Source: an uncultured Sulfuricurvum sp.
GTDB taxonomy: Bacteria; Campylobacterota; Campylobacteria; Campylobacterales; Sulfurimonadaceae
Direction of reading: 5' to 3'
DNA length: 64,000 bases
NCBI GenBank assembly: GCA_903844635.1
Contig: CAIMUF010000059.1
Span: forward strand, 1-64,000
Below are positions 1-64,000 of the stretch, piece by piece (within the stretch, counting starts at the first letter, position 1; each line of letters begins with the position of its first letter). The notes below the pieces were generated by a model. It saw nothing but the letters and a program-made list of their open reading frames with translations. It was not told the DNA's origin and made no database searches. Made by a program: the position numbers and the translations under genes.

Positions 1-28
1 ATTATGAAATGTATACTTCAGCTCCCAG

Positions 29-105
<77 letters not shown>

Positions 106-110
106 ATACA

Positions 111-196
<86 letters not shown>

Positions 197-251
197 ACGG
201 CCTAATCTGGTCTAACACTGATAAATTGTAACGCATTCCGATTTCGTTCAA

Positions 252-328
252 TGGTGCCGGCACGAGGACTTGAACCCCGGGCCTGCTGATTACAAATCAG
301 CTGCTCTAGCCAACTGAGCTATGCCGGC
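252..328 (-). tRNA. tRNA-Thr (anticodon TGT)
   Basis: The acceptor arm pairs 322-328 with 256-262, CCA is encoded at 252-254, and the anticodon loop reads TTTGTAA with anticodon TGT. It is the first tRNA of the minus-strand cluster. The 66 bases between it and the next gene show nothing else I can name. Confidence 0.95.
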
Positions 329-394
329 ATTGGCGAAATGGAGCTGAAATTATAGTTCCTTTTTGTCAATAAGTCAAGGGGTATTCAAAAGAAA

Positions 395-1132
395 TTAAAC
401 GATAGTGTAAATAATCTCTTTTTTCTTCTTCGTTTGAATTATTTCACTCAAAACCAACCCTTCAATATTCAATGCTAAAAGCGCCTCAACACTCTGCACT
501 TGATGCATAGCAGCTGTTCGTAATACAACCCCTCGATACGCTTTTGCCCAATGACTAACTACTTTTCCTTCTTTTAAAAATTTAAAGGTAGTTATCGGAT
601 TTTTAGGGATATAAAATTTATCATAAAATCCTGCACGTAAATCTAAAATTTCTTGATTCTCTATGATTCCGTCCAATGCATCACTAAAATACTCTTTGTA
701 AAACTTTTCACAAGCAAGCCCTTCTATCGAAGCTCCTTGTTTAAGTTTATAATCAGGGATTGCATCTCCTGCTCGAATCGGACCAAATAGATTAGAAAAG
801 AGGATAACATTGCTATCAATATAATGCTGAGCCTCACATGATAGGGTAGGATAATTTAGATAATCGTAGGCGACCCCATCGTAACGCAGCACTGCTTTCA
901 TTGTAGGGGCTTCATGAAAAGAAATTTTATAGCGTTCGAACTCACGGGTATCTTTAATGCCAAAAAGAGCTTCAAGCGCTTCATTGCACCCCTGACAAAC
1001 AACTTTTTGATAACGTTCCATGACCTCAAGGCGTTTTGAATAATATTCCGGGAAAATTAATGATGATTCGCAAAGAGGAGGAAGCACTCCTCCTTCACGT
1101 TTGCCTTCACTGGGCGCAAATAAAATAATCAT
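395..1132 (-). CDS. yaaA: YaaA family peroxide-stress protein (UPF0246)
   Basis: The 245-residue product begins with the family signature MIILFAPSEGK and is close to the usual 250-260 residues of YaaA. E. coli YaaA limits intracellular iron and oxidative damage under hydrogen peroxide stress, and the fold binds DNA; that role is family knowledge. The gene is separated by three bases from the antiporter gene upstream on the same strand, so the two are probably cotranscribed. A role in peroxide defence would suit a microaerobic cell. Confidence 0.85.
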   Translation of the reverse strand: MIILFAPSEGKREGGVLPPLCESSLIFPEYYSKRLEVMERYQKVVCQGCNEALEALFGIKDTREFERYKISFHEAPTMKAVLRYDGVAYDYLNYPTLSCEAQHYIDSNVILFSNLFGPIRAGDAIPDYKLKQGASIEGLACEKFYKEYFSDALDGIIENQEILDLRAGFYDKFYIPKNPITTFKFLKEGKVVSHWAKAYRGVVLRTAAMHQVQSVEALLALNIEGLVLSEIIQTKKKKEIIYTIV

Positions 1133-1135
1133 AGA

Positions 1136-2284
1136 TTAGTAGTATGCCGCAATTATCGCGTAGCTGATGAAGAACATCAGATGCGATGCACCTTCAAAAT
1201 AGTTAGTTTCACCCTCTTCTGTCGTTTTCCATACCAATATGATTGTTAAGAGTAATGCCCCGATTTGAAGTGGATTGAAATCTAATGTAAGGTTAATGCC
1301 TGAGAAATATGCCAACATCATTAAAATTGGAACCGTTAAAATAATCGAAACGGTCGATGCACCCATCGCAATATTGACAACACGCTGAATTTGGTCATTT
1401 CGAGCAGCACGTACTGCAGTAAAAATTTCAGGAGATACGCTGATAATAGCAATAACAAGACCTGCTAAACCCGCTGATATTCCATAATCACGAGCAATTT
1501 TGACCCCATGTCCCGCAAAAATTTCTGCTCCAAATGCAATCATTCCAATTAAAACTACAATAACAATAAAATTGGTCACTGTGCTTAAATGCTCGAAAAT
1601 ATAGTCACTAGAATCATTTTCATCTATTTCACCTTCACTCTCTTGAATCTTTCGCTTAAGACGAAAAAAACGGCTTCGTGCAGTTGCTTTAAAAAAATGG
1701 GTATGGGTACGCGTTTGAAAAATAAAAATAATAAGATAAAAAAACATCAATACACCGGCGATCAAATGGCTTACCTGCGTTAATGATTCTATTCCATGGT
1801 CCGTATGGCTTAACAGCCCTGGTACCAAAAGTGCCGATGACGCAACGAATAAAACGGTACTGTAGGCACTGGAAGTCTCTTTGTTATGTTGCTGTTGAGT
1901 AAAAGCAAGTCCTCCTAAAAAGACAGAAAGACCAAGCAATACATTCAAGTCAACAATAACTGCAGAAATAATCCCCCCCTTGACTGTTTCAAGTACTTCA
2001 GGAGAATGGCGCACTTCTAACAAAATAATGTACAATAAAATGATTTCAACAATAACTGCACTAAAAGTCAGGACAAAGCTGCCATAGGGCTCATGGAGAC
2101 GTTCTGAGAGGATATCGGCAACCTCAGCAACGGTGAGGGAAAGAGCGGCAATAGCAATAGCAGATGCGAGTGTTGCAAGAGTTGCCTCACCTTGATAGTG
2201 AGCAAAAAATGCAAATCCGAGAGAGAATATTCCTATAAAAATATCCCAATAATCTTCAATAAAATAGCGAATTCGCCTGTCCAA
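1136..2284 (-). CDS. Calcium/proton antiporter of the CaCA family (ChaA-like)
   Basis: This is a 382-residue integral membrane protein with about ten hydrophobic segments and a charged loop near residues 190-225 in the middle. Both halves carry an acidic alpha-repeat motif: HEPYGSFVLTFSAVIVE near residue 65 and SVSPEIFTAVRAARND near 280. This is the ChaA arrangement for Ca2+ (or Na+/K+)/H+ exchange at the inner membrane. The start is TTG: AAGGAC lies seven bases upstream, and the nearby ATG at 2289 is out of frame. Substrate specificity cannot be told from sequence. Confidence 0.85.
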   Translation of the reverse strand: MDRRIRYFIEDYWDIFIGIFSLGFAFFAHYQGEATLATLASAIAIAALSLTVAEVADILSERLHEPYGSFVLTFSAVIVEIILLYIILLEVRHSPEVLETVKGGIISAVIVDLNVLLGLSVFLGGLAFTQQQHNKETSSAYSTVLFVASSALLVPGLLSHTDHGIESLTQVSHLIAGVLMFFYLIIFIFQTRTHTHFFKATARSRFFRLKRKIQESEGEIDENDSSDYIFEHLSTVTNFIVIVVLIGMIAFGAEIFAGHGVKIARDYGISAGLAGLVIAIISVSPEIFTAVRAARNDQIQRVVNIAMGASTVSIILTVPILMMLAYFSGINLTLDFNPLQIGALLLTIILVWKTTEEGETNYFEGASHLMFFISYAIIAAYY

Positions 2285-2333
2285 AACATTGTCCTTATAA
2301 TTTAGAATATGAAATCATTATACAGATGAACTT

Positions 2334-3287
2334 TTAAATCCATCCCTTTCGTTTGAAAAGATAAAGCGGTAATATTGACGAACATACCATTAAAAATATC
2401 GACACCAAGTATCCATAATGCCATTGAAGCTCAGGCATGATCGTAAAGTTCATCCCGTAAATACTTGCAATCAGAGTTGGAGGCAAGAAAATGACATTCA
2501 TAATTGTAAACATTTTAATGACTTTATTTTGCTCAATACTCAAAAGACCGACGAAAATATTTTGAAGATATTCAAGGCGTTCAAAATTAAAATCGGTATA
2601 GTCAATCAACGATTTAATATCTTTAAGCATGATTGCGACATCACCTTTTAATGCACTTTTATACTTCGTTGATTTCAAGAAAGAACTCATAATACGCTGT
2701 TTATCATTGAGATTTTCACGCAACTGCATGTTCAAATCTTCTAACGACGAAATACGCTCCAATATCTCTTCATCATCATTGGTATAATCTGTAAAAACGT
2801 GTCTTCTAAGACGTGTAATATCCCGCGAAAGTTTTTCAATAATATCGGCATCTGCATCGATTCGTATGTCTAAAATTTGACAAAAAATATCATAACCGCT
2901 TTCAAACTGTTTAGGTGCAGCAAAAAATTTACGATTAAACTCGTCAAAAGTATAAAGTGCGGTGTATCGAATTGAAATGAGTAAATTTTTATAGAGAATA
3001 AAAGATACCGTTTCATTGTGCGAATTTTGCGCCGTGTTCACCAAAAAAAAGCTATTTATTTCAATACGATCGTTCTCTTCCCAATAACGGGAGCTGATTT
3101 CAATCTCTTCAGTCTCTTGCTTCGTCGGGAATTTAATGTCAAAGGTATTTTCAATAAAAACAATCTCATCATAGGTTGGCATCAACATATCGATCCAGAT
3201 CACTCTTTCAATATTATCTCCATCCAACTCAGACATAGTATCAATAAGGGCAATGGCATTCTCATTTTTTACATAACATTTAATCAT
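2334..3287 (-). CDS. corA: CorA family magnesium/divalent cation channel
   Basis: This is a 317-residue protein with a long helical cytoplasmic part and two C-terminal membrane segments. The diagnostic GMN triplet sits at residues 278-280, just after the first segment, and the protein ends in a basic tail. CorA forms a pentameric Mg2+ channel, in some species passing Co2+ or Ni2+. The start ATG overlaps the stop of the upstream radical SAM gene by four bases and has GAGGTGG as ribosome site. It probably shares a transcript with the two genes upstream. Confidence 0.9.
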   Translation of the reverse strand: MIKCYVKNENAIALIDTMSELDGDNIERVIWIDMLMPTYDEIVFIENTFDIKFPTKQETEEIEISSRYWEENDRIEINSFFLVNTAQNSHNETVSFILYKNLLISIRYTALYTFDEFNRKFFAAPKQFESGYDIFCQILDIRIDADADIIEKLSRDITRLRRHVFTDYTNDDEEILERISSLEDLNMQLRENLNDKQRIMSSFLKSTKYKSALKGDVAIMLKDIKSLIDYTDFNFERLEYLQNIFVGLLSIEQNKVIKMFTIMNVIFLPPTLIASIYGMNFTIMPELQWHYGYLVSIFLMVCSSILPLYLFKRKGWI

Positions 3288-4162
3288 GGCGCCACCTCTT
3301 TGTTAAATCTATCTTTATAACTGCATTTCTGACACAACTCTTCATGCGCAATATGATGTGCAAATCCTTGCACAATATCACAAGAACGTTTGGATGAGAG
3401 AATTTTACCCAAATTTGTTGCGTGGAGGTTACCAAGTTCCATTTCACCCTCTGAGTCTAAACAGCACGGAACAACACGCCCATCAGATAAAATAGCAATT
3501 TGTTTACTCAAACCATGACAATAGCCATCGCCAACATCTTCATTTTGAAGATTTGGCCATTGAAAATATCGGTCAAAATGGAGTAATATTTTGGAAGCCA
3601 AACGTATTGATTGGCGCTCACCACTTATATTTTCAGCAAGAGATTCAAGTCCAAAGTGTTTTTCTAATACTGTAAAAAGCTGCTCATTAAACTCTAATTC
3701 ACTCTGAATTTCATCGAGATTCCACAGCCGTAAATTGATAAAAAAATCTCTTTTTTGGAGCAGTTTTTCATCACATAATGCTAATATTGGCTCTAAATAG
3801 GCTTCAAAACTTCGAGCAACACTATTTTTATTAAAACTATTGAGAGAAATATTAACTTGTCGAATGGAAGGGTGGAAAAGGGTAGAGCGACGACTCTCGT
3901 CGAGATAAAACCCGCTGGTTGTAATCATAACCTTAAAACCTAATGTATGGGCACAATCGAGATAATCACCAAGATTTGACAACACCATCGGGTCACCCAT
4001 AACGTGCAAGGCTATCTCATCCGTATATTCACGCAGTTGAATCAAAATAGATTCAAAAAATACCAAGCTCATCGTAGAAGATGGTTGTTCTTTTGGAGGA
4101 CAAAAACTGCACGCCAAACCGCAAATATTGGTAATTTCAATGTAGGCACGAAAAAATTTCAC
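3284..4162 (-). CDS. Radical SAM protein with SPASM-like C-terminus
   Basis: The N-terminus carries the radical SAM CX3CX2C motif at C14, C18 and C21, which should bind a 4Fe-4S cluster and SAM. The C-terminal third has further cysteines (GYCHG, VPCCLDSEGEM, CQKC) like a SPASM auxiliary cluster domain. Such proteins modify peptides, enzymes or tRNA; the substrate here is unknown. The start is GTG, overlapping the stop of the TrmH gene upstream by four bases. No small precursor peptide gene is evident next to it, so a RiPP maturase role has no support. Confidence 0.75.
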   Translation of the reverse strand: MKFFRAYIEITNICGLACSFCPPKEQPSSTMSLVFFESILIQLREYTDEIALHVMGDPMVLSNLGDYLDCAHTLGFKVMITTSGFYLDESRRSTLFHPSIRQVNISLNSFNKNSVARSFEAYLEPILALCDEKLLQKRDFFINLRLWNLDEIQSELEFNEQLFTVLEKHFGLESLAENISGERQSIRLASKILLHFDRYFQWPNLQNEDVGDGYCHGLSKQIAILSDGRVVPCCLDSEGEMELGNLHATNLGKILSSKRSCDIVQGFAHHIAHEELCQKCSYKDRFNKEVAP

Positions 4163-4911
4163 GGTAAAAAGGAGACAATTCCTGCGGTAATAGCAACATT
4201 GAGAGATTCAACGCCGCGATGCATCGGGATAGAAACGCGGGTTGTTGACAACGCCTCTATTTCGCGACTAACCCCTTCACTCTCATTTCCCAACACAAAA
4301 ACAGCACGAGAAGGAATTTTCAGTGAGTAAATATCATCCTGCGCATGGGAAGAAAGAGTAATAACGCTCGTATTTTTAAGCGGTAAAACATCACTCAGCG
4401 TTTCACAGTAATAGATTGGAATCTTAAACAATGTTCCTGCACTTGCTTTCATCACGAGTGGTGAAAGTTTGGTGCTGTTTCGTTTAGGCAAAATGATTCC
4501 ATCGATCTTACTCGCCGCACAAGAACGGACAATCATCCCTAAATTAGCAGGATTATTAATCCCATCTAAAGCTAACAATCGAAAATCGTTTGGAAAATCG
4601 CTAAGAATTGATTGCGCATTTCGATAGTTTTGCGCTTCCACATCCAATGCCACACCTTGATCTTGGGAACTATTTTTTGAAATTCGAGAAAGAGCATCTT
4701 TTGTATGGTATTTAATCTCCACACCTCTACGCTCTGCAAGGGTTAAAATTTCTTCAATCGTCTCATCGGTACGATTGCTATTTGAGAGATGAAGCTTGTG
4801 CACTTTCACACTTGAATCTCGCAGTATTTCTACTGCAACATTACGTCCATAAAGAGTAATAAGCGAATCAAAAAAAGCACGTTTGGCTAAATATTCAGGA
4901 GAATCTGTCAT
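4159..4911 (-). CDS. TrmH/SpoU family RNA 2'-O-methyltransferase
   Basis: This is a 250-residue protein with an N-terminal substrate-binding region and a C-terminal SpoU knotted domain. The three SpoU motifs are visible: NNPANLGMIVRSC, VLGNESEGVS and SIPMHRGVESLNVA. Enzymes of this family transfer methyl from SAM to the ribose of rRNA or tRNA. It resembles RlmB or TsnR-type proteins; the target nucleotide is unknown. AAGGA precedes the ATG. A second family member lies at 18282-18959. Confidence 0.85.
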   Translation of the reverse strand: MTDSPEYLAKRAFFDSLITLYGRNVAVEILRDSSVKVHKLHLSNSNRTDETIEEILTLAERRGVEIKYHTKDALSRISKNSSQDQGVALDVEAQNYRNAQSILSDFPNDFRLLALDGINNPANLGMIVRSCAASKIDGIILPKRNSTKLSPLVMKASAGTLFKIPIYYCETLSDVLPLKNTSVITLSSHAQDDIYSLKIPSRAVFVLGNESEGVSREIEALSTTRVSIPMHRGVESLNVAITAGIVSFLP

Positions 4912-4923
4912 CTATTTCCTTTT

Positions 4924-4997
4924 AAACGCGAAAGGAATAAAATCCCTTTCACTACGCTTGCCGCTTGGGCTGCTAAAGCTAGCCTCCAACGAGGCAG
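4924..4997 (+). repeat. Dispersed structured intergenic repeat, copy 1
   Basis: This 74-bp element lies between tkt and the TrmH gene, three bases from the tkt stop. About three quarters of it matches a second copy at 19793-19863 on the other strand. It folds into three small stem-loops: GAAAGG/CCTTTC (4930-4950), GCC/GGC (4960-4970) and GCCTC/GAGGC (4982-4995). Two stem pairs differ between the copies but still pair, so selection on structure is likely. It may be a REP- or MITE-like element. Confidence 0.7.
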
Positions 4998-5000
4998 AAT

Positions 5001-6917
5001 TTAAATCTTTGATGCAATTGCTTCTGCAGTAAATCCAAAATATTTAAAAAGCTGATCAGCAGGTGCGCTTGCACCAAAGCTGTCCATTGCAATCACCGTA
5101 TCCGCAAATCGGTACCACTCTAATCCTCGAGCTGCTTCAATAGCAACTTTTTTTGTACTTGGTTTGATAATGGAATCAATGTAGCTTTGAGACTGTTCAA
5201 GTAGTAAATCAAAACATGGTACACTGACAATATTCGCAATCAATCCACGCTCACGTAGTTCTTTTGCTGTCTCAATTGCAAGAGAAACTTCAGACCCAGA
5301 AGCCATTAATGTAACCGTTGCATTAGCCTCTTCGATAAGTAAATAGCCTCCATTTTCAACATCGCCCAAAATAGGTGGTGATAATACAGGAAGGTTTTGG
5401 CGTGAACATACAAATGCACTTGGAGAATTTTTCATCGTCAATGCTTTTTGCCATGATTTGACATTCTCTGCTCCATCGGCAGGACGGTAGACGTAAAAAT
5501 TTGGTAAGGCACGAAATTGACTCAAATGTTCAATCGGCTGATGCGTAGGGCCATCTTCACCCACCCCGATACTGTCATGCGTCCAAATAAAGAACTGTTG
5601 AATTCCGGCAAGCGCTGCAATACGGGCAGAGGGTTTAAGATAATCGCTAAAGACAAAGAATGTCGCGCTAAACGGAAGTATTGGGCCATACAATGCCATC
5701 GCATTCGTAATCGATGCCATTGCGTGTTCACGAATCCCAAAATGGATATTTTTCCCTTTTGGAAACTCGCCCATATTGGTGAGCTCCGTTTTATTCGACG
5801 GAGCCAAATCTGCCGATCCTCCCAAAAACCCTGGGATTGCTTTGGCAATAGCATTTAGAATCACGCCATTGGTGTTACGCGTTGCATCCGCTTTTTCAAA
5901 TGTAGGCCAAGCAATTCGACTAAAATCAGGATTAAGAAGCTGTTCATACGCTTTATTTTGTTCCATTAACGGCAATTCTTTGAGGCGATGATTCCATTCT
6001 CGCTCTGCCAAGTCCCCTTTTTCAATTCCACAACGGAAACGCTCTAGCACATCAGCGTCTACTGCAAATGTTGCTTCCGGATCAAAACTAGCCACACGTT
6101 TCGCCTCTTTGATAATATCATGACCCAAAGGTGCACCGTGCGCATGATGAGACCCTTCAAGTTTTCCGGCACCCTTCGCAATAACGGTATTGGCAATAAT
6201 AAGTACAGGGCGTTCAATAAGTTTGGCTTGCGCAAAGGCACCATCAATCTCATCAAAATTATGTCCGTCTATCTCTAAAACCGCCCAGTTTTGGGACTCA
6301 AAACGATCTCGAATATTTTCACTCAAACTAAGTTCGGTTGAACCCTCAATCGTAATACGATTTGAATCATAAATAAGGATTAAATTATCAAGCCCCATAT
6401 GTCCTGCAATCGAACATGCTTCATAGCTGATACCTTCCTCTAGATCACCATCACCGCACAAACAATAAACACTGTGATCAATCATACTTGCAGTTTCAGA
6501 GTTTACTTTGTGCCCTACAAATTTCGATGCCATCGCAAATCCGACCGCATTGGCAATTCCTTGTCCCAATGGTCCTGTCGTAATCTCAATCCCAGCAGTA
6601 TGCGCATATTCAGGATGACCTGGAGTTTTAGAATGAAGCTGACGAAACTGTTTGAGATCCTCAATTTCTAAGCCATATCCCCACAAATAATTAAGTGAAT
6701 AAATGAGCCCAGTACCGTGCCCTCCTGAAAAGACTAAACGGTCACGGTTAAGCCATTTTGGATTACGCGGGTTATGATTCAGATACTCTGATAGGACTAC
6801 TGCTATATCAGCTAGCCCCATTGGCGCACCTGGGTGACCTGAATTGGCTTGCTGAACCATATCAGCAGCTAGAAATCGGATTGTATCTGCCATTTTTTGG
6901 CGCATTGCATTGCTCAT
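5001..6917 (-). CDS. tkt: Transketolase
   Basis: This 638-residue protein has the transketolase architecture: an N-terminal thiamine diphosphate domain with HPGHPE and the GDGDLEEG metal/cofactor motif, a pyrimidine-binding domain with GIREHAM and GPTHQPIEHL, and a C-terminal domain. It moves two-carbon units between sugar phosphates in the non-oxidative pentose phosphate pathway. The ATG has AAGGAA upstream. It follows ispA by three bases, a pairing also known in Campylobacter, so the two should be cotranscribed. Confidence 0.97.
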   Translation of the reverse strand: MSNAMRQKMADTIRFLAADMVQQANSGHPGAPMGLADIAVVLSEYLNHNPRNPKWLNRDRLVFSGGHGTGLIYSLNYLWGYGLEIEDLKQFRQLHSKTPGHPEYAHTAGIEITTGPLGQGIANAVGFAMASKFVGHKVNSETASMIDHSVYCLCGDGDLEEGISYEACSIAGHMGLDNLILIYDSNRITIEGSTELSLSENIRDRFESQNWAVLEIDGHNFDEIDGAFAQAKLIERPVLIIANTVIAKGAGKLEGSHHAHGAPLGHDIIKEAKRVASFDPEATFAVDADVLERFRCGIEKGDLAEREWNHRLKELPLMEQNKAYEQLLNPDFSRIAWPTFEKADATRNTNGVILNAIAKAIPGFLGGSADLAPSNKTELTNMGEFPKGKNIHFGIREHAMASITNAMALYGPILPFSATFFVFSDYLKPSARIAALAGIQQFFIWTHDSIGVGEDGPTHQPIEHLSQFRALPNFYVYRPADGAENVKSWQKALTMKNSPSAFVCSRQNLPVLSPPILGDVENGGYLLIEEANATVTLMASGSEVSLAIETAKELRERGLIANIVSVPCFDLLLEQSQSYIDSIIKPSTKKVAIEAARGLEWYRFADTVIAMDSFGASAPADQLFKYFGFTAEAIASKI

Positions 6918-6920
6918 TCG

Positions 6921-7769
6921 TTATTCCTTGTGTCGGTTAATGTAGTGGGTAAGTGTTGGTGACAATTCACGCTGTAAATTCTCATCAAAACTTTCCATTT
7001 GAAGCGTTAGTTTAGACGCTAACGTATTAGCTTCTTCTATTGATTTTTTTAGTCCTAAAAGAGTAACAAAACTATTTTTAGCTTCGTCATTATTGGTTGT
7101 TTTTCCAGCACTCATAGAATCTTGTGTCACATCTAAAATGTCATCTTGGATTTGAAACAACAAACCTAAATCAATTCCAAAATCATAAAGTTCTTGCCCA
7201 ATATCATCTCGTCCAACAATAATTGCCCCCATTTTTAGCGATGCTGCGATAAGCTTACCCGTTTTATGAATATGAAGCATTTTTATTTGCTCTATGCCAA
7301 GGGGCGTATTTTCAAAATAACAATCAATTGCTTGACCTAAAACCATACCGTTCAATCCTCCGTTGTGGGAGAGTTCTCGAATGAGTTTAACAATTACCTT
7401 ATCACTTAAAGGAGCATTTGACAACACTTCAAAGGCATAAGTATTCAATGCATCACCTGCTAAAATAGCCGTAACATCACTGTAGGTTTTGTGAAGAGTT
7501 GGTGCACCCCGTCTGAGATCTGCATTGTCCATAGAGGGTAAATCATCATGAATAAGAGAATACGTGTGAAGTAGTTCAATAGCGAATGCAGCACTGTAAG
7601 CATTTTTAATGAGAAGAGGTGCATAGGCTTTTACAACTCCAAGTAACAATGCTGGACGAAAACGTTTTCCGCCACTGATAAGCATTTGATGAAGGGCATC
7701 TTCATAGTGAGGATGAAAACTAGGAGCCATTGGCAAATGTGCCAATAAGTATGATTCAAATTGCTCCAT
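6921..7769 (-). CDS. ispA: Polyprenyl diphosphate synthase (farnesyl diphosphate synthase type)
   Basis: This 282-residue all-helical prenyltransferase carries the first aspartate-rich motif DDLPSMDNADLRRG and the second, DDILDVTQD. These bind Mg2+ and the diphosphates that condense IPP with DMAPP or GPP. Length and motif spacing fit FPP/GGPP synthases supplying quinone and undecaprenyl precursors. Chain length cannot be fixed by eye. It lies between panD and tkt in one minus-strand run. Confidence 0.92.
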   Translation of the reverse strand: MEQFESYLLAHLPMAPSFHPHYEDALHQMLISGGKRFRPALLLGVVKAYAPLLIKNAYSAAFAIELLHTYSLIHDDLPSMDNADLRRGAPTLHKTYSDVTAILAGDALNTYAFEVLSNAPLSDKVIVKLIRELSHNGGLNGMVLGQAIDCYFENTPLGIEQIKMLHIHKTGKLIAASLKMGAIIVGRDDIGQELYDFGIDLGLLFQIQDDILDVTQDSMSAGKTTNNDEAKNSFVTLLGLKKSIEEANTLASKLTLQMESFDENLQRELSPTLTHYINRHKE

Positions 7770-7810
7770 ATATCCCCACTATTTTTAGTGAAAGTTTAAC
7801 ATATTGAGGC

Positions 7811-8176
7811 TTATATCTTTTCGATTATGTCAGTAATTTCGTTTTCATCATCAAGTAAGACAACCGTTGGCTTGTAGGTCTCTCGTTCTTCATCATTATA
7901 CGTGGCATAGGCGACAATAATAATCTTGTCACCCTTATGCACTTTACGAGCAGCGGCACCATTGAGACAAATATCTCGTTGTCCACGCTCACCCAAGATA
8001 ATGTAAGTTGAGAATCGCTCACCATTATTGATATTCAGAATTTCAACTTTTTGACCTACACGCATCTTTGAAGCTTCTAATAACTCCTCATCAACCGTGA
8101 TAGAACCAACATAATTGAGATTTGCATCCGTGACAGTTGCACGATGAATTTTGCTATAAAGCATTTCTATCAACAT
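7811..8176 (-). CDS. panD: Aspartate 1-decarboxylase proenzyme
   Basis: This 121-residue protein aligns with PanD along its length. Gly24-Ser25 is the self-cleavage site that generates the pyruvoyl group, at the same position as in E. coli, which supports the chosen start. K9 and the [12 protein letters not shown] strand are conserved. It converts aspartate to beta-alanine for pantothenate and coenzyme A. The gene lies three bases after the ferredoxin gene. Confidence 0.95.
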
Positions 8177-8179
8177 TGA

Positions 8180-8554
8180 CTAGCGCCCCATCTGCTTCAT
8201 CATTGCATCCGGTGCAATCGGAGCATCCCATAGCTCTGCTGAAATAACATACTCTTCAACCACTTCACCACCAATAATATGACGATCAATAATTTCATTG
8301 ATTTTTTCTTTTGTAAGTCCTGCATACATCACATGTCCAGGTTCTACAAGCATAATCGGACCTACATTACAACGATTCATACACGATGTTCGAATAGGCT
8401 GTACGGTTCCAATAATCCCTTTTTGCATTAATGTTTGCGCCAAATGCTGAAATAAATCCTGTGTTTGTGGATTAACACAACTTGGTTTTGGCATACCGGG
8501 AGGGGAAGCCTGTTCACACTTAAAAATATAAAACGCTGGTTGTGGAACACCCAT
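8180..8554 (-). CDS. Thioredoxin-like [2Fe-2S] ferredoxin
   Basis: The protein has four cysteines in the pattern CX12C then CX3C (FKCEQ, PSCVN, SCMNRC), typical of thioredoxin-fold 2Fe-2S ferredoxins of the NuoE/Aquifex Fd type. I place the start at the ATG at 8552-8554 (124 residues) because AAGGAG lies just upstream. A longer reading to 8590 has no ribosome site. It probably acts as a small cytoplasmic electron carrier; partners are not shown by the context (panD, ispA, murE). Confidence 0.8.
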   Translation of the reverse strand: MGVPQPAFYIFKCEQASPPGMPKPSCVNPQTQDLFQHLAQTLMQKGIIGTVQPIRTSCMNRCNVGPIMLVEPGHVMYAGLTKEKINEIIDRHIIGGEVVEEYVISAELWDAPIAPDAMMKQMGR

Positions 8555-8605
8555 CGCACTCTCCTTAAAATTCAGGTTTTTTTCATCCATTAAAATAATG
8601 GTGCA

Positions 8606-8611
8606 ATTATA
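8606..8611 (-). promoter_or_regulatory. Sigma-70 -10 element for ferredoxin-panD-ispA
   Basis: A perfect TATAAT preceded by GC lies on the minus strand in the 105-base gap between murE and the ferredoxin start at 8554. No good -35 is visible. Campylobacterota sigma-70 promoters often depend on the -10 alone. Confidence 0.5.
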
Positions 8612-8659
8612 GCGAAATTCATATCAGACACTTTAAACTCTCAGTATTTCAAAAATAAT

Positions 8660-9961
8660 TTAAAGTTGGTCTAAAATCTCACGTGCAACAATTCTGTCAT
8701 CAAATGGGAGATGTTGGTCATAAATAATCTGCGATGTTTCATCACCTTTACCCAGGATTAATACAACTTCATCACCTGTTCTATCGTGAAGAGCTTGCGC
8801 TATCGCGCTGCGTCGATTCACATTCACAAAAACTTTACTCTTATCGTCAATGCCCGCCAAGATTTCTTCTATGATGGTATCAGGATCTTCAAAACGGGGA
8901 TTGTCACTTGTCACATAGACTTTTTTGGAATACATGGCTGCGACTCGTCCCATTAAAGGTCTCTTAGAGCGATCACGGTCACCACCAGCACCAAACACAA
9001 CTAAGACTTCTTTTTCTTTAAGCGCATTAAGCACTTGCTCCATACCATCAGGAGTATGAGCAAAGTCGACGATTACCAAAGGTGATTCATTCACGACCTC
9101 CATACGTCCGCTCACTCCTCCAAAGTTTTCAACCACTTCAGTAATCTTTTCTAAAGAATCACCGCTCACCAAATGAACCGCAGCCATGGCAGCTGTTATA
9201 TTATAGAGATTAAAGAATCCGTGTAATGAGGTTGTAAACGTTACGTGTTCTTCAAAATGTTTTAGTATACCGCTCACGCCATTGTTGAGTGAATAGGCTA
9301 ATATTTTATAGGTTGCAGGATTTTCAATACCATAGGTAAAAGCATTTTTGAAGTTAAACTGTGCGCGAGGCTCATCTTTATTAATCAGTTTTTTAGACTC
9401 ATCTTGAAAAAAGAGATTTTTAATACGAATATATTCTTCAATACTTTCATGATAATCAAGATGATCTTGTGTAATATTGGTGAGAATTTTCAAATCAAAA
9501 TGTATCCCGGCAATCCGCTCCTGCTCAATTGCGTGTGAGCTTACTTCCATGATAAAATACTCACAACCGCTTTGAATTGCTTGCAGCATATGGCGATAGG
9601 TATTCAGGACAGTTGGGGTTGTAAGAGTTTTTTCCTCGACGCAGGTATCGTTCATAAAAAAACCGCGTGTCCCCTGCATCGCACATTTATGATCCAAATC
9701 AAGTAAAATTGAATAAATTGCACTTGCGGTTGTTGTTTTACCGTTTGTCCCTGTAATACCAATCACCTTGATCCGATTTAGACCAAAAAGGCTCCAACAT
9801 TCATCTGGAGTTAAAATAGTATGGGTTCCTCTGCTTTGTGCATCGGCTTTAAATTTTTCATTTTGTTTCGTTGCTAAAAATGCACATGACTCGTCACATT
9901 CCATTGAGTTTTCAGAAATATAACGATAAGGCTGGTTAGAAATCTCAATTTTCAAGCTCAT
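8660..9961 (-). CDS. murE: UDP-MurNAc-tripeptide synthetase (meso-DAP adding)
   Basis: This 433-residue Mur ligase has the ATP loop GTNGKTT at residues 71-77. The C-terminal DNPR motif (SDNPRFEDPD) predicts addition of meso-diaminopimelate to UDP-MurNAc-L-Ala-D-Glu in the cytoplasm. The annotated ATG directly abuts AGGAG. A TTG six bases further in, at 9955, has better spacing and may be the true start. Either start overlaps the TPR gene upstream, so translation is probably coupled. Confidence 0.95.
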   Translation of the reverse strand: MSLKIEISNQPYRYISENSMECDESCAFLATKQNEKFKADAQSRGTHTILTPDECWSLFGLNRIKVIGITGTNGKTTTASAIYSILLDLDHKCAMQGTRGFFMNDTCVEEKTLTTPTVLNTYRHMLQAIQSGCEYFIMEVSSHAIEQERIAGIHFDLKILTNITQDHLDYHESIEEYIRIKNLFFQDESKKLINKDEPRAQFNFKNAFTYGIENPATYKILAYSLNNGVSGILKHFEEHVTFTTSLHGFFNLYNITAAMAAVHLVSGDSLEKITEVVENFGGVSGRMEVVNESPLVIVDFAHTPDGMEQVLNALKEKEVLVVFGAGGDRDRSKRPLMGRVAAMYSKKVYVTSDNPRFEDPDTIIEEILAGIDDKSKVFVNVNRRSAIAQALHDRTGDEVVLILGKGDETSQIIYDQHLPFDDRIVAREILDQL

Positions 9962-10538
9962 CTCCTTTTGCTAAACGACGAAGAAGATTACGTAACTGTG
10001 TATCATTCGGATACACACCCAGTGCACTCTCCAAATAGCTCATTGCCATCTCTTTATATCCATTATCAATCAAATTATCCAAGAAATCAACAAAGTCTTC
10101 TTTTTCGGTAATAATAACGCGCGTCGAAAACATAATATTTTCAAAAATACGCTTGAAGTCATTTTCATTAAGAACTAATTCTTTAAATTCTGAGTACATA
10201 ATACCGTCAGCAAATTCTAACCGCTGACCAAGACCTTCACTAAACAATCCAGCTAATTGCTCTAATGTTCCATCCATTGTTTCAAGTATTTCAGAAATAA
10301 CAATATCAGCAGACTCTGCATCTTCATTGCGTAAAATAGCATAATAATCAAACAGTGCTTCCGCACCACCTTCACCGCTCATTGCTATATCGCACAAAAT
10401 GGCCCCATTATACGCTTCTTTTGATAAGGGGTCTTCACGCAGTACCAGAGAGTAATCTCTCAGAGCATCATTGTATTGACCCGCTAAAAAATGCTCATTT
10501 GCAAGAGTGAGGGTTTTGGAGTATTTGTTTGTTTTCAT
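9945..10538 (-). CDS. TPR-like conserved protein
   Basis: This 197-residue acidic helical protein has no signal peptide. Residues 10-45 (FLAGQYNDALRDYSLVLREDP) fit one tetratricopeptide repeat, and the C-terminus (YKEMAMSYLESALGVYPND) looks like another. Its place between nfu and murE is conserved in Campylobacter, as I recall. The function is unknown; a scaffold role is only a guess from the repeat type. Confidence 0.75.
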   Translation of the reverse strand: MKTNKYSKTLTLANEHFLAGQYNDALRDYSLVLREDPLSKEAYNGAILCDIAMSGEGGAEALFDYYAILRNEDAESADIVISEILETMDGTLEQLAGLFSEGLGQRLEFADGIMYSEFKELVLNENDFKRIFENIMFSTRVIITEKEDFVDFLDNLIDNGYKEMAMSYLESALGVYPNDTQLRNLLRRLAKGDELEN

Positions 10539-10582
10539 AATATCCCTCCAGAATTAATAACTATATCGTCAAAAACTAAAAA

Positions 10583-10858
10583 TTAAAGTGATTCAATTGA
10601 ATTTTCCATTCCATGTGGAACATTTACAACAGTTAATTCAGGGTGTATATCCATACGAAGTTGGCGTTCTACACCATACTTAAGAGTGTTTCCACTACTT
10701 CCGCATCCGACACACGCCCCTTGTAACTGTACATATACCGTTCCATTCTTAACATTTAAAAAAGCAATATCACCACCATCAAGCGCGAGGGAGGGACGTA
10801 CTTTATCAATAACGTGACGCACTGGTTGCATCAACTCTTCATCTGTGAAAGGAATCAT
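10583..10858 (-). CDS. NifU C-terminal domain (Nfu) iron-sulfur carrier
   Basis: This 91-residue stand-alone Nfu domain has the CVGCGSS motif (CX2C) that binds a transient 4Fe-4S cluster between two subunits. Such proteins deliver clusters to apo-enzymes. AAGGG precedes the ATG. It heads the run nfu, TPR protein, murE. Several iron-sulfur proteins nearby (radical SAM, ferredoxin) are possible clients, which is inference. Confidence 0.9.
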   Translation of the reverse strand: MIPFTDEELMQPVRHVIDKVRPSLALDGGDIAFLNVKNGTVYVQLQGACVGCGSSGNTLKYGVERQLRMDIHPELTVVNVPHGMENSIESL

Positions 10859-10977
10859 ATTATTTACCCTTTTTTTACTGCGAATTCATCATGACACTAT
10901 AAGAAATTTGGACTAAACAAGGAGTAATACGATAATGGTAATTTTTAGATGCAGTTCTTTTTTAAGCGGTGGGGGTG

Positions 10978-11000
10978 TTGAACTCGTTAAACGAGTTCAA
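10978..11000 (-). terminator. Stem-loop spanning the rplQ stop codon
   Basis: A perfect 9-bp stem (10978-10986 with 10992-11000) has a 5-base loop that contains the rplQ TAA. The last rplQ codons form the 5' arm. No U-run follows, so it may act as an mRNA end-stabiliser or a weak terminator of the alpha operon. Confidence 0.5.
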
Positions 11001-11337
11001 TAGTTGCCATATGGGTAGCATCACCACGACGAATACGAGTTTTAACGATACGAGTATATCCGCCGTTACGCTCAGTATATTTAGGAGCAACTTCACCAAG
11101 AAGGTTTTTTGTTGCTTCTTTATTTTGTAAAACAGCAAATATTGAGCGATGCGCATTTGCATCACCAACACGTGCTGTTGTAATTAATTTTTCAGCAAAT
11201 GAACGTAATTCTTTTGCTTTAATCAACGTGGTTTCAATTTTACCATGCTCAAACAATGCAATACTAAGGTTAGTTAACAAAGCTTCACGATGTGAACTTG
11301 TTCGACCTAACTTACGGTATCCGTGGCGATGTCTCAT
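10987..11337 (-). CDS. rplQ: Ribosomal protein L17
   Basis: The 116-residue protein begins [12 protein letters not shown], the invariant L17 start, and has the usual bacterial length. It is part of the large ribosomal subunit near the tunnel exit. It is the last gene of the alpha operon, 93 bases after rpoA. Confidence 0.97.
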
Positions 11338-11430
11338 GAGATCTCCTACTTTTATTTTTATACGTGGTAAGAATTTAATTCCTTCCCTACGTTAACACTG
11401 GGATTACTTTAATAGTAAACCCAAGGCTGC

Positions 11431-12426
11431 TTATTCAGCTTCTATTTTCTTTTTGATTGCACTGACTAAATCATCTGCAAGCTCTTGTCCAACAGCATAA
11501 CCGAATTCAGTAATTTTTTCTAAAATTTCTTCAAACGATTTTTTACCGAGGTTTTTAACTTCTTTCAAATCATTTTGGCTCATCATAACGATTTCACCAA
11601 TGTATTTGATATTTGAACGGTCCAAGCAGTTAAAGCTACGTGCGCTTAATCCAAGCTCTTCAATACGTGCACCTAAACGTTTAAGTTCAGGATGTTCGTC
11701 ATTACGTTCAACCGTTGGATTGGCTGATTTGATACTCACTTCACTGTTAAAAACAGCCATTTGAGCGTACATAACATCCAAAGCATTTTTAAATGCATCC
11801 ACTGGAGAAATTTGTCCATCCGTGACGATGTTGATGATTACTTTTTCAAAATTTGGATTATCTTCCACAAGAACATTGTCAATTGCGTATGTCGCACGAC
11901 GAACTGGTGTAAAATAAGCATCCAAAGCGATGTAACCATCACCCAGCAATTCACGAATATCTTCACTTGCAACATATCCGATACCTTGGTAAATTTTGAT
12001 TGAAAAATTTAGTGTTGCATCTTCATTTAATGTTGCTAAAAATTCATTTGGAGTAACGATTTCAACATCGTCATTTTCCAAATCACTGCCGTGAATTTCG
12101 CAAGGGCCTGCAAAAGTATAAGCAATCTCTTTTTCTTTAAGACCGTTTTTTAATTTAAAACGAATCCCTTTGAGGTTGATAATAAAATCTGAAATATCTT
12201 CAAGCATACCGCGCACAGAGTCAAACTCATGCTTAGCACCCTCGATTTTAATCCCGATTGGAGCAAACCCAACTGAGCTGCTTAACAAAAAGCGGCGAAT
12301 CGGGTGAGCAATCGAAACCGCATATCCTGTTTCAAATGGATACGCAATAATATTCGCTTCATTCGCGCTGATTTGTTCAACGACAAACTCTTTTGGTAGA
12401 AGCGGAGAAGTTTTAATTTTTTTCAT
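11431..12426 (-). CDS. rpoA: RNA polymerase alpha subunit
   Basis: This 331-residue protein has the N-terminal assembly domain (residues 1-230) and a C-terminal domain with the [11 protein letters not shown] and [15 protein letters not shown] helices. In other bacteria the C-terminal domain contacts UP elements and activators. The expected order rpsM, rpsK, rpsD, rpoA, rplQ is intact. A short GCTG/CAGC stem around the stop codon is visible but weak. Confidence 0.98.
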
Positions 12427-12449
12427 GCTGAGTGCCCTTTATTTAGTGA

Positions 12450-13076
12450 TTATTTCGAGTAAAGCTCAACGATTAGACGCTCTTCAACAGGAATAACAAC
12501 CTCTTCACGCTCTGGAAGACGTGTAAAGATACCAAATACTTTTGCTTGATCGATATCAACCCATCCAGCAAGACCTGTTTGGTTTGTAAGCTCCATCGCA
12601 CGAACAACTTGGTTATTCTTTTTGCTTTTTTCGTTAATCTCAATTTTCTGTCCCGGTTTAACACGGTAAGAAGGGATATCAACACGCTTTCCATCAACGA
12701 GTACGTGACAGTGATTTACCAATTGACGTGCAAAACGACGAGTCGTTGCAAAGCCCATACGATAAACAACATTGTCAAGACGCTGCTCTAATAACATTAC
12801 TAAGTTCGTACCAGTATTTCCTTGACGACGCTTTGCTTCATCAAACAATGAACGCATTTGCTTTTCGCTCAAACCGTACATGAACTTCGCTTTTTGTTTT
12901 TCACGAAGCTGTGTACCGTATTCAGAAATTTTAGTACGACGTTGACCGTGCTGACCAGGTCCGTAAGGACGTTTGTCGAGAGCACTTTTACCTGCTAAGC
13001 GACGCTCGCCTTTTAGGCCAAGGCTTACACCGAATCTTCTTTCGATTTTTTCTACGGGTCCTCTATATCTTGCCAT
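12450..13076 (-). CDS. rpsD: Ribosomal protein S4
   Basis: The 208-residue protein starts MARYRGP and has an S4 RNA-binding domain ([15 protein letters not shown] through [13 protein letters not shown]). It is a primary 16S rRNA binder and in other bacteria a translational repressor of this operon. The N-terminal zinc-finger cysteines of some S4 proteins are absent (C- type). Confidence 0.98.
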
Positions 13077-13087
13077 ACCTTAGCTCC

Positions 13088-13480
13088 TTACACGCGTCGG
13101 CGCTTAGGCGCACGACAACCATTGTGTGGTAGTGGAGTAACGTCTTTCATATAAGAAACACGTAAACCCTCGATAGCACCAACACTTTTAACTGCAGTTT
13201 CACGGCCAGAACCTGGACCCTGAACTTTAATTCCCACTTCTTTAATACCGTGGACCATTGCTTTACCCATCGCATCTTCTACTGCTTGTTGAGCAGCAAA
13301 AGGAGTCGATTTTTTAGATCCTTTGAAACCAAGCGCACCAGCTGAGCTCCATGCGATCATGTTACCCATCTCGTCCGTTACGGTTACAAGAGTATTATTG
13401 AATGATGCTAGGATATGCACGATACCCTTAGCAATATTCTTTTTAATAACTTTTTTACGGGTTGCTTTTCTTTTTGCCAT
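13088..13480 (-). CDS. rpsK: Ribosomal protein S11
   Basis: The 130-residue protein has the lysine- and arginine-rich N-terminus and the NNTLVTVTD and [12 protein letters not shown] motifs of S11, at the usual length. It forms part of the small-subunit platform. It sits 11 bases from both rpsM and rpsD. Confidence 0.98.
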
Positions 13481-13491
13481 ACGCTAATCCC

Positions 13492-13863
13492 TTATCTTGT
13501 GGCTGAGCCGACAGTTTTCTTCTTACCTTTGCGGGTACGAGCATTAGTTTTGGTTTTTTGACCACGGCATGGGAGACTTTTACGATGACGAAGACCACGG
13601 TAAGAACCGATATCCATCAACGCTTTAATATCCATAGCAACTTGCTTACGAAGGTCACCTTCTACGATGACATTGCTAGCACGAATCTCTTTTGCGATTG
13701 TTGCAGCATCATCTTCGCTAAGCTCATATACACGCTTGTTATAATCAAGCCCAGTAGCATCTAAAATCTTACGTGATGTATGTAAACCGATACCATAGAT
13801 ATAAGTTAATGCATACTCTAGACGTTTTTTCTTAGGTAAGTCCACACCAGCAATACGTGCCAT
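13492..13863 (-). CDS. rpsM: Ribosomal protein S13
   Basis: The 123-residue protein starts [10 protein letters not shown] and ends in the basic tail [16 protein letters not shown] that contacts the P-site tRNA and 16S rRNA. It follows rpmJ by two bases. Confidence 0.98.
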
Positions 13864-13865
13864 GC

Positions 13866-13979
13866 TTATCCTTGTCTTTGTTTATGTTTTGGGGTTTTGC
13901 ATATTACGCGAACAACCCCTTTGCGCTTGACGATTTTACAATCGTCGCACATTTTCTTCACTGAAGAACGAACTTTCAT
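13866..13979 (-). CDS. rpmJ: Ribosomal protein L36
   Basis: This 37-residue gene starts [15 protein letters not shown] and ends KHKQRQG. The zinc ligands CX2C, a later Cys (VICKT) and a His are present, so it is the zinc-binding form. ATG is at 13977-13979 with GGAG upstream. It opens the alpha operon. infA and secY, often next to rpmJ, are not upstream here; hom follows instead. Confidence 0.96.
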
Positions 13980-14109
13980 TGTCAAGCTCCGATGTTATAA
14001 TCCTTTGCCTATCTCGTAGGTGCACATCATACGCACCAATACTTGTAACTACGCCAACGCAGTTAAAAATATTCAATGTTGCTTGTCCAAGATGGCAAAG
14101 TGGACGCGT

Positions 14110-14115
14110 ATTGTA
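14110..14115 (-). promoter_or_regulatory. Candidate -10 element for the alpha operon
   Basis: TACAAT on the minus strand lies about 130 bases upstream of rpmJ. This would give a leader of roughly 120 nucleotides. A second weaker candidate, TATAAC, lies nearer to rpmJ. The 272-base gap 13980-14251 holds no gene I can defend. Confidence 0.35.
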
Positions 14116-14231
14116 CATAAGTTTACGTTAAAGTTTTATTAAGGTGATATGAGAGTTTTTATGCCTCAAAAAGGCAAGATATAATAAGCAAAGCAACTAG
14201 CAGAAAAAAAATAACTTTCTTTTGTGTTATC

Positions 14232-14269
14232 TAAAATGATAAGAATTCTATTTATACAATTCTTATCAT
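14232..14269 (-). terminator. Terminator hairpin overlapping the end of hom
   Basis: A perfect 12-bp stem pairs 14236-14247 with 14258-14269. The 10-base loop contains the hom stop TAA, and four T residues follow on the minus strand. It fits an AT-rich intrinsic terminator whose 5' arm is coding sequence. Confidence 0.65.
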
Positions 14270-15511
14270 ATAAGGAGTTTCGAGAACTGTATCCAATGTT
14301 TCAAGTTCAAGCATAAGTGATCTAATTGATTTTTCGGTCGCTTCATGGGTAGAAATCAATAAATGAGCACATTCTTGTGCAAAGGGACGCTGTATCATCG
14401 CCTCTATAGATATAGCATGATCAGCAAAGAGCTGAGTGATTTTAGCCAAAATCCCTGCTTTATCAGTAATACGAAGTCGTAAATAATATTTCGAACGAAT
14501 ATCATCAGCACTTTTAAGACGCAATCCCTCTTCAAGCGGGTGATTAAATCCAAGCATTGGTGAGCGTTTTCCTGAACGGACAATATCAATAATATTAGCA
14601 ACGACAGCACTGGCCGTCGCATTTCCGCCGGCACCAGGTCCATAGTAAAGTGTTTCACCAACACGATCACCTACAACACTGATACCGTTCATAACGCCAT
14701 CGATCTTAGCAATCATCGCCTCTTGCTTAACGAGTGTAGCGTGAACTCGCAGTTCTACTTCTGCTCCATCTCGCTTAGCAATACCTAAAAGCTTGATGGT
14801 GTATCCAAACTCTTTTGCGAAGGCAATATCGGCTTGGGTAATGCCCTCAATTCCCTCTATCAGTATCTCTTCAGGTTTAGCATCAATCCCATAGGCAATG
14901 GATGCCAAAATAAGAAGTTTATGTGCCGCATCAAATCCGCCGATGTCAAAAGTAGGATCTGCTTCTGCATACCCTAAAGCCTGCGCTTCAGCTAAAACTT
15001 CATCAAAAGCAACGCCCTCTTCCATCATTTTTGTGAGCATAAAGTTACACGTGCCGTTCATAATTCCCATAATGGAAAGAATATGATTAGCAGAAAGTCC
15101 ATCACGCAATGCGTTAATAATAGGAATTCCCCCGGCAACACTCGCTTCAAATTCAAACGGCAAATCACCTGCAATCTCTTGCAGTTCATAACGGTGATAC
15201 GCGAGAAGTGCCTTATTGGCTGTAACAATCGCTTTCTTACTTGCTAATGCACTTTTTAAAAGTTCAAACGGAAGCTCAACGCCTCCCATCAATTCAACAA
15301 TAATATCAATCTCAGGATCATTGATAATCTCATACGGATCCGTGGTAATTGCAATACTTAAATCACTGACTTTACTGACGTCACGAACAGCACCACTTTT
15401 AACAACAATATCTTCACCGGCACGTGCTGAAATAATGGCAGCATTTTCTTCTAAAATCTCAACAACGGCACGACCTACTGTTCCAACGCCTAACACACCA
15501 ACACGAATCAC
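14252..15511 (-). CDS. hom: Homoserine dehydrogenase
   Basis: This 419-residue protein has an N-terminal Rossmann motif GVLGVGTVGRAV, the catalytic domain (NGTCNFMLTKM, GYAEADPTFDIGGFDAAHK) and a C-terminal ACT domain (LRITDKAGILAKITQLF) for feedback control, probably by threonine. It reduces aspartate semialdehyde to homoserine. It abuts the aminotransferase gene with no gap, the order known from Campylobacter. Confidence 0.96.
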   Translation of the reverse strand: MIRVGVLGVGTVGRAVVEILEENAAIISARAGEDIVVKSGAVRDVSKVSDLSIAITTDPYEIINDPEIDIIVELMGGVELPFELLKSALASKKAIVTANKALLAYHRYELQEIAGDLPFEFEASVAGGIPIINALRDGLSANHILSIMGIMNGTCNFMLTKMMEEGVAFDEVLAEAQALGYAEADPTFDIGGFDAAHKLLILASIAYGIDAKPEEILIEGIEGITQADIAFAKEFGYTIKLLGIAKRDGAEVELRVHATLVKQEAMIAKIDGVMNGISVVGDRVGETLYYGPGAGGNATASAVVANIIDIVRSGKRSPMLGFNHPLEEGLRLKSADDIRSKYYLRLRITDKAGILAKITQLFADHAISIEAMIQRPFAQECAHLLISTHEATEKSIRSLMLELETLDTVLETPYMIRIV

Positions 15512-16732
15512 TTATGCACCCTTACATTCAAACTGCTGTAAAAAGTTTTTGATATTTTTTGCTGCTTGTCGTATACGTTTATCATTTTCAATCAAAGCAA
15601 TACGAACATATTCGTCCCCGTATTCTCCAAAACCAATTCCTGGAGCAACAGCTACGTTAGCTTCTACTAAAAGACGTTTTGAAAATTCTAAGCTCCCTAA
15701 ATGTCGAGCGCATTCCGGTATACGTGCCCATACAAACATAGAAGCTTGATTACGACGAACCGGCCATCCGACACGGTTAAATGCTTCAAGTAAAACATCT
15801 TGGCGATGATCATACTTGTCCGTAATTTCTTGAACACAGCTTTGATCACCTTGAAGTGCTATCGTTGCTGCTACTTGAATCGGCGTAAACATTCCGTAAT
15901 CCAACCAGCTTTTAATCTTTTGAAGTGCTCCAATGAGTTTAGGATTTCCAACAAAGAATCCTACACGCCATCCTGCCATATTGTAGCTTTTTGAGAGAGT
16001 AAAGCTCTCAACTGCCACATCTTTTGCTCCTGGTACAGACATAATCGATGGAGTTTTGTATCCATCAAATGTCAAATCGCCATACGCAATATCACTAATA
16101 ATGTAAAAACGTTCACGTTTTGCCATAGCAACAATACGAGTATAAAACTCAGGAGTAACGGTAGCTGTCGTCGGATTGTGAGGAAAGTTTACCACTACAT
16201 ATTTCGGTTTAGGAAATGAGATGTGAAATGCTTGTTCTAAGCGCTCAAAAAAGAGATCTTCTTCCACTTTGTAATCTTCATCAAATGGTAATTCCATCTT
16301 TTGAACATTTCCGCCTGCAAGTATGAATGCATAGGAATGGATAGGATAGGTAGGATCAGGAACAACAGCAACATCTCCAGGATTAGTAATAGCGTAGGCC
16401 AGGTGAGCATATCCCTCTTTTGAACCCATTGTTGCAACCGCTTCAGTTTCAGGATCAAGATCAACGTCATAACGGCGTTTGTACCAATCACAAATCGCTC
16501 CACGAAGCTTTGGAATCCCTTTTGATGCTGAATAACCATGTGTTTTGGTTTTTTGAGCCGATTCGATCAGTTTTTCGCGAATATGCTCTGGGGTGTCACC
16601 GTCAGGATTTCCCATACTAAAATCAATAACATCCGCACCAGCGCGTCTGCGAGCCATTTTTAGCTCATTTACTTCAGCAAAAACGTATTTTGGAAGTCGT
16701 TTAATTCGATCAAATTGGATTTCATCAAACAT
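15512..16732 (-). CDS. PLP-dependent class I aminotransferase
   Basis: This 406-residue fold-type I aminotransferase has the PLP lysine in TLSKSYNMAGWRVGF and the conserved NFPHNPTTATV motif. It resembles the AlaC/DapL-like group annotated as aspartate or alanine aminotransferase in this phylum. Being directly before hom, it could feed amino groups in the aspartate family, but its substrate is not settled by sequence. Confidence 0.88.
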   Translation of the reverse strand: MFDEIQFDRIKRLPKYVFAEVNELKMARRRAGADVIDFSMGNPDGDTPEHIREKLIESAQKTKTHGYSASKGIPKLRGAICDWYKRRYDVDLDPETEAVATMGSKEGYAHLAYAITNPGDVAVVPDPTYPIHSYAFILAGGNVQKMELPFDEDYKVEEDLFFERLEQAFHISFPKPKYVVVNFPHNPTTATVTPEFYTRIVAMAKRERFYIISDIAYGDLTFDGYKTPSIMSVPGAKDVAVESFTLSKSYNMAGWRVGFFVGNPKLIGALQKIKSWLDYGMFTPIQVAATIALQGDQSCVQEITDKYDHRQDVLLEAFNRVGWPVRRNQASMFVWARIPECARHLGSLEFSKRLLVEANVAVAPGIGFGEYGDEYVRIALIENDKRIRQAAKNIKNFLQQFECKGA

Positions 16733-16762
16733 AATGTGTACCTACCATTAAAAAATTGTGCA

Positions 16763-16768
16763 ATTCTA
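16763..16768 (-). promoter_or_regulatory. Extended -10 element before the aminotransferase-hom operon
   Basis: TGCTAGAAT on the minus strand forms an extended -10 about 30 bases upstream of the aminotransferase start at 16732, inside the 90-base gap after the secreted-protein gene. Confidence 0.45.
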
Positions 16769-16822
16769 GCACTTTTCGACTACTCTCAAGCTTATAAAGG
16801 TATTTTTATTCCCTTATTTCTT

Positions 16823-17449
16823 TTACTTGCTGTTTTCTATCCATGTCCCCTCTTTGAGAAGTTTCATCCCGTTGGTATTGGCAACTTTCAAATACATTGC
16901 CCCCTCAGGTAATGTAAAACTCATCGTCTCTTGTGACTTAAAGGTGCGAAGTGAACTAAGAACTTCCATATTGGCGTCTAATACGGCTATTTCTGGATAC
17001 CATTTATTACCATAAGGCGCTTCAATGGTTAATGCACTGGATTGATTAACGGCAAACCATGCAGGAACGACCATTTTTTCCATTTGAGCACCTTCATCAG
17101 GGGTAATCGCGGGTATTTGCCAAAGAACTGAAGATGCGTCTATCTTAAAGCTCCATGTTTTCTCATGTACAGTTCCTGCTGTAATGATCAGGGCATTGTC
17201 ACGTAAAATTTCATTAAAGTATTTGAGATCGAAAACTTTTCTGCCACTCAAAGAAATTCCCATGCGAGTCATCTCACCATCACTTTCATAATGATGTATA
17301 TTGACACGCTGCCCGACAGTGTTGAACGCTTGAGTAATAATTTTTGTTGAAAGGATACTTCCACGGATAACTTGTAAATTTACTTCTGCTTTAATATCAG
17401 CCGCAACTAATGAAAATGTAAAAATCACGAACCAAATAAGAAGCTTCAC
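16823..17449 (-). CDS. Conserved secreted protein of unknown function
   Basis: This 208-residue protein has a clear Sec signal peptide (MKLLIWFVIFTFSLVAA, cleavage near residue 17-20). The rest is predicted beta-rich and soluble, so probably periplasmic. No known motif was recognised. GTG starts inside the TAG stop of the RodZ-like gene, so the two are translationally coupled and probably work together. The pair is conserved in the same place in Campylobacter, as I recall. Confidence 0.75.
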   Translation of the reverse strand: MKLLIWFVIFTFSLVAADIKAEVNLQVIRGSILSTKIITQAFNTVGQRVNIHHYESDGEMTRMGISLSGRKVFDLKYFNEILRDNALIITAGTVHEKTWSFKIDASSVLWQIPAITPDEGAQMEKMVVPAWFAVNQSSALTIEAPYGNKWYPEIAVLDANMEVLSSLRTFKSQETMSFTLPEGAMYLKVANTNGMKLLKEGTWIENSK

Positions 17450-18285
17450 TACCAGCTACTTCCCTTGTTTTTAATCTTAAATTCTTCCGCTGTGAGCTGT
17501 TGAAGAGATCCATTTTCATACGTAAACCACACGGTATTTCTCTCTTTTAGTATTTTACTGCCGGAAGAAGTCACTATCTCTAAACGACCATGTCCAAAAA
17601 TAAAAAGCCAACTTTTAGTACTATCAATTAAAATAGGATCTTTCGTTACTTTTTGAATTTTTTTCCCTGTTTCTAAATCCATCATTCCTACCCATACTTT
17701 AGAAGAAGGTTTAATGCTTAGAACATTATAAAAACTCAAAGCTTTGCCCTCTGGGTCCAAAGTAGCCATACTCTTATTTTGTTCTTGCATGAGTTGTGTT
17801 GTATTGATTTCGGTAATATTCATGTCATTGGTCGCATTCACATCACTTGTATTCATTTCACTAAAGTTAGTATCAACCACTTCAATGGCTGCACTGCTTA
17901 ACTCTAGAACCTCTTCTTTAGGGGCGACACTAAGTTCTCCTTGCATCATCGAACCTAATAGCATTAAGATTACGATTACACCAATAGCACCAAAAATCCA
18001 AAACGTACGTGTATTTGAAGAGGCCTGTAAAACAGCGGATGGTTTTGAAATCGCCATCTCAGGATCAAAACCTTTGTAAGAATCATATTCACTTCTCAGC
18101 GATTCAAGATTAACCCCGTATTCACGCTCCAAAATAGAAATAAATCCCATAAATTGAACACGATTTAATTGATCAAAAGATTTATCTAATACCTGTTCAA
18201 CTTTAACTCGTGAAATATGCGTGCGCTCATGAATACTGTTTGCCCCAAGCTCTTGCAAATCTTCAAAGGACTTTATCGTACTCAT
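17449..18285 (-). CDS. RodZ-like bitopic membrane protein
   Basis: This 278-residue protein has an N-terminal cytoplasmic helical domain (1-75), one membrane segment near residues 92-114 (FWIFGAIGVIVILMLLGSMM), a low-complexity Asn/Thr linker and a C-terminal beta domain (about 190-270). The stretch THISRVKVEQVL then FDQLNRVQFMGFISI resembles the RodZ helix-turn-helix that binds MreB. The end (WVGMMDLETGKK, FIFGHGRLEI) resembles its periplasmic domain. A role in cell shape is inference. It overlaps the methyltransferase gene upstream by four bases. Confidence 0.65.
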   Translation of the reverse strand: MSTIKSFEDLQELGANSIHERTHISRVKVEQVLDKSFDQLNRVQFMGFISILEREYGVNLESLRSEYDSYKGFDPEMAISKPSAVLQASSNTRTFWIFGAIGVIVILMLLGSMMQGELSVAPKEEVLELSSAAIEVVDTNFSEMNTSDVNATNDMNITEINTTQLMQEQNKSMATLDPEGKALSFYNVLSIKPSSKVWVGMMDLETGKKIQKVTKDPILIDSTKSWLFIFGHGRLEIVTSSGSKILKERNTVWFTYENGSLQQLTAEEFKIKNKGSSW

Positions 18286-18959
18286 CGCATTCTCTCCATT
18301 AAAATTGCCCCGGCTACTCCCACATTAAGTGAATCAAAATCATGTGCCATCTCAATGAATACACCATGGTCAAGCCCTTTTTCAACACGACCGCTCAGAC
18401 CCTCGCCCTCACTGCCTAAAATCAAAGCACGCTTGGAATCAAAGCTCATCTCACGTACGTTTTTACCCTCAAGCGTTGCACCATAGAGAGTAAATCCTGA
18501 CTGTTTAAGCTCATGCATAACATCATGGATATTATGGACAACGACGATAGGCAAGTCTAGTGCTGCCCCGCTGCTCGTTCGAATTAACGCTTCCAAATTT
18601 GGTTCTCGGATACCGGTAATTACAAGGGCTTCTACTCCAAGAGCATACGCACTTCGCACCAGTGAACCCATGTTTCCCATATCGGTAATAGAGCTTAGCA
18701 CGACAATAAAACCACATTTTTTCAAAAAAGGAGAAGCATAAGGGACGATTTGAGAAATCTCAGCAATGTACCCTTGATGATTTCCGCCTTTTACCATCGA
18801 TTGAGCTGCAATCTCTGGAATTCGCTTAATCTCAAATCCCATTTTCATCAATTGGCCATATTCTTTTTTATCAATCTCTTTGGCAAGATAGAGTGTTTTT
18901 ATCCGATCACGATGTCGTTCAAGTGCATAAAATACTGGTTGTTTTCCGTAAATGAGCAT
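18282..18959 (-). CDS. TrmH family RNA 2'-O-methyltransferase (RlmB-like)
   Basis: The 225-residue protein begins MLIYGKQPVFYAL, as in RlmB, and has SpoU motifs ITDMGNMGSLVRSAYALG, LGSEGEGLS and MAHDFDSLNVGVAGAILM. RlmB methylates G2251 of 23S rRNA in E. coli; that target here is inferred. It lies in a row of rRNA-modification genes with rsmI and rsmE. Confidence 0.88.
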   Translation of the reverse strand: MLIYGKQPVFYALERHRDRIKTLYLAKEIDKKEYGQLMKMGFEIKRIPEIAAQSMVKGGNHQGYIAEISQIVPYASPFLKKCGFIVVLSSITDMGNMGSLVRSAYALGVEALVITGIREPNLEALIRTSSGAALDLPIVVVHNIHDVMHELKQSGFTLYGATLEGKNVREMSFDSKRALILGSEGEGLSGRVEKGLDHGVFIEMAHDFDSLNVGVAGAILMERMR

Positions 18960-18969
18960 AAAATTATCC

Positions 18970-19779
18970 TTATAAGTTTAAGAGGCGTGTATAGCACTCT
19001 TTTGGGTTTTCGCCGGTAATTTTGGCGATGAGCTTGGATGCCGCTTTTTTAGGTATATCAAGAGCTAAGATATCTGCCTCATTCAAACTTGCACCGCAAG
19101 AAGCTGAAGCTTCGATAACCACGACCCATTCACCCCGAATCTCCCCTTCCATCTTAGAGAGGAGTTCAGAAGCAGTCCCTTGATAAAAACGCTGATATTT
19201 TTTAGTAATCTCTTTGGCCAAAAATACTCGACGTACCGGTGCCGAAACGACAAGTTCATGGAGTAGTTTATCCAAACGCTTGGGAGATTCATAGAGCACG
19301 GTAGTATAGCCGTTAAAGAGAGCCTCTTGAAGCGCAGCGGAACGATCATTGCCTTTGTGCGGTAAAAATCCGAAAAAGAGCATTTTTGTCTCACAAAAGC
19401 CACTCGCAACGAATGCACTGAGCACAGCATTAGCGCCCGGTAAAATGTCATATTTTACCGCATTATCCAAACAATACCGGACTAATAATTGTCCTGGATC
19501 ACTAATCCCAGGCATTCCCGCATCACTGACATACAGTACATTAGCATTAAAAAAATCGGGAGTTAGTTTGGAAACAAATTCTGCTTCATTGTGAGAATGG
19601 AGACTTAAAAACTGTGGTTCACTTGTAGTGAGATTATGACGTTCTTTGAGTAAGTGTATAAGTTTTTTAGTGACACGAGTATCTTCACACAAAATTATAT
19701 CAGCAGTAGAGAGAACTTCAAGGGAACGAATGGAGATGTCGGAAATATTCCCGATAGGAGTGGGTACGAGAGATAACAC
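18970..19779 (-). CDS. rsmI: 16S rRNA C1402 2'-O-methyltransferase
   Basis: This is a tetrapyrrole-methylase-fold protein with LVPTPIGN near the start, CEDTRVTKKLIHLL, SDAGMPGISDPG and YESPKRLDKLL, all RsmI hallmarks. I place the start at GTG 19777-19779 with AAGAGG upstream. The longer TTG reading to 19809 would run into the repeat at 19793-19863. It modifies the ribosomal P-site nucleotide C1402 together with RsmH. Confidence 0.92.
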   Translation of the reverse strand: MLSLVPTPIGNISDISIRSLEVLSTADIILCEDTRVTKKLIHLLKERHNLTTSEPQFLSLHSHNEAEFVSKLTPDFFNANVLYVSDAGMPGISDPGQLLVRYCLDNAVKYDILPGANAVLSAFVASGFCETKMLFFGFLPHKGNDRSAALQEALFNGYTTVLYESPKRLDKLLHELVVSAPVRRVFLAKEITKKYQRFYQGTASELLSKMEGEIRGEWVVVIEASASCGASLNEADILALDIPKKAASKLIAKITGENPKECYTRLLNL

Positions 19780-19792
19780 AATGCCTCTTAAT

Positions 19793-19863
19793 CTGCTTCG
19801 CAGAAGCAAGCTTTAGTGCCTTAGCGGCAAGCGTAGCTAAAGGGATGAATTCCTTTAGCGTTT
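19793..19863 (-). repeat. Dispersed structured intergenic repeat, copy 2
   Basis: This 71-bp partner of the element at 4924-4997 lies on the opposite strand, between rpmE and rsmI and four bases from the rpmE stop. It has stems CTAAAGG/CCTTTAG (19837-19858), TGCC/GGCA (19817-19829) and GCTTC/GAAGC (19795-19807). The stems pair in both copies despite base changes. Confidence 0.7.
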
Positions 19864-19866
19864 CAA

Positions 19867-20070
19867 TTATGCATTAAGCGCGTAACGTTTTTTGAACTTG
19901 TCGATACGTCCAGCAGTGTCTACTTGGCGCTCAGAACCAGTGTAAAACGGGTGACATTCATTACAAATATCAACACGGAAAGCACTTTTTGTGCTTTTTG
20001 TTGTAAATGTGTTACCGCATGCGCAGCTAACAGTACATTCAACAGTATTAGGGTGAAGCTCTTTTTTCAT
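19867..20070 (-). CDS. rpmE: Ribosomal protein L31
   Basis: The 67-residue protein MKKELHPNT... has CACG and [10 protein letters not shown], the zinc-binding C+ form of L31. The start at 20070 is chosen because AAGG lies seven bases upstream and the L31 family begins there. An upstream in-frame extension to 20127 lacks support. Confidence 0.95.
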
Positions 20071-20176
20071 AATATTACCTTGTGAGTGACGGCGTTGTAC
20101 GTCAATCGGTTTGAGTTTTACATCCATACCTGGGGACGGATTGTTGGACGCGAATTATATCCAAAACATTTTAAAT

Positions 20177-20845
20177 TTACAACCTCATCGAAGCGATAGC
20201 CACCGCTGCGGTCTCAGAGCGTAAAATCATCGGCAAGTTAAAATGACGGATACGGTGTGAATTACACGATTTACGTTCATTCTCATCAAAGCCCCCCTCA
20301 CATCCAATCACCACGGTTTCAAAATTCTCATTTTGATCCAAAGCTTCTCCGCCAAAATCAAGAACAACCGCTTCGGGATTTGTATTTAAAAACGTACTGA
20401 GTGCGGGAATCTCAGAAAGTTCTATAAAAGAAGTCCGCCCGCATTGCATCATAGCGCTTTCCATAATCCGATTAAAACGCTCAAAATCAAGTCTAAAATT
20501 TCGTTGTGACCGCTTGCAATGAATAAACGTGATTTTTGAAACACCAAGTTCCATCAACATAGGCAAGGTTTTTTCAATCGTTTTTGGATCAACAATACAC
20601 CATCCGATATGAAGCTTTTTAGATGCTTCGCACGGTGAATTTAGTGAACTTTCACGTATAAAATAAGCATTGCGTCCATCGGTTTTCTCTAAACGATAAT
20701 GATGAGAGATGTTTAACGTATCACGATGACGAAAAACAATCAGATCACCCACTACGTGACGACGAACTTTGATGAGATATTTGTACTCTTCTCCTGAAAC
20801 AGCCAGTTCCTCTGAACCTGCCTGTGTATGAAGAACGAATTTCAT
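20177..20845 (-). CDS. rsmE: 16S rRNA m3U1498 methyltransferase
   Basis: This SPOUT-class protein of 222 residues has the N-terminal PUA-like part and the C-terminal motifs KRSQRNF, VVIGCEGGFDENE and LPMILRSETAAVAIA typical of RsmE. The ATG at 20843-20845 overlaps the upstream TGA by four bases. RsmE methylates U1498 of 16S rRNA in the decoding centre. Confidence 0.93.
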   Translation of the reverse strand: MKFVLHTQAGSEELAVSGEEYKYLIKVRRHVVGDLIVFRHRDTLNISHHYRLEKTDGRNAYFIRESSLNSPCEASKKLHIGWCIVDPKTIEKTLPMLMELGVSKITFIHCKRSQRNFRLDFERFNRIMESAMMQCGRTSFIELSEIPALSTFLNTNPEAVVLDFGGEALDQNENFETVVIGCEGGFDENERKSCNSHRIRHFNLPMILRSETAAVAIASMRL

Positions 20846-21252
20846 ACCATCATCCAAAGTGTTACACTTAGTAATAACACCATCTCTATTCCCAAATAAC
20901 GGAAAGCTTTACGTTTATATAAAGCGAATGCCCCTTCTTGGGTAATATCTGTACGACGCTTGAGAGTCTTATACCGCTTAGCTTCCAAAACAATCATCAC
21001 TATACCCACAACAATCATTGCGTCATTGGCAAGCGTAAAATGTAAATGTTTTGCCGCCATCATAATCATTCCCGTCAAAAGAATCAATGCGATCAACGAT
21101 GACGAGATCGGCATCACAATTCGCATCCGTTTGGCATAACGAATAACCTGATTACTTAAAGCAAGCATCATAATGTTAAACATCACCACTCCCATTAAAA
21201 CAATAACTCCGACCGTGTGGATTTCTAATCCCATTGTGTACATAGCTTCCAT
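20842..21252 (-). CDS. Small integral membrane protein
   Basis: This 136-residue protein has four predicted membrane helices (around 12-32, 48-67, 72-88 and 115-135) and a basic loop KRYKTLKRR. No motif for a known transporter or enzyme was seen. It is coupled to rsmE by a four-base overlap and is conserved next to it in Campylobacter, as I recall. Function unknown. Confidence 0.75.
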   Translation of the reverse strand: MEAMYTMGLEIHTVGVIVLMGVVMFNIMMLALSNQVIRYAKRMRIVMPISSSLIALILLTGMIMMAAKHLHFTLANDAMIVVGIVMIVLEAKRYKTLKRRTDITQEGAFALYKRKAFRYLGIEMVLLLSVTLWMMV

Positions 21253-21311
21253 AAAGGAGATTTTACCCTATTTTGTCTATAATGACTTAAAACGTGGCAA
21301 GGGAGTTATAC

Positions 21312-22529
21312 ATGGCAGTAACCGTTGAAGAGGCTTTAGCACTTATTTACGCGCATGCTCACCCTCTTGGAAGTGAAATCATACCTATTGAAAATGCCCT
21401 GAGCCGAGTATTGGGTGAAGAAATTATAGCTGCCCTCTGCCTCCCTCCGTATGATAATTCCGCTATGGACGGATACGCTGTTACGATCAGTGATGCGGGT
21501 AAAACTCTGCCTCAATCGTGCATCATCTTCGCAGGGGATAAAGACGATATTCGTATGGTGGAAGATCAATGCATCCGTATTATGACCGGTGCAAAGATCC
21601 CTCAAGGATGTGAAGCCATCGTTCCTATAGAAGAAGTGACCCTCATAGACAACAACGTCACACTTCCCTCTTCTATCAAAGCGTCTCAGCACATACGCCT
21701 CAAAGGTGAAGACATTCAAGCTGGCACATTACTCCTCAAAAGCGGAACACTGCTTCATGCCCATCATCTCACGTTGCTTGCCTCTCAAGGACGTACTCAC
21801 CTGCGGGCTTTCAGATCACCGCGTGTTGCATTGTTTGCTTCAGGAAATGAGCTTAAAATGCATTTTGAGGCGATTGAATCCCATCAGCTTTACAATACCA
21901 ATACCCCAACCTTCGCAGCACGTGCACGTGAACTTGGATGTGATGTCATTTTTACAGGAACAGCTGAGGACACCATGGAGAGCATTCAAAGCCATATTAA
22001 AAGCGCCCTTGATGCCAATTTTATAATCACTTCTGGTGGGGTCAGTGTTGGAGATGCCGATTATACTAAAGAGGCGTTTAGCACTCTTGGGATGGAAACA
22101 CTCTTTGAATCGGTTGAAATCAAACCCGGGAAGCCAACGACCTTTGGTCGCATCGGGTCTACCCTCATTCTCAATCTTCCCGGAAATCCGCTTGCTGCCG
22201 CATTGTGTTTTGAACTCTTTGGTCAAAGTACGATTATGGCACTTAGCGGTCAAAGTGATAAATATATCAGCACCATCACCACAAAAATGGGAGAGCCTTT
22301 CACAATGAAAAAAGGTCGACGCTCACTCATCCCTGGCTGGTTTGATGGAGCCGCATTTACCCCATCCCTTGTTTTTGGACCGGGAATGATACTCCCGTTA
22401 TCTCGAGCAAATGGCTTTATGATGGTGGATGCAAAGGTGGAGGGATTTAAAGAGGGAGATGAAGTAAAAATCATCCCCACACGATGGTGTATGAGTGCAG
22501 AAAATCAAACGTCGTTAGTGACGTTTTAA
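21312..22529 (+). CDS. moeA: Molybdopterin molybdenumtransferase
   Basis: This 405-residue protein has MoeA domains in order: PPYDNSAMDGYAV near residue 50, a molybdopterin-binding core with TSGGVSVGDADYTKE, and a C-terminal barrel with LPGNPLAAALCF between them. It inserts molybdate into adenylated molybdopterin. The ATG at 21312 has AAGGGAG six bases upstream. It is divergent from the membrane-protein gene and convergent with queD, overlapping by four bases. Confidence 0.95.
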   Translation: MAVTVEEALALIYAHAHPLGSEIIPIENALSRVLGEEIIAALCLPPYDNSAMDGYAVTISDAGKTLPQSCIIFAGDKDDIRMVEDQCIRIMTGAKIPQGCEAIVPIEEVTLIDNNVTLPSSIKASQHIRLKGEDIQAGTLLLKSGTLLHAHHLTLLASQGRTHLRAFRSPRVALFASGNELKMHFEAIESHQLYNTNTPTFAARARELGCDVIFTGTAEDTMESIQSHIKSALDANFIITSGGVSVGDADYTKEAFSTLGMETLFESVEIKPGKPTTFGRIGSTLILNLPGNPLAAALCFELFGQSTIMALSGQSDKYISTITTKMGEPFTMKKGRRSLIPGWFDGAAFTPSLVFGPGMILPLSRANGFMMVDAKVEGFKEGDEVKIIPTRWCMSAENQTSLVTF

Positions 22530-23107
22530 ACGGTTGTTGGATTGGTAAACCCTTCGCCGCTTTTAACTCTCTCCCACAACTTGGGATCATTCCATTCCTG
22601 ACATATTTCATCGCTAAAATAGATTTTATCGAGATCAATCAGTCCCATAATATCTGAATAAGCATCTTCACGAAAACATTGTGCGTATCCCGTCTCTGTT
22701 TCATGAACGATGATACTGCTAAGACGCACCATTTTTTCACCGTTAACCGTTTTGGTAAACCACATCAATTTATCAATCATCACAAAAATCACGCGGCTAA
22801 ACTGCTCAGCAGAGGGGGAAACAGGTAGCTGAACCCAACGCTGCGAATGACGTTTCATATCAGCAATATATGCTTCATCATCTCCATCCCAAAGAGCAAT
22901 AGAGTGATCAAAACTGTCTATCAGTTCTTTCATCCCCTGCTTCATCAATCCAAAATCGTACACCATCTGACCATTATCAAGATACTGCGATTCAAACAGC
23001 ACTTCCACTTTATACGAGTGCCCATGAAGCGATGCGCGACAACGCTGTGTAGAACAGCCACGAACGATATGGGCATTTTCAAATTTGAATGACTTTCTGA
23101 TTATCAT
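22526..23107 (-). CDS. queD: 6-carboxytetrahydropterin synthase
   Basis: This 193-residue member of the 6-pyruvoyl-tetrahydropterin synthase family has zinc-ligand histidines in ENAH and HGHSYKVEV, and the catalytic region FDHSIALWDGDD. QueD makes carboxytetrahydropterin from dihydroneopterin triphosphate, the second step to queuosine. It lies three bases after queE, the enzyme for the next step. It is longer than the 120-residue E. coli enzyme, which is common in this phylum. Confidence 0.93.
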   Translation of the reverse strand: MIIRKSFKFENAHIVRGCSTQRCRASLHGHSYKVEVLFESQYLDNGQMVYDFGLMKQGMKELIDSFDHSIALWDGDDEAYIADMKRHSQRWVQLPVSPSAEQFSRVIFVMIDKLMWFTKTVNGEKMVRLSSIIVHETETGYAQCFREDAYSDIMGLIDLDKIYFSDEICQEWNDPKLWERVKSGEGFTNPTTV

Positions 23108-23110
23108 TGA

Positions 23111-23869
23111 TTACACTCCATGGTTTTGATCCCAAATGCGGATATGCAAACGGTCACTGTAAATAAATCCTCGCCGTTTGCAAAACTCGATGACGGCTTC
23201 GCAGTTGGCTTCGATGTGGGCTTTATCTCCACCAAGTGGCATGCAGTAGACGCCAGTATAAGGGTGAGGAGCGATAATCGTATCCATTTCCTCTTCCAAA
23301 ACACTGACCAAAGAGGGTTCATCGACGCTGAACTTAAAAAAACTCCCGTTTGCGTTGGCAATAATAGAAGCGATTACCTCATTTTTGTATCGTCGATCTA
23401 TCGGTTCACCGCTGTTTGAAAGTTTTACCGATAACGCATAAATGGCTTCTTTGTAAAAAGGATATTTCACAAAATCAGGCGCAATTGTTGCATTGGTTTC
23501 GAACGTTACTCGATGACCCTGCGAAATCAAATAATCAATAAACTCTAGAAAAATCGGTTCATTGGCATAAATTAGAGGTTCACCACCTGTCAAAACAACA
23601 TCGACATGAGGGGGAAGTTTGTAGCCGTTCATAATCCATATCAGAGTTTGAAGCTCTTCGACTTCCATCCACAAATCACCAAATCCCTTACGATCTACGG
23701 CATACACCGTATCGCATCCGATAATTTCGCGTCCATCAGGAGTTATTTCACTGCATCCAAATCCCTCACACTTGAGGTTACATCCACCAAAACGGAAAAA
23801 GAGAGAGGGAGTACCTACGTATTTCCCCTCGCCTTGCACGGAGTAAAAATGTTCTACTAAATATAACAT
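23111..23869 (-). CDS. queE: 7-carboxy-7-deazaguanine synthase (radical SAM)
   Basis: This 252-residue QueE has the SVQGEGKYVGTPS substrate motif and LTGGEPLIYAN. The iron-sulfur cysteines are C30, C34 and probably C52 (GCDT), so 17 residues separate the second and third instead of the usual two. A further Cys lies at 39. Campylobacter QueE as I recall shares this insertion. It forms the deazaguanine ring for queuosine. A duplicated start region lies just upstream (see 23844-23997). Confidence 0.92.
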   Translation of the reverse strand: MLYLVEHFYSVQGEGKYVGTPSLFFRFGGCNLKCEGFGCSEITPDGREIIGCDTVYAVDRKGFGDLWMEVEELQTLIWIMNGYKLPPHVDVVLTGGEPLIYANEPIFLEFIDYLISQGHRVTFETNATIAPDFVKYPFYKEAIYALSVKLSNSGEPIDRRYKNEVIASIIANANGSFFKFSVDEPSLVSVLEEEMDTIIAPHPYTGVYCMPLGGDKAHIEANCEAVIEFCKRRGFIYSDRLHIRIWDQNHGV

Positions 23870-23997
23870 TTTAGCTCCGTCGAAAGCGTAGCTTTTTGAG
23901 CCTTGCGTCCAGCAAAACCCAGTGTTAACGTAGACGTTTGGACGCGTTCAAATGTCGTTTTATAATGGTCATAAAAATGTTCAACTAAATAGAGCAT
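23844..23997 (-). repeat. Partial duplication of the queE start region
   Basis: The first 26 bases of queE (23844-23869) recur at 23972-23997 with 23 of 26 identities, giving the same peptide start MLYLVEHFY twice, 128 bases apart. The upstream copy has a perfect AGGAGG ribosome site, the real queE start only a weaker CGGAG. The 102 bases between are unlike neighbouring genes and fold partly (stem 23934-23957). Confidence 0.7.
23857..23997 (-). CDS. Possible 46-residue leader ORF ahead of queE
   Basis: This ORF begins with an ATG behind AGGAGG, starts MLYLVEHFY like queE, then continues into sequence with no relative I know and stops 13 bases inside queE in another frame. It may be translated as a leader, or be only the relic of a queE 5' duplication. 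No function is proposed. Confidence 0.3.
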   Translation of the reverse strand: MLYLVEHFYDHYKTTFERVQTSTLTLGFAGRKAQKATLSTELKCYI

Positions 23998-23998
23998 C

Positions 23999-24964
23999 TC
24001 ACCCTCCTGTCTCATAAAATGCGCGCTTTGAGAGTTCACCGTCAGGATCACTCCAGCGGTTTTTTTCAGGTTTCGTTCGAATGACTTCTTTGAGCACCAA
24101 TGCCGCTTCTTTTATGTCTCCGCGTCGTATTGCATCACGAATACTCATCGCCTCATCAAAATACAAACATGGAATCAAATTTCCCTCGGCAGTCAATCGG
24201 ATGCGATTACACTTTGCACAAAAATCATCTTTATGAGGTTCGATAATCCCAAACTCGTATCCATTTTCAAGTTTATAATAATGCGAAGGTGAGTGCCCGT
24301 CAAATCCCTCATCATTGTAAGAATAACGGCTTCCGATAATCTCTAAAAGCTCACAACTTTGCATCCCTTTAATATCAACCTCAGCATGTACATTTTCCAT
24401 ATATTCGATAAAACGAACCGTCATATTACGCTCTTTGCAGAACTCTAGTACATCCAAAATCTCAGCGTCATTCATCCCTTTCATAGGAACCATATTGACT
24501 TTTACCCGAAACCCCAAACGCAGAGCTTCTTCGACTCCAGACAATACGTGACTTAAAACATCTTTTTTAGCGATTTTTTCTGCAACATCAGGGATAAGAG
24601 AATCAATTGAAACATTTATACGACGAAGTCCTGCATCATACAGTTTCTGTGCAGCGCCTTTTAATAAATACGCATTGGTCGTCATCGCCAAATCAATATC
24701 ACTTTTATAGTCATGAATCATTTTGACAAAACGATCAAGGTCTTCACGTAACAGTGGTTCTCCACCGGTAATACGGATTTTTTTAACGCCTGAATCAATG
24801 GAGATTTTGATAAACTCAAACAGCTCTTCAAAACTAAGTAGATTTTCTTTAGGGACCCACGAGAAAGGCTTTTCAGGCATACAATACTGACATCGAAAAT
24901 TGCATCTTTCCGTTACCGAAACACGTAAATAATCAACTGTTCGGCCATAACTATCTATTAACAC
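23999..24964 (-). CDS. moaA: GTP 3',8-cyclase
   Basis: This 321-residue radical SAM protein has CNFRCQYC near residue 22, a second cluster motif [18 protein letters not shown] near residue 255, and the C-terminal Gly-Gly needed for catalysis. It makes the first molybdopterin intermediate from GTP. The start is GTG with AAGGAT upstream. It heads a minus-strand run moaA, queE, queD, mixing molybdopterin and queuosine genes that both use GTP-derived pterins. Confidence 0.95.
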
Positions 24965-25050
24965 GACTATCCTTGAAAATTCCTATTAAAAGGAGTAATG
25001 CGCGAGTGTATCTAAAAGTAGTTTGGAGTTTTATTTATTGGGAAGATTAG

Positions 25051-25080
25051 CAAAAAGACTCTGCCTCAAAAGAGGTAGAG
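25051..25080 (-). terminator. Rho-independent terminator after the bc1 operon
   Basis: A 9-bp stem (25059-25067 with 25072-25080, one G-U pair) with a 4-base loop is followed on the minus strand by TCTTTTT. It ends transcription of the petABC-cytochrome operon. The rest of the gap 24965-25142 holds nothing else clear. Confidence 0.85.
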
Positions 25081-25142
25081 TGTTACATGTAGAGCCAAAG
25101 AAAGCAATAAATGCTTCTTTTACGTTTAAAATAAAATACGCT

Positions 25143-25538
25143 TTACCAGCCGCGTACGACTGCGTGACATGCCGTACACTCATTCACTATTTCTGAATAA
25201 GATTGGTGCGCTTTAACATATTCTCTTTTATCAAGTGCTTTTAAAAGCGAAGACGAAGCACTATCAATACGCTTAGATGCATTAAAAGCGATGTTGGTCA
25301 TATGTCGCTTTTCTTTCGGCAAATATTTTTTCGTCACATCAGCATTGTGAAAAAGAGCATTTGCTTTTTGAATGTCACTTACTCCCGCTTTAATCAATTC
25401 AGGTGCATTGTATAAGAACCCTTTTTGAATACCGCTCAATCCATGTTCCATTTGACTCATATTGGATACTAAAGTCTCATCTGCCGCCAAACCTGCACTC
25501 AAAAGTGCAGATAAAGCTAAAATTTTTACTATTTTCAT
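25143..25538 (-). CDS. Cytochrome c'-like periplasmic monohaem protein
   Basis: This 131-residue protein has a Sec signal peptide (about residues 1-19), a helical body and a single haem motif CTACH seven residues from the end, as in cytochrome c' and c-556 four-helix bundles. It lies nine bases after petC and before the operon terminator, so it is probably made with the bc1 complex. Electron transfer or ligand binding (NO) are possible roles. Confidence 0.8.
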   Translation of the reverse strand: MKIVKILALSALLSAGLAADETLVSNMSQMEHGLSGIQKGFLYNAPELIKAGVSDIQKANALFHNADVTKKYLPKEKRHMTNIAFNASKRIDSASSSLLKALDKREYVKAHQSYSEIVNECTACHAVVRGW

Positions 25539-25547
25539 TTTTGCTCC

Positions 25548-26423
25548 TTAATGAACTTCTGACCAGATTTTACGTTTCCACAAATATGCCAAAATTGCAA
25601 ATACTAACGTATAAAGCATGACCCAAAGACCAACGCTTTCACGTTCAGATTTTTTAGAATCTCCAACCTCTTCCATGTAAGCGATAACTTCTTCTTGGGC
25701 TTTTTCATTCAAACCAACGCGTGGCATAGATGTTCCTGCCAACAACAATTGAGGATCATTAATAAAGCCATGTAAGTAATGCTCTTTACGACTTTTGATG
25801 TATTGAGACAAATCAGGAGGTGTTGCACCCATATAGGCTTTGATAGCATCTTTTGGTGTTGTCGCTTCAAATTTCGCATAGCTCATTGAGTGACAACGTC
25901 CACATGCTGCATCAAATGTTACTTTATTCACATCTTTCTCTGCCACTTTTGGAGCAACTGACTGAAGATAGGATACAACGTCCATAATCTCTTGAGGTGT
26001 CATCCAGTTGTAAGCAGGCATTGGGAATGCTTTCGCTCCTCCGACTGGATATTTATGACTAAGCTTCATAGCGCTGACAGGATCAAAGATGAAGTTAGCT
26101 AAATAGTTTTTGTCATACATACGTCCAGCCTGACTTAAATCAGGTGGAACAACTCCATACGATGCTGCTGCATCTGCATTTGGCATTAGCGCAGGGTGAC
26201 CTGCCGTTTCTATCGCATGACAAGCGATACAGTTAGCTTCTACAAGGGCTTTACCATTTTCAGTATTGCCTGCTAATGATGTGTCAACATTTTTCAAATC
26301 TTTAAATGTGAAATCTGCCGCTTTTACTTCAGGATGCATAACATGATGAGCATATGGCTCAATTCCGTAATATGTAATACCTACGAGAGCTGCAATAATT
26401 GCTAATATTTTAAACTCTTTCAT
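25548..26423 (-). CDS. petC: Dihaem cytochrome c subunit of the bc1 complex
   Basis: This 291-residue protein has an N-terminal anchor, two haem motifs (CIACH, CGRCH) and a C-terminal membrane helix (VGLWVMLYTLVFAILAYLW). The dihaem form is the epsilonproteobacterial replacement of cytochrome c1. It passes electrons from the Rieske protein to soluble cytochromes and the cbb3 oxidase. It overlaps petB by one base. Confidence 0.94.
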   Translation of the reverse strand: MKEFKILAIIAALVGITYYGIEPYAHHVMHPEVKAADFTFKDLKNVDTSLAGNTENGKALVEANCIACHAIETAGHPALMPNADAAASYGVVPPDLSQAGRMYDKNYLANFIFDPVSAMKLSHKYPVGGAKAFPMPAYNWMTPQEIMDVVSYLQSVAPKVAEKDVNKVTFDAACGRCHSMSYAKFEATTPKDAIKAYMGATPPDLSQYIKSRKEHYLHGFINDPQLLLAGTSMPRVGLNEKAQEEVIAYMEEVGDSKKSERESVGLWVMLYTLVFAILAYLWKRKIWSEVH

Positions 26424-27673
26424 TATTTGCCCCCTACTTTTTTAGCTTCTGCTTTTGTAATAAATGGCAATGCTACAAACAATACCAAGAATGTCATTGA
26501 TGAAGCAAATCCAACCCATGCATTTGCACCGGTCGGAGGCAATTTACCATATACCGTAAGTACAATCAAATCCGCTATCAAGAACCAGAACCAGTATTTA
26601 AAATATGGACGTTGATTTGCAGGTTTTACCATTGGTGAACGATCCAACCATGGCATTACAAAGAAAATTGCATTGGCAATGGCAAACGCGATAAGACCTA
26701 ATGATTTTCCAGAAATTCCAGCGATTTCAAAGAAGAATCCGCGTAACACTTCATAACTCCACAAGAAATACCACTCAGGGTAGATATGTGCCGGTGTTTT
26801 AAGCCCATCTGCTTTATCAAAGTTGACCGGATCCATTGCAAAATCGTAATGGAAGAAAACCAAATAGAAGAAAAATAACAAGAAAAAGCCTAAAACAAAA
26901 AAGTCTTTAGACAAAAATACAGGCCAAAATGGAACTACTTTAGAGTTCTTCTTATCCCCTGCAAGATATTTTTCTGCTTCTTCATCAAAATCGAAAAACT
27001 CACCTGCTTCATTATTAACGTGAGGAAAACGAAGTGCATAAAAGTGAACAACGATAGCACCGATGATTGCAAGAGGAATCAACAATACATGAAGCATGAA
27101 GAAACGAGTCAAGGTTGAATCGGAAACATAGAAGTTACCACGAATCCATACAACTAAATCACCACCGATAAGAGGAATACCACCAAAAATTTCAGTAATA
27201 ACATACGCCGCCCAGTAGCTCATTTGTCCCCATGGAAGCATGTACCCACTAAAGCCTTCTGCTGAGAAAAGAACAAATAAAAGCATCCCAGAAATCCAGA
27301 TCATTTCACGCCCTTTTTTATAAGAGCCATAATAGATACCGGTAAACATGTGGATGTATATAATCAAGAAAACAACCGATGCTCCGACAGCATGAATATG
27401 TCGAAACAACCATCCGTATCCGACTTCTTGCATAATAGTATAGTTGACACTATCAAATGCAGCCGCCACATCAGGCTTGTAATACATCAAAAGGAAAATT
27501 CCTGAAACAACCAATAATGTAAACATAACAGTCAGTAATACACCCATTGCCCACAAAAAGTTGATATTTTTAGGAATCCAATACTCCGTCATCATCACTT
27601 TTACGAATTTATCAATTCCTAAACGCTGATCAAACCACTCATACAATGAGTCTGCTTGTTTAAACTCTGCCAT
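26423..27673 (-). CDS. petB: Cytochrome b of the bc1 complex
   Basis: This 416-residue multi-helix protein has the haem-b histidine pairs (FRHIHAVGAS and HVLLIPLAIIGAIVVH), a quinol-site PEWY motif (YPEWYFLWSYE) and GYMLPWGQMSYW. It oxidises menaquinol in the inner membrane. It sits one base after petA in the order Rieske, cytochrome b, cytochrome c. Confidence 0.97.
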   Translation of the reverse strand: MAEFKQADSLYEWFDQRLGIDKFVKVMMTEYWIPKNINFLWAMGVLLTVMFTLLVVSGIFLLMYYKPDVAAAFDSVNYTIMQEVGYGWLFRHIHAVGASVVFLIIYIHMFTGIYYGSYKKGREMIWISGMLLFVLFSAEGFSGYMLPWGQMSYWAAYVITEIFGGIPLIGGDLVVWIRGNFYVSDSTLTRFFMLHVLLIPLAIIGAIVVHFYALRFPHVNNEAGEFFDFDEEAEKYLAGDKKNSKVVPFWPVFLSKDFFVLGFFLLFFFYLVFFHYDFAMDPVNFDKADGLKTPAHIYPEWYFLWSYEVLRGFFFEIAGISGKSLGLIAFAIANAIFFVMPWLDRSPMVKPANQRPYFKYWFWFLIADLIVLTVYGKLPPTGANAWVGFASSMTFLVLFVALPFITKAEAKKVGGK

Positions 27674-27674
27674 C

Positions 27675-28187
27675 TTATACTCCTCCTGCTTTTGCCATCA
27701 TAGCTTTATACTCAGGACCTTCTTCACCAAGGACAAGGGTATTTCCATCAATTTTAAATGGAGGAAGATCTAGAGGACGCGGAGGTGGTCCAAATTTATT
27801 AATACCTGCAGATGTAAATTCACCACCATGACAAGCACATTTAAAATCTTTTTGATCAGCACGATAGGCAGGAATACAGCCCAAATGCGTACATAATCCA
27901 ATCATAACCGAATAATGAAAATCTCCAACTTTAACAGTACGTCCATCAGTTGGTTTCATATCTTCTGTATATTTAAGAATAAAAATCGGCTTACCACGCC
28001 ATACTGCGATTTCTAACTTATTAGCTTCAAGTGCAGACACATCTACGGTTGTAAAACCGGCTGTCATAACACTTGGAAGCGGATCCCATGTTTTCTTCAT
28101 CGCGATAAGTGAGGCAACCCCACCCACAGCAGCGACTGCACCAAAGGCTTTACCTATAAAACCTCTTCTGCTTTCATCTTTCATCAT
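27675..28187 (-). CDS. petA: Rieske iron-sulfur protein of the bc1 complex
   Basis: This 170-residue protein has a twin-arginine-type N-terminus (ESRRGFIGKAFGA) and the Rieske boxes CTHLGC and CACHGGEF that bind the 2Fe-2S cluster. It is exported folded and anchored by its N-terminal helix. It is the first gene of the petABC operon; the 56-base gap upstream should hold its promoter. Confidence 0.96.
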   Translation of the reverse strand: MMKDESRRGFIGKAFGAVAAVGGVASLIAMKKTWDPLPSVMTAGFTTVDVSALEANKLEIAVWRGKPIFILKYTEDMKPTDGRTVKVGDFHYSVMIGLCTHLGCIPAYRADQKDFKCACHGGEFTSAGINKFGPPPRPLDLPPFKIDGNTLVLGEEGPEYKAMMAKAGGV

Positions 28188-28243
28188 TTCTCACTTAATT
28201 TAGAAATTTAACCCTCTATCATAAGGCAGAAAGGTTTAATTTT

Positions 28244-29110
28244 CTATAAAACAAGCTTATTTCGTATAAATTCGATTATTTCTTTGTTACTTCTTTGATA
28301 ATTTTGATAACTATTTGATGATTGATTATTTATAATTTCCATAAGTTGCTCTTTATCATAACCATCGATAACAGGAATTCCCATTTTCTCAAATAATGGG
28401 AGAAAATCTCGTGCGTAATCAGGACGTTGTAAATAAATCGGGCGTCCACATCCAGATAAATTTTGTAAAACCGCCATCGGAGAAGCACTAATAAGTACGT
28501 CAGTGTTGCGAATTACCGTATCGTACTCTTCAGTCTCATGGATAGTAGTAAAGCTTTTTTTAAGGCTATTTTCATAGCCGAGGAAATGATAAAAACCCAT
28601 TAAAAGCTCCATTTTGTAGGGAGCAAATAAAGCTTGGTTCAGCTCTAAATCTTTTTCATAATCATCATCGCCAAAAAACAGTGCCATGGGAATAGTTTTA
28701 GGAAGCACTTCGTTGTACTTCGTATCGACTACCGTTCCTGTTGCAATTCTATCCCCGTGTAAATACGGTGAAATTAAAAATTCTTTTTCATATTTCACTG
28801 CATCAGGATTATCACTAATACGGATAAAAGTTGGGAAAAATAGAGTCATATCTTCCATCAGAGTAGGATTGATCTCATCGGAGTCGAAGATGATTTTATC
28901 ACCATGCTGTGCGATTTGAGGGATATTACGGACAACATCGACTCCGACAGAGCGTTTAATTCCGTAATTGCGTGCTTCACTTGCAATGCGAAAATCTGAG
29001 CACAATAACGTAATGTCTAAATCATTAAGCTCATTAAGTATCGCTACCGCGCGATGAAAACGATCTAAACCGATACGATGTCCTGTGTGGACGTAATAAA
29101 AAAGTCTCAT
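28244..29110 (-). CDS. Glycosyltransferase-like protein of unknown role
   Basis: This 288-residue protein starts [21 protein letters not shown], resembling the N-terminus of MurG/PseG-type (GT-B) proteins that bind a nucleotide sugar between two domains. [21 protein letters not shown] near residue 220 fits the C-terminal donor-site pattern. No catalytic residue can be assigned. It overlaps mnmG by four bases and lies before petA. Confidence 0.55.
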
Positions 29111-30981
29111 TTTTTTCCCGCCATTTTGATGTAAATTTGTAAAATATCCAATGCAGCTGGCGTCATACCCGATATTTGTGATGCTGCCTGCAATGTCGGC
29201 GGATTAAATTTTCCCAGCTTATCGACAATCTCATTCGATAATCCCGAAACGGATTTAAAATCAAAATTTTCAGGGATGGCAATGTGTAACATTCGAGACA
29301 TTTTTTCGACATCTTCACTTTGTTTTTCAACGTAACGAGCGTATTTAGCTTCGATGAGAATCTGCTCTTGGATATACAAATCAAGCGTCGAAAAACTTGG
29401 AATTAGGGCTGTAAGCTTCTCTAAATCGAAACTTTTACGTGAAACAAGTTGTGTTGCTGCCATTCTGTCATTAATACGCTCTTCATCGATGCTTTCCAAA
29501 AAGGCTAAGAACTCTTTGGTCGGTGTCAAAACAGTCTCATCTAAAAGGGTAAGGCCCTCATTGATTTGCAGTCGTTTCGTCTCGATTCGCGCCATTTCCT
29601 CATCACTTATGAGTCCTAAAGCATGACCGTATTGTCCTAAACGTAAATCTGCTGTCTCTTCACGTAACAGCAGACGATATTCAGCACGGGAAGTAAACAT
29701 GCGGTAAGGCTCTTTTGTCCCTTTTGTCACCAAATCATCGATCAAAACTCCAATGTACGCTTCATCACGACGTAAAATAAGAGGCGCTTTCTCCTCAAGC
29801 GACAAGGCAGCATTAATTCCCGCCATCAACCCTTGTGCTGCGGCTTCTTCGTATCCGGTTGTTCCGTTGATCTGTCCTGCACAGTAAAGATTCTTAACTT
29901 TTTTGGTCTCTAGAGTGTGTGTTAGCTCAGTTGGATCAACGTAATCATACTCGATTGCATAGCCGTAACGGACGATTTTGGCATTCTCCATACCGATTAC
30001 CGAATGGATCATTTGACGTTGTACATCCGGCGGGAGAGAAGTGCTCATTCCGTTAATGTAACACTCCGTATTCTCAGCGGTTTGCGGTTCGATAAAGAGG
30101 TGGTGACGCTCTTTGTCTCGGAAACGGTTTACTTTATCTTCGATGCTTGGGCAATAGCGTGGTCCTACCCCCTCGATCTGTCCTGTAAACAATGGTGCAC
30201 GGTGAAAATTTCCCTCAATGAGGCTATGCGTATCTTCGTTGGTATAGGCAATATAACACGGAAGTTGCTTTTTCTCACGTGCGAATTTTTCGCGGTCGGT
30301 ACGAAAACTAAACGGATTGGGAAGAGTGTCACCATCTTGAATTTCCATCACACTAAAATCAATGGAGGAGCTGTCCACACGGGGACATGTCCCCGTTTTA
30401 AGCCGTCCGACATTGAGTCCATGTTCACGAAGTGACTCGGTAAGTCCTTTGGCAGCAAACTCTCCGAAACGTCCTGCCTCTTGGCGAATTTCACCGATAT
30501 GGATCATCCCGTTTAGAAATGTTCCTGTCGTTAAAATAACACGTTTAGCGCGGTATTCATTGAGCAAATGTGTTTGTACCCCAACTACCGTATTGTCTTC
30601 AATAATAAGAGAGGTGACCGTCTCTTGGATGAGGCTCATATTGGGAGTGGTGAGGATGGTATTACGGGCAATCACACGATAGCGATCCATATCAATCTGC
30701 GCACGGCTTCCCCGCACTGCCGGACCTTTTGTGATATTAAGAATACGAAATTGTATCCCTGCTTCATCGGTGAGCAGTCCCATTTCTCCACCAAGTGCAT
30801 CAAGCTCACGTACTAAATGCCCTTTTGCCAAACCGCCGACAGCAGGATTACAGCTTGTCGCCCCCACTTGTTCGGCTAACATCGAGACCATTAGGGTATT
30901 GTGCCCCATACGGGCAGAGGCGAGTGCTGCTTCGATTCCTGCGTGCCCTCCGCCTACTACGATTACGTCATAATTTATCAT
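29107..30981 (-). CDS. mnmG: tRNA uridine-34 carboxymethylaminomethyl synthase, FAD subunit
   Basis: This 624-residue protein has the FAD-binding [12 protein letters not shown] motif at the N-terminus, the GidA signatures [19 protein letters not shown] and [16 protein letters not shown], and the helical C-terminus that binds MnmE. With MnmE it builds cmnm5U34 in tRNAs. Its leader contains a large inverted repeat (31009-31132). A stand-alone MnmC methyltransferase domain that could act later on the same base lies at 33956-34702. Confidence 0.97.
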
Positions 30982-31008
30982 TGTTTACTTCTTCATTTTA
31001 AATATTAA

Positions 31009-31132
31009 ACACCTTGCGTAATTTTCTTGAAAATTCAACTTTAAACTCCATTCATTAAGACTTATCCGTGCTTTTGCTTTGCTTCATTAAACACGTACGT
31101 CTTTGAGTTTTCAAGAAAATTACGCAAGGTGT
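31009..31132. repeat. 124-bp element with perfect 25-bp terminal inverted repeats
   Basis: Bases 31009-31033 are the exact reverse complement of 31108-31132; pairing continues five more bases with one mismatch. The 74-base middle has no coding look. No target-site duplication is seen. It lies in the divergent gap between mnmG and a small ORF. It could be a MITE or a large 5'-leader hairpin of mnmG. Confidence 0.8.
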
Positions 31133-31148
31133 GCCAGATTCTTAACTG

Positions 31149-31169
31149 CAATTATAACCGTTATAATTG
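31149..31169. promoter_or_regulatory. Palindromic bidirectional promoter for mnmG and the small ORF
   Basis: A 21-bp palindrome with 10-bp arms round a single base carries TATAAT on each strand (31162-31167 on plus, 31151-31156 on minus). It sits in the divergent gap. It may work as a two-way promoter or an operator. Confidence 0.5.
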
Positions 31170-31234
31170 AAAGCACTAAAATCTAAAGCAAAAACAGTAT
31201 AGAATTAAGCAAAATTTTTGATACGAGACATACT

Positions 31235-31426
31235 ATGGACACTCCAAAAACTCTTGAAGAACTCTTAAAAAATTATGATCCAACTCCTCTTGAATTCGAT
31301 CCTGCTGTTGATGGGGATGAAGAGCACCTTATTCGTGATGATCTTTTAAAAGAAAAAGAACGGATGAAAGATGTTATTACGAAACTTAAAGAAAAAAATC
31401 GCGGTGATCGAAAAGTAAGGCGTTAA
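31235..31426 (+). CDS. Small charged protein of unknown function
   Basis: This 63-residue soluble protein is rich in Asp/Glu in the first half and Lys/Arg in the second (LKEKERMKDVITKLKEKNRG), predicted helical or coiled coil. No domain was recognised. It is followed after 28 bases by the Sel1-repeat gene, probably in the same transcript. Confidence 0.65.
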   Translation: MDTPKTLEELLKNYDPTPLEFDPAVDGDEEHLIRDDLLKEKERMKDVITKLKEKNRGDRKVRR

Positions 31427-31454
31427 AGTTAGCTAAGATATAATTTTGACAAAA

Positions 31455-32153
31455 ATGGACCACCTTATGATGCTTCAAGCTGCATTCGACGCTTTTAATA
31501 CACAGGACTTTTCAAAAGCACGTGAACTTTTTGAAATACTTAGCGATCAAAATAATCCTACTGCACTCTCATCCCTTGGTTACCTTTATCAGCAAGGGCT
31601 TGGTGTCGAAAAATCACCGCAACAAGCGTATGAATATTATACTCGCGCGGCCGATCTCGAAGAACCGACCGCCCTTTTCAACCTAGCATTAATGTATGCA
31701 GATGGTATTGTTATTACCCACGATCAGTTTAAAACACATGAATTACTTATCCGTTCGGCTGTTTTAAATTTTCCTCAAGCGCAATACGAAGCAGCACTTA
31801 GTCTAGAGAGAGGTTTAGGCTGTGTTCAAAATTTTAGTGAAGCGGCATTTTGGTACGAAGAAGCGGCTAAACGGGGTCACGCAGGAGCGTTTAACAATCT
31901 CGGCGTTCTTTTCAAAGAGGGGCATGGAGTCATCCAAGATTATTCCAAAGCGTTTATCTGTTTTTCACGGGGAGCTAAGCTTGATATCGCTGAGAGCCAA
32001 TACAATTTGGGTCTTATGTATGATCAAGGATTTGGGTGTGACGCCAATCATGATGTAGCACTAGAATGGTGTAGGAAAGCCGCCTATAACGGTCATGAAA
32101 AAGCCAAAACCATCATCCAAGGCTTACAAGAAGAAGGTAAAATAGTATGGTAG
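31455..32153 (+). CDS. Sel1-repeat (TPR-like) protein
   Basis: This protein of about 232 residues contains five to six Sel1 repeats of 36 residues (LGYLYQQGLGVEKSPQQA, LNFPQAQYEAALSLERG, LGVLFKEGHGVIQDYSKA, LGLMYDQGFGCDANHDVA). Such repeats mediate protein contacts. No signal peptide is evident, so it is probably cytoplasmic. The start among ATG 31455, ATG 31467 or TTG 31446 is uncertain because no ribosome site stands out. Its end overlaps the YbiB-like gene by seven bases. Confidence 0.8.
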   Translation: MDHLMMLQAAFDAFNTQDFSKARELFEILSDQNNPTALSSLGYLYQQGLGVEKSPQQAYEYYTRAADLEEPTALFNLALMYADGIVITHDQFKTHELLIRSAVLNFPQAQYEAALSLERGLGCVQNFSEAAFWYEEAAKRGHAGAFNNLGVLFKEGHGVIQDYSKAFICFSRGAKLDIAESQYNLGLMYDQGFGCDANHDVALEWCRKAAYNGHEKAKTIIQGLQEEGKIVW

Positions 32154-33058
32154 TGAGAACCAATACTTCCTTTAGCGCTGAACATTTACGGTTTTTAAAT
32201 TACATCAAAGCAGTAGGAACAGGACCAAAAGGAAATAGGGAACTCTCTCGAGAAGAGACCAAAGATGCATTTTCCCTTATCCTAGAACGACGTATTCCTG
32301 ACACGCTTATCAGTGCTTTTTTACTCGGATGGCGAGTTCAAGGAGAGAGTGATGAGGAACTTGGCGGATGTGTTGAGTATTTAGCGGGTCACCTTGTTGC
32401 CAACAAAGGAAAAGGTATTGAAATCGGCTATCCAATGGATGGTAAAACGAAATTTTTTCCCATTATGCTTAAAGCTTCTGAATATCTCGCTGATATAGAA
32501 GTTCACGCCGTTTATGACGTTCCGTTAGGACCAAAATATGGTTCCACACTCAATGAATTTCAAGTTACTGCACCCAACCTCAACTTGCATCATCGTCGAG
32601 ATTTACTCAAAAGCTTAAGTGATTTAACACCATTGCGTAACGACATCGGTATCCGTACTGCATTTAATACCCTCGAAAAATTCAATTTTTTAGCGCCTAT
32701 CGCGCTCATCGGGATGCATCATGCCCCCTATTTTGATCTCTATGCAAAACTTTATGCGCCCTATTATCAACGTCTTGTCATTGTTCAAGGACATGAGGGA
32801 ACTCCCGAAATACTCAAAAAAACGAAATATAAAATCGTCGAGAATGGTGAAACAACAACCTATCATCTTGATCCTGAAGAATTTGGTATTGAACCTATTG
32901 TCACGAAAGAAGAGATGACACTAGAAGAGATGGTTGCCCTGATGAAAAATCCTGATGAAAATCTTGCTAAAATGATACGACTTAACGCTGCATTTTTAGG
33001 TTTTGTTGCAGGAAAATATCAAACTATTGAAGAAGGATATGCGTGTTTACAGGATTAA
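32147..33058 (+). CDS. Anthranilate phosphoribosyltransferase-like protein (YbiB/TrpD2 family)
   Basis: This 303-residue protein has the TrpD fold: a helical N-terminal domain (LSREETKDAFSLILERRIPDTLISAFLLGWRVQGES) followed by an alpha/beta domain. The glycine-rich PRPP loop of true TrpD is absent, which fits the YbiB/TrpD2 group, known to bind DNA in E. coli rather than make tryptophan. It overlaps ribE by 16 bases, so the two are coupled. Confidence 0.75.
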   Translation: MVVRTNTSFSAEHLRFLNYIKAVGTGPKGNRELSREETKDAFSLILERRIPDTLISAFLLGWRVQGESDEELGGCVEYLAGHLVANKGKGIEIGYPMDGKTKFFPIMLKASEYLADIEVHAVYDVPLGPKYGSTLNEFQVTAPNLNLHHRRDLLKSLSDLTPLRNDIGIRTAFNTLEKFNFLAPIALIGMHHAPYFDLYAKLYAPYYQRLVIVQGHEGTPEILKKTKYKIVENGETTTYHLDPEEFGIEPIVTKEEMTLEEMVALMKNPDENLAKMIRLNAAFLGFVAGKYQTIEEGYACLQD

Positions 33059-33657
33059 TTCGTGAGATGGCACAGGTAAAAAGCTTTGGAGCCAATCGCC
33101 TCTCTCTGAAAGCGAATCATAAAGCAAAACTCGGAGATTCGATTGCCATTAACGGCACGTGTCTTTCGGTCATAAGTATCGAAAGTGACGGATTCACAGT
33201 TGAACTTTCCCCCGAAACACTCACCCACATTGCTACTGAAAAGCTAACGGGGGGTGTCCATATCGAACCGGCTATGATGATGGGAGATCGTTTTGAGGGG
33301 CACATTGTCCAAGGGCATATCGATACTATCGGAACCATTTCTTCTATCTCCAATAATGGTAACAGTTATGAAGTTGTAGTGGATATTAATCCCGAGTTTG
33401 TTCCTCTCATCCCTCCTAAAGGGTCCATTACGATTGATGGAATAAGTTTAACTGTAAACGAAGTAAATAAAAATAGTTTTCGCCTGACCATCATCCCAAT
33501 CACCATGCGCGAAACACTCTTTGGAACGTATAAAAAAGGAACACGGGTAAACATCGAAACCGATGTTTTTGCCCGCTATATGCGTCATATTCTCACGACA
33601 TCCAGTAAAAATGATATGAGTTGGAACGATATTGACCATATTCATTCTCTCTATTAA
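33043..33657 (+). CDS. ribE: Riboflavin synthase alpha chain
   Basis: This 204-residue protein starts with GTG giving MFTGLIRE, the invariant family start. The two lumazine-binding repeats are visible (GDSIAINGTCLSV and KGSITIDGISLTV), as is HIVQGHID. It dismutates dimethylribityllumazine to riboflavin. The paired repeat arrangement and length are normal. Confidence 0.95.
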   Translation: MFTGLIREMAQVKSFGANRLSLKANHKAKLGDSIAINGTCLSVISIESDGFTVELSPETLTHIATEKLTGGVHIEPAMMMGDRFEGHIVQGHIDTIGTISSISNNGNSYEVVVDINPEFVPLIPPKGSITIDGISLTVNEVNKNSFRLTIIPITMRETLFGTYKKGTRVNIETDVFARYMRHILTTSSKNDMSWNDIDHIHSLY

Positions 33658-33672
33658 AATACAAAAGGAAGT

Positions 33673-33981
33673 GTGTTGAAAACAATTGAATGGCTGATGA
33701 TGTTGGCTTTTATCGCAGGTCTTGGGCTATCGACATGGAAAATTTATTATTTTTTACCTTCAAAACCTCTTGAAGACGATGACACTACTTCCAATTCTGT
33801 TGAAGCGCTCGAAAAGATCATGATTGAATCTAACCGTGATGGCATAACCGAAGAAGAGCTATTTGAGAAAATGCGCAACCATCCAGAGTTTGACACGAAG
33901 CATTTTTGGAGATTTAACCCCAACCGCCTTCGCCACCTCATCCAAGATTATCGTCTTAAAGAGCCAAATTTTCGTCTCTAA
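33673..33981 (+). CDS. Small membrane-anchored protein of unknown function
   Basis: The 102-residue protein has one N-terminal membrane helix (WLMMLAFIAGLGLSTWKIYYF) and a charged cytoplasmic part with a winged-helix-like look (ITEEELFEKMRNHPEF...). The start is GTG or TTG just after AAGGA. Its last 26 bases overlap the end of the convergent MnmC-domain gene. No known family was recognised. Confidence 0.65.
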   Translation: MLKTIEWLMMLAFIAGLGLSTWKIYYFLPSKPLEDDDTTSNSVEALEKIMIESNRDGITEEELFEKMRNHPEFDTKHFWRFNPNRLRHLIQDYRLKEPNFRL

Positions 33982-34702
33982 GAGATGTTGCATCTGGATT
34001 ACACGCAATCTTATGCTCCATATCTATTTTTTCAAGATTTTCTAACTCTCTCACTGATGCAACGGTCGCCGAACGATACCCCTCACCCTGATTCAAATAA
34101 ATATTTAATCCATTTTCATACAGAGCCAACCGTGTTGCCAACGCCATCGAGTACGTGGTTAAAATCCCCTCATTCCCGATCAGTCGTGCAACGTCAGCGA
34201 AATATTCTTTCGTCCAAAGTACTGGATTACTGGCGGGGCTAAAGGCATCTTGATAACAGACATCCCATATCCCCTCCAACTCTCTCATTGCCACTCTTGC
34301 ATCGGTGATCTCAACCGTAATACGAGTCCACTCATCCTCATATTGTCCAGCAGTAGCAAGTTCTTTAATCACCTTTTGGTATGGTTTAAAGATTTCAGGA
34401 TAAGGAAAATCTACCAAAGAAGCAACCAGCGCACCATCCAATTCAGGAGAATAAATCTCCAGCGTCATATTAGGAAAATATCTATCACGATAATAGAGGC
34501 TGAGAAGAGTATTAAAACCAAGCCCGAAACAAATATCAATAATTTTAAGATGCTTTTTATTCCCATATAGGACAAAAGCGGGTTGAACATGTTTTTTGAG
34601 CGATTCATTGAGGGCGCCATCTTTGGTCGAATGATAGTGTTCGTCGTACTGTTCACTGTACGCAGTATAGCTTCCATCATCACTCTCAACCCACTTTGTC
34701 AT
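33956..34702 (-). CDS. tRNA mnm5U methyltransferase domain protein (MnmC-type, DUF752)
   Basis: This 248-residue Rossmann methyltransferase has the SAM motif IIDICFGLGFNTLLSL and YQDAFSPASNPVLWT, matching the N-terminal domain of MnmC. The FAD oxidase domain of the E. coli fusion is absent. It would methylate the aminomethyl group on U34 of tRNA. ATG overlaps the upstream TGA by four bases; a longer reading to 34717 is unlikely. Confidence 0.82.
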   Translation of the reverse strand: MTKWVESDDGSYTAYSEQYDEHYHSTKDGALNESLKKHVQPAFVLYGNKKHLKIIDICFGLGFNTLLSLYYRDRYFPNMTLEIYSPELDGALVASLVDFPYPEIFKPYQKVIKELATAGQYEDEWTRITVEITDARVAMRELEGIWDVCYQDAFSPASNPVLWTKEYFADVARLIGNEGILTTYSMALATRLALYENGLNIYLNQGEGYRSATVASVRELENLEKIDMEHKIACNPDATSLRDENLAL

Positions 34703-35178
34703 AACCCCGCACCCCACATGTGCATCTTCTTAGCAACAATTACATCATACCCTTCCAGTAAATCATAAATCGTATTTGTAGCTCGAAACTCTGATTGATC
34801 AAGTAAAGCTTCCACCTCACTAATATTCATAGATCCTTTTTTTTGAACAATGATGATCTCCGTCGCATTGAGCAGTGTACGATAAATCAATTGCAAAAAT
34901 TTTAACGGTGATTCATGCAAATGCAAAACATCTTGAACGATCACAGACGCATAATCCCTTGGCACCCCAAATGCAGGAGATTTATAATCTTTGATTACGT
35001 GTACTTTATGAATACCTGGATGTGTAAAGTCTTGGTGTTCGCCAGGAAACAGTGAGAGATCTATAAGCCCCTCATAGGGAGCTAAAAATACTGTCAATTC
35101 CTCAATCATAGCGTCCAAATGACTGGTTATAAGCATGATTTTTGTATTGGGTGTAGGATGGAGAAGCTGGGTAATCAT
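34699..35178 (-). CDS. Conserved protein with methyltransferase-like C-terminal half
   Basis: This 159-residue protein resembles the later part of class I methyltransferases (SVIVQDVLHLHESPLKFLQLIYRTLL), but no glycine-rich SAM motif is visible. It lies between the NifX-like and MnmC-type genes with four-base overlaps on both sides, forming a luxS operon. Function unknown. Confidence 0.6.
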   Translation of the reverse strand: MITQLLHPTPNTKIMLITSHLDAMIEELTVFLAPYEGLIDLSLFPGEHQDFTHPGIHKVHVIKDYKSPAFGVPRDYASVIVQDVLHLHESPLKFLQLIYRTLLNATEIIIVQKKGSMNISEVEALLDQSEFRATNTIYDLLEGYDVIVAKKMHMWGAGL

Positions 35179-35477
35179 AATGCTAAATCGTGCAACTCTC
35201 TAAACAAATACGCTTCTACTACATCGTCAATCGTGCGTTGCGTATGCGCCACAAGTATCATCATTTGCTGATCGATAAATTCCATCACCGGTTCATAATT
35301 ATTCTTAACGATAACCGCATCAATGAACCCTTCGATTTGTGAACGGTCTTTATAAAAATTGATCTCTACGACACGACCTTCTTCGATTTCTACTGTTGCC
35401 CAGAAAGCAACTTCTAAAATCGAGGAAAGCTCAGATTCTTGTGTATCGTCACCATCCATTGGAAGTAGAAGTAACAT
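35175..35477 (-). CDS. NifX/dinitrogenase-cofactor-fold-like small protein
   Basis: This 100-residue protein begins LLLLPMDGDD and continues with WATVEIEEGRVVEINFY, a pattern like the RNase H-like NifX/NafY/NifB C-terminal fold. The match is weak and by eye only. No nif gene lies in the window. It is coupled to luxS by a TAATG overlap. Confidence 0.5.
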   Translation of the reverse strand: MLLLLPMDGDDTQESELSSILEVAFWATVEIEEGRVVEINFYKDRSQIEGFIDAVIVKNNYEPVMEFIDQQMMILVAHTQRTIDDVVEAYLFRELHDLAL

Positions 35478-35980
35478 TAGTCGACCTTAGACAGATCAAG
35501 CTTTAGTGCAGCATTGTCCATAATATCGATGTCTTTGCGTAATACTTCAGCAGCAATCGCTTTCGCATCTTCTAGGGAATGCATCGCACATGTTCCGCAT
35601 TGGTAGAGATTGAGTTCAGGGATATCACTTTGTTTTTCAACGGCAATCACATCGTGCATAGATGCTTCCCACGCCTGAACCACTTCCTCTTCCGTAGGGG
35701 TACCGATAACGCTCATATAAAACCCTGTACGGCAACCCATAGGTGAGAGATCAATAATCTCCGTTTTAGCCGAATTGAGATGATCACGCATAAAACCTGC
35801 GAACAAATGCTCTAACGTATGAATCCCCTCTTGTGACAAGATTGCCTCATTCGGACGGCAAAAACGTAAATCGAAAACGGTAATATCATCTCCCTTTGGA
35901 GTTTTCATCCCCTTTGCGCGACGAACGGCTGGTGCTGGCATAATAGTGTGGTCTACAGTAAAGCTATCTAGTAATGGCAT
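35477..35980 (-). CDS. luxS: S-ribosylhomocysteine lyase
   Basis: This 167-residue LuxS begins [14 protein letters not shown], with the metal motif HTLEH (HXXEH) and the third ligand region QCGTCAMHS. It splits S-ribosylhomocysteine into homocysteine and DPD, the precursor of autoinducer-2. I chose the ATG at 35980 because AAGGA is five bases upstream; the longer reading to 36055 is not family-like. It leads a four-gene minus-strand operon and is divergent from the aldolase gene. Confidence 0.97.
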
Positions 35981-36042
35981 GTGTATCCTTAAAAATTTTA
36001 TTTTAGTTGAGGCAATGGTAACATATTTCATCCTTGAGGCGC

Positions 36043-36048
36043 TATAAT
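36043..36048 (+). promoter_or_regulatory. -10 element for the aldolase-monooxygenase pair
   Basis: TATAAT lies 24 bases before the aldolase ATG in the 91-base divergent gap with luxS. The gap is short enough for one regulator to act on both directions; no clear operator was seen. Confidence 0.5.
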
Positions 36049-36071
36049 TTGCCAATTAATTAAGGAATATT

Positions 36072-37253
36072 ATGAAAAGCCTCTTTGACGATTCCATCGC
36101 CGCCCAATACCAAAACGATCCGCTGGCACTACGCGTTTACACCTCTCAATTACTGGGTCAAAATAAAGACTTAGTCTTACATGGCGGGGGAAATACTTCC
36201 GTAAAAATCGATGGTGTACTGTACGTTAAAGGAAGCGGATGGAATCTTGACACCATTGAAAAAGAAGGATTTTCTCCCGTTGATTTAGGCACACTCATAG
36301 AAATGGCATCTCGTGAAAATCTAAACGACACACAAATGGTCAAAGAGCAACGTGCCGCAATGAGTGATCAAAGCTTTCCAAACCCTTCCATCGAAGCAAT
36401 ACTTCATGCCATCATCCCGTTCACTTTCGTCGATCACACGCATGCCGATGCAGTGGTTACCCTAAGCAATACTCCTAATGGCAAAGAAATAATAGAAGAC
36501 CTTTACGGTAAAAACATGGTTATTATTGACTATGTGATGCCGGGATTTGAACTGGCACGTCATATTTATTTACAAACTTTAGCTCTAAATTGGAAAAATA
36601 TTGAGGGAATTATTTTACTCAATCACGGTGTCTTTACTTTTGATAATGATGCCAAAAAAGCATATGAAAAGATGATAACACTTGTCACAAAAGCTGAAGA
36701 TTACTTACAAAAAAATGTCACTTTTCTTTCTAATACGAGCAAGGGAAATATCGACGTGGAGATTATTCGGTCATTAGTTCACAAAGTCGGCGTACTGCGC
36801 GGGTGTGATATTTTTCCCATCTTTTTGGATTCCGACCAAGCCAAAGCACTCAGCACTCGCCCCAATTTAGAGCGACTCATCAAACAAGGCGAACTCACCC
36901 CTGAACACGTCATTCGCATCAAGCCTTTTCCTGCTATTATTAATACCGATTGTGAAAAAGGGATAGAAATATTTAAAACCGAGTATCAGAATTATTTTGA
37001 TAAAAATAGCAATGCTAACCATATCTGTCTCGACCTGGCTCCTCGCTATGCGATTGTTAAAGGGTTGGGGGCAGTTGCGCTGGGTAAAGATGAGAAAGAG
37101 TCTCGAATCATCGCCGATATCGTAGAGCATACCATTACTGCAATTTTAAGTGCCGAACAGCTTGGAGCATGGACGTCTCTAAGTCTTGCACAGATGTTTG
37201 AGATGGAGTATTGGGAACTTGAACAAGCAAAATTAAAAAAGGACAAAGAATGA
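36072..37253 (+). CDS. Class II aldolase/adducin family protein
   Basis: This 393-residue protein has class II aldolase zinc ligands in VDHTHADA and LLNHG, and an N-terminal phosphate-binding region HGGGNTSVK as in the aldolase domain of RhaD-type fusions; the C-terminal dehydrogenase part of those fusions is missing. It should cleave a sugar-phosphate-like substrate to an aldehyde plus a ketone. Its place between luxS and an LsrK-type kinase suggests a DPD-derived phosphate as substrate, which is inference. It overlaps the next gene by four bases. Confidence 0.8.
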   Translation: MKSLFDDSIAAQYQNDPLALRVYTSQLLGQNKDLVLHGGGNTSVKIDGVLYVKGSGWNLDTIEKEGFSPVDLGTLIEMASRENLNDTQMVKEQRAAMSDQSFPNPSIEAILHAIIPFTFVDHTHADAVVTLSNTPNGKEIIEDLYGKNMVIIDYVMPGFELARHIYLQTLALNWKNIEGIILLNHGVFTFDNDAKKAYEKMITLVTKAEDYLQKNVTFLSNTSKGNIDVEIIRSLVHKVGVLRGCDIFPIFLDSDQAKALSTRPNLERLIKQGELTPEHVIRIKPFPAIINTDCEKGIEIFKTEYQNYFDKNSNANHICLDLAPRYAIVKGLGAVALGKDEKESRIIADIVEHTITAILSAEQLGAWTSLSLAQMFEMEYWELEQAKLKKDKE

Positions 37254-37555
37254 AAATAACCAAAAAAGTAACTTTTATCGCTAAAGAGGAGCATATTTCT
37301 ACGGTCAAAAAACTCTTAGAAGACATGGTATCCCCCTCACTCAAAGAACCGGGATGTCTTTTTTATTACATCTTTCAGTCTCAAACTAACCCAAAGAAGT
37401 TTTTTGCCGTCGAGTCATGGGAAAATAACGAAGCTCTTGAGGGACATAAACATTCTGAGCATTATGCCTACTATAAATCGCACTATGAACCATTTGTTGA
37501 GAATAAGTATACAGAAGATTTGGAACTTTTAGATGAAGAGGCGTATGGGTTTTAA
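37250..37555 (+). CDS. ABM-fold small protein (LsrG-like)
   Basis: This 101-residue protein has the antibiotic-biosynthesis-monooxygenase dimer fold signature: a first strand MKITKKVTFIA, SLKEPGCLFYYIFQS, FFAVESWENNEALEGHKHSEHY. E. coli LsrG, which isomerises phospho-DPD, has this fold and similar spacing (YEAYKDEDA, HKTTPHY as I recall). It is coupled to the aldolase by a four-base overlap and its end overlaps lsrK convergently by four bases. Confidence 0.72.
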   Translation: MKITKKVTFIAKEEHISTVKKLLEDMVSPSLKEPGCLFYYIFQSQTNPKKFFAVESWENNEALEGHKHSEHYAYYKSHYEPFVENKYTEDLELLDEEAYGF

Positions 37556-39084
37556 AGCCCCGGAGCCTTCCACATAGGTTCCAACGTACCATCACGAACA
37601 AGCTCCATTTGTTTGGCATATACTTTTTTCCATTTCTCTTTAGCTTCTTGATACGCTTGAAAATTGCTAGGATTAGAAATATATGTTTTTTCAAGTTTAA
37701 CGATGTTTTCTCCTGCTTCTTCAAAACTTTTATAAACACCTGCACCTATCCCACACGCCATCGCAACGCCCAATGCGGTAGCTTCTTTTACCACAGGAAC
37801 TTTTACTTCCAATCCCGTAACATCCGCTAAAATTTGTGACCACAATGCACCGTTAGACGCACCGCTTGCAAAGGTAAGTGATGTGGGTGAAACGCCGCTA
37901 AAGGCTTTTATGTTGTCAAGATTAATGGCACTTACGATGCACGCATTTTCTTCCAATGCTCGAAACATAGAACCGATATTGTATTTGCTGCTGTCCAGTC
38001 CAAGACCTATAAACGATGGTGATGCGTGTATCCACTCTCCGTACTTCATGCTGTCGCTAAAAATAGGGATAATCCCATGCGAGCCGACAGGAATCTGTGA
38101 TGCCAATGCTTCAAGCTGCGCGTAGCTTCTGTCGCCACCTAACGCATCTCGGAACCATCGCATTACAAGACCGGTAAAAAAAGTAATTCCCTCTGCTTGG
38201 CTCATGTTACGTACAACATGAGGATTTACACGCAATAGCATATCTCCTGAAAGGTGTGTTGCTGAGGGTATATTGACCACTTGCTGCCAAAAACTTCCCC
38301 CTAACACAACCGCATCGCCTAATCTATTTGCCCCCAGTCCAGCTGTACCGATTTGAACATCACCACCACCCATAACTACGAGAGTTTCAACGCTTAAACC
38401 TGTCTCGTCACTAGCTTTTTGGCTAATTCGTCCAAGTACATCACCGCTTTCCAATATGGGGACAAATAGATCTTTTAAGCCGCACTTCGTAAATTGTTCT
38501 TTATCCCAATCACGATTTGTAAGATTAAATGCTCCGGCTGTCCCTGCATTAGAGGGCTCACTTGCTAATTCCCCGCTGAGTTTAAACAATATCCAGTCGC
38601 TTATCATCGTAAAATAAGTCGCTTTTTCATACAAAGACGGCTGATTGTTTTTCAACCACAAAAGTCGTGGAGCAGCAGAGAGAGCAAATGTTTGCCCACT
38701 TGATTGATAAAATTCTTTTTCCATCTCTGGGTACATATTTTTTAAAGTACCAACTTCATATCCTGCGCGACTGTCGACGTTTGCCACACCCCAAAGTTCC
38801 TTCTTATCCTTATCATAAACAACAATTCCCTCTCTCATACTCGAAGCAGATATGGCAATTATCTCTTGAGCGCTTATTTTTGCTTTTACAACAACTTCTT
38901 TGATGCATTGTTTTGTTAATTCCCATCCATGGATACAATCAAATCCCATAGATCCGGCAACATTCTCTAATGCAATATGATTCCATTCATGTTGCGCAAT
39001 CGCTATTTGCTTTCCAAGCGTATCAAAAATGACAGCTCGTATGCTTCCGGTTCCTGCATCTATACTTAAAAAATATTGCTTCAT
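37552..39084 (-). CDS. lsrK: Autoinducer-2 kinase (FGGY family)
   Basis: This 510-residue FGGY kinase has DAGTGSIRAVIFD at residues 9-21, SMREGIVVYD, TMISDWILFKLSGELA, SNAGT, VMGGGDVQIG, FFTGLVMRWFRDA, FRALEENACIVSA, SQILADVTGLEVKVPVVKEA and the C-terminal WKAPGL. From memory these match E. coli LsrK almost block by block, more closely than xylulo- or glycerol kinases. LsrK phosphorylates DPD with ATP. The upstream small gene overlaps by four bases. No lsrACDB, lsrF or lsrR lies in the window. Confidence 0.88.
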   Translation of the reverse strand: MKQYFLSIDAGTGSIRAVIFDTLGKQIAIAQHEWNHIALENVAGSMGFDCIHGWELTKQCIKEVVVKAKISAQEIIAISASSMREGIVVYDKDKKELWGVANVDSRAGYEVGTLKNMYPEMEKEFYQSSGQTFALSAAPRLLWLKNNQPSLYEKATYFTMISDWILFKLSGELASEPSNAGTAGAFNLTNRDWDKEQFTKCGLKDLFVPILESGDVLGRISQKASDETGLSVETLVVMGGGDVQIGTAGLGANRLGDAVVLGGSFWQQVVNIPSATHLSGDMLLRVNPHVVRNMSQAEGITFFTGLVMRWFRDALGGDRSYAQLEALASQIPVGSHGIIPIFSDSMKYGEWIHASPSFIGLGLDSSKYNIGSMFRALEENACIVSAINLDNIKAFSGVSPTSLTFASGASNGALWSQILADVTGLEVKVPVVKEATALGVAMACGIGAGVYKSFEEAGENIVKLEKTYISNPSNFQAYQEAKEKWKKVYAKQMELVRDGTLEPMWKAPGL

Positions 39085-39305
39085 TTCATCTCTTTCATAT
39101 TTACATCAAATTTCAATGAACTATTTTTCGTATTTTTTTGATCAATCAACTTAATCTCCACATTACAAATACTGTCTTTAAGATTTTCTGCAAGAATCAA
39201 TAATTCTTCATGAGTATCGCGTATTGCAATTCCACGTGCTGAACATCCGACGACTCCGCGGTTATTATAGGTCATTCTGTACATATAGTTCGTTATCCAA
39301 TACAT
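39081..39305 (-). CDS. Small protein upstream of lsrK, unknown function
   Basis: This 74-residue reading frame overlaps the lsrK start by four bases, which supports it being translated and coupled. It has no signal peptide or membrane helix; YNNRGVVGCSARGIAIRD and NVEIKLID are its distinctive parts. The start may be ATG 39305 or an internal ATG at 39284. No family was recognised. Confidence 0.5.
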   Translation of the reverse strand: MYWITNYMYRMTYNNRGVVGCSARGIAIRDTHEELLILAENLKDSICNVEIKLIDQKNTKNSSLKFDVNMKEMK

Positions 39306-39356
39306 TTATTAGTAATGGTAAAGCAAAGAAGATTCCAAGGATTGAAGTAAGTGAGA

Positions 39357-39377
39357 GCAAGCGTTAAAAACGCTTGC
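39357..39377 (-). terminator. Hairpin downstream of the DUF2202 gene
   Basis: A perfect 9-bp stem (39357-39365 with 39369-39377) with a three-base loop lies 28 bases past the DUF2202 stop. The tract after it on the minus strand (TCTCACTT) is a poor U-run, so termination may be partial. Confidence 0.5.
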
Positions 39378-39404
39378 AGATTACGCTAGAAAAACATAGA
39401 CTAC

Positions 39405-39938
39405 TTATTTTAATTCACTTAATGCATTATTGAAGGCACTTAAGTGACTCATAGAACCTGCTCTTAAATTTTCAAATACCTTAACGATATCAGCAGGCAT
39501 TCCAACCTCGACGCATAAAATATCGATAATGTCTTTTTCTTCGATTGCAACACCTACTTGTAATCCATCACGAAGAGAAATTGACCCCTTAGCTACCAAT
39601 GTATCGTACAATGTTTGCAATTCTGGAAGAACAAATTCACCAATTTTATTTTCGTTTATCTTAGAAATATCAACACTGTATTTTTTACACAAACTTTCTA
39701 CTGCATCTATATGTTGTTGTTCTGATACAGCAATGTTTGCAAATGTAGTCGCATTCGGATATTTAGCCCCCAATATTATATAAACATCCCGTGCTACTTT
39801 TTCTTCTTGATACATAAACAAAAGTGACGCTTTCTGTGCTTCTGTTAATGTTACGATTGCAGTTGCTGAACTGTTTCCAAATACGGAAACACTTAATCCT
39901 ATTACCGCTGTCATCCCAATAAATGTACGTCTATCCAT
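39405..39938 (-). CDS. DUF2202 ferritin-like protein with twin-arginine signal
   Basis: This 177-residue protein has an N-terminal MDRRTFIGM signal that fits a Tat motif, followed by a hydrophobic stretch. The mature helical domain has EEKVARDVYIILG and EQQHIDAVESL, with glutamates and a histidine placed as in ferritin-like diiron proteins (DUF2202). Its function is unknown; metal binding is inferred. The start at 39938 has AGGAG upstream; a longer reading to 40004 is not supported. Confidence 0.8.
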   Translation of the reverse strand: MDRRTFIGMTAVIGLSVSVFGNSSATAIVTLTEAQKASLLFMYQEEKVARDVYIILGAKYPNATTFANIAVSEQQHIDAVESLCKKYSVDISKINENKIGEFVLPELQTLYDTLVAKGSISLRDGLQVGVAIEEKDIIDILCVEVGMPADIVKVFENLRAGSMSHLSAFNNALSELK

Positions 39939-40096
39939 CTTACACACTCCTACTGATATTATCAAAATTAGTGAAAAAATCATGAAAACCAATTCAAAAT
40001 TCATTTCATGTTGAGAGAATACCTATAATGTATTAGTGAAGTGTTATCGAGAGTTCGTCAACTGATTTAAAAATAATATTTGAGGAGGGCATAAGG

Positions 40097-40121
40097 ACAA
40101 TCTCTCAAAAGAGAGAATTGT
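40097..40121 (-). terminator. Hairpin after porB
   Basis: Arms of 10-11 bases (40097-40106 with 40111-40121, one bulged base) and an AAAA/TTTT loop lie seven bases after the porB stop. Only a weak T-rich stretch follows on the minus strand, so it is a likely but not textbook terminator of porGDAB. Confidence 0.5.
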
Positions 40122-40127
40122 GAAAGA

Positions 40128-41087
40128 TTATACGCGTGCTTCTTCGCGACGTTGGAGTTGTTCCCATTTTAAATCGACACGTGTTTGCCACTCGTCGATA
40201 AGATATTCGTATTGTTTAGTGAAAAGGTGTTTAAAACGCCCTTGAGCACCTAAATAATCACGAACAGGGACAATATTTTTTGGACGGTATGTGATGTTTA
40301 ACTCAGTACCGTTAATGATTTCATACAATGGGAATACCAAAGAATCAGTCGCAAGATCCGTAATCGCAATGGTATCTTCCGGTGCAAATTTCCACTCAGT
40401 CGTACATGCAGAGATAGCATTAATAAATACTGGACCCTCTGCTGCAAATCCTTTTTGAATTTTTGCAACCATATCTTTCCATTTACTTGGAGAGACTTGA
40501 GCTACATAAGGAGCACCGTGTGCTGCCATAATCGCCATCATGTCTTTTTTATTTTTCTTCTCGCCATAACTGATACTTCCAGCAGGAGTCGTTGTAGCAG
40601 AAGCTCCGATTGGAGTTGAGCTTGAACGTTGTCCTCCTGTGTTTGCATAGACTTCATTGTCCAAACAAACGTACATCATGTTATGTCCGCGTTCAAAACA
40701 ACCTGAAATCCATTGGAATCCGATGTCGTACGTCGCACCATCGCCACCAAACGCAACAAACTTAGGAGTGCGTTCCGGTTGCTTCAAGCGACCTTTGGTT
40801 TTAAGTGCTTTGTACATCGCTTCCGCACCAGCTACCGCAGAGGAACCGTTTTCAAATCCGATGTGAATCCAAGATGCATCCCATGAAGTGTACGGATAAA
40901 CCGCCGTACAAACTTCCAAACATCCAGTAGAGGCTGCAAGGATCAAATCATCATTAGTAGCATTAAGTACTTCGCGAACAATGATGGAGTGTGCACATCC
41001 TGGGCACAAAAGGTTAGCACCCTCAAAGCGATCCGCTGAAGTGGAAAACTCTTTAAGGTTTTTGATTTTTTTAATTTCTGACATCAT
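40128..41087 (-). CDS. porB: Pyruvate:acceptor oxidoreductase, beta subunit
   Basis: This 319-residue protein has the thiamine diphosphate motif GDGATYDIGFQWISG with NEVYANTGGQRSSSTP, and N-terminal cluster cysteines (LLCPGCAH). It holds the active site for oxidation of pyruvate to acetyl-CoA, or the reverse carboxylation in the reductive TCA cycle. It lies seven bases after porA. 2-oxoglutarate as substrate is less likely given the four-subunit layout. Confidence 0.93.
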   Translation of the reverse strand: MMSEIKKIKNLKEFSTSADRFEGANLLCPGCAHSIIVREVLNATNDDLILAASTGCLEVCTAVYPYTSWDASWIHIGFENGSSAVAGAEAMYKALKTKGRLKQPERTPKFVAFGGDGATYDIGFQWISGCFERGHNMMYVCLDNEVYANTGGQRSSSTPIGASATTTPAGSISYGEKKNKKDMMAIMAAHGAPYVAQVSPSKWKDMVAKIQKGFAAEGPVFINAISACTTEWKFAPEDTIAITDLATDSLVFPLYEIINGTELNITYRPKNIVPVRDYLGAQGRFKHLFTKQYEYLIDEWQTRVDLKWEQLQRREEARV

Positions 41088-41094
41088 TCACCCC

Positions 41095-42315
41095 TTAGAA
41101 AAATGAAAGCTTCGGTCCACGAAGACCGATGTATTGTTGCAATGGCGTTGTAGGTTTTCCTGCATCCATATTTGCTTTAAGGTCATTAAAAATGCCCACT
41201 AGATGTGCTTTAGTCAAATCACGTCCGCCCAATCCATAAATATAATTCGTAAGAACTGCTTTGGTATCGGTATTGAAAAGTGAACCTGAAATTTCATTGA
41301 AAAGCATACCCATAGTTCCATGAGGACTAGAGCGATCCAATGTTCCGATTGCTTTAACATCTTTCAAGACTGCTGCAAGCTGTTCCATTGGCCATGGACG
41401 GAAAACACGAATACCGACAACACCGGCTTTAATTCCATTTGCACGCAATTCATTAACAACTTCCATCGCTGTTTCAACGGATGTTCCCATACAAATAACC
41501 GCCATCTCAGCGTCATCCATTTGGTGAGTTTCAACTAAATTATATCGGCGACCTGTCAATGCTTCAAAAGCATCAAAAGCGGCTTCAATCTTAGGAATAA
41601 CCGCTGTCATAAGTGCATGCTGCTGACGCGCTTTGTGCTCAAAGTGCCAATCTTCTTCTGTTTGAACTCCATGAGTCACAGGATGATCAAGATCAAGCAT
41701 GTCATTCATAGGTTTGAATTCACCAACAAAATTAAAACCTTGTTCATCTGTCATAGTGTGAACACCCTGAGCCGTATGGGAAGTCATAAATCCATCTTGG
41801 TGAACCATAGCCGGCAGACGAACATCGTGATCTTCTGCTACTTTAAACGCGATAAAATTCAAATCGTACGCATGCTGAGGATTATATGCATCAAGTTGAA
41901 TCCATCCGCTGTCACGACCCATATACATATCAGAGTGGTCACCATTAACGTTCAATGGTGCTCCAATAGCACGGTTAACAACATTGAGGATAATCGGAAG
42001 ACGCATACCTGAAGCTGAGTACAATGTCTCAACCATCAATGCAAAACCCTGTGATGACGTTGCTGTTGCAACACGACCACCGGCAGCTGATGCACCAATA
42101 CAACATGACATTGCACCATGCTCAGATTCTGTCATAACGAACTCACCGTCAACATAAGCATTCGCGGCAAAACCAGCGTAATTTTCAACAATTGGAGTCG
42201 ATGGAGTAATCGGGTATGCCGCTACAACATCCACTTGAACTTGGCGAAGCGCATGGCTCGCCGCCATATTACCATCCCAGACTTCGATGTCTCGTAGTTC
42301 CATAGTATCAGCCAT
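41095..42315 (-). CDS. porA: Pyruvate:acceptor oxidoreductase, alpha subunit
   Basis: This 406-residue subunit has the pyrimidine domain start YPITPSTPIVENYAGF, TESEHGAMSCCIGASAAGGRVATATSSQG and a C-terminal domain with VGVIGIRVFRPWP-type sequence (VVGIRVFRPWPMEQL). It overlaps the delta subunit by one base in the order gamma, delta, alpha, beta. Confidence 0.95.
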   Translation of the reverse strand: MADTMELRDIEVWDGNMAASHALRQVQVDVVAAYPITPSTPIVENYAGFAANAYVDGEFVMTESEHGAMSCCIGASAAGGRVATATSSQGFALMVETLYSASGMRLPIILNVVNRAIGAPLNVNGDHSDMYMGRDSGWIQLDAYNPQHAYDLNFIAFKVAEDHDVRLPAMVHQDGFMTSHTAQGVHTMTDEQGFNFVGEFKPMNDMLDLDHPVTHGVQTEEDWHFEHKARQQHALMTAVIPKIEAAFDAFEALTGRRYNLVETHQMDDAEMAVICMGTSVETAMEVVNELRANGIKAGVVGIRVFRPWPMEQLAAVLKDVKAIGTLDRSSPHGTMGMLFNEISGSLFNTDTKAVLTNYIYGLGGRDLTKAHLVGIFNDLKANMDAGKPTTPLQQYIGLRGPKLSFF

Positions 42316-42731
42316 TAGTCTTCCTCTACTTCTGTGTCTTTTTCTTTTTTCTCTTTTTTAGGCCACTCAGCTAGTGCCATATCTTCGTCTTTTTGTTCTG
42401 GGAACATCAATAATGATTTTGGATTTGTAGGACATACTTCCACACAGATTCCACACCCTTTACAGTGATCAAAATCAATTCCTACCATTTTTTTATCACG
42501 AGCTATAATAGACATATCTGGGCAATAAATCCAGCAAAATTGACAATCAATACAATAGTCTTTATTAAATAACGGTTTTTCGATACGCCAGTCTGCTACA
42601 CTTGCGGTAAACGAACTTGATTGTGAGTAGGCTCTGTCTTCTGGTAATGTTGTCGCAATATTTTGTATTGCTCCATCAAAAGTACGAAGCATTGCACCGA
42701 TTTCAAATCCATCCCATCCTGCTTTTTCCAT
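42315..42731 (-). CDS. porD: Pyruvate:acceptor oxidoreductase, delta (ferredoxin) subunit
   Basis: This 138-residue protein has two 4Fe-4S motifs: CIDCQFCWIYCP and CKGCGICVEVCP. It carries electrons from the thiamine centre to ferredoxin or flavodoxin. The acidic/lysine-rich C-terminal tail is typical of this phylum. Confidence 0.94.
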   Translation of the reverse strand: MEKAGWDGFEIGAMLRTFDGAIQNIATTLPEDRAYSQSSSFTASVADWRIEKPLFNKDYCIDCQFCWIYCPDMSIIARDKKMVGIDFDHCKGCGICVEVCPTNPKSLLMFPEQKDEDMALAEWPKKEKKEKDTEVEED

Positions 42732-42741
42732 ACGAGACTCC

Positions 42742-43299
42742 TTACTTTACTTCATCATAAGCGCGTTGAATCGCGATCATGTTGGCGTCAATTATTTTTT
42801 GAGGCAGTTTTTTCAATACACGAATCATGTTTTCTTTGAAAAAGTCCATCTCATACATACCCGAAACCTTCATCAATGCGCCTAGCATTGGTGTATTGGG
42901 GATCGCTTTTCCGATTGTCTCTTGCGAAATTTTAATACAATCAACGGTGTATACTTTTTTACCTTGAAGCTTTGGTTGTGATGCAATCAGCTCTTCAGTA
43001 CTCATATGAGTCGTAATAATATAAACAGTATCTGGTTTTTCAAACGCCGTAAAATCAGCAACATAAACCAAGGCTGGGTCAATTACTAAAACATAATCCG
43101 GAGCCATAAATTTTTCGTGATTCATAATTACTTGATCATCAACACGATTATACGCTGTCATCGCAGCACCACGTTTTGCAGAACCGTAGAACGCAAACGC
43201 CTGTACATGTTTTCCGGTGGTGGATACAACGTCCGCTAAACCTTTTGCACCCGTTACAGCACCTTGACCGGCGCGACTATGCCATCGAATTTCGAGCAT
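42742..43299 (-). CDS. porG: Pyruvate:acceptor oxidoreductase, gamma subunit
   Basis: This 185-residue subunit starts MLEIRWHSRAGQGAVTGAKGLADV, the family signature for the CoA-binding gamma domain, and contains GSAKRGAAMTAYNRV. It leads the porGDAB operon. The 118 bases upstream should hold its promoter; none was clear. Confidence 0.94.
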   Translation of the reverse strand: MLEIRWHSRAGQGAVTGAKGLADVVSTTGKHVQAFAFYGSAKRGAAMTAYNRVDDQVIMNHEKFMAPDYVLVIDPALVYVADFTAFEKPDTVYIITTHMSTEELIASQPKLQGKKVYTVDCIKISQETIGKAIPNTPMLGALMKVSGMYEMDFFKENMIRVLKKLPQKIIDANMIAIQRAYDEVK

Positions 43300-43417
43300 G
43301 GCTTCTCCCTCTGACTTAAATTTTTAAGCTTGCATTTATCAGTACGTGTATTTTATGTAACTTGCTCTTAAATGTAGCTTTTCACTTTTACACAGCACGA
43401 AAAGTATGGCAAAGATG

Positions 43418-44068
43418 TTACTTTACACCTTTTTTGGCGATAGTTCGCACAGCATCAAGAACATTTTCCTGTATAACAAAATCAAATGTTGATAATTGTT
43501 CAAAATTATCATACCCGCTTAGTACACCAATAGCATCTATTCCTGCACGAACAGATGCTTCTAAATCCAAACGAGTATCACCAATCATCCATACATTTTC
43601 AGTATCTGAATTCATCTGTGATAAAGCAGTTAAAATAGGTTCTGGATGGGGTTTTGGATTAGTAACATTTTCAAATCCGATCAATACTTCAAAATAGTCC
43701 ATAACCTCGAAATGCTCCATCAGTTCTCTCGAATAATGTCCTGTTTTTGTTGTAACAATCCCAAGACGTGCAAACTTGGATGCCTCTTGTATGGCCCGTA
43801 TTGCATTAGGGAGCATAAATGTTTTAGCTCTCGAAATTTCTCGATAATGGAGTTTATACGTACTAACATGATGAGCAATATTTTCACTCTTAACCCCTAC
43901 TCCTGCAAACATTGTCTCCAACGTATGACCAATTTGTGAAGTAATCATCTCATCATTGAGCTCATCAATCTCACCATGCGTATGAATCGAGTGATAAAAG
44001 CTCTCTAAAATCGCCTCCGTCGAATCGATCAACGTCCCGTCTAAATCAAATAATATTATTTTTTTCAC
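43418..44068 (-). CDS. HAD family hydrolase (phosphoglycolate phosphatase-like)
   Basis: This 216-residue HAD phosphatase has motif I FDLDGTLIDST, motif II VTTKTG, motif III region NPKPHPEPI and motif IV IGDTRLDLEA. It fits the Gph/PpaX group, but substrate is uncertain. GTG at 44066-44068 overlaps the upstream TGA; a longer TTG reading to 44098 is unlikely. Confidence 0.85.
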   Translation of the reverse strand: MKKIILFDLDGTLIDSTEAILESFYHSIHTHGEIDELNDEMITSQIGHTLETMFAGVGVKSENIAHHVSTYKLHYREISRAKTFMLPNAIRAIQEASKFARLGIVTTKTGHYSRELMEHFEVMDYFEVLIGFENVTNPKPHPEPILTALSQMNSDTENVWMIGDTRLDLEASVRAGIDAIGVLSGYDNFEQLSTFDFVIQENVLDAVRTIAKKGVK

Positions 44069-45573
44069 TTTTTCTCCCAATTTATATAATCTTCCCAAAT
44101 GCCGTTTATGGTAGGTTTTATCCCTATGATTTTTCGATTATAAACATTAATCGTATTGGGTACTACCAAAAACAAATAGGGGTTGTCCTTTACTATCGAG
44201 GCAAAAATATCTCGTTGTAACGATGCTGTTTTATCAGGTTCTGTCGAGTTTTCCATCTTTTCGATTAATCGATCTGTCCGTCCACTATGATAGCCGATCA
44301 TGTTAAATCCTCCCGGAACATCTCCATCACTGTGCCATATCATATAGGGATCGGGAGCAAGGGACAGGCCCCATCCTAAAAGGACGGTTTCAAACTTTTT
44401 GGGCATCACAACTGTGTTCAAAAATGCTTGCCACTCCATTACTTTGAGCGTCACTTTTACCCCGACTTTTAAAAGTTGTCGTTGTAATATCTCTGCTGCG
44501 TAAGGACGAATGGGATTGGAATTAGAGGTAGCAATCTCAAATTCAAGTGGGTGTGCCGCATCGTATCCCGCAGATTTTAAAAGTGCTCGAGCTCGTGTAA
44601 TATCTTGTTGTGGTGCTTTAACACCTTCATTAAACCCTTTGCTCCCTGGTAAAAAAGGACCCGTACAGACTGATCCGTGATTGAGAAATAAGATATCTAC
44701 CAACTCTTGGCGATTAATAGCAAGAGAGAGCGCTTCACGTACTTTTGGATCTTGAAATTTTTTCAATCGCAGGTTAAATCCCAAATACGTATAGCTGTGA
44801 GAAAGGAGTTCTAAGTGTTTAAATTTTTGATGAAAACCTTTATCCAACTGGCGTTCATACTGCATCGGTTCAAGAGCATCTACATCAATTTCACCATTTT
44901 TAAGCATCAAAAAGCGGGTCATCGAGTCTGCAATAACATGAAAAACAATAGTGTCTATTTTTGCTTTGTGCTCGAAATATGACGGATTAGCAGCAAGTTC
45001 TATTTGTTTGGAAAATTCTAACTTTTTAAGAAAATAAGGACCCGTACCGATAGGATGAGTATTAAATGATGATCCCATGATATCTTTTTCATTTTCCAAA
45101 ATATGTTTTGGAACAATCCCCATCATCCAAATTTCCAGTGCTTTAAAATAGGGCTTAGTATAGGTAACACGAACCGTATAGTCATCCATTGCACGTACTT
45201 CCTTGACTACTCTAAAATCCGTAGAATAAGGACTCATAAGCTTGGGAGAAATGATCAGATTGTAAGTAAAAACAACATCATCCGCACTAAAAGGTTTCCC
45301 ATCATGCCATTTGACCCCATGACGAAGCTTGAATTCGATAACAGTGGGAGAAATACGCTTATACGACTGCGCCAGATCTCCAATAACATTTTGTCCGCTT
45401 GCATCGTATTTTACCAAGGAATTAAAAATAAAATTGGCTATTTCCCCACTCGCGGAATCGGTTGCTATCAGGGGATTAAGACGAGCGGGATTGGAAGAAG
45501 TGCTTAAATGGAGTGTTGATGCAAACAATGAAAGAGTAAACACTATGTAAAGAAATAAATATTTCAATCTCAC
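44065..45573 (-). CDS. Peptide/nickel-type ABC transporter substrate-binding protein
   Basis: This 502-residue SBP_bac_5 protein has a signal peptide (YLFLYIVFTLSLFAS), GEIANFIFNSLVKYD, FKLRHGVKWHDGKPFSADDVVFT and the DppA/OppA layout. It should bind peptides or a similar ligand in the periplasm. No permease or ATPase genes are adjacent, so its transporter partner is elsewhere. The GTG start follows a TATAAT (45591-45596) by only 17 bases. Confidence 0.88.
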   Translation of the reverse strand: MRLKYLFLYIVFTLSLFASTLHLSTSSNPARLNPLIATDSASGEIANFIFNSLVKYDASGQNVIGDLAQSYKRISPTVIEFKLRHGVKWHDGKPFSADDVVFTYNLIISPKLMSPYSTDFRVVKEVRAMDDYTVRVTYTKPYFKALEIWMMGIVPKHILENEKDIMGSSFNTHPIGTGPYFLKKLEFSKQIELAANPSYFEHKAKIDTIVFHVIADSMTRFLMLKNGEIDVDALEPMQYERQLDKGFHQKFKHLELLSHSYTYLGFNLRLKKFQDPKVREALSLAINRQELVDILFLNHGSVCTGPFLPGSKGFNEGVKAPQQDITRARALLKSAGYDAAHPLEFEIATSNSNPIRPYAAEILQRQLLKVGVKVTLKVMEWQAFLNTVVMPKKFETVLLGWGLSLAPDPYMIWHSDGDVPGGFNMIGYHSGRTDRLIEKMENSTEPDKTASLQRDIFASIVKDNPYLFLVVPNTINVYNRKIIGIKPTINGIWEDYINWEKK

Positions 45574-45590
45574 CCCGTTTTTTAGGGGAG

Positions 45591-45596
45591 ATTATA
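45591..45596 (-). promoter_or_regulatory. -10 element before the substrate-binding protein gene
   Basis: A perfect TATAAT lies four bases from the carbonic anhydrase stop and 17 bases from the GTG start. Transcription would begin about ten bases before GTG, so the leader would be very short. Confidence 0.4.
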
Positions 45597-45599
45597 ACA

Positions 45600-46340
45600 T
45601 TATTTACTTTCTACTATCCGGCCGTTGAGAGGTTGAACTGGACGATAATTGTGATCGTAAAATTTACGCAGTGCCGCAATCTGCTCTTTTGAAGCACTTT
45701 GAACCTCTTTCATAACATACCAGTTCACTTTTTCACTGCATGGTGGTGTCGTTAAAGATCCCATAAAGTGAAAATAGCTATTACTATTTTTCGGCAGTAA
45801 ATCAGCTGGATTCATCTGTGTTGACTTTCCAACCGAATCGAGTACTTTTTGAACGATTTTATTGGGTGCTTTACCCTCTTCAAACAATACGGCAACAACA
45901 AGTAAACTTCCAAAGGCACTTTTATGTACCATATGAGCAACTGCATCATACTGCTTGCCATCAATTTGTTCTTCACTTTTTCCATGAAAATGGAATTGTG
46001 CCAATTTATAATCAACACCGTCGAGCGTAACCATACCGCCATTCTCTACATTTACTTGAAGCGCATGGCCATTATCAATAACGGAAGCAGATGAAGTGAT
46101 ACTCTCATTCAATGCAATAATATTGTTCTTATCAATGCTTGATGTTTGTTTCGTAAGAATATTGATCGGAGATTGTGCTTGTCCAAGCTGACACGTTTCG
46201 CCAAACTCTCCCCAATGAGCTGGACCATGTTCATCATAATTCCAGTGGACTTCACCAGATGCTCCATGATGTTCTTCTGCATACACTGCTGTTGTGACTA
46301 AAAACGTTGCAACACTTAGCGCTAAAAAAAATTTATTCAT
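45600..46340 (-). CDS. Alpha-class carbonic anhydrase, secreted
   Basis: This 246-residue protein has a signal peptide (MNKFFLALSVATFLVTTAVYA), QSPINI, zinc ligands in FHFHG and the AHMVH histidine, and LTTPPCSE. The Glu that usually sits two residues before the third ligand is Val here (VAHMVH instead of ExHxVH). It should hydrate CO2 in the periplasm and help supply bicarbonate to an autotroph. Confidence 0.92.
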   Translation of the reverse strand: MNKFFLALSVATFLVTTAVYAEEHHGASGEVHWNYDEHGPAHWGEFGETCQLGQAQSPINILTKQTSSIDKNNIIALNESITSSASVIDNGHALQVNVENGGMVTLDGVDYKLAQFHFHGKSEEQIDGKQYDAVAHMVHKSAFGSLLVVAVLFEEGKAPNKIVQKVLDSVGKSTQMNPADLLPKNSNSYFHFMGSLTTPPCSEKVNWYVMKEVQSASKEQIAALRKFYDHNYRPVQPLNGRIVESK

Positions 46341-46358
46341 AAATGCCCTTTTTTTTGA

Positions 46359-47060
46359 CTATTTTACGTCAACAACCTTTAGGTTCTTCTTTATCCCCCA
46401 GTCCACCCCTCGAGCAATCAACAAAATCAATAGCCACGCTAAAATCATCGTAATGGTAGTATGACTCAGGAAATGATCGCCAATAAGCATTTTATAACTT
46501 CCCATACTCCATCCGATTAGCATGGCTATGCTACCTGCAATTATTTTATTTTTTCGACTGTGAAATAAAAGAATGAGTGACAAGAGAGCAAACCCTCCGC
46601 TTGCATGACCGGCTGGCCAACATTTTTGTTTTTCTAGATGACAATCTTTAGTCGTGTATTTTTCCCAAACGCAGGTATGCGGATAGGTACCATTAAAAAT
46701 ATCCAAACTTTTGGGACATGGCATATTTGAAACTGCTTTTAAAGAACCGACAACGAGAGGAACTGCGATAGAAGAAAGCACCACAATGATTAATCCGCGT
46801 CGATACGCTCTCATCCATTGTTTTTTCCATCCCAGAATCAAAACAAATAGAAAAATAACCGCGATGACGATTAATAGACGTTTGATTCCGTCGTAAAAAA
46901 CAAACTTAAGAACAGTATTGTTGGTATCAAGTATCCATTGATGCGTCGCGAGATTATAAAAATGTTTTTGTACCCAAATATCCGCTGGGCTCAAACCAAA
47001 AAAGAGGACTGCCACGATTAAGACGATGGCAGCAATAAGAATATTTTTAGTGGACTCCAT
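46359..47060 (-). CDS. PAP2 family membrane phosphatase
   Basis: This is a protein of about 233 residues with five to six membrane helices and PAP2 motifs, clearest PAGHASGGFALL (phosphatase motif 2) and GDHFLSHTTI (motif 3). CPKSLDIFNGTYPHTCVWE resembles LpxE/PgpB-type lipid phosphatases. It directly follows eptA, overlapping its end, so lipid A dephosphorylation before phosphoethanolamine addition is plausible but inferred. ATG 47060 or GTG 47078 may be the start. Confidence 0.82.
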   Translation of the reverse strand: MESTKNILIAAIVLIVAVLFFGLSPADIWVQKHFYNLATHQWILDTNNTVLKFVFYDGIKRLLIVIAVIFLFVLILGWKKQWMRAYRRGLIIVVLSSIAVPLVVGSLKAVSNMPCPKSLDIFNGTYPHTCVWEKYTTKDCHLEKQKCWPAGHASGGFALLSLILLFHSRKNKIIAGSIAMLIGWSMGSYKMLIGDHFLSHTTITMILAWLLILLIARGVDWGIKKNLKVVDVK

Positions 47061-48639
47061 GCAAAATATCCAGCTCACTTTGATACACAGAAGTCTTCAC
47101 TTCGCTCATCCCCAACAACGTATGAAAAATAAAGTCGTGAGTATAGGGTTGAGAAGCATTTTGTTTTAGTTTTTCTTTATTTACCTGAAATTTTTTTCCA
47201 AACCACATGACCGCAGGGACATGCTTTTGTGCTTCCGGTGCAATGGCATAAGGAAAACCATGCAGATAAAGCCCTTTTTCCCCCAATGATTCGCCATGGT
47301 CACTTACATAAAACATCGCTGTCGCAAACGAGGGATCATTCTTTTGAAGTACATCGATTACCTTGGTTAAAAAATAATCCGTATAAAGAAGAACATTATC
47401 GTACGCATTCGTAATCTCAGCTTGGGTGCATTGTTCTAATTGATTGCTTTTGCAAACAGGGGTGAATTTCTCAAATGCCTTTGGATAACGTTTATAATAC
47501 GCAGGACCATGATTTCCCATTTGATGCAATACAATAACAATATCCCCTTTCGGATGCGCATCAATGTATTCTTGTAGTCCAACCAGCATCCCTTCATCAC
47601 GGCACTCTCCATCCTCACACATCGTATTTTTATCAGGTAATTTAAAATCTTCATACGCTACACGAAGCGCAACTCCTTTGGAATCGGAGTTGTTATCCCG
47701 CCACAAAATATTCGCGCCAGAACGTTGCAAAATATCTAAAACATTTTCTGTATGCTTCGCTTTTTCTCCCTCGTACGACTCCCTGCCAAAAGAAGAAAAC
47801 ATACACGGCACCGATATAGCTGTTTCAGTACCGCATGAAGTAAACTGAGTAAAGTTAACAATATCCTCTTTTTTAAGCAACGAATTGGTTTCACGACCGT
47901 ACCCATTGAGTGAAAAATGGTCCCATCGCACTGCTTCACCGACTACTAAAATTACCAATTTACGATCTGCAGTCGTAGAAACTACTTTTGCATCCGCTGC
48001 AATTATCTGTAATCCCGTATACGGATGAGACAACGACTTTTGAATATAAGAACCAACGGAATAAAGATAATAACCTGGATTTGCGTAATAACGTAATGGT
48101 TTATGTTCTCTAAAAAATGAGGTGTAATTCTTACTAAACGAGAACAAAATTACCGCAACAAGACCAAGCGATATCCCGATAATCTTCCCTTTTTCCAAAA
48201 GCGTCTGCTTTAAGCTCATAGGTGTAATTTTGATGCGATAGATTATAAAAGAGGGTAAGACTCCAATGAATAGTACATAAAAAATAAGAGTGAGACTAAA
48301 TAAATCAGCCGATTCATTTAAATTTGTTTCCAATGCATTTTGGATCATATGCGTATCAATCACCGTGTTATATGTATCCATAAAATAAGCTACAAAAGAA
48401 GTAAGTATAAGAATTAAAATAAGTATAGGCTTGAGTGTATTGCGAAAACTAAATAAAGACAAAAGAATGGTCGTAACACTTATTAAAACCAATGCCAGCG
48501 AAGCAATAAAAGGAATTGTACTCCAAGAAAGAGGATAGACCTCAACAACATGCTTAAAAAAAGCACCATTTGCGACAAGAGTTAAAAAAAGAGCCACACC
48601 AATAATAAGAAAACGTGATTTCACGCCAAAGGATTTCAT
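47047..48639 (-). CDS. eptA: Phosphoethanolamine transferase, EptA/MCR family
   Basis: This protein of about 530 residues has five N-terminal membrane helices and a periplasmic alkaline-phosphatase-like domain. VVGEAVRWDHFSLNGYGRETN holds the first zinc ligand, SCGTETAISVPCMF the Thr nucleophile, and YVSDHGESLGEKGLYLHG the later metal ligands. It transfers phosphoethanolamine from lipid to lipid A (or a flagellar or LOS target in this phylum). Start taken at ATG 48639; GTG 48654 is possible. Confidence 0.92.
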   Translation of the reverse strand: MKSFGVKSRFLIIGVALFLTLVANGAFFKHVVEVYPLSWSTIPFIASLALVLISVTTILLSLFSFRNTLKPILILILILTSFVAYFMDTYNTVIDTHMIQNALETNLNESADLFSLTLIFYVLFIGVLPSFIIYRIKITPMSLKQTLLEKGKIIGISLGLVAVILFSFSKNYTSFFREHKPLRYYANPGYYLYSVGSYIQKSLSHPYTGLQIIAADAKVVSTTADRKLVILVVGEAVRWDHFSLNGYGRETNSLLKKEDIVNFTQFTSCGTETAISVPCMFSSFGRESYEGEKAKHTENVLDILQRSGANILWRDNNSDSKGVALRVAYEDFKLPDKNTMCEDGECRDEGMLVGLQEYIDAHPKGDIVIVLHQMGNHGPAYYKRYPKAFEKFTPVCKSNQLEQCTQAEITNAYDNVLLYTDYFLTKVIDVLQKNDPSFATAMFYVSDHGESLGEKGLYLHGFPYAIAPEAQKHVPAVMWFGKKFQVNKEKLKQNASQPYTHDFIFHTLLGMSEVKTSVYQSELDILHGVH

Positions 48640-48714
48640 AAACAAAAAAACCACCTTATCTAAAATAAAAAGTGTCGAATAATAATCTCTTTTCGATTAA
48701 CACTGCGTAAACCT

Positions 48715-48742
48715 TTGTTATTAGCTAATCATCCCTTATAAT
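48715..48742 (+). promoter_or_regulatory. Sigma-70 promoter for the LtaS-like gene
   Basis: TTGTTA at 48715-48720 and TATAAT at 48737-48742 are separated by 16 bases, 25 bases before the ATG. This is one of the few well-formed two-box promoters in the window. Confidence 0.65.
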
Positions 48743-48767
48743 ACCGTATTCCATTCATGAGGGCTTT

Positions 48768-50681
48768 ATGCGCATATTCAAAGAACTTCTTAAAATTTAT
48801 TTACTTTTTATCACTCTTTTCATTGTAGGACGACTGGGACTTTATGTTCTTTACGCTGATCGCTTACATGATATTACATTTGCTGAATCTCTTTTGTCTT
48901 TTATATACGGACTCAAACTCGATACGATGACCACTTCGATCATTCTTATCATCCCTGCTCTCATCCTCACACTGACTCCCCAGTATTTTGCCAAAAGTGC
49001 CGCACGTCTGCTTAATGGCTATGTCTTAGTATTTTTACTCATTGCAGTATACATCGAAAATGCAACCTTCCCCTTTGTCGCCCAATACGATGTTCGCCCT
49101 AACTATCTCTTCGTCGAGTATTTAAAATACCCGCAAGAAGTCATATCGATGATTCTCAAAGAGTATCCGATGCAGCTTGTAGTGGCTTTTATTATGCTGA
49201 TTTTTACGGCATGGCTCTTTGTACGCTTTTCACCGCTGAAATTCGAAGAAGCACTACGTACACCACTATGGAAACGTTTTTTACTTCTTTTACCTATTAC
49301 CGCCTTACTCTTTATTGGTATTCGTTCTTCTTTGGGTCATCGTCCAGCAAACGTCTCTGATGCGCTGTACAGCACCAACCGCATGGCAAACGAAATTGCC
49401 AAAAATTCTTTGTATAGTATCGGTGATGCCTATTACAGCTATTCAAAAGAATCAGATAAACTCGTAAATAGCTATGGGAAAATTAATTTATCCGAAGCCT
49501 ACCAACGCGTTTCTACACGTCTCAACATACCAAAAGGAAGCGATTTACCTTTTAATCGTATTGAAGCGACGCATTTTCCTTCCGCAAAACCTAAAAATCT
49601 CGTTATTTTCATCCAAGAATCCTTGGGGAGTCAATTTGTCGGATTTAGCGGTGGCGATGTGAGTATCACTCCCAATCTCGAAAAACTTTCTCATGAAGGA
49701 TTAGTGTTTACAAATCTCTTCAGCAACGGAACCCGATCAATTCGCGGACTTGCAGCCATGAGTTCAGGCTGGCTCCCAGTAGCTGGAGAGGGAGTCGTAA
49801 AACGAAATAAATCACAAAGTGATTTCTTTACCGTTGCATCCTTACTCAAACCTCTTGGGTACAAATCAAGCTTTATTTATGGTGGTGAAGGACGCTTTGA
49901 CAATATGCGCAGTTGGTATATGGGAAATGGTTTTGATGAAGTAATCGAACAAAAAGATTATAAGAATCCCAGTTTTGTCAGCACATGGGGGGTAAGTGAT
50001 GAAGATTTGGTACTCAAAGCCAATGAGAAATTCAAAACCCATGCCGAGAATGGAGAGAAATTTGTAAGTGTTATGTTTTCTTCTTCTAACCACTCACCAT
50101 TTGAGCTCCCCGATGGCAAAATTGCTTTTAGAGCAGGAGAACCTCGTCAAGGAGTCAATAATGCGGTTAAATACGCTGACTTTGCCATTGGAAAATTTTT
50201 CGAGATTGCAAAAAAAGAGGCGTATTATAAAGATACCGTATTTGTTGTTGTCGCCGATCATAATGTCCGCGTCTATGGTGACGATCTTGTCCCCGTTAAC
50301 ATGTTTCACATTCCTGCACTTATCGTTGCAGATGGACTCAAAGCTCAAAAATTTGATCGTCTTAGCACTCAACCCGATGTCCTAGCAACTGCTCTTGATT
50401 TGATTGGTGTCAATCTAACCTATCCCGTTTTAGGACACTCTATTTACAGTGACGCCAAGCAAGAGATGGTACTTATGATGTTTAATGATACTTTTGCATT
50501 GCGTGTTCATGATAAAGTAGCCATTATTCAGCCCAATAAAGAGCCGCTTACTTTTGTCTATGGACATGAACATTTAAAAGCTGCCACCCATGATAAGGAA
50601 CTCGAAAAAGATGCGTTGGCATTTGTAAAAGTAATGGATGATATGTATAACAAAAAGTTGTTTCGAGTTGCTAAACAATAA
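48768..50681 (+). CDS. LtaS-like phosphoglycerol/phosphoethanolamine transferase
   Basis: This 637-residue protein has five N-terminal membrane helices and an extracytoplasmic sulfatase-type domain: LVIFIQESLGSQFVGF (metal ligand), FSNGTRSIRGLAAMSSG (Thr nucleophile), WGVSDEDLV and VVADHNVRVYG. It belongs to the LTA synthase/MdoB group, which moves phosphoglycerol from phosphatidylglycerol to a glycan. In a Gram-negative cell the acceptor may be periplasmic glucan or LPS. It is divergent from eptA. Confidence 0.85.
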   Translation: MRIFKELLKIYLLFITLFIVGRLGLYVLYADRLHDITFAESLLSFIYGLKLDTMTTSIILIIPALILTLTPQYFAKSAARLLNGYVLVFLLIAVYIENATFPFVAQYDVRPNYLFVEYLKYPQEVISMILKEYPMQLVVAFIMLIFTAWLFVRFSPLKFEEALRTPLWKRFLLLLPITALLFIGIRSSLGHRPANVSDALYSTNRMANEIAKNSLYSIGDAYYSYSKESDKLVNSYGKINLSEAYQRVSTRLNIPKGSDLPFNRIEATHFPSAKPKNLVIFIQESLGSQFVGFSGGDVSITPNLEKLSHEGLVFTNLFSNGTRSIRGLAAMSSGWLPVAGEGVVKRNKSQSDFFTVASLLKPLGYKSSFIYGGEGRFDNMRSWYMGNGFDEVIEQKDYKNPSFVSTWGVSDEDLVLKANEKFKTHAENGEKFVSVMFSSSNHSPFELPDGKIAFRAGEPRQGVNNAVKYADFAIGKFFEIAKKEAYYKDTVFVVVADHNVRVYGDDLVPVNMFHIPALIVADGLKAQKFDRLSTQPDVLATALDLIGVNLTYPVLGHSIYSDAKQEMVLMMFNDTFALRVHDKVAIIQPNKEPLTFVYGHEHLKAATHDKELEKDALAFVKVMDDMYNKKLFRVAKQ

Positions 50682-50684
50682 CAT

Positions 50685-50795
50685 TTAGTTAGCATTCGTG
50701 GCGATCTTACGTGCCCAATAGCGCAGAAATTTATATCCATCGGCAAGCTCAGAGTAAACGGGAATAGAACTATTTGTATTAAAGTTGATTGTGAA
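50685..50795 (-). pseudogene. Possible gene-end remnant
   Basis: An open frame without a start codon encodes 36 residues ending PVYSELADGYKFLRYW and ARKIATNAN before TAA. It has the composition of real protein and lies between the LtaS-like gene and the rpsI terminator. It may be the last part of a lost gene; I cannot name the family, and chance is possible. Confidence 0.3.
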
Positions 50796-50845
50796 TTATC
50801 TGTAAAAAAAGTAATCTGAAATGATTGAAAATATGAAGAGGGAAA

Positions 50846-50866
50846 TTCTTCCCATAATGGGAAGAA
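50846..50866 (-). terminator. Terminator of rplM-rpsI
   Basis: A perfect 8-bp stem (50846-50853 with 50859-50866) followed on the minus strand by TTTCCC lies seven bases after the rpsI stop. A smaller AAACG/CGTTT stem with the rpsI TAA in its loop overlaps the stop itself. Confidence 0.7.
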
Positions 50867-50873
50867 GAAACGA

Positions 50874-51263
50874 TTAACGTTTAGAGAATTGAGGTGAACG
50901 ACGTGCTTTACGAAGACCTGGTTTCTTACGCTCAACGATACGTGAGTCACGAGTAAGCATACCGTAAGGTTTCAATACAACACGGAATGCTGGATCAAAT
51001 GTACAAAGTGCTTTCGAGATACCGTGACGAAGTGCGTCTGATTGACCTGAAAATCCGCCACCAGTTGTGGTTGCGTTAATATCTACCGATGTGTCTTGTT
51101 TAGTAAGAGAAAGAGGTTGCGTTACACGCAATTTTTTCGCTTCAAGACCACCAAGCCATGCGTCAAGTGAAAGACCGTTAACGGTAATTTTACCGGTACC
51201 TGGAGTCAACCATACTTTAGCGATCGATGTTTTTCTTTTGCCAGTTGCATATGTTTTTACCAT
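50874..51263 (-). CDS. rpsI: Ribosomal protein S9
   Basis: The 129-residue protein has [14 protein letters not shown] and the [11 protein letters not shown] tail that reaches the P-site tRNA. It follows rplM by nine bases, the universal pairing. Confidence 0.98.
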
Positions 51264-51272
51264 CGGGAATCC

Positions 51273-51695
51273 TTACTTAGCGATCTGTGCAGAGTGAGGA
51301 TGCTCAGCATCTGCATAGATTTTTAATTTTTTGAGCATCGCACGACCTAATTTTGTTTTAGGAAGCATTCCGCGAGCTGCGAGTTTGAAGAGTTTTTCTG
51401 GGTTAGTAGCCAAAAGCTCTGTCATTTTTACACTTTTAACGCTACCGAAGTAACCACTATGAGTGTGATATTCTTTGTTAGCCAATTTACCATTACCGTT
51501 AATAACGATTTTAGATGCATTGATAATAACAACGAAGTCACCACAGTCAATATTTGGAGTAAAATAAGGTTTGTCTTTTCCGCGAAGACGAGCAGCAACA
51601 TCTGTCATTAAACGACCGAATGTCATACCCTCTGCATCGATCAAAACCCATTTACGGTCGATTTGCTCAGGTGTTGCAATTTTAGTAAATTTCAT
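51273..51695 (-). CDS. rplM: Ribosomal protein L13
   Basis: The 140-residue protein has the L13 motifs [33 protein letters not shown] and [11 protein letters not shown]. It is an early assembly protein of the 50S subunit and shares a transcript with rpsI. Confidence 0.98.
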
Positions 51696-51771
51696 CGTGA
51701 GCCTCCTTTTTAAGTCTTTTAGTGGCGAAATTGTACCCTTTTAAACTTATAATATACTTAAATTAAGTTTT

Positions 51772-54489
51772 CTATAAGGACGGCAGATCTTCTACTTTTA
51801 GCCATTCGCACGTTTTCTCACCTGCATAACAGACATAGCCTCTCACTTCACCGCCTAAAAGGAAACGTACCGCATTTATGTAGTTCTTTACTTGCTCTGT
51901 ATGCTCTGGACTTTTTTCTTCGCCGCTTTTGTAGTCGATTACCACCCAATATCCATCATCATGCTCTATAAGCAGATCAATGATTCGCTTTTGATCCTGA
52001 TAGTAAAAAGCTTGTTCTTTATAGCTTTTACCTTTTGTTAAAAGACAAAACTGTTCATGCGTAATAAGTGTGTACAAGGTTTGACGTAATTGTTCCAGTT
52101 TTGCCTCTCCAATACTTATTCCATAACGTTTTCGAGTTGATTCAAGGGCATTATTCAGAGATTTAATCTCAAAATTTTCCATCATCTCTAACGCGTAATG
52201 AAGTGCCAAGCCATAATTAATCGCCTCATAATCGATAATAGCATTTTTCTCCGTCTTGGCTGCATCACTTTGCTTTCCATAGCTTACGCTCTTGGTTACA
52301 AGTGCTTTTAGCGGTTTAGCTGACTGTGTATGAGTAATTTCAAAACTACTTTCTCCCCAACGTCCTTCGCTAAGCCCCAGCGGTTCAAACCAAGATCCTT
52401 TTGGTTTTGCAATGATAGTGAGCGACTGTACCGCTCTTGTTAGTGCGACATAGAGAGCGTTGAGCTGATCGCTTTTTTCAAGTTTTTTTTCTTTTTCTAA
52501 AGCATTTTTATAGACGTCATCCAATTCCTCTCGACCCTTAGTTCGGATAAACATTCGCTCAAGGTTGATTCCGTCATATTCATACATGATAAAATCATTA
52601 CGACTTTTCATCTGTCCCAATCTATCCAACACAATGACATGCTCAAACTCAAGCCCTTTGGATTTATGGACCGTCATAATTCGTATCCCATGTAAATCAC
52701 TCTGAGGTGAAGATGCCTCAAGTCGATCTATCTCGAAAATAACCGCTTCAATATCTGCATACTGACTCAATTTTTCGATAAACAAGAGTGCACTCTTATC
52801 CCCAATATTGTGTTTGAGAATAAATTCAACGCACTGCGTTTGAACATCCACAATCACCATACGTTCCATACTCTCTTCCCCAAGCAAAGCGGAACAGTTT
52901 TGACGATAAATCTCATTACCAAAATAACAAAAACGAAGATATTCTATGATAGCACGTACACTTCTTTGGTGAATAAGGCGCGATGTTGCTTCACTTACAA
53001 CGTGTAATCCTTGCTCTTCAAGAAGCTCTTGCGCACGAGTAGCATCCGAATTCGTACCGCATAAAATAGCAATATCATCCTCATTTACCCCAGCCTGTCG
53101 TAATGCTTCAATCTGTTTGATTAGTAGTGTTAGCGGTTCTTCAGTGATATAAACTTCAACCAATCCACCCTGCTTGTGCGAAGGTGAAGATTGAGAAATG
53201 TACCTCTCCATTGTTGAGCAAAATACGCGATTAACAAACTCTACCACTTGAGCTCTCGAGCGGTAGTTCACTTCCAAGGCGCGTACCTGAACGTCAAAAT
53301 GTTCCGCTACTTGATAAAAAAGGGCACTTACCCCTCCCCTGAAACGGTAAATAGATTGTTTAACGTCTCCGACAAAAAAGAAGCTTCCCCCCTCATTGAC
53401 CCCAACGCCTGCTGCAATCTCTTCAATAAGAGGTCTAAGAATATCAAACTGGATGACACTCGTATCTTGAAATTCATCTAAAAGCAGATGTTTCATCGCC
53501 GAATCCAATCTAAAATAGAGAAATTCACTCTCCAGTTTTCCCCTCAGCAAATCATGCACCATCAAGGTGATATCATCAAATGTAAGCTCATTATTTTGAA
53601 TAATCAGCGCATGACGACTCTTGATATAAATTTTTAAAATACGGTTCATGGAACTCAAAAGCTCCGATTCACGGTATTGCATTTGAATACGTATTGCTTC
53701 TTGGATTTTTTGCAATAATTCATCCATTTTAGGCTCATAGATTTTCTTAAAATCCCAATATTCCAAACTCGGCTTAAAAATCCACGATTTTTTTAATAGA
53801 TCCTCATAATCCTCAATAAGCATCGTCTTGCGCGACCGATCACTTAGTGATTTACTTAATAGTAATTCTGATAATTCGTGTGAATATCCCATTGCTTGGG
53901 CTATCGGGTCAAATGTTACGCTAAATTGAGGAAGATTTAACCCTTCAAACTCTTTATGTTTTGCATACAGGCTTGAAAGAAGCGTAAAAATATCTTCAAG
54001 GCGTTTTGAACTTAGCTGTGAGAGATTCGTAAGTGTTGATATCTCCCCTGCAATCTCGATCTCGTGCAAAAAACGTTTTAAAAATTTTACTTCATGATGC
54101 GCATTTGATGCAGTAAATGTAGGCATAATCCCTGCATTGAGGGCAAATTTACGCAAAATACTTCCAAAAAATGTATCAATCGTGGAAATCTTCATATCCG
54201 ACCTAAGCAGTTTCCACAAAACTTTATCTCGTAGACTCAAGATTTCATCTTCATCTAAACCACTCACTTTTGCTATTTCAGAGAGTTCCCCCCGTTTTTC
54301 CAATGCCTGCAACGTCTCCACCACACGTGTTCGCATCTCATTTGCCGCTTTATTGGTAAACGTCAATGCTGTGATGGTTTCAACTTCTTCTCCCATAAAC
54401 AGTAAACTCAAATAACGAACGACGAGATTAAACGTTTTCCCGCTTCCTGCACTGGCTTCATACGCTAAAAAAGGTTCAAAATGACTCAT
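51772..54489 (-). CDS. addA: AddA-like UvrD-family helicase/nuclease
   Basis: This 905-residue protein has the Walker A loop ASAGSGKT near residue 15, helicase motifs LLDEFQDTS, VNYRSRAQVVEF and HKSKGLEFEHVIVLD, LYVALTRA, and a C-terminal RecB-type nuclease motif VVIDYKSG. With AddB it processes double-strand ends for RecA loading. It starts directly after the addB stop. It is shorter than Bacillus AddA (about 1230 residues), as in other Campylobacterota. Confidence 0.9.
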   Translation of the reverse strand: MSHFEPFLAYEASAGSGKTFNLVVRYLSLLFMGEEVETITALTFTNKAANEMRTRVVETLQALEKRGELSEIAKVSGLDEDEILSLRDKVLWKLLRSDMKISTIDTFFGSILRKFALNAGIMPTFTASNAHHEVKFLKRFLHEIEIAGEISTLTNLSQLSSKRLEDIFTLLSSLYAKHKEFEGLNLPQFSVTFDPIAQAMGYSHELSELLLSKSLSDRSRKTMLIEDYEDLLKKSWIFKPSLEYWDFKKIYEPKMDELLQKIQEAIRIQMQYRESELLSSMNRILKIYIKSRHALIIQNNELTFDDITLMVHDLLRGKLESEFLYFRLDSAMKHLLLDEFQDTSVIQFDILRPLIEEIAAGVGVNEGGSFFFVGDVKQSIYRFRGGVSALFYQVAEHFDVQVRALEVNYRSRAQVVEFVNRVFCSTMERYISQSSPSHKQGGLVEVYITEEPLTLLIKQIEALRQAGVNEDDIAILCGTNSDATRAQELLEEQGLHVVSEATSRLIHQRSVRAIIEYLRFCYFGNEIYRQNCSALLGEESMERMVIVDVQTQCVEFILKHNIGDKSALLFIEKLSQYADIEAVIFEIDRLEASSPQSDLHGIRIMTVHKSKGLEFEHVIVLDRLGQMKSRNDFIMYEYDGINLERMFIRTKGREELDDVYKNALEKEKKLEKSDQLNALYVALTRAVQSLTIIAKPKGSWFEPLGLSEGRWGESSFEITHTQSAKPLKALVTKSVSYGKQSDAAKTEKNAIIDYEAINYGLALHYALEMMENFEIKSLNNALESTRKRYGISIGEAKLEQLRQTLYTLITHEQFCLLTKGKSYKEQAFYYQDQKRIIDLLIEHDDGYWVVIDYKSGEEKSPEHTEQVKNYINAVRFLLGGEVRGYVCYAGEKTCEWLKVEDLPSL

Positions 54490-56826
54490 CTAAAGTTCCC
54501 TTTGGCACAACAGGGTGTAGGGACAGTATCGACACTGTTTCAAATCCTCCGTCATTTCCCAAACCCACGTTTTTTGCAGTGCCAAACTTCGTAAGATTTC
54601 ATGTAGTTTTTCTATCTTTGCCTCTAAAAACTGCTCATAAACAACTTTCCCAATTTTTAAATCATAGTATCCACAGCGACTGACATTTCCAAACTCTTGA
54701 GCAAGTACTCCATAAACAGCGAGTTGATAATCAACATCTCCCTCTTTTGGTTCACTGGCTGTATCGGCAAAATTACCGGTTTTGTAATCCAACACTTCTA
54801 ATCCATCGACTGTACGGTCAATTCTATCCATTCTCCCAACAAGCCCTATCCCCTCGACTATTCTCTCACCCTCTTTTTCATGATACGCAACACGGCTTCC
54901 CTGACGAAATCTCTCAATTTCATTGAAGTAAAATGTATTTAACTTCTCAATCCATAATGCCTCAACATAACGCTCCATGCCATCACTCGTTTCATGTTCA
55001 CTCAAGACCTTAATAATGGCTTGTTTAATCTCACTTGGTGAATCATAATGATCGCATCCCATGTATATTTTTTCCATTGCCGCGTGAAGACGATTGCCAA
55101 TGTCTCTCTCACGACTTAAATCTTGTGCCTGCTCATGCTCTTTAATTTTTAAAATATATTTGGTATAAAATTGTCGTTTACAGGTTAAAAAGCTCTTTAA
55201 ACCACTGGCAGAAAGAGGATGTGCGCAAAAATCATAGTCACTCTCGCAATACTCAACATGACGTTCTTTAAACGCTACAGTGGGAAAAAGAAGGGATTCA
55301 TAATCAAATTCTGATTCATGCATCAAAATTCCCAACTGTAATAAAAATCGTGATGGAATGGTTTCAGTATTTTGTACGCACGAAATTGCAACTTGTTGTG
55401 CACGTTGAAACAGCATCCAATAATAATGTTTTTGAAGTGATTCACGCTCCAACGTTGTAGGCAAATCGGCTATCCGCCTTGTTTTCGTGTTTAAAAAGAG
55501 ATCTTTTTGACTTCTATGAGGAACGAATCCTTCATTAAAATCAACCACAATCACCCCATCAAACGCTACTCCACGTGTCTCTAGTAGCCCCATAACGGTA
55601 ATTTTTCCACCACGGACATCATCGATCGAACGGCTTTTCACTCTTGAAAGATATATCCGTAAAGCTGATTTAAACTCATAACCCGCCAATGCATCAACTA
55701 TGGGTTTAAATTTTTCACACTCTTCATTTAAAATCTCTTTTACCTCAGTACGATGAGCATTCTCTACCATCATCCTGCACAAGCTTCTAAGATCATCGTA
55801 AGAAAATGGTTCGTAATAATGGCCCTTAATCCATTCATACAGAGGTGATGATACCTTCTCAAGCCGTGCCTTATTCTCCACGCTTTGCTCACCCATATAC
55901 AATTCTATCGCTTCTATATCGTGCACAACTCGCTCATCACTGAGCGATGTTCCCATTGCGAAGTTAAAATTTTGTTCGTCGTCAAACATTCGTAAATAGC
56001 TCGCAAACGATTCATCCGGAGTGACGACCACAATCCGTTCTGGGCTGATTCCGCTTTCCACCATCATAGTAATTTTGGCTTTTACAAATCCAACCTGTAC
56101 TAAACGGTTATGAAATATCTCACATTTCACATCTTCCAACGGAGCAATCATAGAAGATTCCATAACGGACATATTAGTCAAATCAAGTCGATATTTATAT
56201 CCTGCTTCAATTTCTAATGACAATTCACGAAATCGAGACGACATTTTTTCATTAAACGTTGTAGCATGATAAATACATTCCACTCTCGTTACAATCGCAC
56301 AAGCTCGCAATACTTCAAGTTCATAACGACTTAAATACCCCTCGACATGTACCGTAATAGTGTCAAATCGTCTCACGTATCCTTCATTTATTTTTATCGT
56401 GGATTTAGAAAATATCGGGTCACTCCATCCACGCGATTGTACTATATCTCGATAACTCAGCCACAACTGTTTTAATATAGCGATATGTTCTTCGTATTCT
56501 CCATAAACATCGGCACCTTCCAATGCATCAATAGAAACCATTTCTCCACTAAGCTCTTCAAAAAATCGAAAAATATAAGAAGAATTTTGGATAAATGTAA
56601 AAAAATTACGTTCAATAAGGAGTTTGCTAAATGTAGAAAAATCAGAAGCTTCATGAAGAGCGAGGAGACGTAAATCATTATCCGGAGATACAACGTTTGT
56701 ACTTAGAATAACCCGATCCAGAAAATCGCCCATACCCATAAGGGTAGGTAAAAATCCTTCGTTATAATGGTCCAGAGCATCACGGATAGAACGAGAAGTA
56801 GGGAAAACAACGCAGGTGCGCTGCAT
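54490..56826 (-). CDS. addB: AddB-like nuclease subunit with iron-sulfur cluster
   Basis: This 778-residue protein has a C-terminal PD-(D/E)XK nuclease (VEGIGLVGRMDRID, LEVLDYKTGNF). Cluster cysteines are a single Cys in FLTCKRQF and CRYCPYTLLC (CX2CX5C) at the end, the spacing of Bacillus AddB. The N-terminus (CVVFPTSRSIRDAL) lacks a Walker A loop, so helicase activity should come from AddA only. It overlaps the FixH-like gene by one base. Confidence 0.88.
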   Translation of the reverse strand: MQRTCVVFPTSRSIRDALDHYNEGFLPTLMGMGDFLDRVILSTNVVSPDNDLRLLALHEASDFSTFSKLLIERNFFTFIQNSSYIFRFFEELSGEMVSIDALEGADVYGEYEEHIAILKQLWLSYRDIVQSRGWSDPIFSKSTIKINEGYVRRFDTITVHVEGYLSRYELEVLRACAIVTRVECIYHATTFNEKMSSRFRELSLEIEAGYKYRLDLTNMSVMESSMIAPLEDVKCEIFHNRLVQVGFVKAKITMMVESGISPERIVVVTPDESFASYLRMFDDEQNFNFAMGTSLSDERVVHDIEAIELYMGEQSVENKARLEKVSSPLYEWIKGHYYEPFSYDDLRSLCRMMVENAHRTEVKEILNEECEKFKPIVDALAGYEFKSALRIYLSRVKSRSIDDVRGGKITVMGLLETRGVAFDGVIVVDFNEGFVPHRSQKDLFLNTKTRRIADLPTTLERESLQKHYYWMLFQRAQQVAISCVQNTETIPSRFLLQLGILMHESEFDYESLLFPTVAFKERHVEYCESDYDFCAHPLSASGLKSFLTCKRQFYTKYILKIKEHEQAQDLSRERDIGNRLHAAMEKIYMGCDHYDSPSEIKQAIIKVLSEHETSDGMERYVEALWIEKLNTFYFNEIERFRQGSRVAYHEKEGERIVEGIGLVGRMDRIDRTVDGLEVLDYKTGNFADTASEPKEGDVDYQLAVYGVLAQEFGNVSRCGYYDLKIGKVVYEQFLEAKIEKLHEILRSLALQKTWVWEMTEDLKQCRYCPYTLLCQREL

Positions 56827-57341
56827 TAAAACTCGAAAGTACTAGGGTAGCGAGTATCAGCTTTAAGGTTATAGTAGCGTTTAGTATCACCAATAGAAAT
56901 TTTGGCTAAAATATCCCATCGACCGATTTTAGGTAGATCAACAGCGCTAAACGTATATTTTCCCTCACTCACGCTTGGTTTTGTGAGGTTAATGTCACTT
57001 TTTGATGAATCAGGGCGCGTTAGTACCACATCTATTTTGGCATTATCAATCGCATTTCCTGACTTATCACGCACTTGATAGACAAGAATAGACTTTTTAT
57101 CCTGAAGTTGCGGTGTTAGAAACGAAATTGTATAATTTTGATCAAAGGCAATTTTTTCAGTAATAATATCATTTACATTATCATCATAATGATGATAACT
57201 TTGCATACCGTAATCTGACATTTCAACAGGATTTTTTATGGCAACACTAACAGTTACTACAGCAAAACCAATAACACCAACAATTGATAGACCAATAATC
57301 CATGGCCACTTTTTTCCAGCATTAATATTCGTTTTATTCAC
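56826..57341 (-). CDS. FixH/CcoH-like membrane protein
   Basis: This 171-residue protein has one N-terminal membrane helix (WIIGLSIVGVIGFAVVTVSV) and a periplasmic beta-sandwich with VYQVRDKSGNAIDNAKIDVVLTRP, the FixH layout. FixH/CcoH proteins help assemble cbb3 oxidase. The start GTG overlaps the upstream gene by eight bases. Confidence 0.82.
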   Translation of the reverse strand: MNKTNINAGKKWPWIIGLSIVGVIGFAVVTVSVAIKNPVEMSDYGMQSYHHYDDNVNDIITEKIAFDQNYTISFLTPQLQDKKSILVYQVRDKSGNAIDNAKIDVVLTRPDSSKSDINLTKPSVSEGKYTFSAVDLPKIGRWDILAKISIGDTKRYYNLKADTRYPSTFEF

Positions 57342-58044
57342 TTTTTAGCTCTCTTTTTTTTAAGAAGCGCCCACGTATATAAATAATGAGTGCATAGGCA
57401 ATAATAGCATAAAAGATTAAACGTAAAATATCAATAAAGTCTTTACTACCACTCCCCGCAGAAGTGGTAAGTGTTTGTCCTTTTGATGCCGCGATTTGCT
57501 CAGCAACATCAGCATAACCATTGTACATAGCTACAGAGTATTTTGCAACAATTTCGGGTCCTTTAGTACGTTCTGCCAAAATAGGTAAAACAGTGCCACC
57601 ACGATTAACAATCAGTTCTTTTACTTCGTCATAACTACGAGCAAACATAATTGAGCTCACTACTGCACCGATAAACGTTGCATTAGGGCTCAGCACTTGC
57701 CCTTTATTAAAATTATTATATAAAGATGTTGGACGCGCTAAAATATCGACCTCTTGTTTGAGCTCAACAAACGTCATTATAACGGCAGAGTTATTTGTCT
57801 CTACGCAAATACGCTTTTCAAAATCACTAATCGATTCATTATTCTCTAAATCTCGAACCATAACTAAATAAAGGGATATTCCCGTTTTGGCTTTAAGTTC
57901 AGAACCTATAGATTCAATTTGCTGTGTGAATTTTGGATTTTTTACAACATCATCTTTATATAAGAATTCAGCATGCAAAGAAAGTGTAGATATAAGGGTG
58001 AGGGTGAGGGCCGCAAGCCCTCGTGAGAATTTCAATTTAATCAA
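57334..58044 (-). CDS. Membrane-anchored TPM-domain-like protein
   Basis: This 236-residue protein has a signal peptide (LAALTLTLISTLSLHA), a periplasmic domain resembling the TPM fold, and a C-terminal anchor with a basic tail (IIAYALIIYIRGRFLKKREL). TTG starts inside the TGA of the 33-residue gene. The same gene lies next to fixH and cco in Campylobacter, as I recall, so a role in oxidase biogenesis is likely but unproven. Confidence 0.72.
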   Translation of the reverse strand: MIKLKFSRGLAALTLTLISTLSLHAEFLYKDDVVKNPKFTQQIESIGSELKAKTGISLYLVMVRDLENNESISDFEKRICVETNNSAVIMTFVELKQEVDILARPTSLYNNFNKGQVLSPNATFIGAVVSSIMFARSYDEVKELIVNRGGTVLPILAERTKGPEIVAKYSVAMYNGYADVAEQIAASKGQTLTTSAGSGSKDFIDILRLIFYAIIAYALIIYIRGRFLKKRELKSE

Positions 58045-58142
58045 CCGATGTAGAGGTGGTTAGGTGTAACTACCGCCCACAACGTGATCGCTGCAGAAAC
58101 AATCAAAGCAACAGTGATGAGCTTATCCATGATACTTGCCAT
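58041..58142 (-). CDS. 33-residue single-helix membrane peptide in the cco locus
   Basis: The ATG at 58140-58142 follows AAGGAGT and encodes MASIMDKLITVALIVSAAI then TLWAVVTPNHLYIG. It is one membrane helix with a short tail. It is 10 bases after the DUF4006 gene and overlaps the next start by four bases, so it is very likely translated. It may be a small oxidase subunit or assembly peptide. Confidence 0.7.
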   Translation of the reverse strand: MASIMDKLITVALIVSAAITLWAVVTPNHLYIG

Positions 58143-58152
58143 CTAAAACTCC

Positions 58153-58359
58153 TTACTTTACATCGACCAAATGAGCAGCATTTTCTGTGCTGATCATTTT
58201 GATCTCTTTTTCATTATTGACTTGGTAAAAGTTATCCGCACTTGCTTGTTGAACACCCAATCCCCATACGGTTAAACCGACGAGGATAGAGAGAAGCAAT
58301 ACAGTAGCAATCAACATGCCGGTAATACCGTGTAGTGAAAAAATACTACGATTTTCCAT
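58153..58359 (-). CDS. DUF4006 family membrane protein
   Basis: This 68-residue protein has one hydrophobic helix (GMLIATVLLLSILVGLTVWGLG) and a polar tail. It follows ccoP in Campylobacterota and fits the DUF4006 family. It is probably a cbb3-associated small protein; function unknown. Confidence 0.8.
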   Translation of the reverse strand: MENRSIFSLHGITGMLIATVLLLSILVGLTVWGLGVQQASADNFYQVNNEKEIKMISTENAAHLVDVK

Positions 58360-58369
58360 AATTTGCTCC

Positions 58370-59302
58370 TTATTTCTTACTCAAGCTTGCAACATACGCG
58401 TCAAGTGCTTTGTATTGAACTGCAGTCAGGTTAGTAAATGCTGGCATTTGACCGATAGCACCTTTTTTACCGTGATGAAGAACCATATCAACCATCGATG
58501 GAGACATTTCAGCAATGTTTGGAGCAACCATCTCCATACCTTTACCGTCTGGACCATGACATGCCGCACACGTGCCTGCAAATACGCTTGCACCTTCAGT
58601 GCCTTTCAATCCGCCAGCAACATATTTTGCTACTGCATCAATCTCAGCATCTGTAATCAACGCATTAGTACTAGCATTCATTAATCCGTTACGATCAGGC
58701 ATTGGCATGCTTGTTCCCAAAAGATTATTATTTCCACCGTTCATAATCACATGTTTTACTGATTTCTCAGCAAGACGTTGATGTAAATCAGCCGCTTTTC
58801 CACCCATACCGTCTGCTTGTAAACCATGACATGGTGCACATTGAACGATAAATACCGATTCACCCATAGCATTAAGCGTAGATTCATCCATATTAGCAAA
58901 TTGCGCATCGAATTTCGCATCGTGCGCTGTAACTTCTTCATTGTACTCACCAATTTGTGAATACGCATTGACTGGATATCCTGCAAGAAAATACCAAATC
59001 GCCCAAATGATTGAACCAAGAAAGATAACCGCCCATCCTAAAGGAAGTTCGTTTTTATACTCTCCAATTCCATCCCAGTTTTCATCTGCAAGCTTACCAC
59101 TTGCAGTATCGCTTTGCATCTGTCGAACATATTTGGTAACAACGAATGCCGTGACGATAACGAGCACAACCGCGCCTAATACAGCGAGTTTGTTAACCCA
59201 GTCACCATCTCCACCCATACCGCCGGCAGAACCGACCGCTACGTATGTGAAACCAAGCATCGCAATTACAACTATGATAGCAGCTAAAACTGTCTTATTC
59301 AT
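58370..59302 (-). CDS. ccoP: cbb3 cytochrome c oxidase subunit III (dihaem)
   Basis: This 310-residue protein has membrane helices near both the N-terminus and residues 93-110, then two cytochrome c domains with CAPCH and CAACH. It receives electrons from soluble cytochromes and passes them to CcoN. It sits 9 bases after ccoQ. Confidence 0.95.
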   Translation of the reverse strand: MNKTVLAAIIVVIAMLGFTYVAVGSAGGMGGDGDWVNKLAVLGAVVLVIVTAFVVTKYVRQMQSDTASGKLADENWDGIGEYKNELPLGWAVIFLGSIIWAIWYFLAGYPVNAYSQIGEYNEEVTAHDAKFDAQFANMDESTLNAMGESVFIVQCAPCHGLQADGMGGKAADLHQRLAEKSVKHVIMNGGNNNLLGTSMPMPDRNGLMNASTNALITDAEIDAVAKYVAGGLKGTEGASVFAGTCAACHGPDGKGMEMVAPNIAEMSPSMVDMVLHHGKKGAIGQMPAFTNLTAVQYKALDAYVASLSKK

Positions 59303-59311
59303 GTATGCCTC

Positions 59312-59518
59312 CTACTTTTTTATCTCATCGGTTTTTGAGATCTCCTCGATCGGTTGATCGGTGATATCATCATGGAGCGCGATATTGCCATACTTCTCGT
59401 AATCGCGTGTCCCTTTTTTCTCTGCACTGTATAAATGATAAATATACCCATACAGTACCGCCACCATAAAGGCGGTAAAGAAAAAATATCCATACGCTTG
59501 AAATGTAGCAATGTCCAC
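59312..59518 (-). CDS. ccoQ: cbb3 cytochrome c oxidase subunit CcoQ
   Basis: This 68-residue protein has a single helix (YGYFFFTAFMVAVLYGYIYHLY) and a charged tail, with the size and position of CcoQ between ccoO and ccoP. CcoQ stabilises the assembled oxidase. Confidence 0.9.
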   Translation of the reverse strand: MDIATFQAYGYFFFTAFMVAVLYGYIYHLYSAEKKGTRDYEKYGNIALHDDITDQPIEEISKTDEIKK

Positions 59519-59528
59519 GTCAATTTCC

Positions 59529-60221
59529 TTATTTCAAGCTATTAAGGTACGCAATAAGTGCAACGATTTCAGGAACCTGACCCGCTGTAACTGCATCTTT
59601 AACATCTTGATCTTTCATATCCGCTGCGATTACTTTTGCTTCTTCAAGAGCTGATGCACGAGCACCCTCAACTGTATCAGCCAACGCAACCGTTGCTTTT
59701 GAACCATCAGCCATTGGCAATTCTTTGTTGTAAGGAACAGCAAACGCTTTCATTACTGTTAATTGCTCAGCATATGCTGTATCAATATCTGCAGTATTTT
59801 TAAACATCCATGTATAGGCTGGCATAATAGAACCAGGAACAACTGCAGCTGGATCTTTCATGTGGTTTTCGTGCCAGTCTGTTGTACGGTAGTTACCTAC
59901 ACGCATCAAGTCAGGACCAGTACGTTTTGAACCCCAAAGGAACGGACGATCGTACGCATATTCTCCACTCAAACTGTAGTGACCGTAACGATCAGTTTCT
60001 GATTTAAATGGACGAATGAGCTGTGAGTGACATGCATTACAACTATTTTTGATGTAAACATGACGACCCGCAAGTTCAAGCGTAGTGTAAGGCTTCGTAC
60101 CGATAACCGGACGAGATGCCTGAGCAAAGTTTGGCAGGATCTCAATAAGACCTGCAAACGCAATAACAACAAAGACAGCAACCGCAAAAAAGAACGGGTT
60201 TTTCTCTAACCAGTGAAACAT
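59529..60221 (-). CDS. ccoO: cbb3 cytochrome c oxidase subunit II (monohaem)
   Basis: This 230-residue protein has an N-terminal anchor (FFFAVAVFVVIAFAGLIEI) and a haem motif CNACHSQL with RPFKSETDRYGHYS, as in all CcoO. The GTGC-type C-terminal motif of other species is not evident. It follows ccoN by 14 bases. Confidence 0.95.
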   Translation of the reverse strand: MFHWLEKNPFFFAVAVFVVIAFAGLIEILPNFAQASRPVIGTKPYTTLELAGRHVYIKNSCNACHSQLIRPFKSETDRYGHYSLSGEYAYDRPFLWGSKRTGPDLMRVGNYRTTDWHENHMKDPAAVVPGSIMPAYTWMFKNTADIDTAYAEQLTVMKAFAVPYNKELPMADGSKATVALADTVEGARASALEEAKVIAADMKDQDVKDAVTAGQVPEIVALIAYLNSLK

Positions 60222-60235
60222 TTTCCCCTCCTTAA

Positions 60236-61717
60236 TTATGCGCCCATTGGCGATGCGTTTTGAAGTTCACTCTCTTCTACGCGACGAGAGCTTGTCATTG
60301 TTTTGTACATATTGTACGCAAACAAGAACATACCCACTAGATATAACGTTCCACCAACCGCACGGATTGTGAAATATGGATGCAATACAGCAACCGTATC
60401 AATAAATGAGTAAGCAAGATTACCAAACTCATCGTGTGCACGCCACATCATACCTTGTGTAATACCAGCGATCCACATAGAAGTGAAATACAAGACAACA
60501 CCAAGAGTTTGAATCCAGAATTGTGTACCCATCAAAGATTTAGAATAAATCTCACGTTTGAATATACGTGGAGCCATGTGGAACAATGCTGCCATGATCA
60601 TGAATCCAACCCAACCAAGAGTACCATCATGAACGTGACCAACGATCCAGTCTGTAAAGTGAGCCAAAGCATTAACTGATTTGATCGCTTGAATTGGACC
60701 TTCAAGAGTAGAGAACATGTAGAATGTTGATGCTAGAACCATAAATTTAATCAATGGACTTGCAGCAACTTGTTGCCATTCACCCTTCATTGTAAGAAGC
60801 ATGTTGATCGCAGAACCCCATGATGGGAGGATCAAAACAACAGAGAATACAGAACCCATTGTTTGCATCCAGTCAGGAACAGTTGAGAACAACAAGTGGT
60901 GTCCGCCAGCCCAAAGGTATACAAACATCAAACCCCAGAATGCAAGAAGAGACAATTTATATGAATAAACCGCTTGACCTGATTCTTTTGGAAGGAAGTA
61001 ATAAATCATCGCTACGATAGGCACTGTGAAACCAAACGCAACTGCGTTATGTCCATACCACCATTGTACTAACGCATCATTTGTACCTGAATACATTGAA
61101 ACTGAATGGTACCATGCACCAATTCCGCCTGAAGCAAAATACGTTGGAATTTCCATATTGTTGAAAAGATACAACATAGCAATACCCAAGAAAGTAGCAA
61201 TGTAATACCAGATAGAAATATACAATGATTTTTCACGGCGAATACCGATCAAACCAAAAATACCCATACCCCAGGTTACCCATACCACAACAACTGCGAT
61301 ATCAATAGGCCATTCAAATTCAGCATATTCTTTAGACGTAGTGATTCCTAATAAAAGTGAACCAACAACCGCCACAACCACTAATAGGTAAAGAGCGAAG
61401 TGCAATTTTCCAAGGAACATCAAAAATTTTGACTCCGCCATAGAAACTTTCAACACACGCTGACCTATATAGTACCACGTAGAAAAAATACCACTTAGGG
61501 TAAATCCAAAAATTACTGCATCGGTATGCAACGGACGAAGACGGCTAAAGTTTGTGTACTCTGCCAATCCTGATCCTGCAATGGTATTAACAGCAGGGAA
61601 AGCCATTTCCCACGCCAAAATTACACCGACAAGCATCCCGACAATACCGAGAACAATAGTTGAAAGCATAAACCACTTTGCAACCGTGTAATCATACTCC
61701 AATGGACGATTCTCCAT
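60236..61717 (-). CDS. ccoN: cbb3 cytochrome c oxidase catalytic subunit
   Basis: This 493-residue protein has twelve membrane helices, the haem b and CuB histidines (RPLHTDAVIF, WYGHNAVAFG, GGHHLLFSTVPDWMQT) and HVHDGTLGW. It is the high-affinity terminal oxidase used at low oxygen. ATG has a strong AAGGAGG site. A stem-loop (61749-61791) lies in its leader. Confidence 0.97.
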   Translation of the reverse strand: MENRPLEYDYTVAKWFMLSTIVLGIVGMLVGVILAWEMAFPAVNTIAGSGLAEYTNFSRLRPLHTDAVIFGFTLSGIFSTWYYIGQRVLKVSMAESKFLMFLGKLHFALYLLVVVAVVGSLLLGITTSKEYAEFEWPIDIAVVVVWVTWGMGIFGLIGIRREKSLYISIWYYIATFLGIAMLYLFNNMEIPTYFASGGIGAWYHSVSMYSGTNDALVQWWYGHNAVAFGFTVPIVAMIYYFLPKESGQAVYSYKLSLLAFWGLMFVYLWAGGHHLLFSTVPDWMQTMGSVFSVVLILPSWGSAINMLLTMKGEWQQVAASPLIKFMVLASTFYMFSTLEGPIQAIKSVNALAHFTDWIVGHVHDGTLGWVGFMIMAALFHMAPRIFKREIYSKSLMGTQFWIQTLGVVLYFTSMWIAGITQGMMWRAHDEFGNLAYSFIDTVAVLHPYFTIRAVGGTLYLVGMFLFAYNMYKTMTSSRRVEESELQNASPMGA

Positions 61718-61748
61718 TTACGACCTCCTTAAAGATTCAAAGCATAAG

Positions 61749-61791
61749 AGCCTATTTGTGTTTCTTAACACAAATGTAACATTTCTAGGCT
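61749..61791 (-). promoter_or_regulatory. Palindrome and stem-loop in the ccoN leader
   Basis: A 22-bp palindrome (9-bp arms 61754-61762 and 61767-61775, four-base centre) lies 37 bases before the ccoN start. Flanking AGCCT and AGGCT (61749-61753, 61787-61791) extend the pairing with an 11-base bulge. It could be an operator for an oxygen- or redox-responsive regulator or an RNA hairpin. Confidence 0.5.
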
Positions 61792-61933
61792 ATTAAACAC
61801 TCTAATGATAGCCACGTGTTCTTTTAATAAATCTTAAATAATTAAATCTTTTGCTTGTTTGTCGAACTTGGTGATAAATTTAAGATTTTTAAAAGAATTA
61901 AGGGAAGAAAGGTAACACCCATAGAAATTGACG

Positions 61934-61985
61934 AGTGGAATTTAGCTCCACTGGTGCTTAGTTAATCGTATTATCGTACGATTAA
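61934..61985 (-). terminator. Two hairpins at the end of carA
   Basis: The first is a perfect 9-bp stem (61962-61970 with 61977-61985) whose loop contains the carA stop codon. The second, 6 bp (61934-61939 with 61947-61952), lies nine bases on. No strong U-run follows. The rest of 61718-61933 is the AT-rich ccoN promoter region. Confidence 0.5.
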
Positions 61986-63098
61986 ATTCAAAAATTCCGA
62001 AAAAATATAGCGACTCTCTTTTGGCCCCGGACTTGCCTCAGGGTGATGCTGGACTGAAAATACGGGAGAATTTTTATAGCGGAGACCTTCAATGGTATTA
62101 TCAAAAAGATTCACATGTGTTACATCTGCAATTTCACGTACTGATTCGGGAACATTATAGTTATGATTTTGTGCTGTAATCTCTACCATACCCGTTTGAA
62201 CATTTTTCACAGGATGATTTCCACCATGGTGACCGAATTTTAGTTTATGCGTATCATGTCCGTGTGCGATGCTAAGAAGCTGATGCCCCAAGCAAATACC
62301 AAACAAAGGGATACGACGAGCAATAAGCTTTTTGATCTCTTCTTGCTCTTTTTTCAAGACTAATGGATCTCCCGGACCATTGGACAAAAACACACCATCA
62401 ATCTCTTTATTATCGTAACGTGCAATTAAATCGTCGCCGTTAAAGCTATTAGGAAGCACTTCAACTTCTAAGCCCGCTTGCGTAAGTTCATTCAGGATAT
62501 TACGTTTGACCCCAAAGTCGATTGCTGCAATGCGTGCTTTAGGTGCAGGTGCATCGTTGTAACGAAAACTAAACGGATCATACACACCATTACGGTGTGT
62601 GTAAGCTACTTTTGTACTTACTTCTTCGATATAGTTCACTTCTTCAATACGAGGAGCTGCCTCAAGAAGGGCTTTAAGCTCCGCTTTGTCGCTCACTTGC
62701 GTTGAAGCGATCATCATCATAGCACCTTGAGTGCGAAGCATTTTAGTCAAAAAACGAGTGTCGATATCACAAATACCTATAACTCCATGTTTTTCTAAAA
62801 AGGTATGCAAAGCTTCTTGCGCTCTAAAAGAGGAATATTGACTTTGATATTGACGAACGATTACCCCTTTACAATGGGCAGAATTGCTTTCCATGTCTTC
62901 ATCATTTACCCCAACATTGCCAATCTCAGGCATGGTAAAAGTAATAAATTGCCCCGCATACGAAGGGTCAGAAATAATCTCTTGATAACCAGTAAGTGAA
63001 GTATTAAAAACGATTTCACCAACGCTTGTTGTATCTGCTCCAAAGCTTTTTGCTTGAAGAAAAGTACCATTCTCGAGATAAATCCATACGTCACGCAT
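61971..63098 (-). CDS. carA: Carbamoyl-phosphate synthase small subunit
   Basis: This 375-residue glutaminase subunit has the N-terminal family domain (TSLTGYQEIISDPSYAGQ) and a class I amidotransferase domain with the nucleophile in GICLGHQLL and the catalytic HHPEASPGP. It supplies ammonia to CarB for arginine and pyrimidine synthesis. carB is not in the window. Confidence 0.97.
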   Translation of the reverse strand: MRDVWIYLENGTFLQAKSFGADTTSVGEIVFNTSLTGYQEIISDPSYAGQFITFTMPEIGNVGVNDEDMESNSAHCKGVIVRQYQSQYSSFRAQEALHTFLEKHGVIGICDIDTRFLTKMLRTQGAMMMIASTQVSDKAELKALLEAAPRIEEVNYIEEVSTKVAYTHRNGVYDPFSFRYNDAPAPKARIAAIDFGVKRNILNELTQAGLEVEVLPNSFNGDDLIARYDNKEIDGVFLSNGPGDPLVLKKEQEEIKKLIARRIPLFGICLGHQLLSIAHGHDTHKLKFGHHGGNHPVKNVQTGMVEITAQNHNYNVPESVREIADVTHVNLFDNTIEGLRYKNSPVFSVQHHPEASPGPKESRYIFSEFLNLIVR

Positions 63099-63649
63099 TA
63101 CGCCATCCCCCGTTTTAGTAGTTCATCTTTGTATAATTTTTCATATAAGATTTCATATTCATCCGTTCCCGGAATCATACGACGCTTATAGCTTTTAATT
63201 TTTTCATAAACCGCATTTTCGATCTCACTGGCATCAGCGATAAAAGCTGTCATTGCATCATAAATGATATTCTTGATACGATTTTCACTGACATCGTAAT
63301 GAATTAAATCTTCTTCGTATAATGCATCCAAAATTTTATGTGCAATATCCGAATAACGATCTTCATACGAGAGAATAACGCCAAAATCAGGTGCTAATCT
63401 TTTTTTGATCATAAAAAAGAGTTGTCGTTCATCGGCTAAATAGAAATCAATCTGCTCCTCATTGGCATTGACGATTTCTTTAACTTTTTCTTCCAGCGCC
63501 ATTTCACGCTTAACGCTCTCAATCAATATTTTTTCAGCTTCATGTGCCGTTGCTTCCAAGCCATGAGTCATCGTAACTAATCCGCTACGGTTAAGATCTA
63601 CGGCAATGCGACTCGAAATATGAGGTAAATGTGCGAGTGAAACTTTCAT
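63098..63649 (-). CDS. DUF507 family protein
   Basis: This 183-residue protein is charged and helical and resembles two tandem DUF507 units (about residues 1-90 and 90-183; the second holds YDVSENRIKNIIYDAMTAFI). It overlaps the carA start by one base, the order known in Campylobacter. Function unknown. Confidence 0.8.
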   Translation of the reverse strand: MKVSLAHLPHISSRIAVDLNRSGLVTMTHGLEATAHEAEKILIESVKREMALEEKVKEIVNANEEQIDFYLADERQLFFMIKKRLAPDFGVILSYEDRYSDIAHKILDALYEEDLIHYDVSENRIKNIIYDAMTAFIADASEIENAVYEKIKSYKRRMIPGTDEYEILYEKLYKDELLKRGMA

Positions 63650-63704
63650 GAGTAGCCCTAGTGTACTTTTTTGTTATTGTACTTTAGATGACCTCTAAAA
63701 AGGC

Positions 63705-64000
63705 TTAGAAAGCTTTTTTGTGATGCCGTAATGTAAAAAATGCAGCTGCACCACCTAAAAGCAAGCCTCCCAGTACATCCAAAAAAACATGTTGTTTAAT
63801 TGCCATTGTCGAGTACACTATTCCCAAACACCATAGAGCATTTAACCCAATAATGATTTTTCTTCCCCGCATCTGCTTTAACTGCAAATGAAGCCAAAAA
63901 AAGGAAAAAAAAGCTGTTGCAACATGTAAGGAGGGAAAAGCATTTCCTCCCATATCTACTGATTTCAATAATTCCATATTAGACGATGCAGCCCAATCAT
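63705..64000 (-). CDS. PAP2 family phosphatase, 5' end beyond the window
   Basis: The frame stays open to the window edge, so only the C-terminal 97 or so residues are seen. FPSLHVATAF and KQHVFLDVLGGLLLG are PAP2 motifs 2 and 3. It is a membrane lipid phosphatase or phosphotransferase. It is a different subtype from the PAP2 protein at 46359-47060. Confidence 0.82.
   Translation of the reverse strand, partial: DWAASSNMELLKSVDMGGNAFPSLHVATAFFSFFWLHLQLKQMRGRKIIIGLNALWCLGIVYSTMAIKQHVFLDVLGGLLLGGAAAFFTLRHHKKAF

Follow-up and report, generated by a model that had tools for sequence, protein, structure and literature searches.

What placed a second copy of the start of queE upstream of the gene's own? 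In the window, by which we mean the whole 64,000-nucleotide stretch of uncultured Sulfuricurvum sp. DNA analysed here, the first 26 bases of queE (23844-23869) recur at a spacing of 128 as a direct repeat (23972-23997), with 23 of 26 bases identical and MLYLVEHFY encoded by both copies. The coordinates and matches claimed by an earlier, sequence-only reading of this DNA were confirmed, and among 300 dinucleotide-preserving shuffles of 23600-24400 none contained a 26-mer pair with 23 or more matches (best pair at most 20, mean 17.5). On the minus strand, moaA (stop at 23999) is followed by a single base, the ATG of copy 1, 102 bases, the ATG of copy 2 (23869), queE, and a queD-like gene (Table 1). 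We give a probability of roughly 0.78 to the explanation developed below, in which a full-length copy of a REP-like repeat lies within the 5' end of queE and the gene's first 26 bases stand on either side of it; the insert, the relatives that are empty at this site, the repeat family, its covarying hairpins and the duplicated start are all directly observed.

The best NCBIfam matches of the downstream gene are QueE models, the highest score being 52.9 bits relative to a cut-off of 240, and the protein may represent a distinct Campylobacterota type. Its queD-like neighbor is encoded on the same strand (queE and queD-like gene together at 22526-23869, minus strand), and as both lie downstream of moaA, molybdopterin and queuosine genes stand here in one run.

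Table 1. Features at the moaA-queE junction and copies of the repeat in the window
Feature	Position	Strand	Basis or remark
moaA (GTP 3',8-cyclase)	23999..24964	-	TIGR02666, 350.9 bits (cut-off 284); stop codon 1 nt before the upstream start codon
AGGAGG, strong Shine-Dalgarno within the end of moaA	24003..24008	-	serves queE directly in insert-free genomes, the leader frame here
Copy 1 of queE start, ATGCTCTATTTAGTTGAACATTTTTA	23972..23997	-	direct repeat comparison
46-codon leader frame	23857..23997	-	TAG overlaps queE start; ends 13 nt inside queE
Insert between the two start copies, 102 nt	23870..23971	-	filled in 8 and empty in 28 of 36 junctions
Repeat copy at queE	23875..23960	-	R1, 72.9 bits; one of the 18 training sequences
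Hairpin H3 of queE copy	23933..23956	-	GTAG on the opposite strand at its foot
Near-invariant core CTACGTTAACACTGGG	23918..23933	-	repeat-family alignment
Hairpin H2 of queE copy	23897..23921	-	repeat-family structure
H1 region of queE copy	23873..23893	-	also contains the queE GGAG site (23875-23878)
Copy 2 of queE start, functional, ATGTTATATTTAGTAGAACATTTTTA	23844..23869	-	start common to relatives
queE (radical SAM, 7-carboxy-7-deazaguanine synthase)	23111..23869	-	best NCBIfam matches are QueE models, all under cut-off
Further repeat copy	11360..11445	+	R1, 44.0 bits
Shortened repeat copy without H2, 63 nt	19801..19863	-	R1, 33.5 bits
Degenerate repeat copy	4924..5009	+	R1, 21.3 bits, E 2.7e-06

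Comparison of the moaA-queE junction among relatives establishes the direction of the change. Within 41 genomes of the genus, 38 match queE (all but G009, G014 and G030) and 36 have a readable junction, with G002 and G032 represented by fragments. The insert is present in eight (G000, G036, G028, G023, G035, G003, G022 and G010), and in the other 28 moaA and queE touch or sit a few bases apart. Because this empty junction exists the insert is an addition, and its match to a repeat dispersed throughout the genus further supports the original proposal that the 5' end of queE received an insertion and was locally duplicated. The 128-nt period and the open upstream frame are kept in all eight carriers, with no indel among them. 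A DNA search of the 41 genomes matched the full 102 bases solely at the eight queE starts, while shorter matches were found at many other sites.

What lies at queE is one full-length copy of a REP-like repeat that is folded, tagged with GTAG and dispersed in the genome. In the conserved unit of about 87 positions, GTAG on one strand marks the foot of a hairpin, H3, and the other strand carries the near-invariant core CTACGTTAACACTGGG. The unit also includes a second hairpin, H2, and, at its end, the variable hairpin H1. We trained a covariance model, R1, on 18 copies, the queE insert of the window among them; in this alignment, 11 of 16 pairs show changes on both sides that keep the pairing, a result that none of 500 shuffles equaled on any measure, and sliding the partners by 1-3 columns leaves only 1-4 such pairs. 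CTACG, which is GTAG on the opposite strand, is invariant in 18/18 rows and accompanies the covariation of H3. The model detects about 51 copies in this genome, four of them in the window, as well as between 2 and 64 in each of the 41 genus genomes, and it matches 38 of 120 genomes of the order, this genome counted. Thirty of the 51 own copies were checked with a simple ORF finder, and nearly all of these lie between reading frames.

These results also refine two claims of the sequence-only reading. The folding it proposed for the 102 bases is upheld as structure by covariation across the family but not by energy, as the fold energy of the insert is ordinary (z = -0.61); moreover, covariation inside the eight queE inserts alone is slight (2/24 pairs, a number reached by 228 of 500 shuffles), and for both reasons the case for structure rests on the repeat family. 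Similarly, AGCTACGCTT, which had been taken to link the insert to the dispersed repeat, does occur in both (19829-19838 and 23884-23893), and the two elements are homologous, but for another reason: the motif occupies non-equivalent places, in the H1 region of the queE insert and at the H3/core junction of the 19801-19863 copy, and the true homology is the core, at about 23933-23918. A genome-wide search for the exact H1 stretch, allowing up to three mismatches, returned no site besides the queE copy.

Searched with positions 18000-26000 of the window, Rfam gave no match at gathering level, with two matches far below the gathering scores, and five repeat loci gave no match at all; identity as a riboswitch is unsupported. 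Integron-like attC sites are characterized by a GTTRRRY pattern, to which the repeat is a poor fit. In many copies (e.g., L056, L049 and L060) a T run often follows H1 at the 3' end on the same strand, in the manner of an intrinsic terminator; the run is missing from the queE copy. The papers searched contain no description of the repeat family, a scope that excludes the Figure 1 sequences of PMC3733652, a paper covering Sulfurovum; one of the papers gives only tabulated counts for Sulfurimonas gotlandica. The analysis brings to light a structured repeat family across Campylobacterales that is unmatched in Rfam. As its sites can be compared, filled or empty, among dozens of genomes, the movement of REP-like repeats and any duplications they leave become testable.

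The carriers of the queE insert do not form one clade. Their distribution requires at least six changes on the queE and moaA trees and seven on the rpoB tree, which scores seven carriers and 18 empty genomes and omits this genome, whose rpoB was not found; repeated loss or transfer must therefore have occurred. Mean insert identity between carriers is 88% versus 53% at queE third positions, and identity falls immediately on both sides of the insert (flank comparison with moaA cut at its end motif). An AU test rejects the host topology for the insert (p = 0.017, on 102 columns only and with weak inner support), and the insert topology is rejected overwhelmingly for the host. Two histories remain. 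In one, an old insertion was followed by repeated clean loss between the 26-base repeats, for which recombination or slippage would suffice; in the other, the queE-type copy was transferred. A version of the latter, in which the copy spreads across species as a small site-specific element, by homing or transfer into the queE start and not vertically, is compatible with our main explanation, and we hold it as a tentative possibility. It would account for the scattered carriers, the rejected host topology, the abrupt drop in identity outside the insert and the confinement of the full-length sequence to queE across the 41 genomes; it is weakened by the few alignment columns, by an rpoB tree without this genome and by the failure to identify a recombinase, and repeated precise loss between the direct repeats would produce the same patchiness. 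Elsewhere, at the prfA-dapF junction (L156-L160, around 1440-1590), the repeat lies exactly between the stop codons of convergent genes in five species, where the copies are close to identical despite well-diverged hosts and no direct repeat was seen that could aid loss.

To what extent does the insert affect translation of queE? The upstream start had been credited with the better ribosome site, and this proved correct: AGGAGG (24008-24003) precedes copy 1 and CGGAG (23879-23875) precedes copy 2, with predicted pairing energies of -10.8 and -5.8 kcal/mol, respectively, when computed against an assumed anti-Shine-Dalgarno core. By the same calculation, predicted pairing across the eight carriers ranges from -9.4 to -11.3 kcal/mol for the leader and from -5.6 to -6.1 for queE, and across the 28 empty junctions from -5.3 to -11.2; as seven of the latter, at -5.3 to -6.6, pair about as poorly as the queE site of the carriers, the weak GGAG is unexceptional. 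In the carriers it is the leader frame that now follows the old strong ribosome site, and queE is probably translated from the weaker GGAG as a result. The overlap between the leader stop and the queE start suggests possible termination-reinitiation coupling.

The 46-codon frame itself is most likely a by-product. Variable sites of the insert are spread over leader codon positions 1, 2 and 3 as 11, 9 and 13 among the eight carriers, and pN/pS is 0.62 in the leader frame; it is higher in the two alternative frames (0.82 and 0.84) and far lower in queE (0.14). Given this spread and these ratios, selection on the leader peptide is not strong, yet some maintenance of the open frame may persist. 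Two observations run counter to a simple by-product: the 88% identity exceeds what is expected of a neutral one, and the leader pN/pS lies somewhat below that of the other frames, with the leader open in 8/8 carriers and stops in both other frames in 8/8.

Such observations could indicate that the insert has turned into a cis-regulatory leader, with hairpins and overlapping frame setting queE translation and thereby preserving the similarity across species. The excess of insert identity over queE third positions, the lack of indels, the open frame and the near-invariance of AAAAAGCTACGC and of the GGAG stretch would all fit. We nevertheless consider this role doubtful, as the insert is missing from 28 of 36 genomes, its fold energy is ordinary and no Rfam match reached its gathering score; moreover, dispersed copies at orthologous sites elsewhere, as at the prfA-dapF junction, likewise resemble one another closely, so that likeness is a property of the family and unrelated to queE control. 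Far less probable is an old leader gene whose 46-residue peptide has a function of its own. A strong ribosome site and a frame kept open where the others are closed could be cited in its favor, but the pattern that the sequence-only reading named as arguing for an old gene, one arrangement shared by all relatives with a strongly conserved peptide, is not observed: the arrangement is absent from 28 of 36 junctions, the variable sites are distributed over all codon positions, purifying selection on the peptide is not evident from its pN/pS relative to that of queE, a Pfam search of the peptide gave no match, and the peptide is mostly a reading of the dispersed repeat. An assembly artefact, conceivable in that most genomes used are metagenome assemblies, is refuted by the identical 128-nt arrangement in eight genomes, of which G003 has it on two contigs.

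We thus return to the insertion of a REP-like repeat with duplication of the queE start, for which the following sequence of events can be envisaged. At a touching moaA-queE junction, an insertion would survive only if a queE start were kept on the far side, so that the duplication of the start would date from the insertion or later, and the REP habit of multiplying along with adjacent DNA could have produced it. The by-product frame would now be driven from the strong site that once served queE, and queE would start at copy 2 from the GGAG carried by the insert, its initiation probably aided by ribosomes terminating at the overlapping leader stop. The locus would in this way illustrate how a repeat can enter an operon with touching genes and leave the downstream gene intact, at the price of a second start and of a by-product frame that takes over the old ribosome site. 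Automatic annotation could place the start of queE at the upstream ATG by mistake or enter the 46-residue frame as a protein.

In this genome, duplication is not a habit of the repeat, which counts against our explanation. Among the 30 own-genome copies examined for flanking direct repeats (of 51), queE alone has one (score 17, next best 8); with 1/30, duplication is not a usual trace, and target-site duplication as a general rule was rejected for this genome. In a wider set of 92 elements from several genera, high flanking-repeat scores outside queE belong almost entirely to tandem arrays, apart from chance-level matches and one lone element in G120 (L189) that has a duplicated start. In another family, f4, the arrangement does recur. 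Three of eight genomes of its genus g8 (G120, G043, which has two elements, and G157, which has a diverged copy) carry the element at a gene starting MDFYEKWLEY, with the ribosome site, ATG and first codons of that gene present on either side; in the other five no element was seen. A second g8 gene, starting MKRREAAVAGQFYP, has in one of eight genomes an element array, each element being followed by the gene's ribosome-site region. Tandem or single copies with duplicated gene-start DNA are also seen in other Campylobacterales families (L195, L198, L189, L194, L202, L227 and L245), with periods of about 85-110 nt. A fixed orientation of the repeat toward gene starts, hinted at by the f4 loci, was dropped, as the 30 own copies include 10 in stop/start and 9 in start/stop arrangement.

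We read the duplicated starts as survivorship: where genes touch, only insertions that keep the far-side start are seen. By analogy, a known REP habit may account for both the queE and the f4 cases, because GTAG REPs are described as forming pairs and tandem clusters in which neighboring DNA is repeated along with them (Di Nocera et al. 2013, PMC3733652 section 5). A bolder and unlikely alternative is a Campylobacterales-wide structured repeat that enters gene starts and places a second translation start of the target (ribosome site, first codons or both) on the far side, so that the gene survives. Were this so, recurrence at the same place in several species (queE and one f4 gene) would point to a small non-autonomous element with a start-site preference, whose mobiliser would leave long, variable duplications of about 10-28 nt.

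Finally, we compared the repeat with known families and their mobilisers. IS200/IS605-type transposition is described as leaving no large target duplications; 26 bases are duplicated at queE, and no clear duplication is seen at the other 29 own copies examined. Searches for the Y1 transposase PF01797 gave no match in this genome (96.44% complete) and matches in 19 of the 41 genus genomes, 18 over cut-off, and R1 had 0 matches at the 20 transposase loci searched; absent from this genome and not found beside the repeat, the Y1 transposase was rejected as mobiliser. Copy number, which spans 2 to 64 per genome, does not track the presence of these transposases: G013 has two transposase matches and 2 copies, and 43 and 48 copies occur in G021 and G035, respectively, neither of which has a transposase match. 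RAYT REPs and BIMEs (PMC2817692) share with the repeat the GTAG-hairpin layout and inverted neighboring pairs, such as the copies at C42:5833-5920 (+) and 5954-6040 (-), 33 nt apart in this genome, and differ in their RAYT link, none having been found for the repeat. Rickettsia palindromic elements (PMC3733652 section 15) likewise place a palindromic repeat in a protein-coding region with the open frame kept, but queE is not extended, the repeat lying in a separate upstream frame. The closest resemblance is in layout to GTAG REPs, which, according to PMC3733652, are stem-loops with GTAG at the foot, dispersed between genes, many near stop codons and some in the 5' end of reading frames, with 24 families covered and GTAG repeats named in Sulfurovum sp. 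The repeat shares the tag at the stem-loop foot, dispersed intergenic copies, tandem clusters with flanking DNA and a position in the 5' end of frames; it departs from their 20-40 bp unit in its 87 positions (some copies are shorter, e.g., 63 nt at 19801-19863), its second covarying hairpin and its fixed core. Resembling a GTAG REP in looks and behavior but having a longer, composite unit, and with no Y1 transposase in the genome or beside it, the repeat is not a RAYT REP but a REP-like variant.
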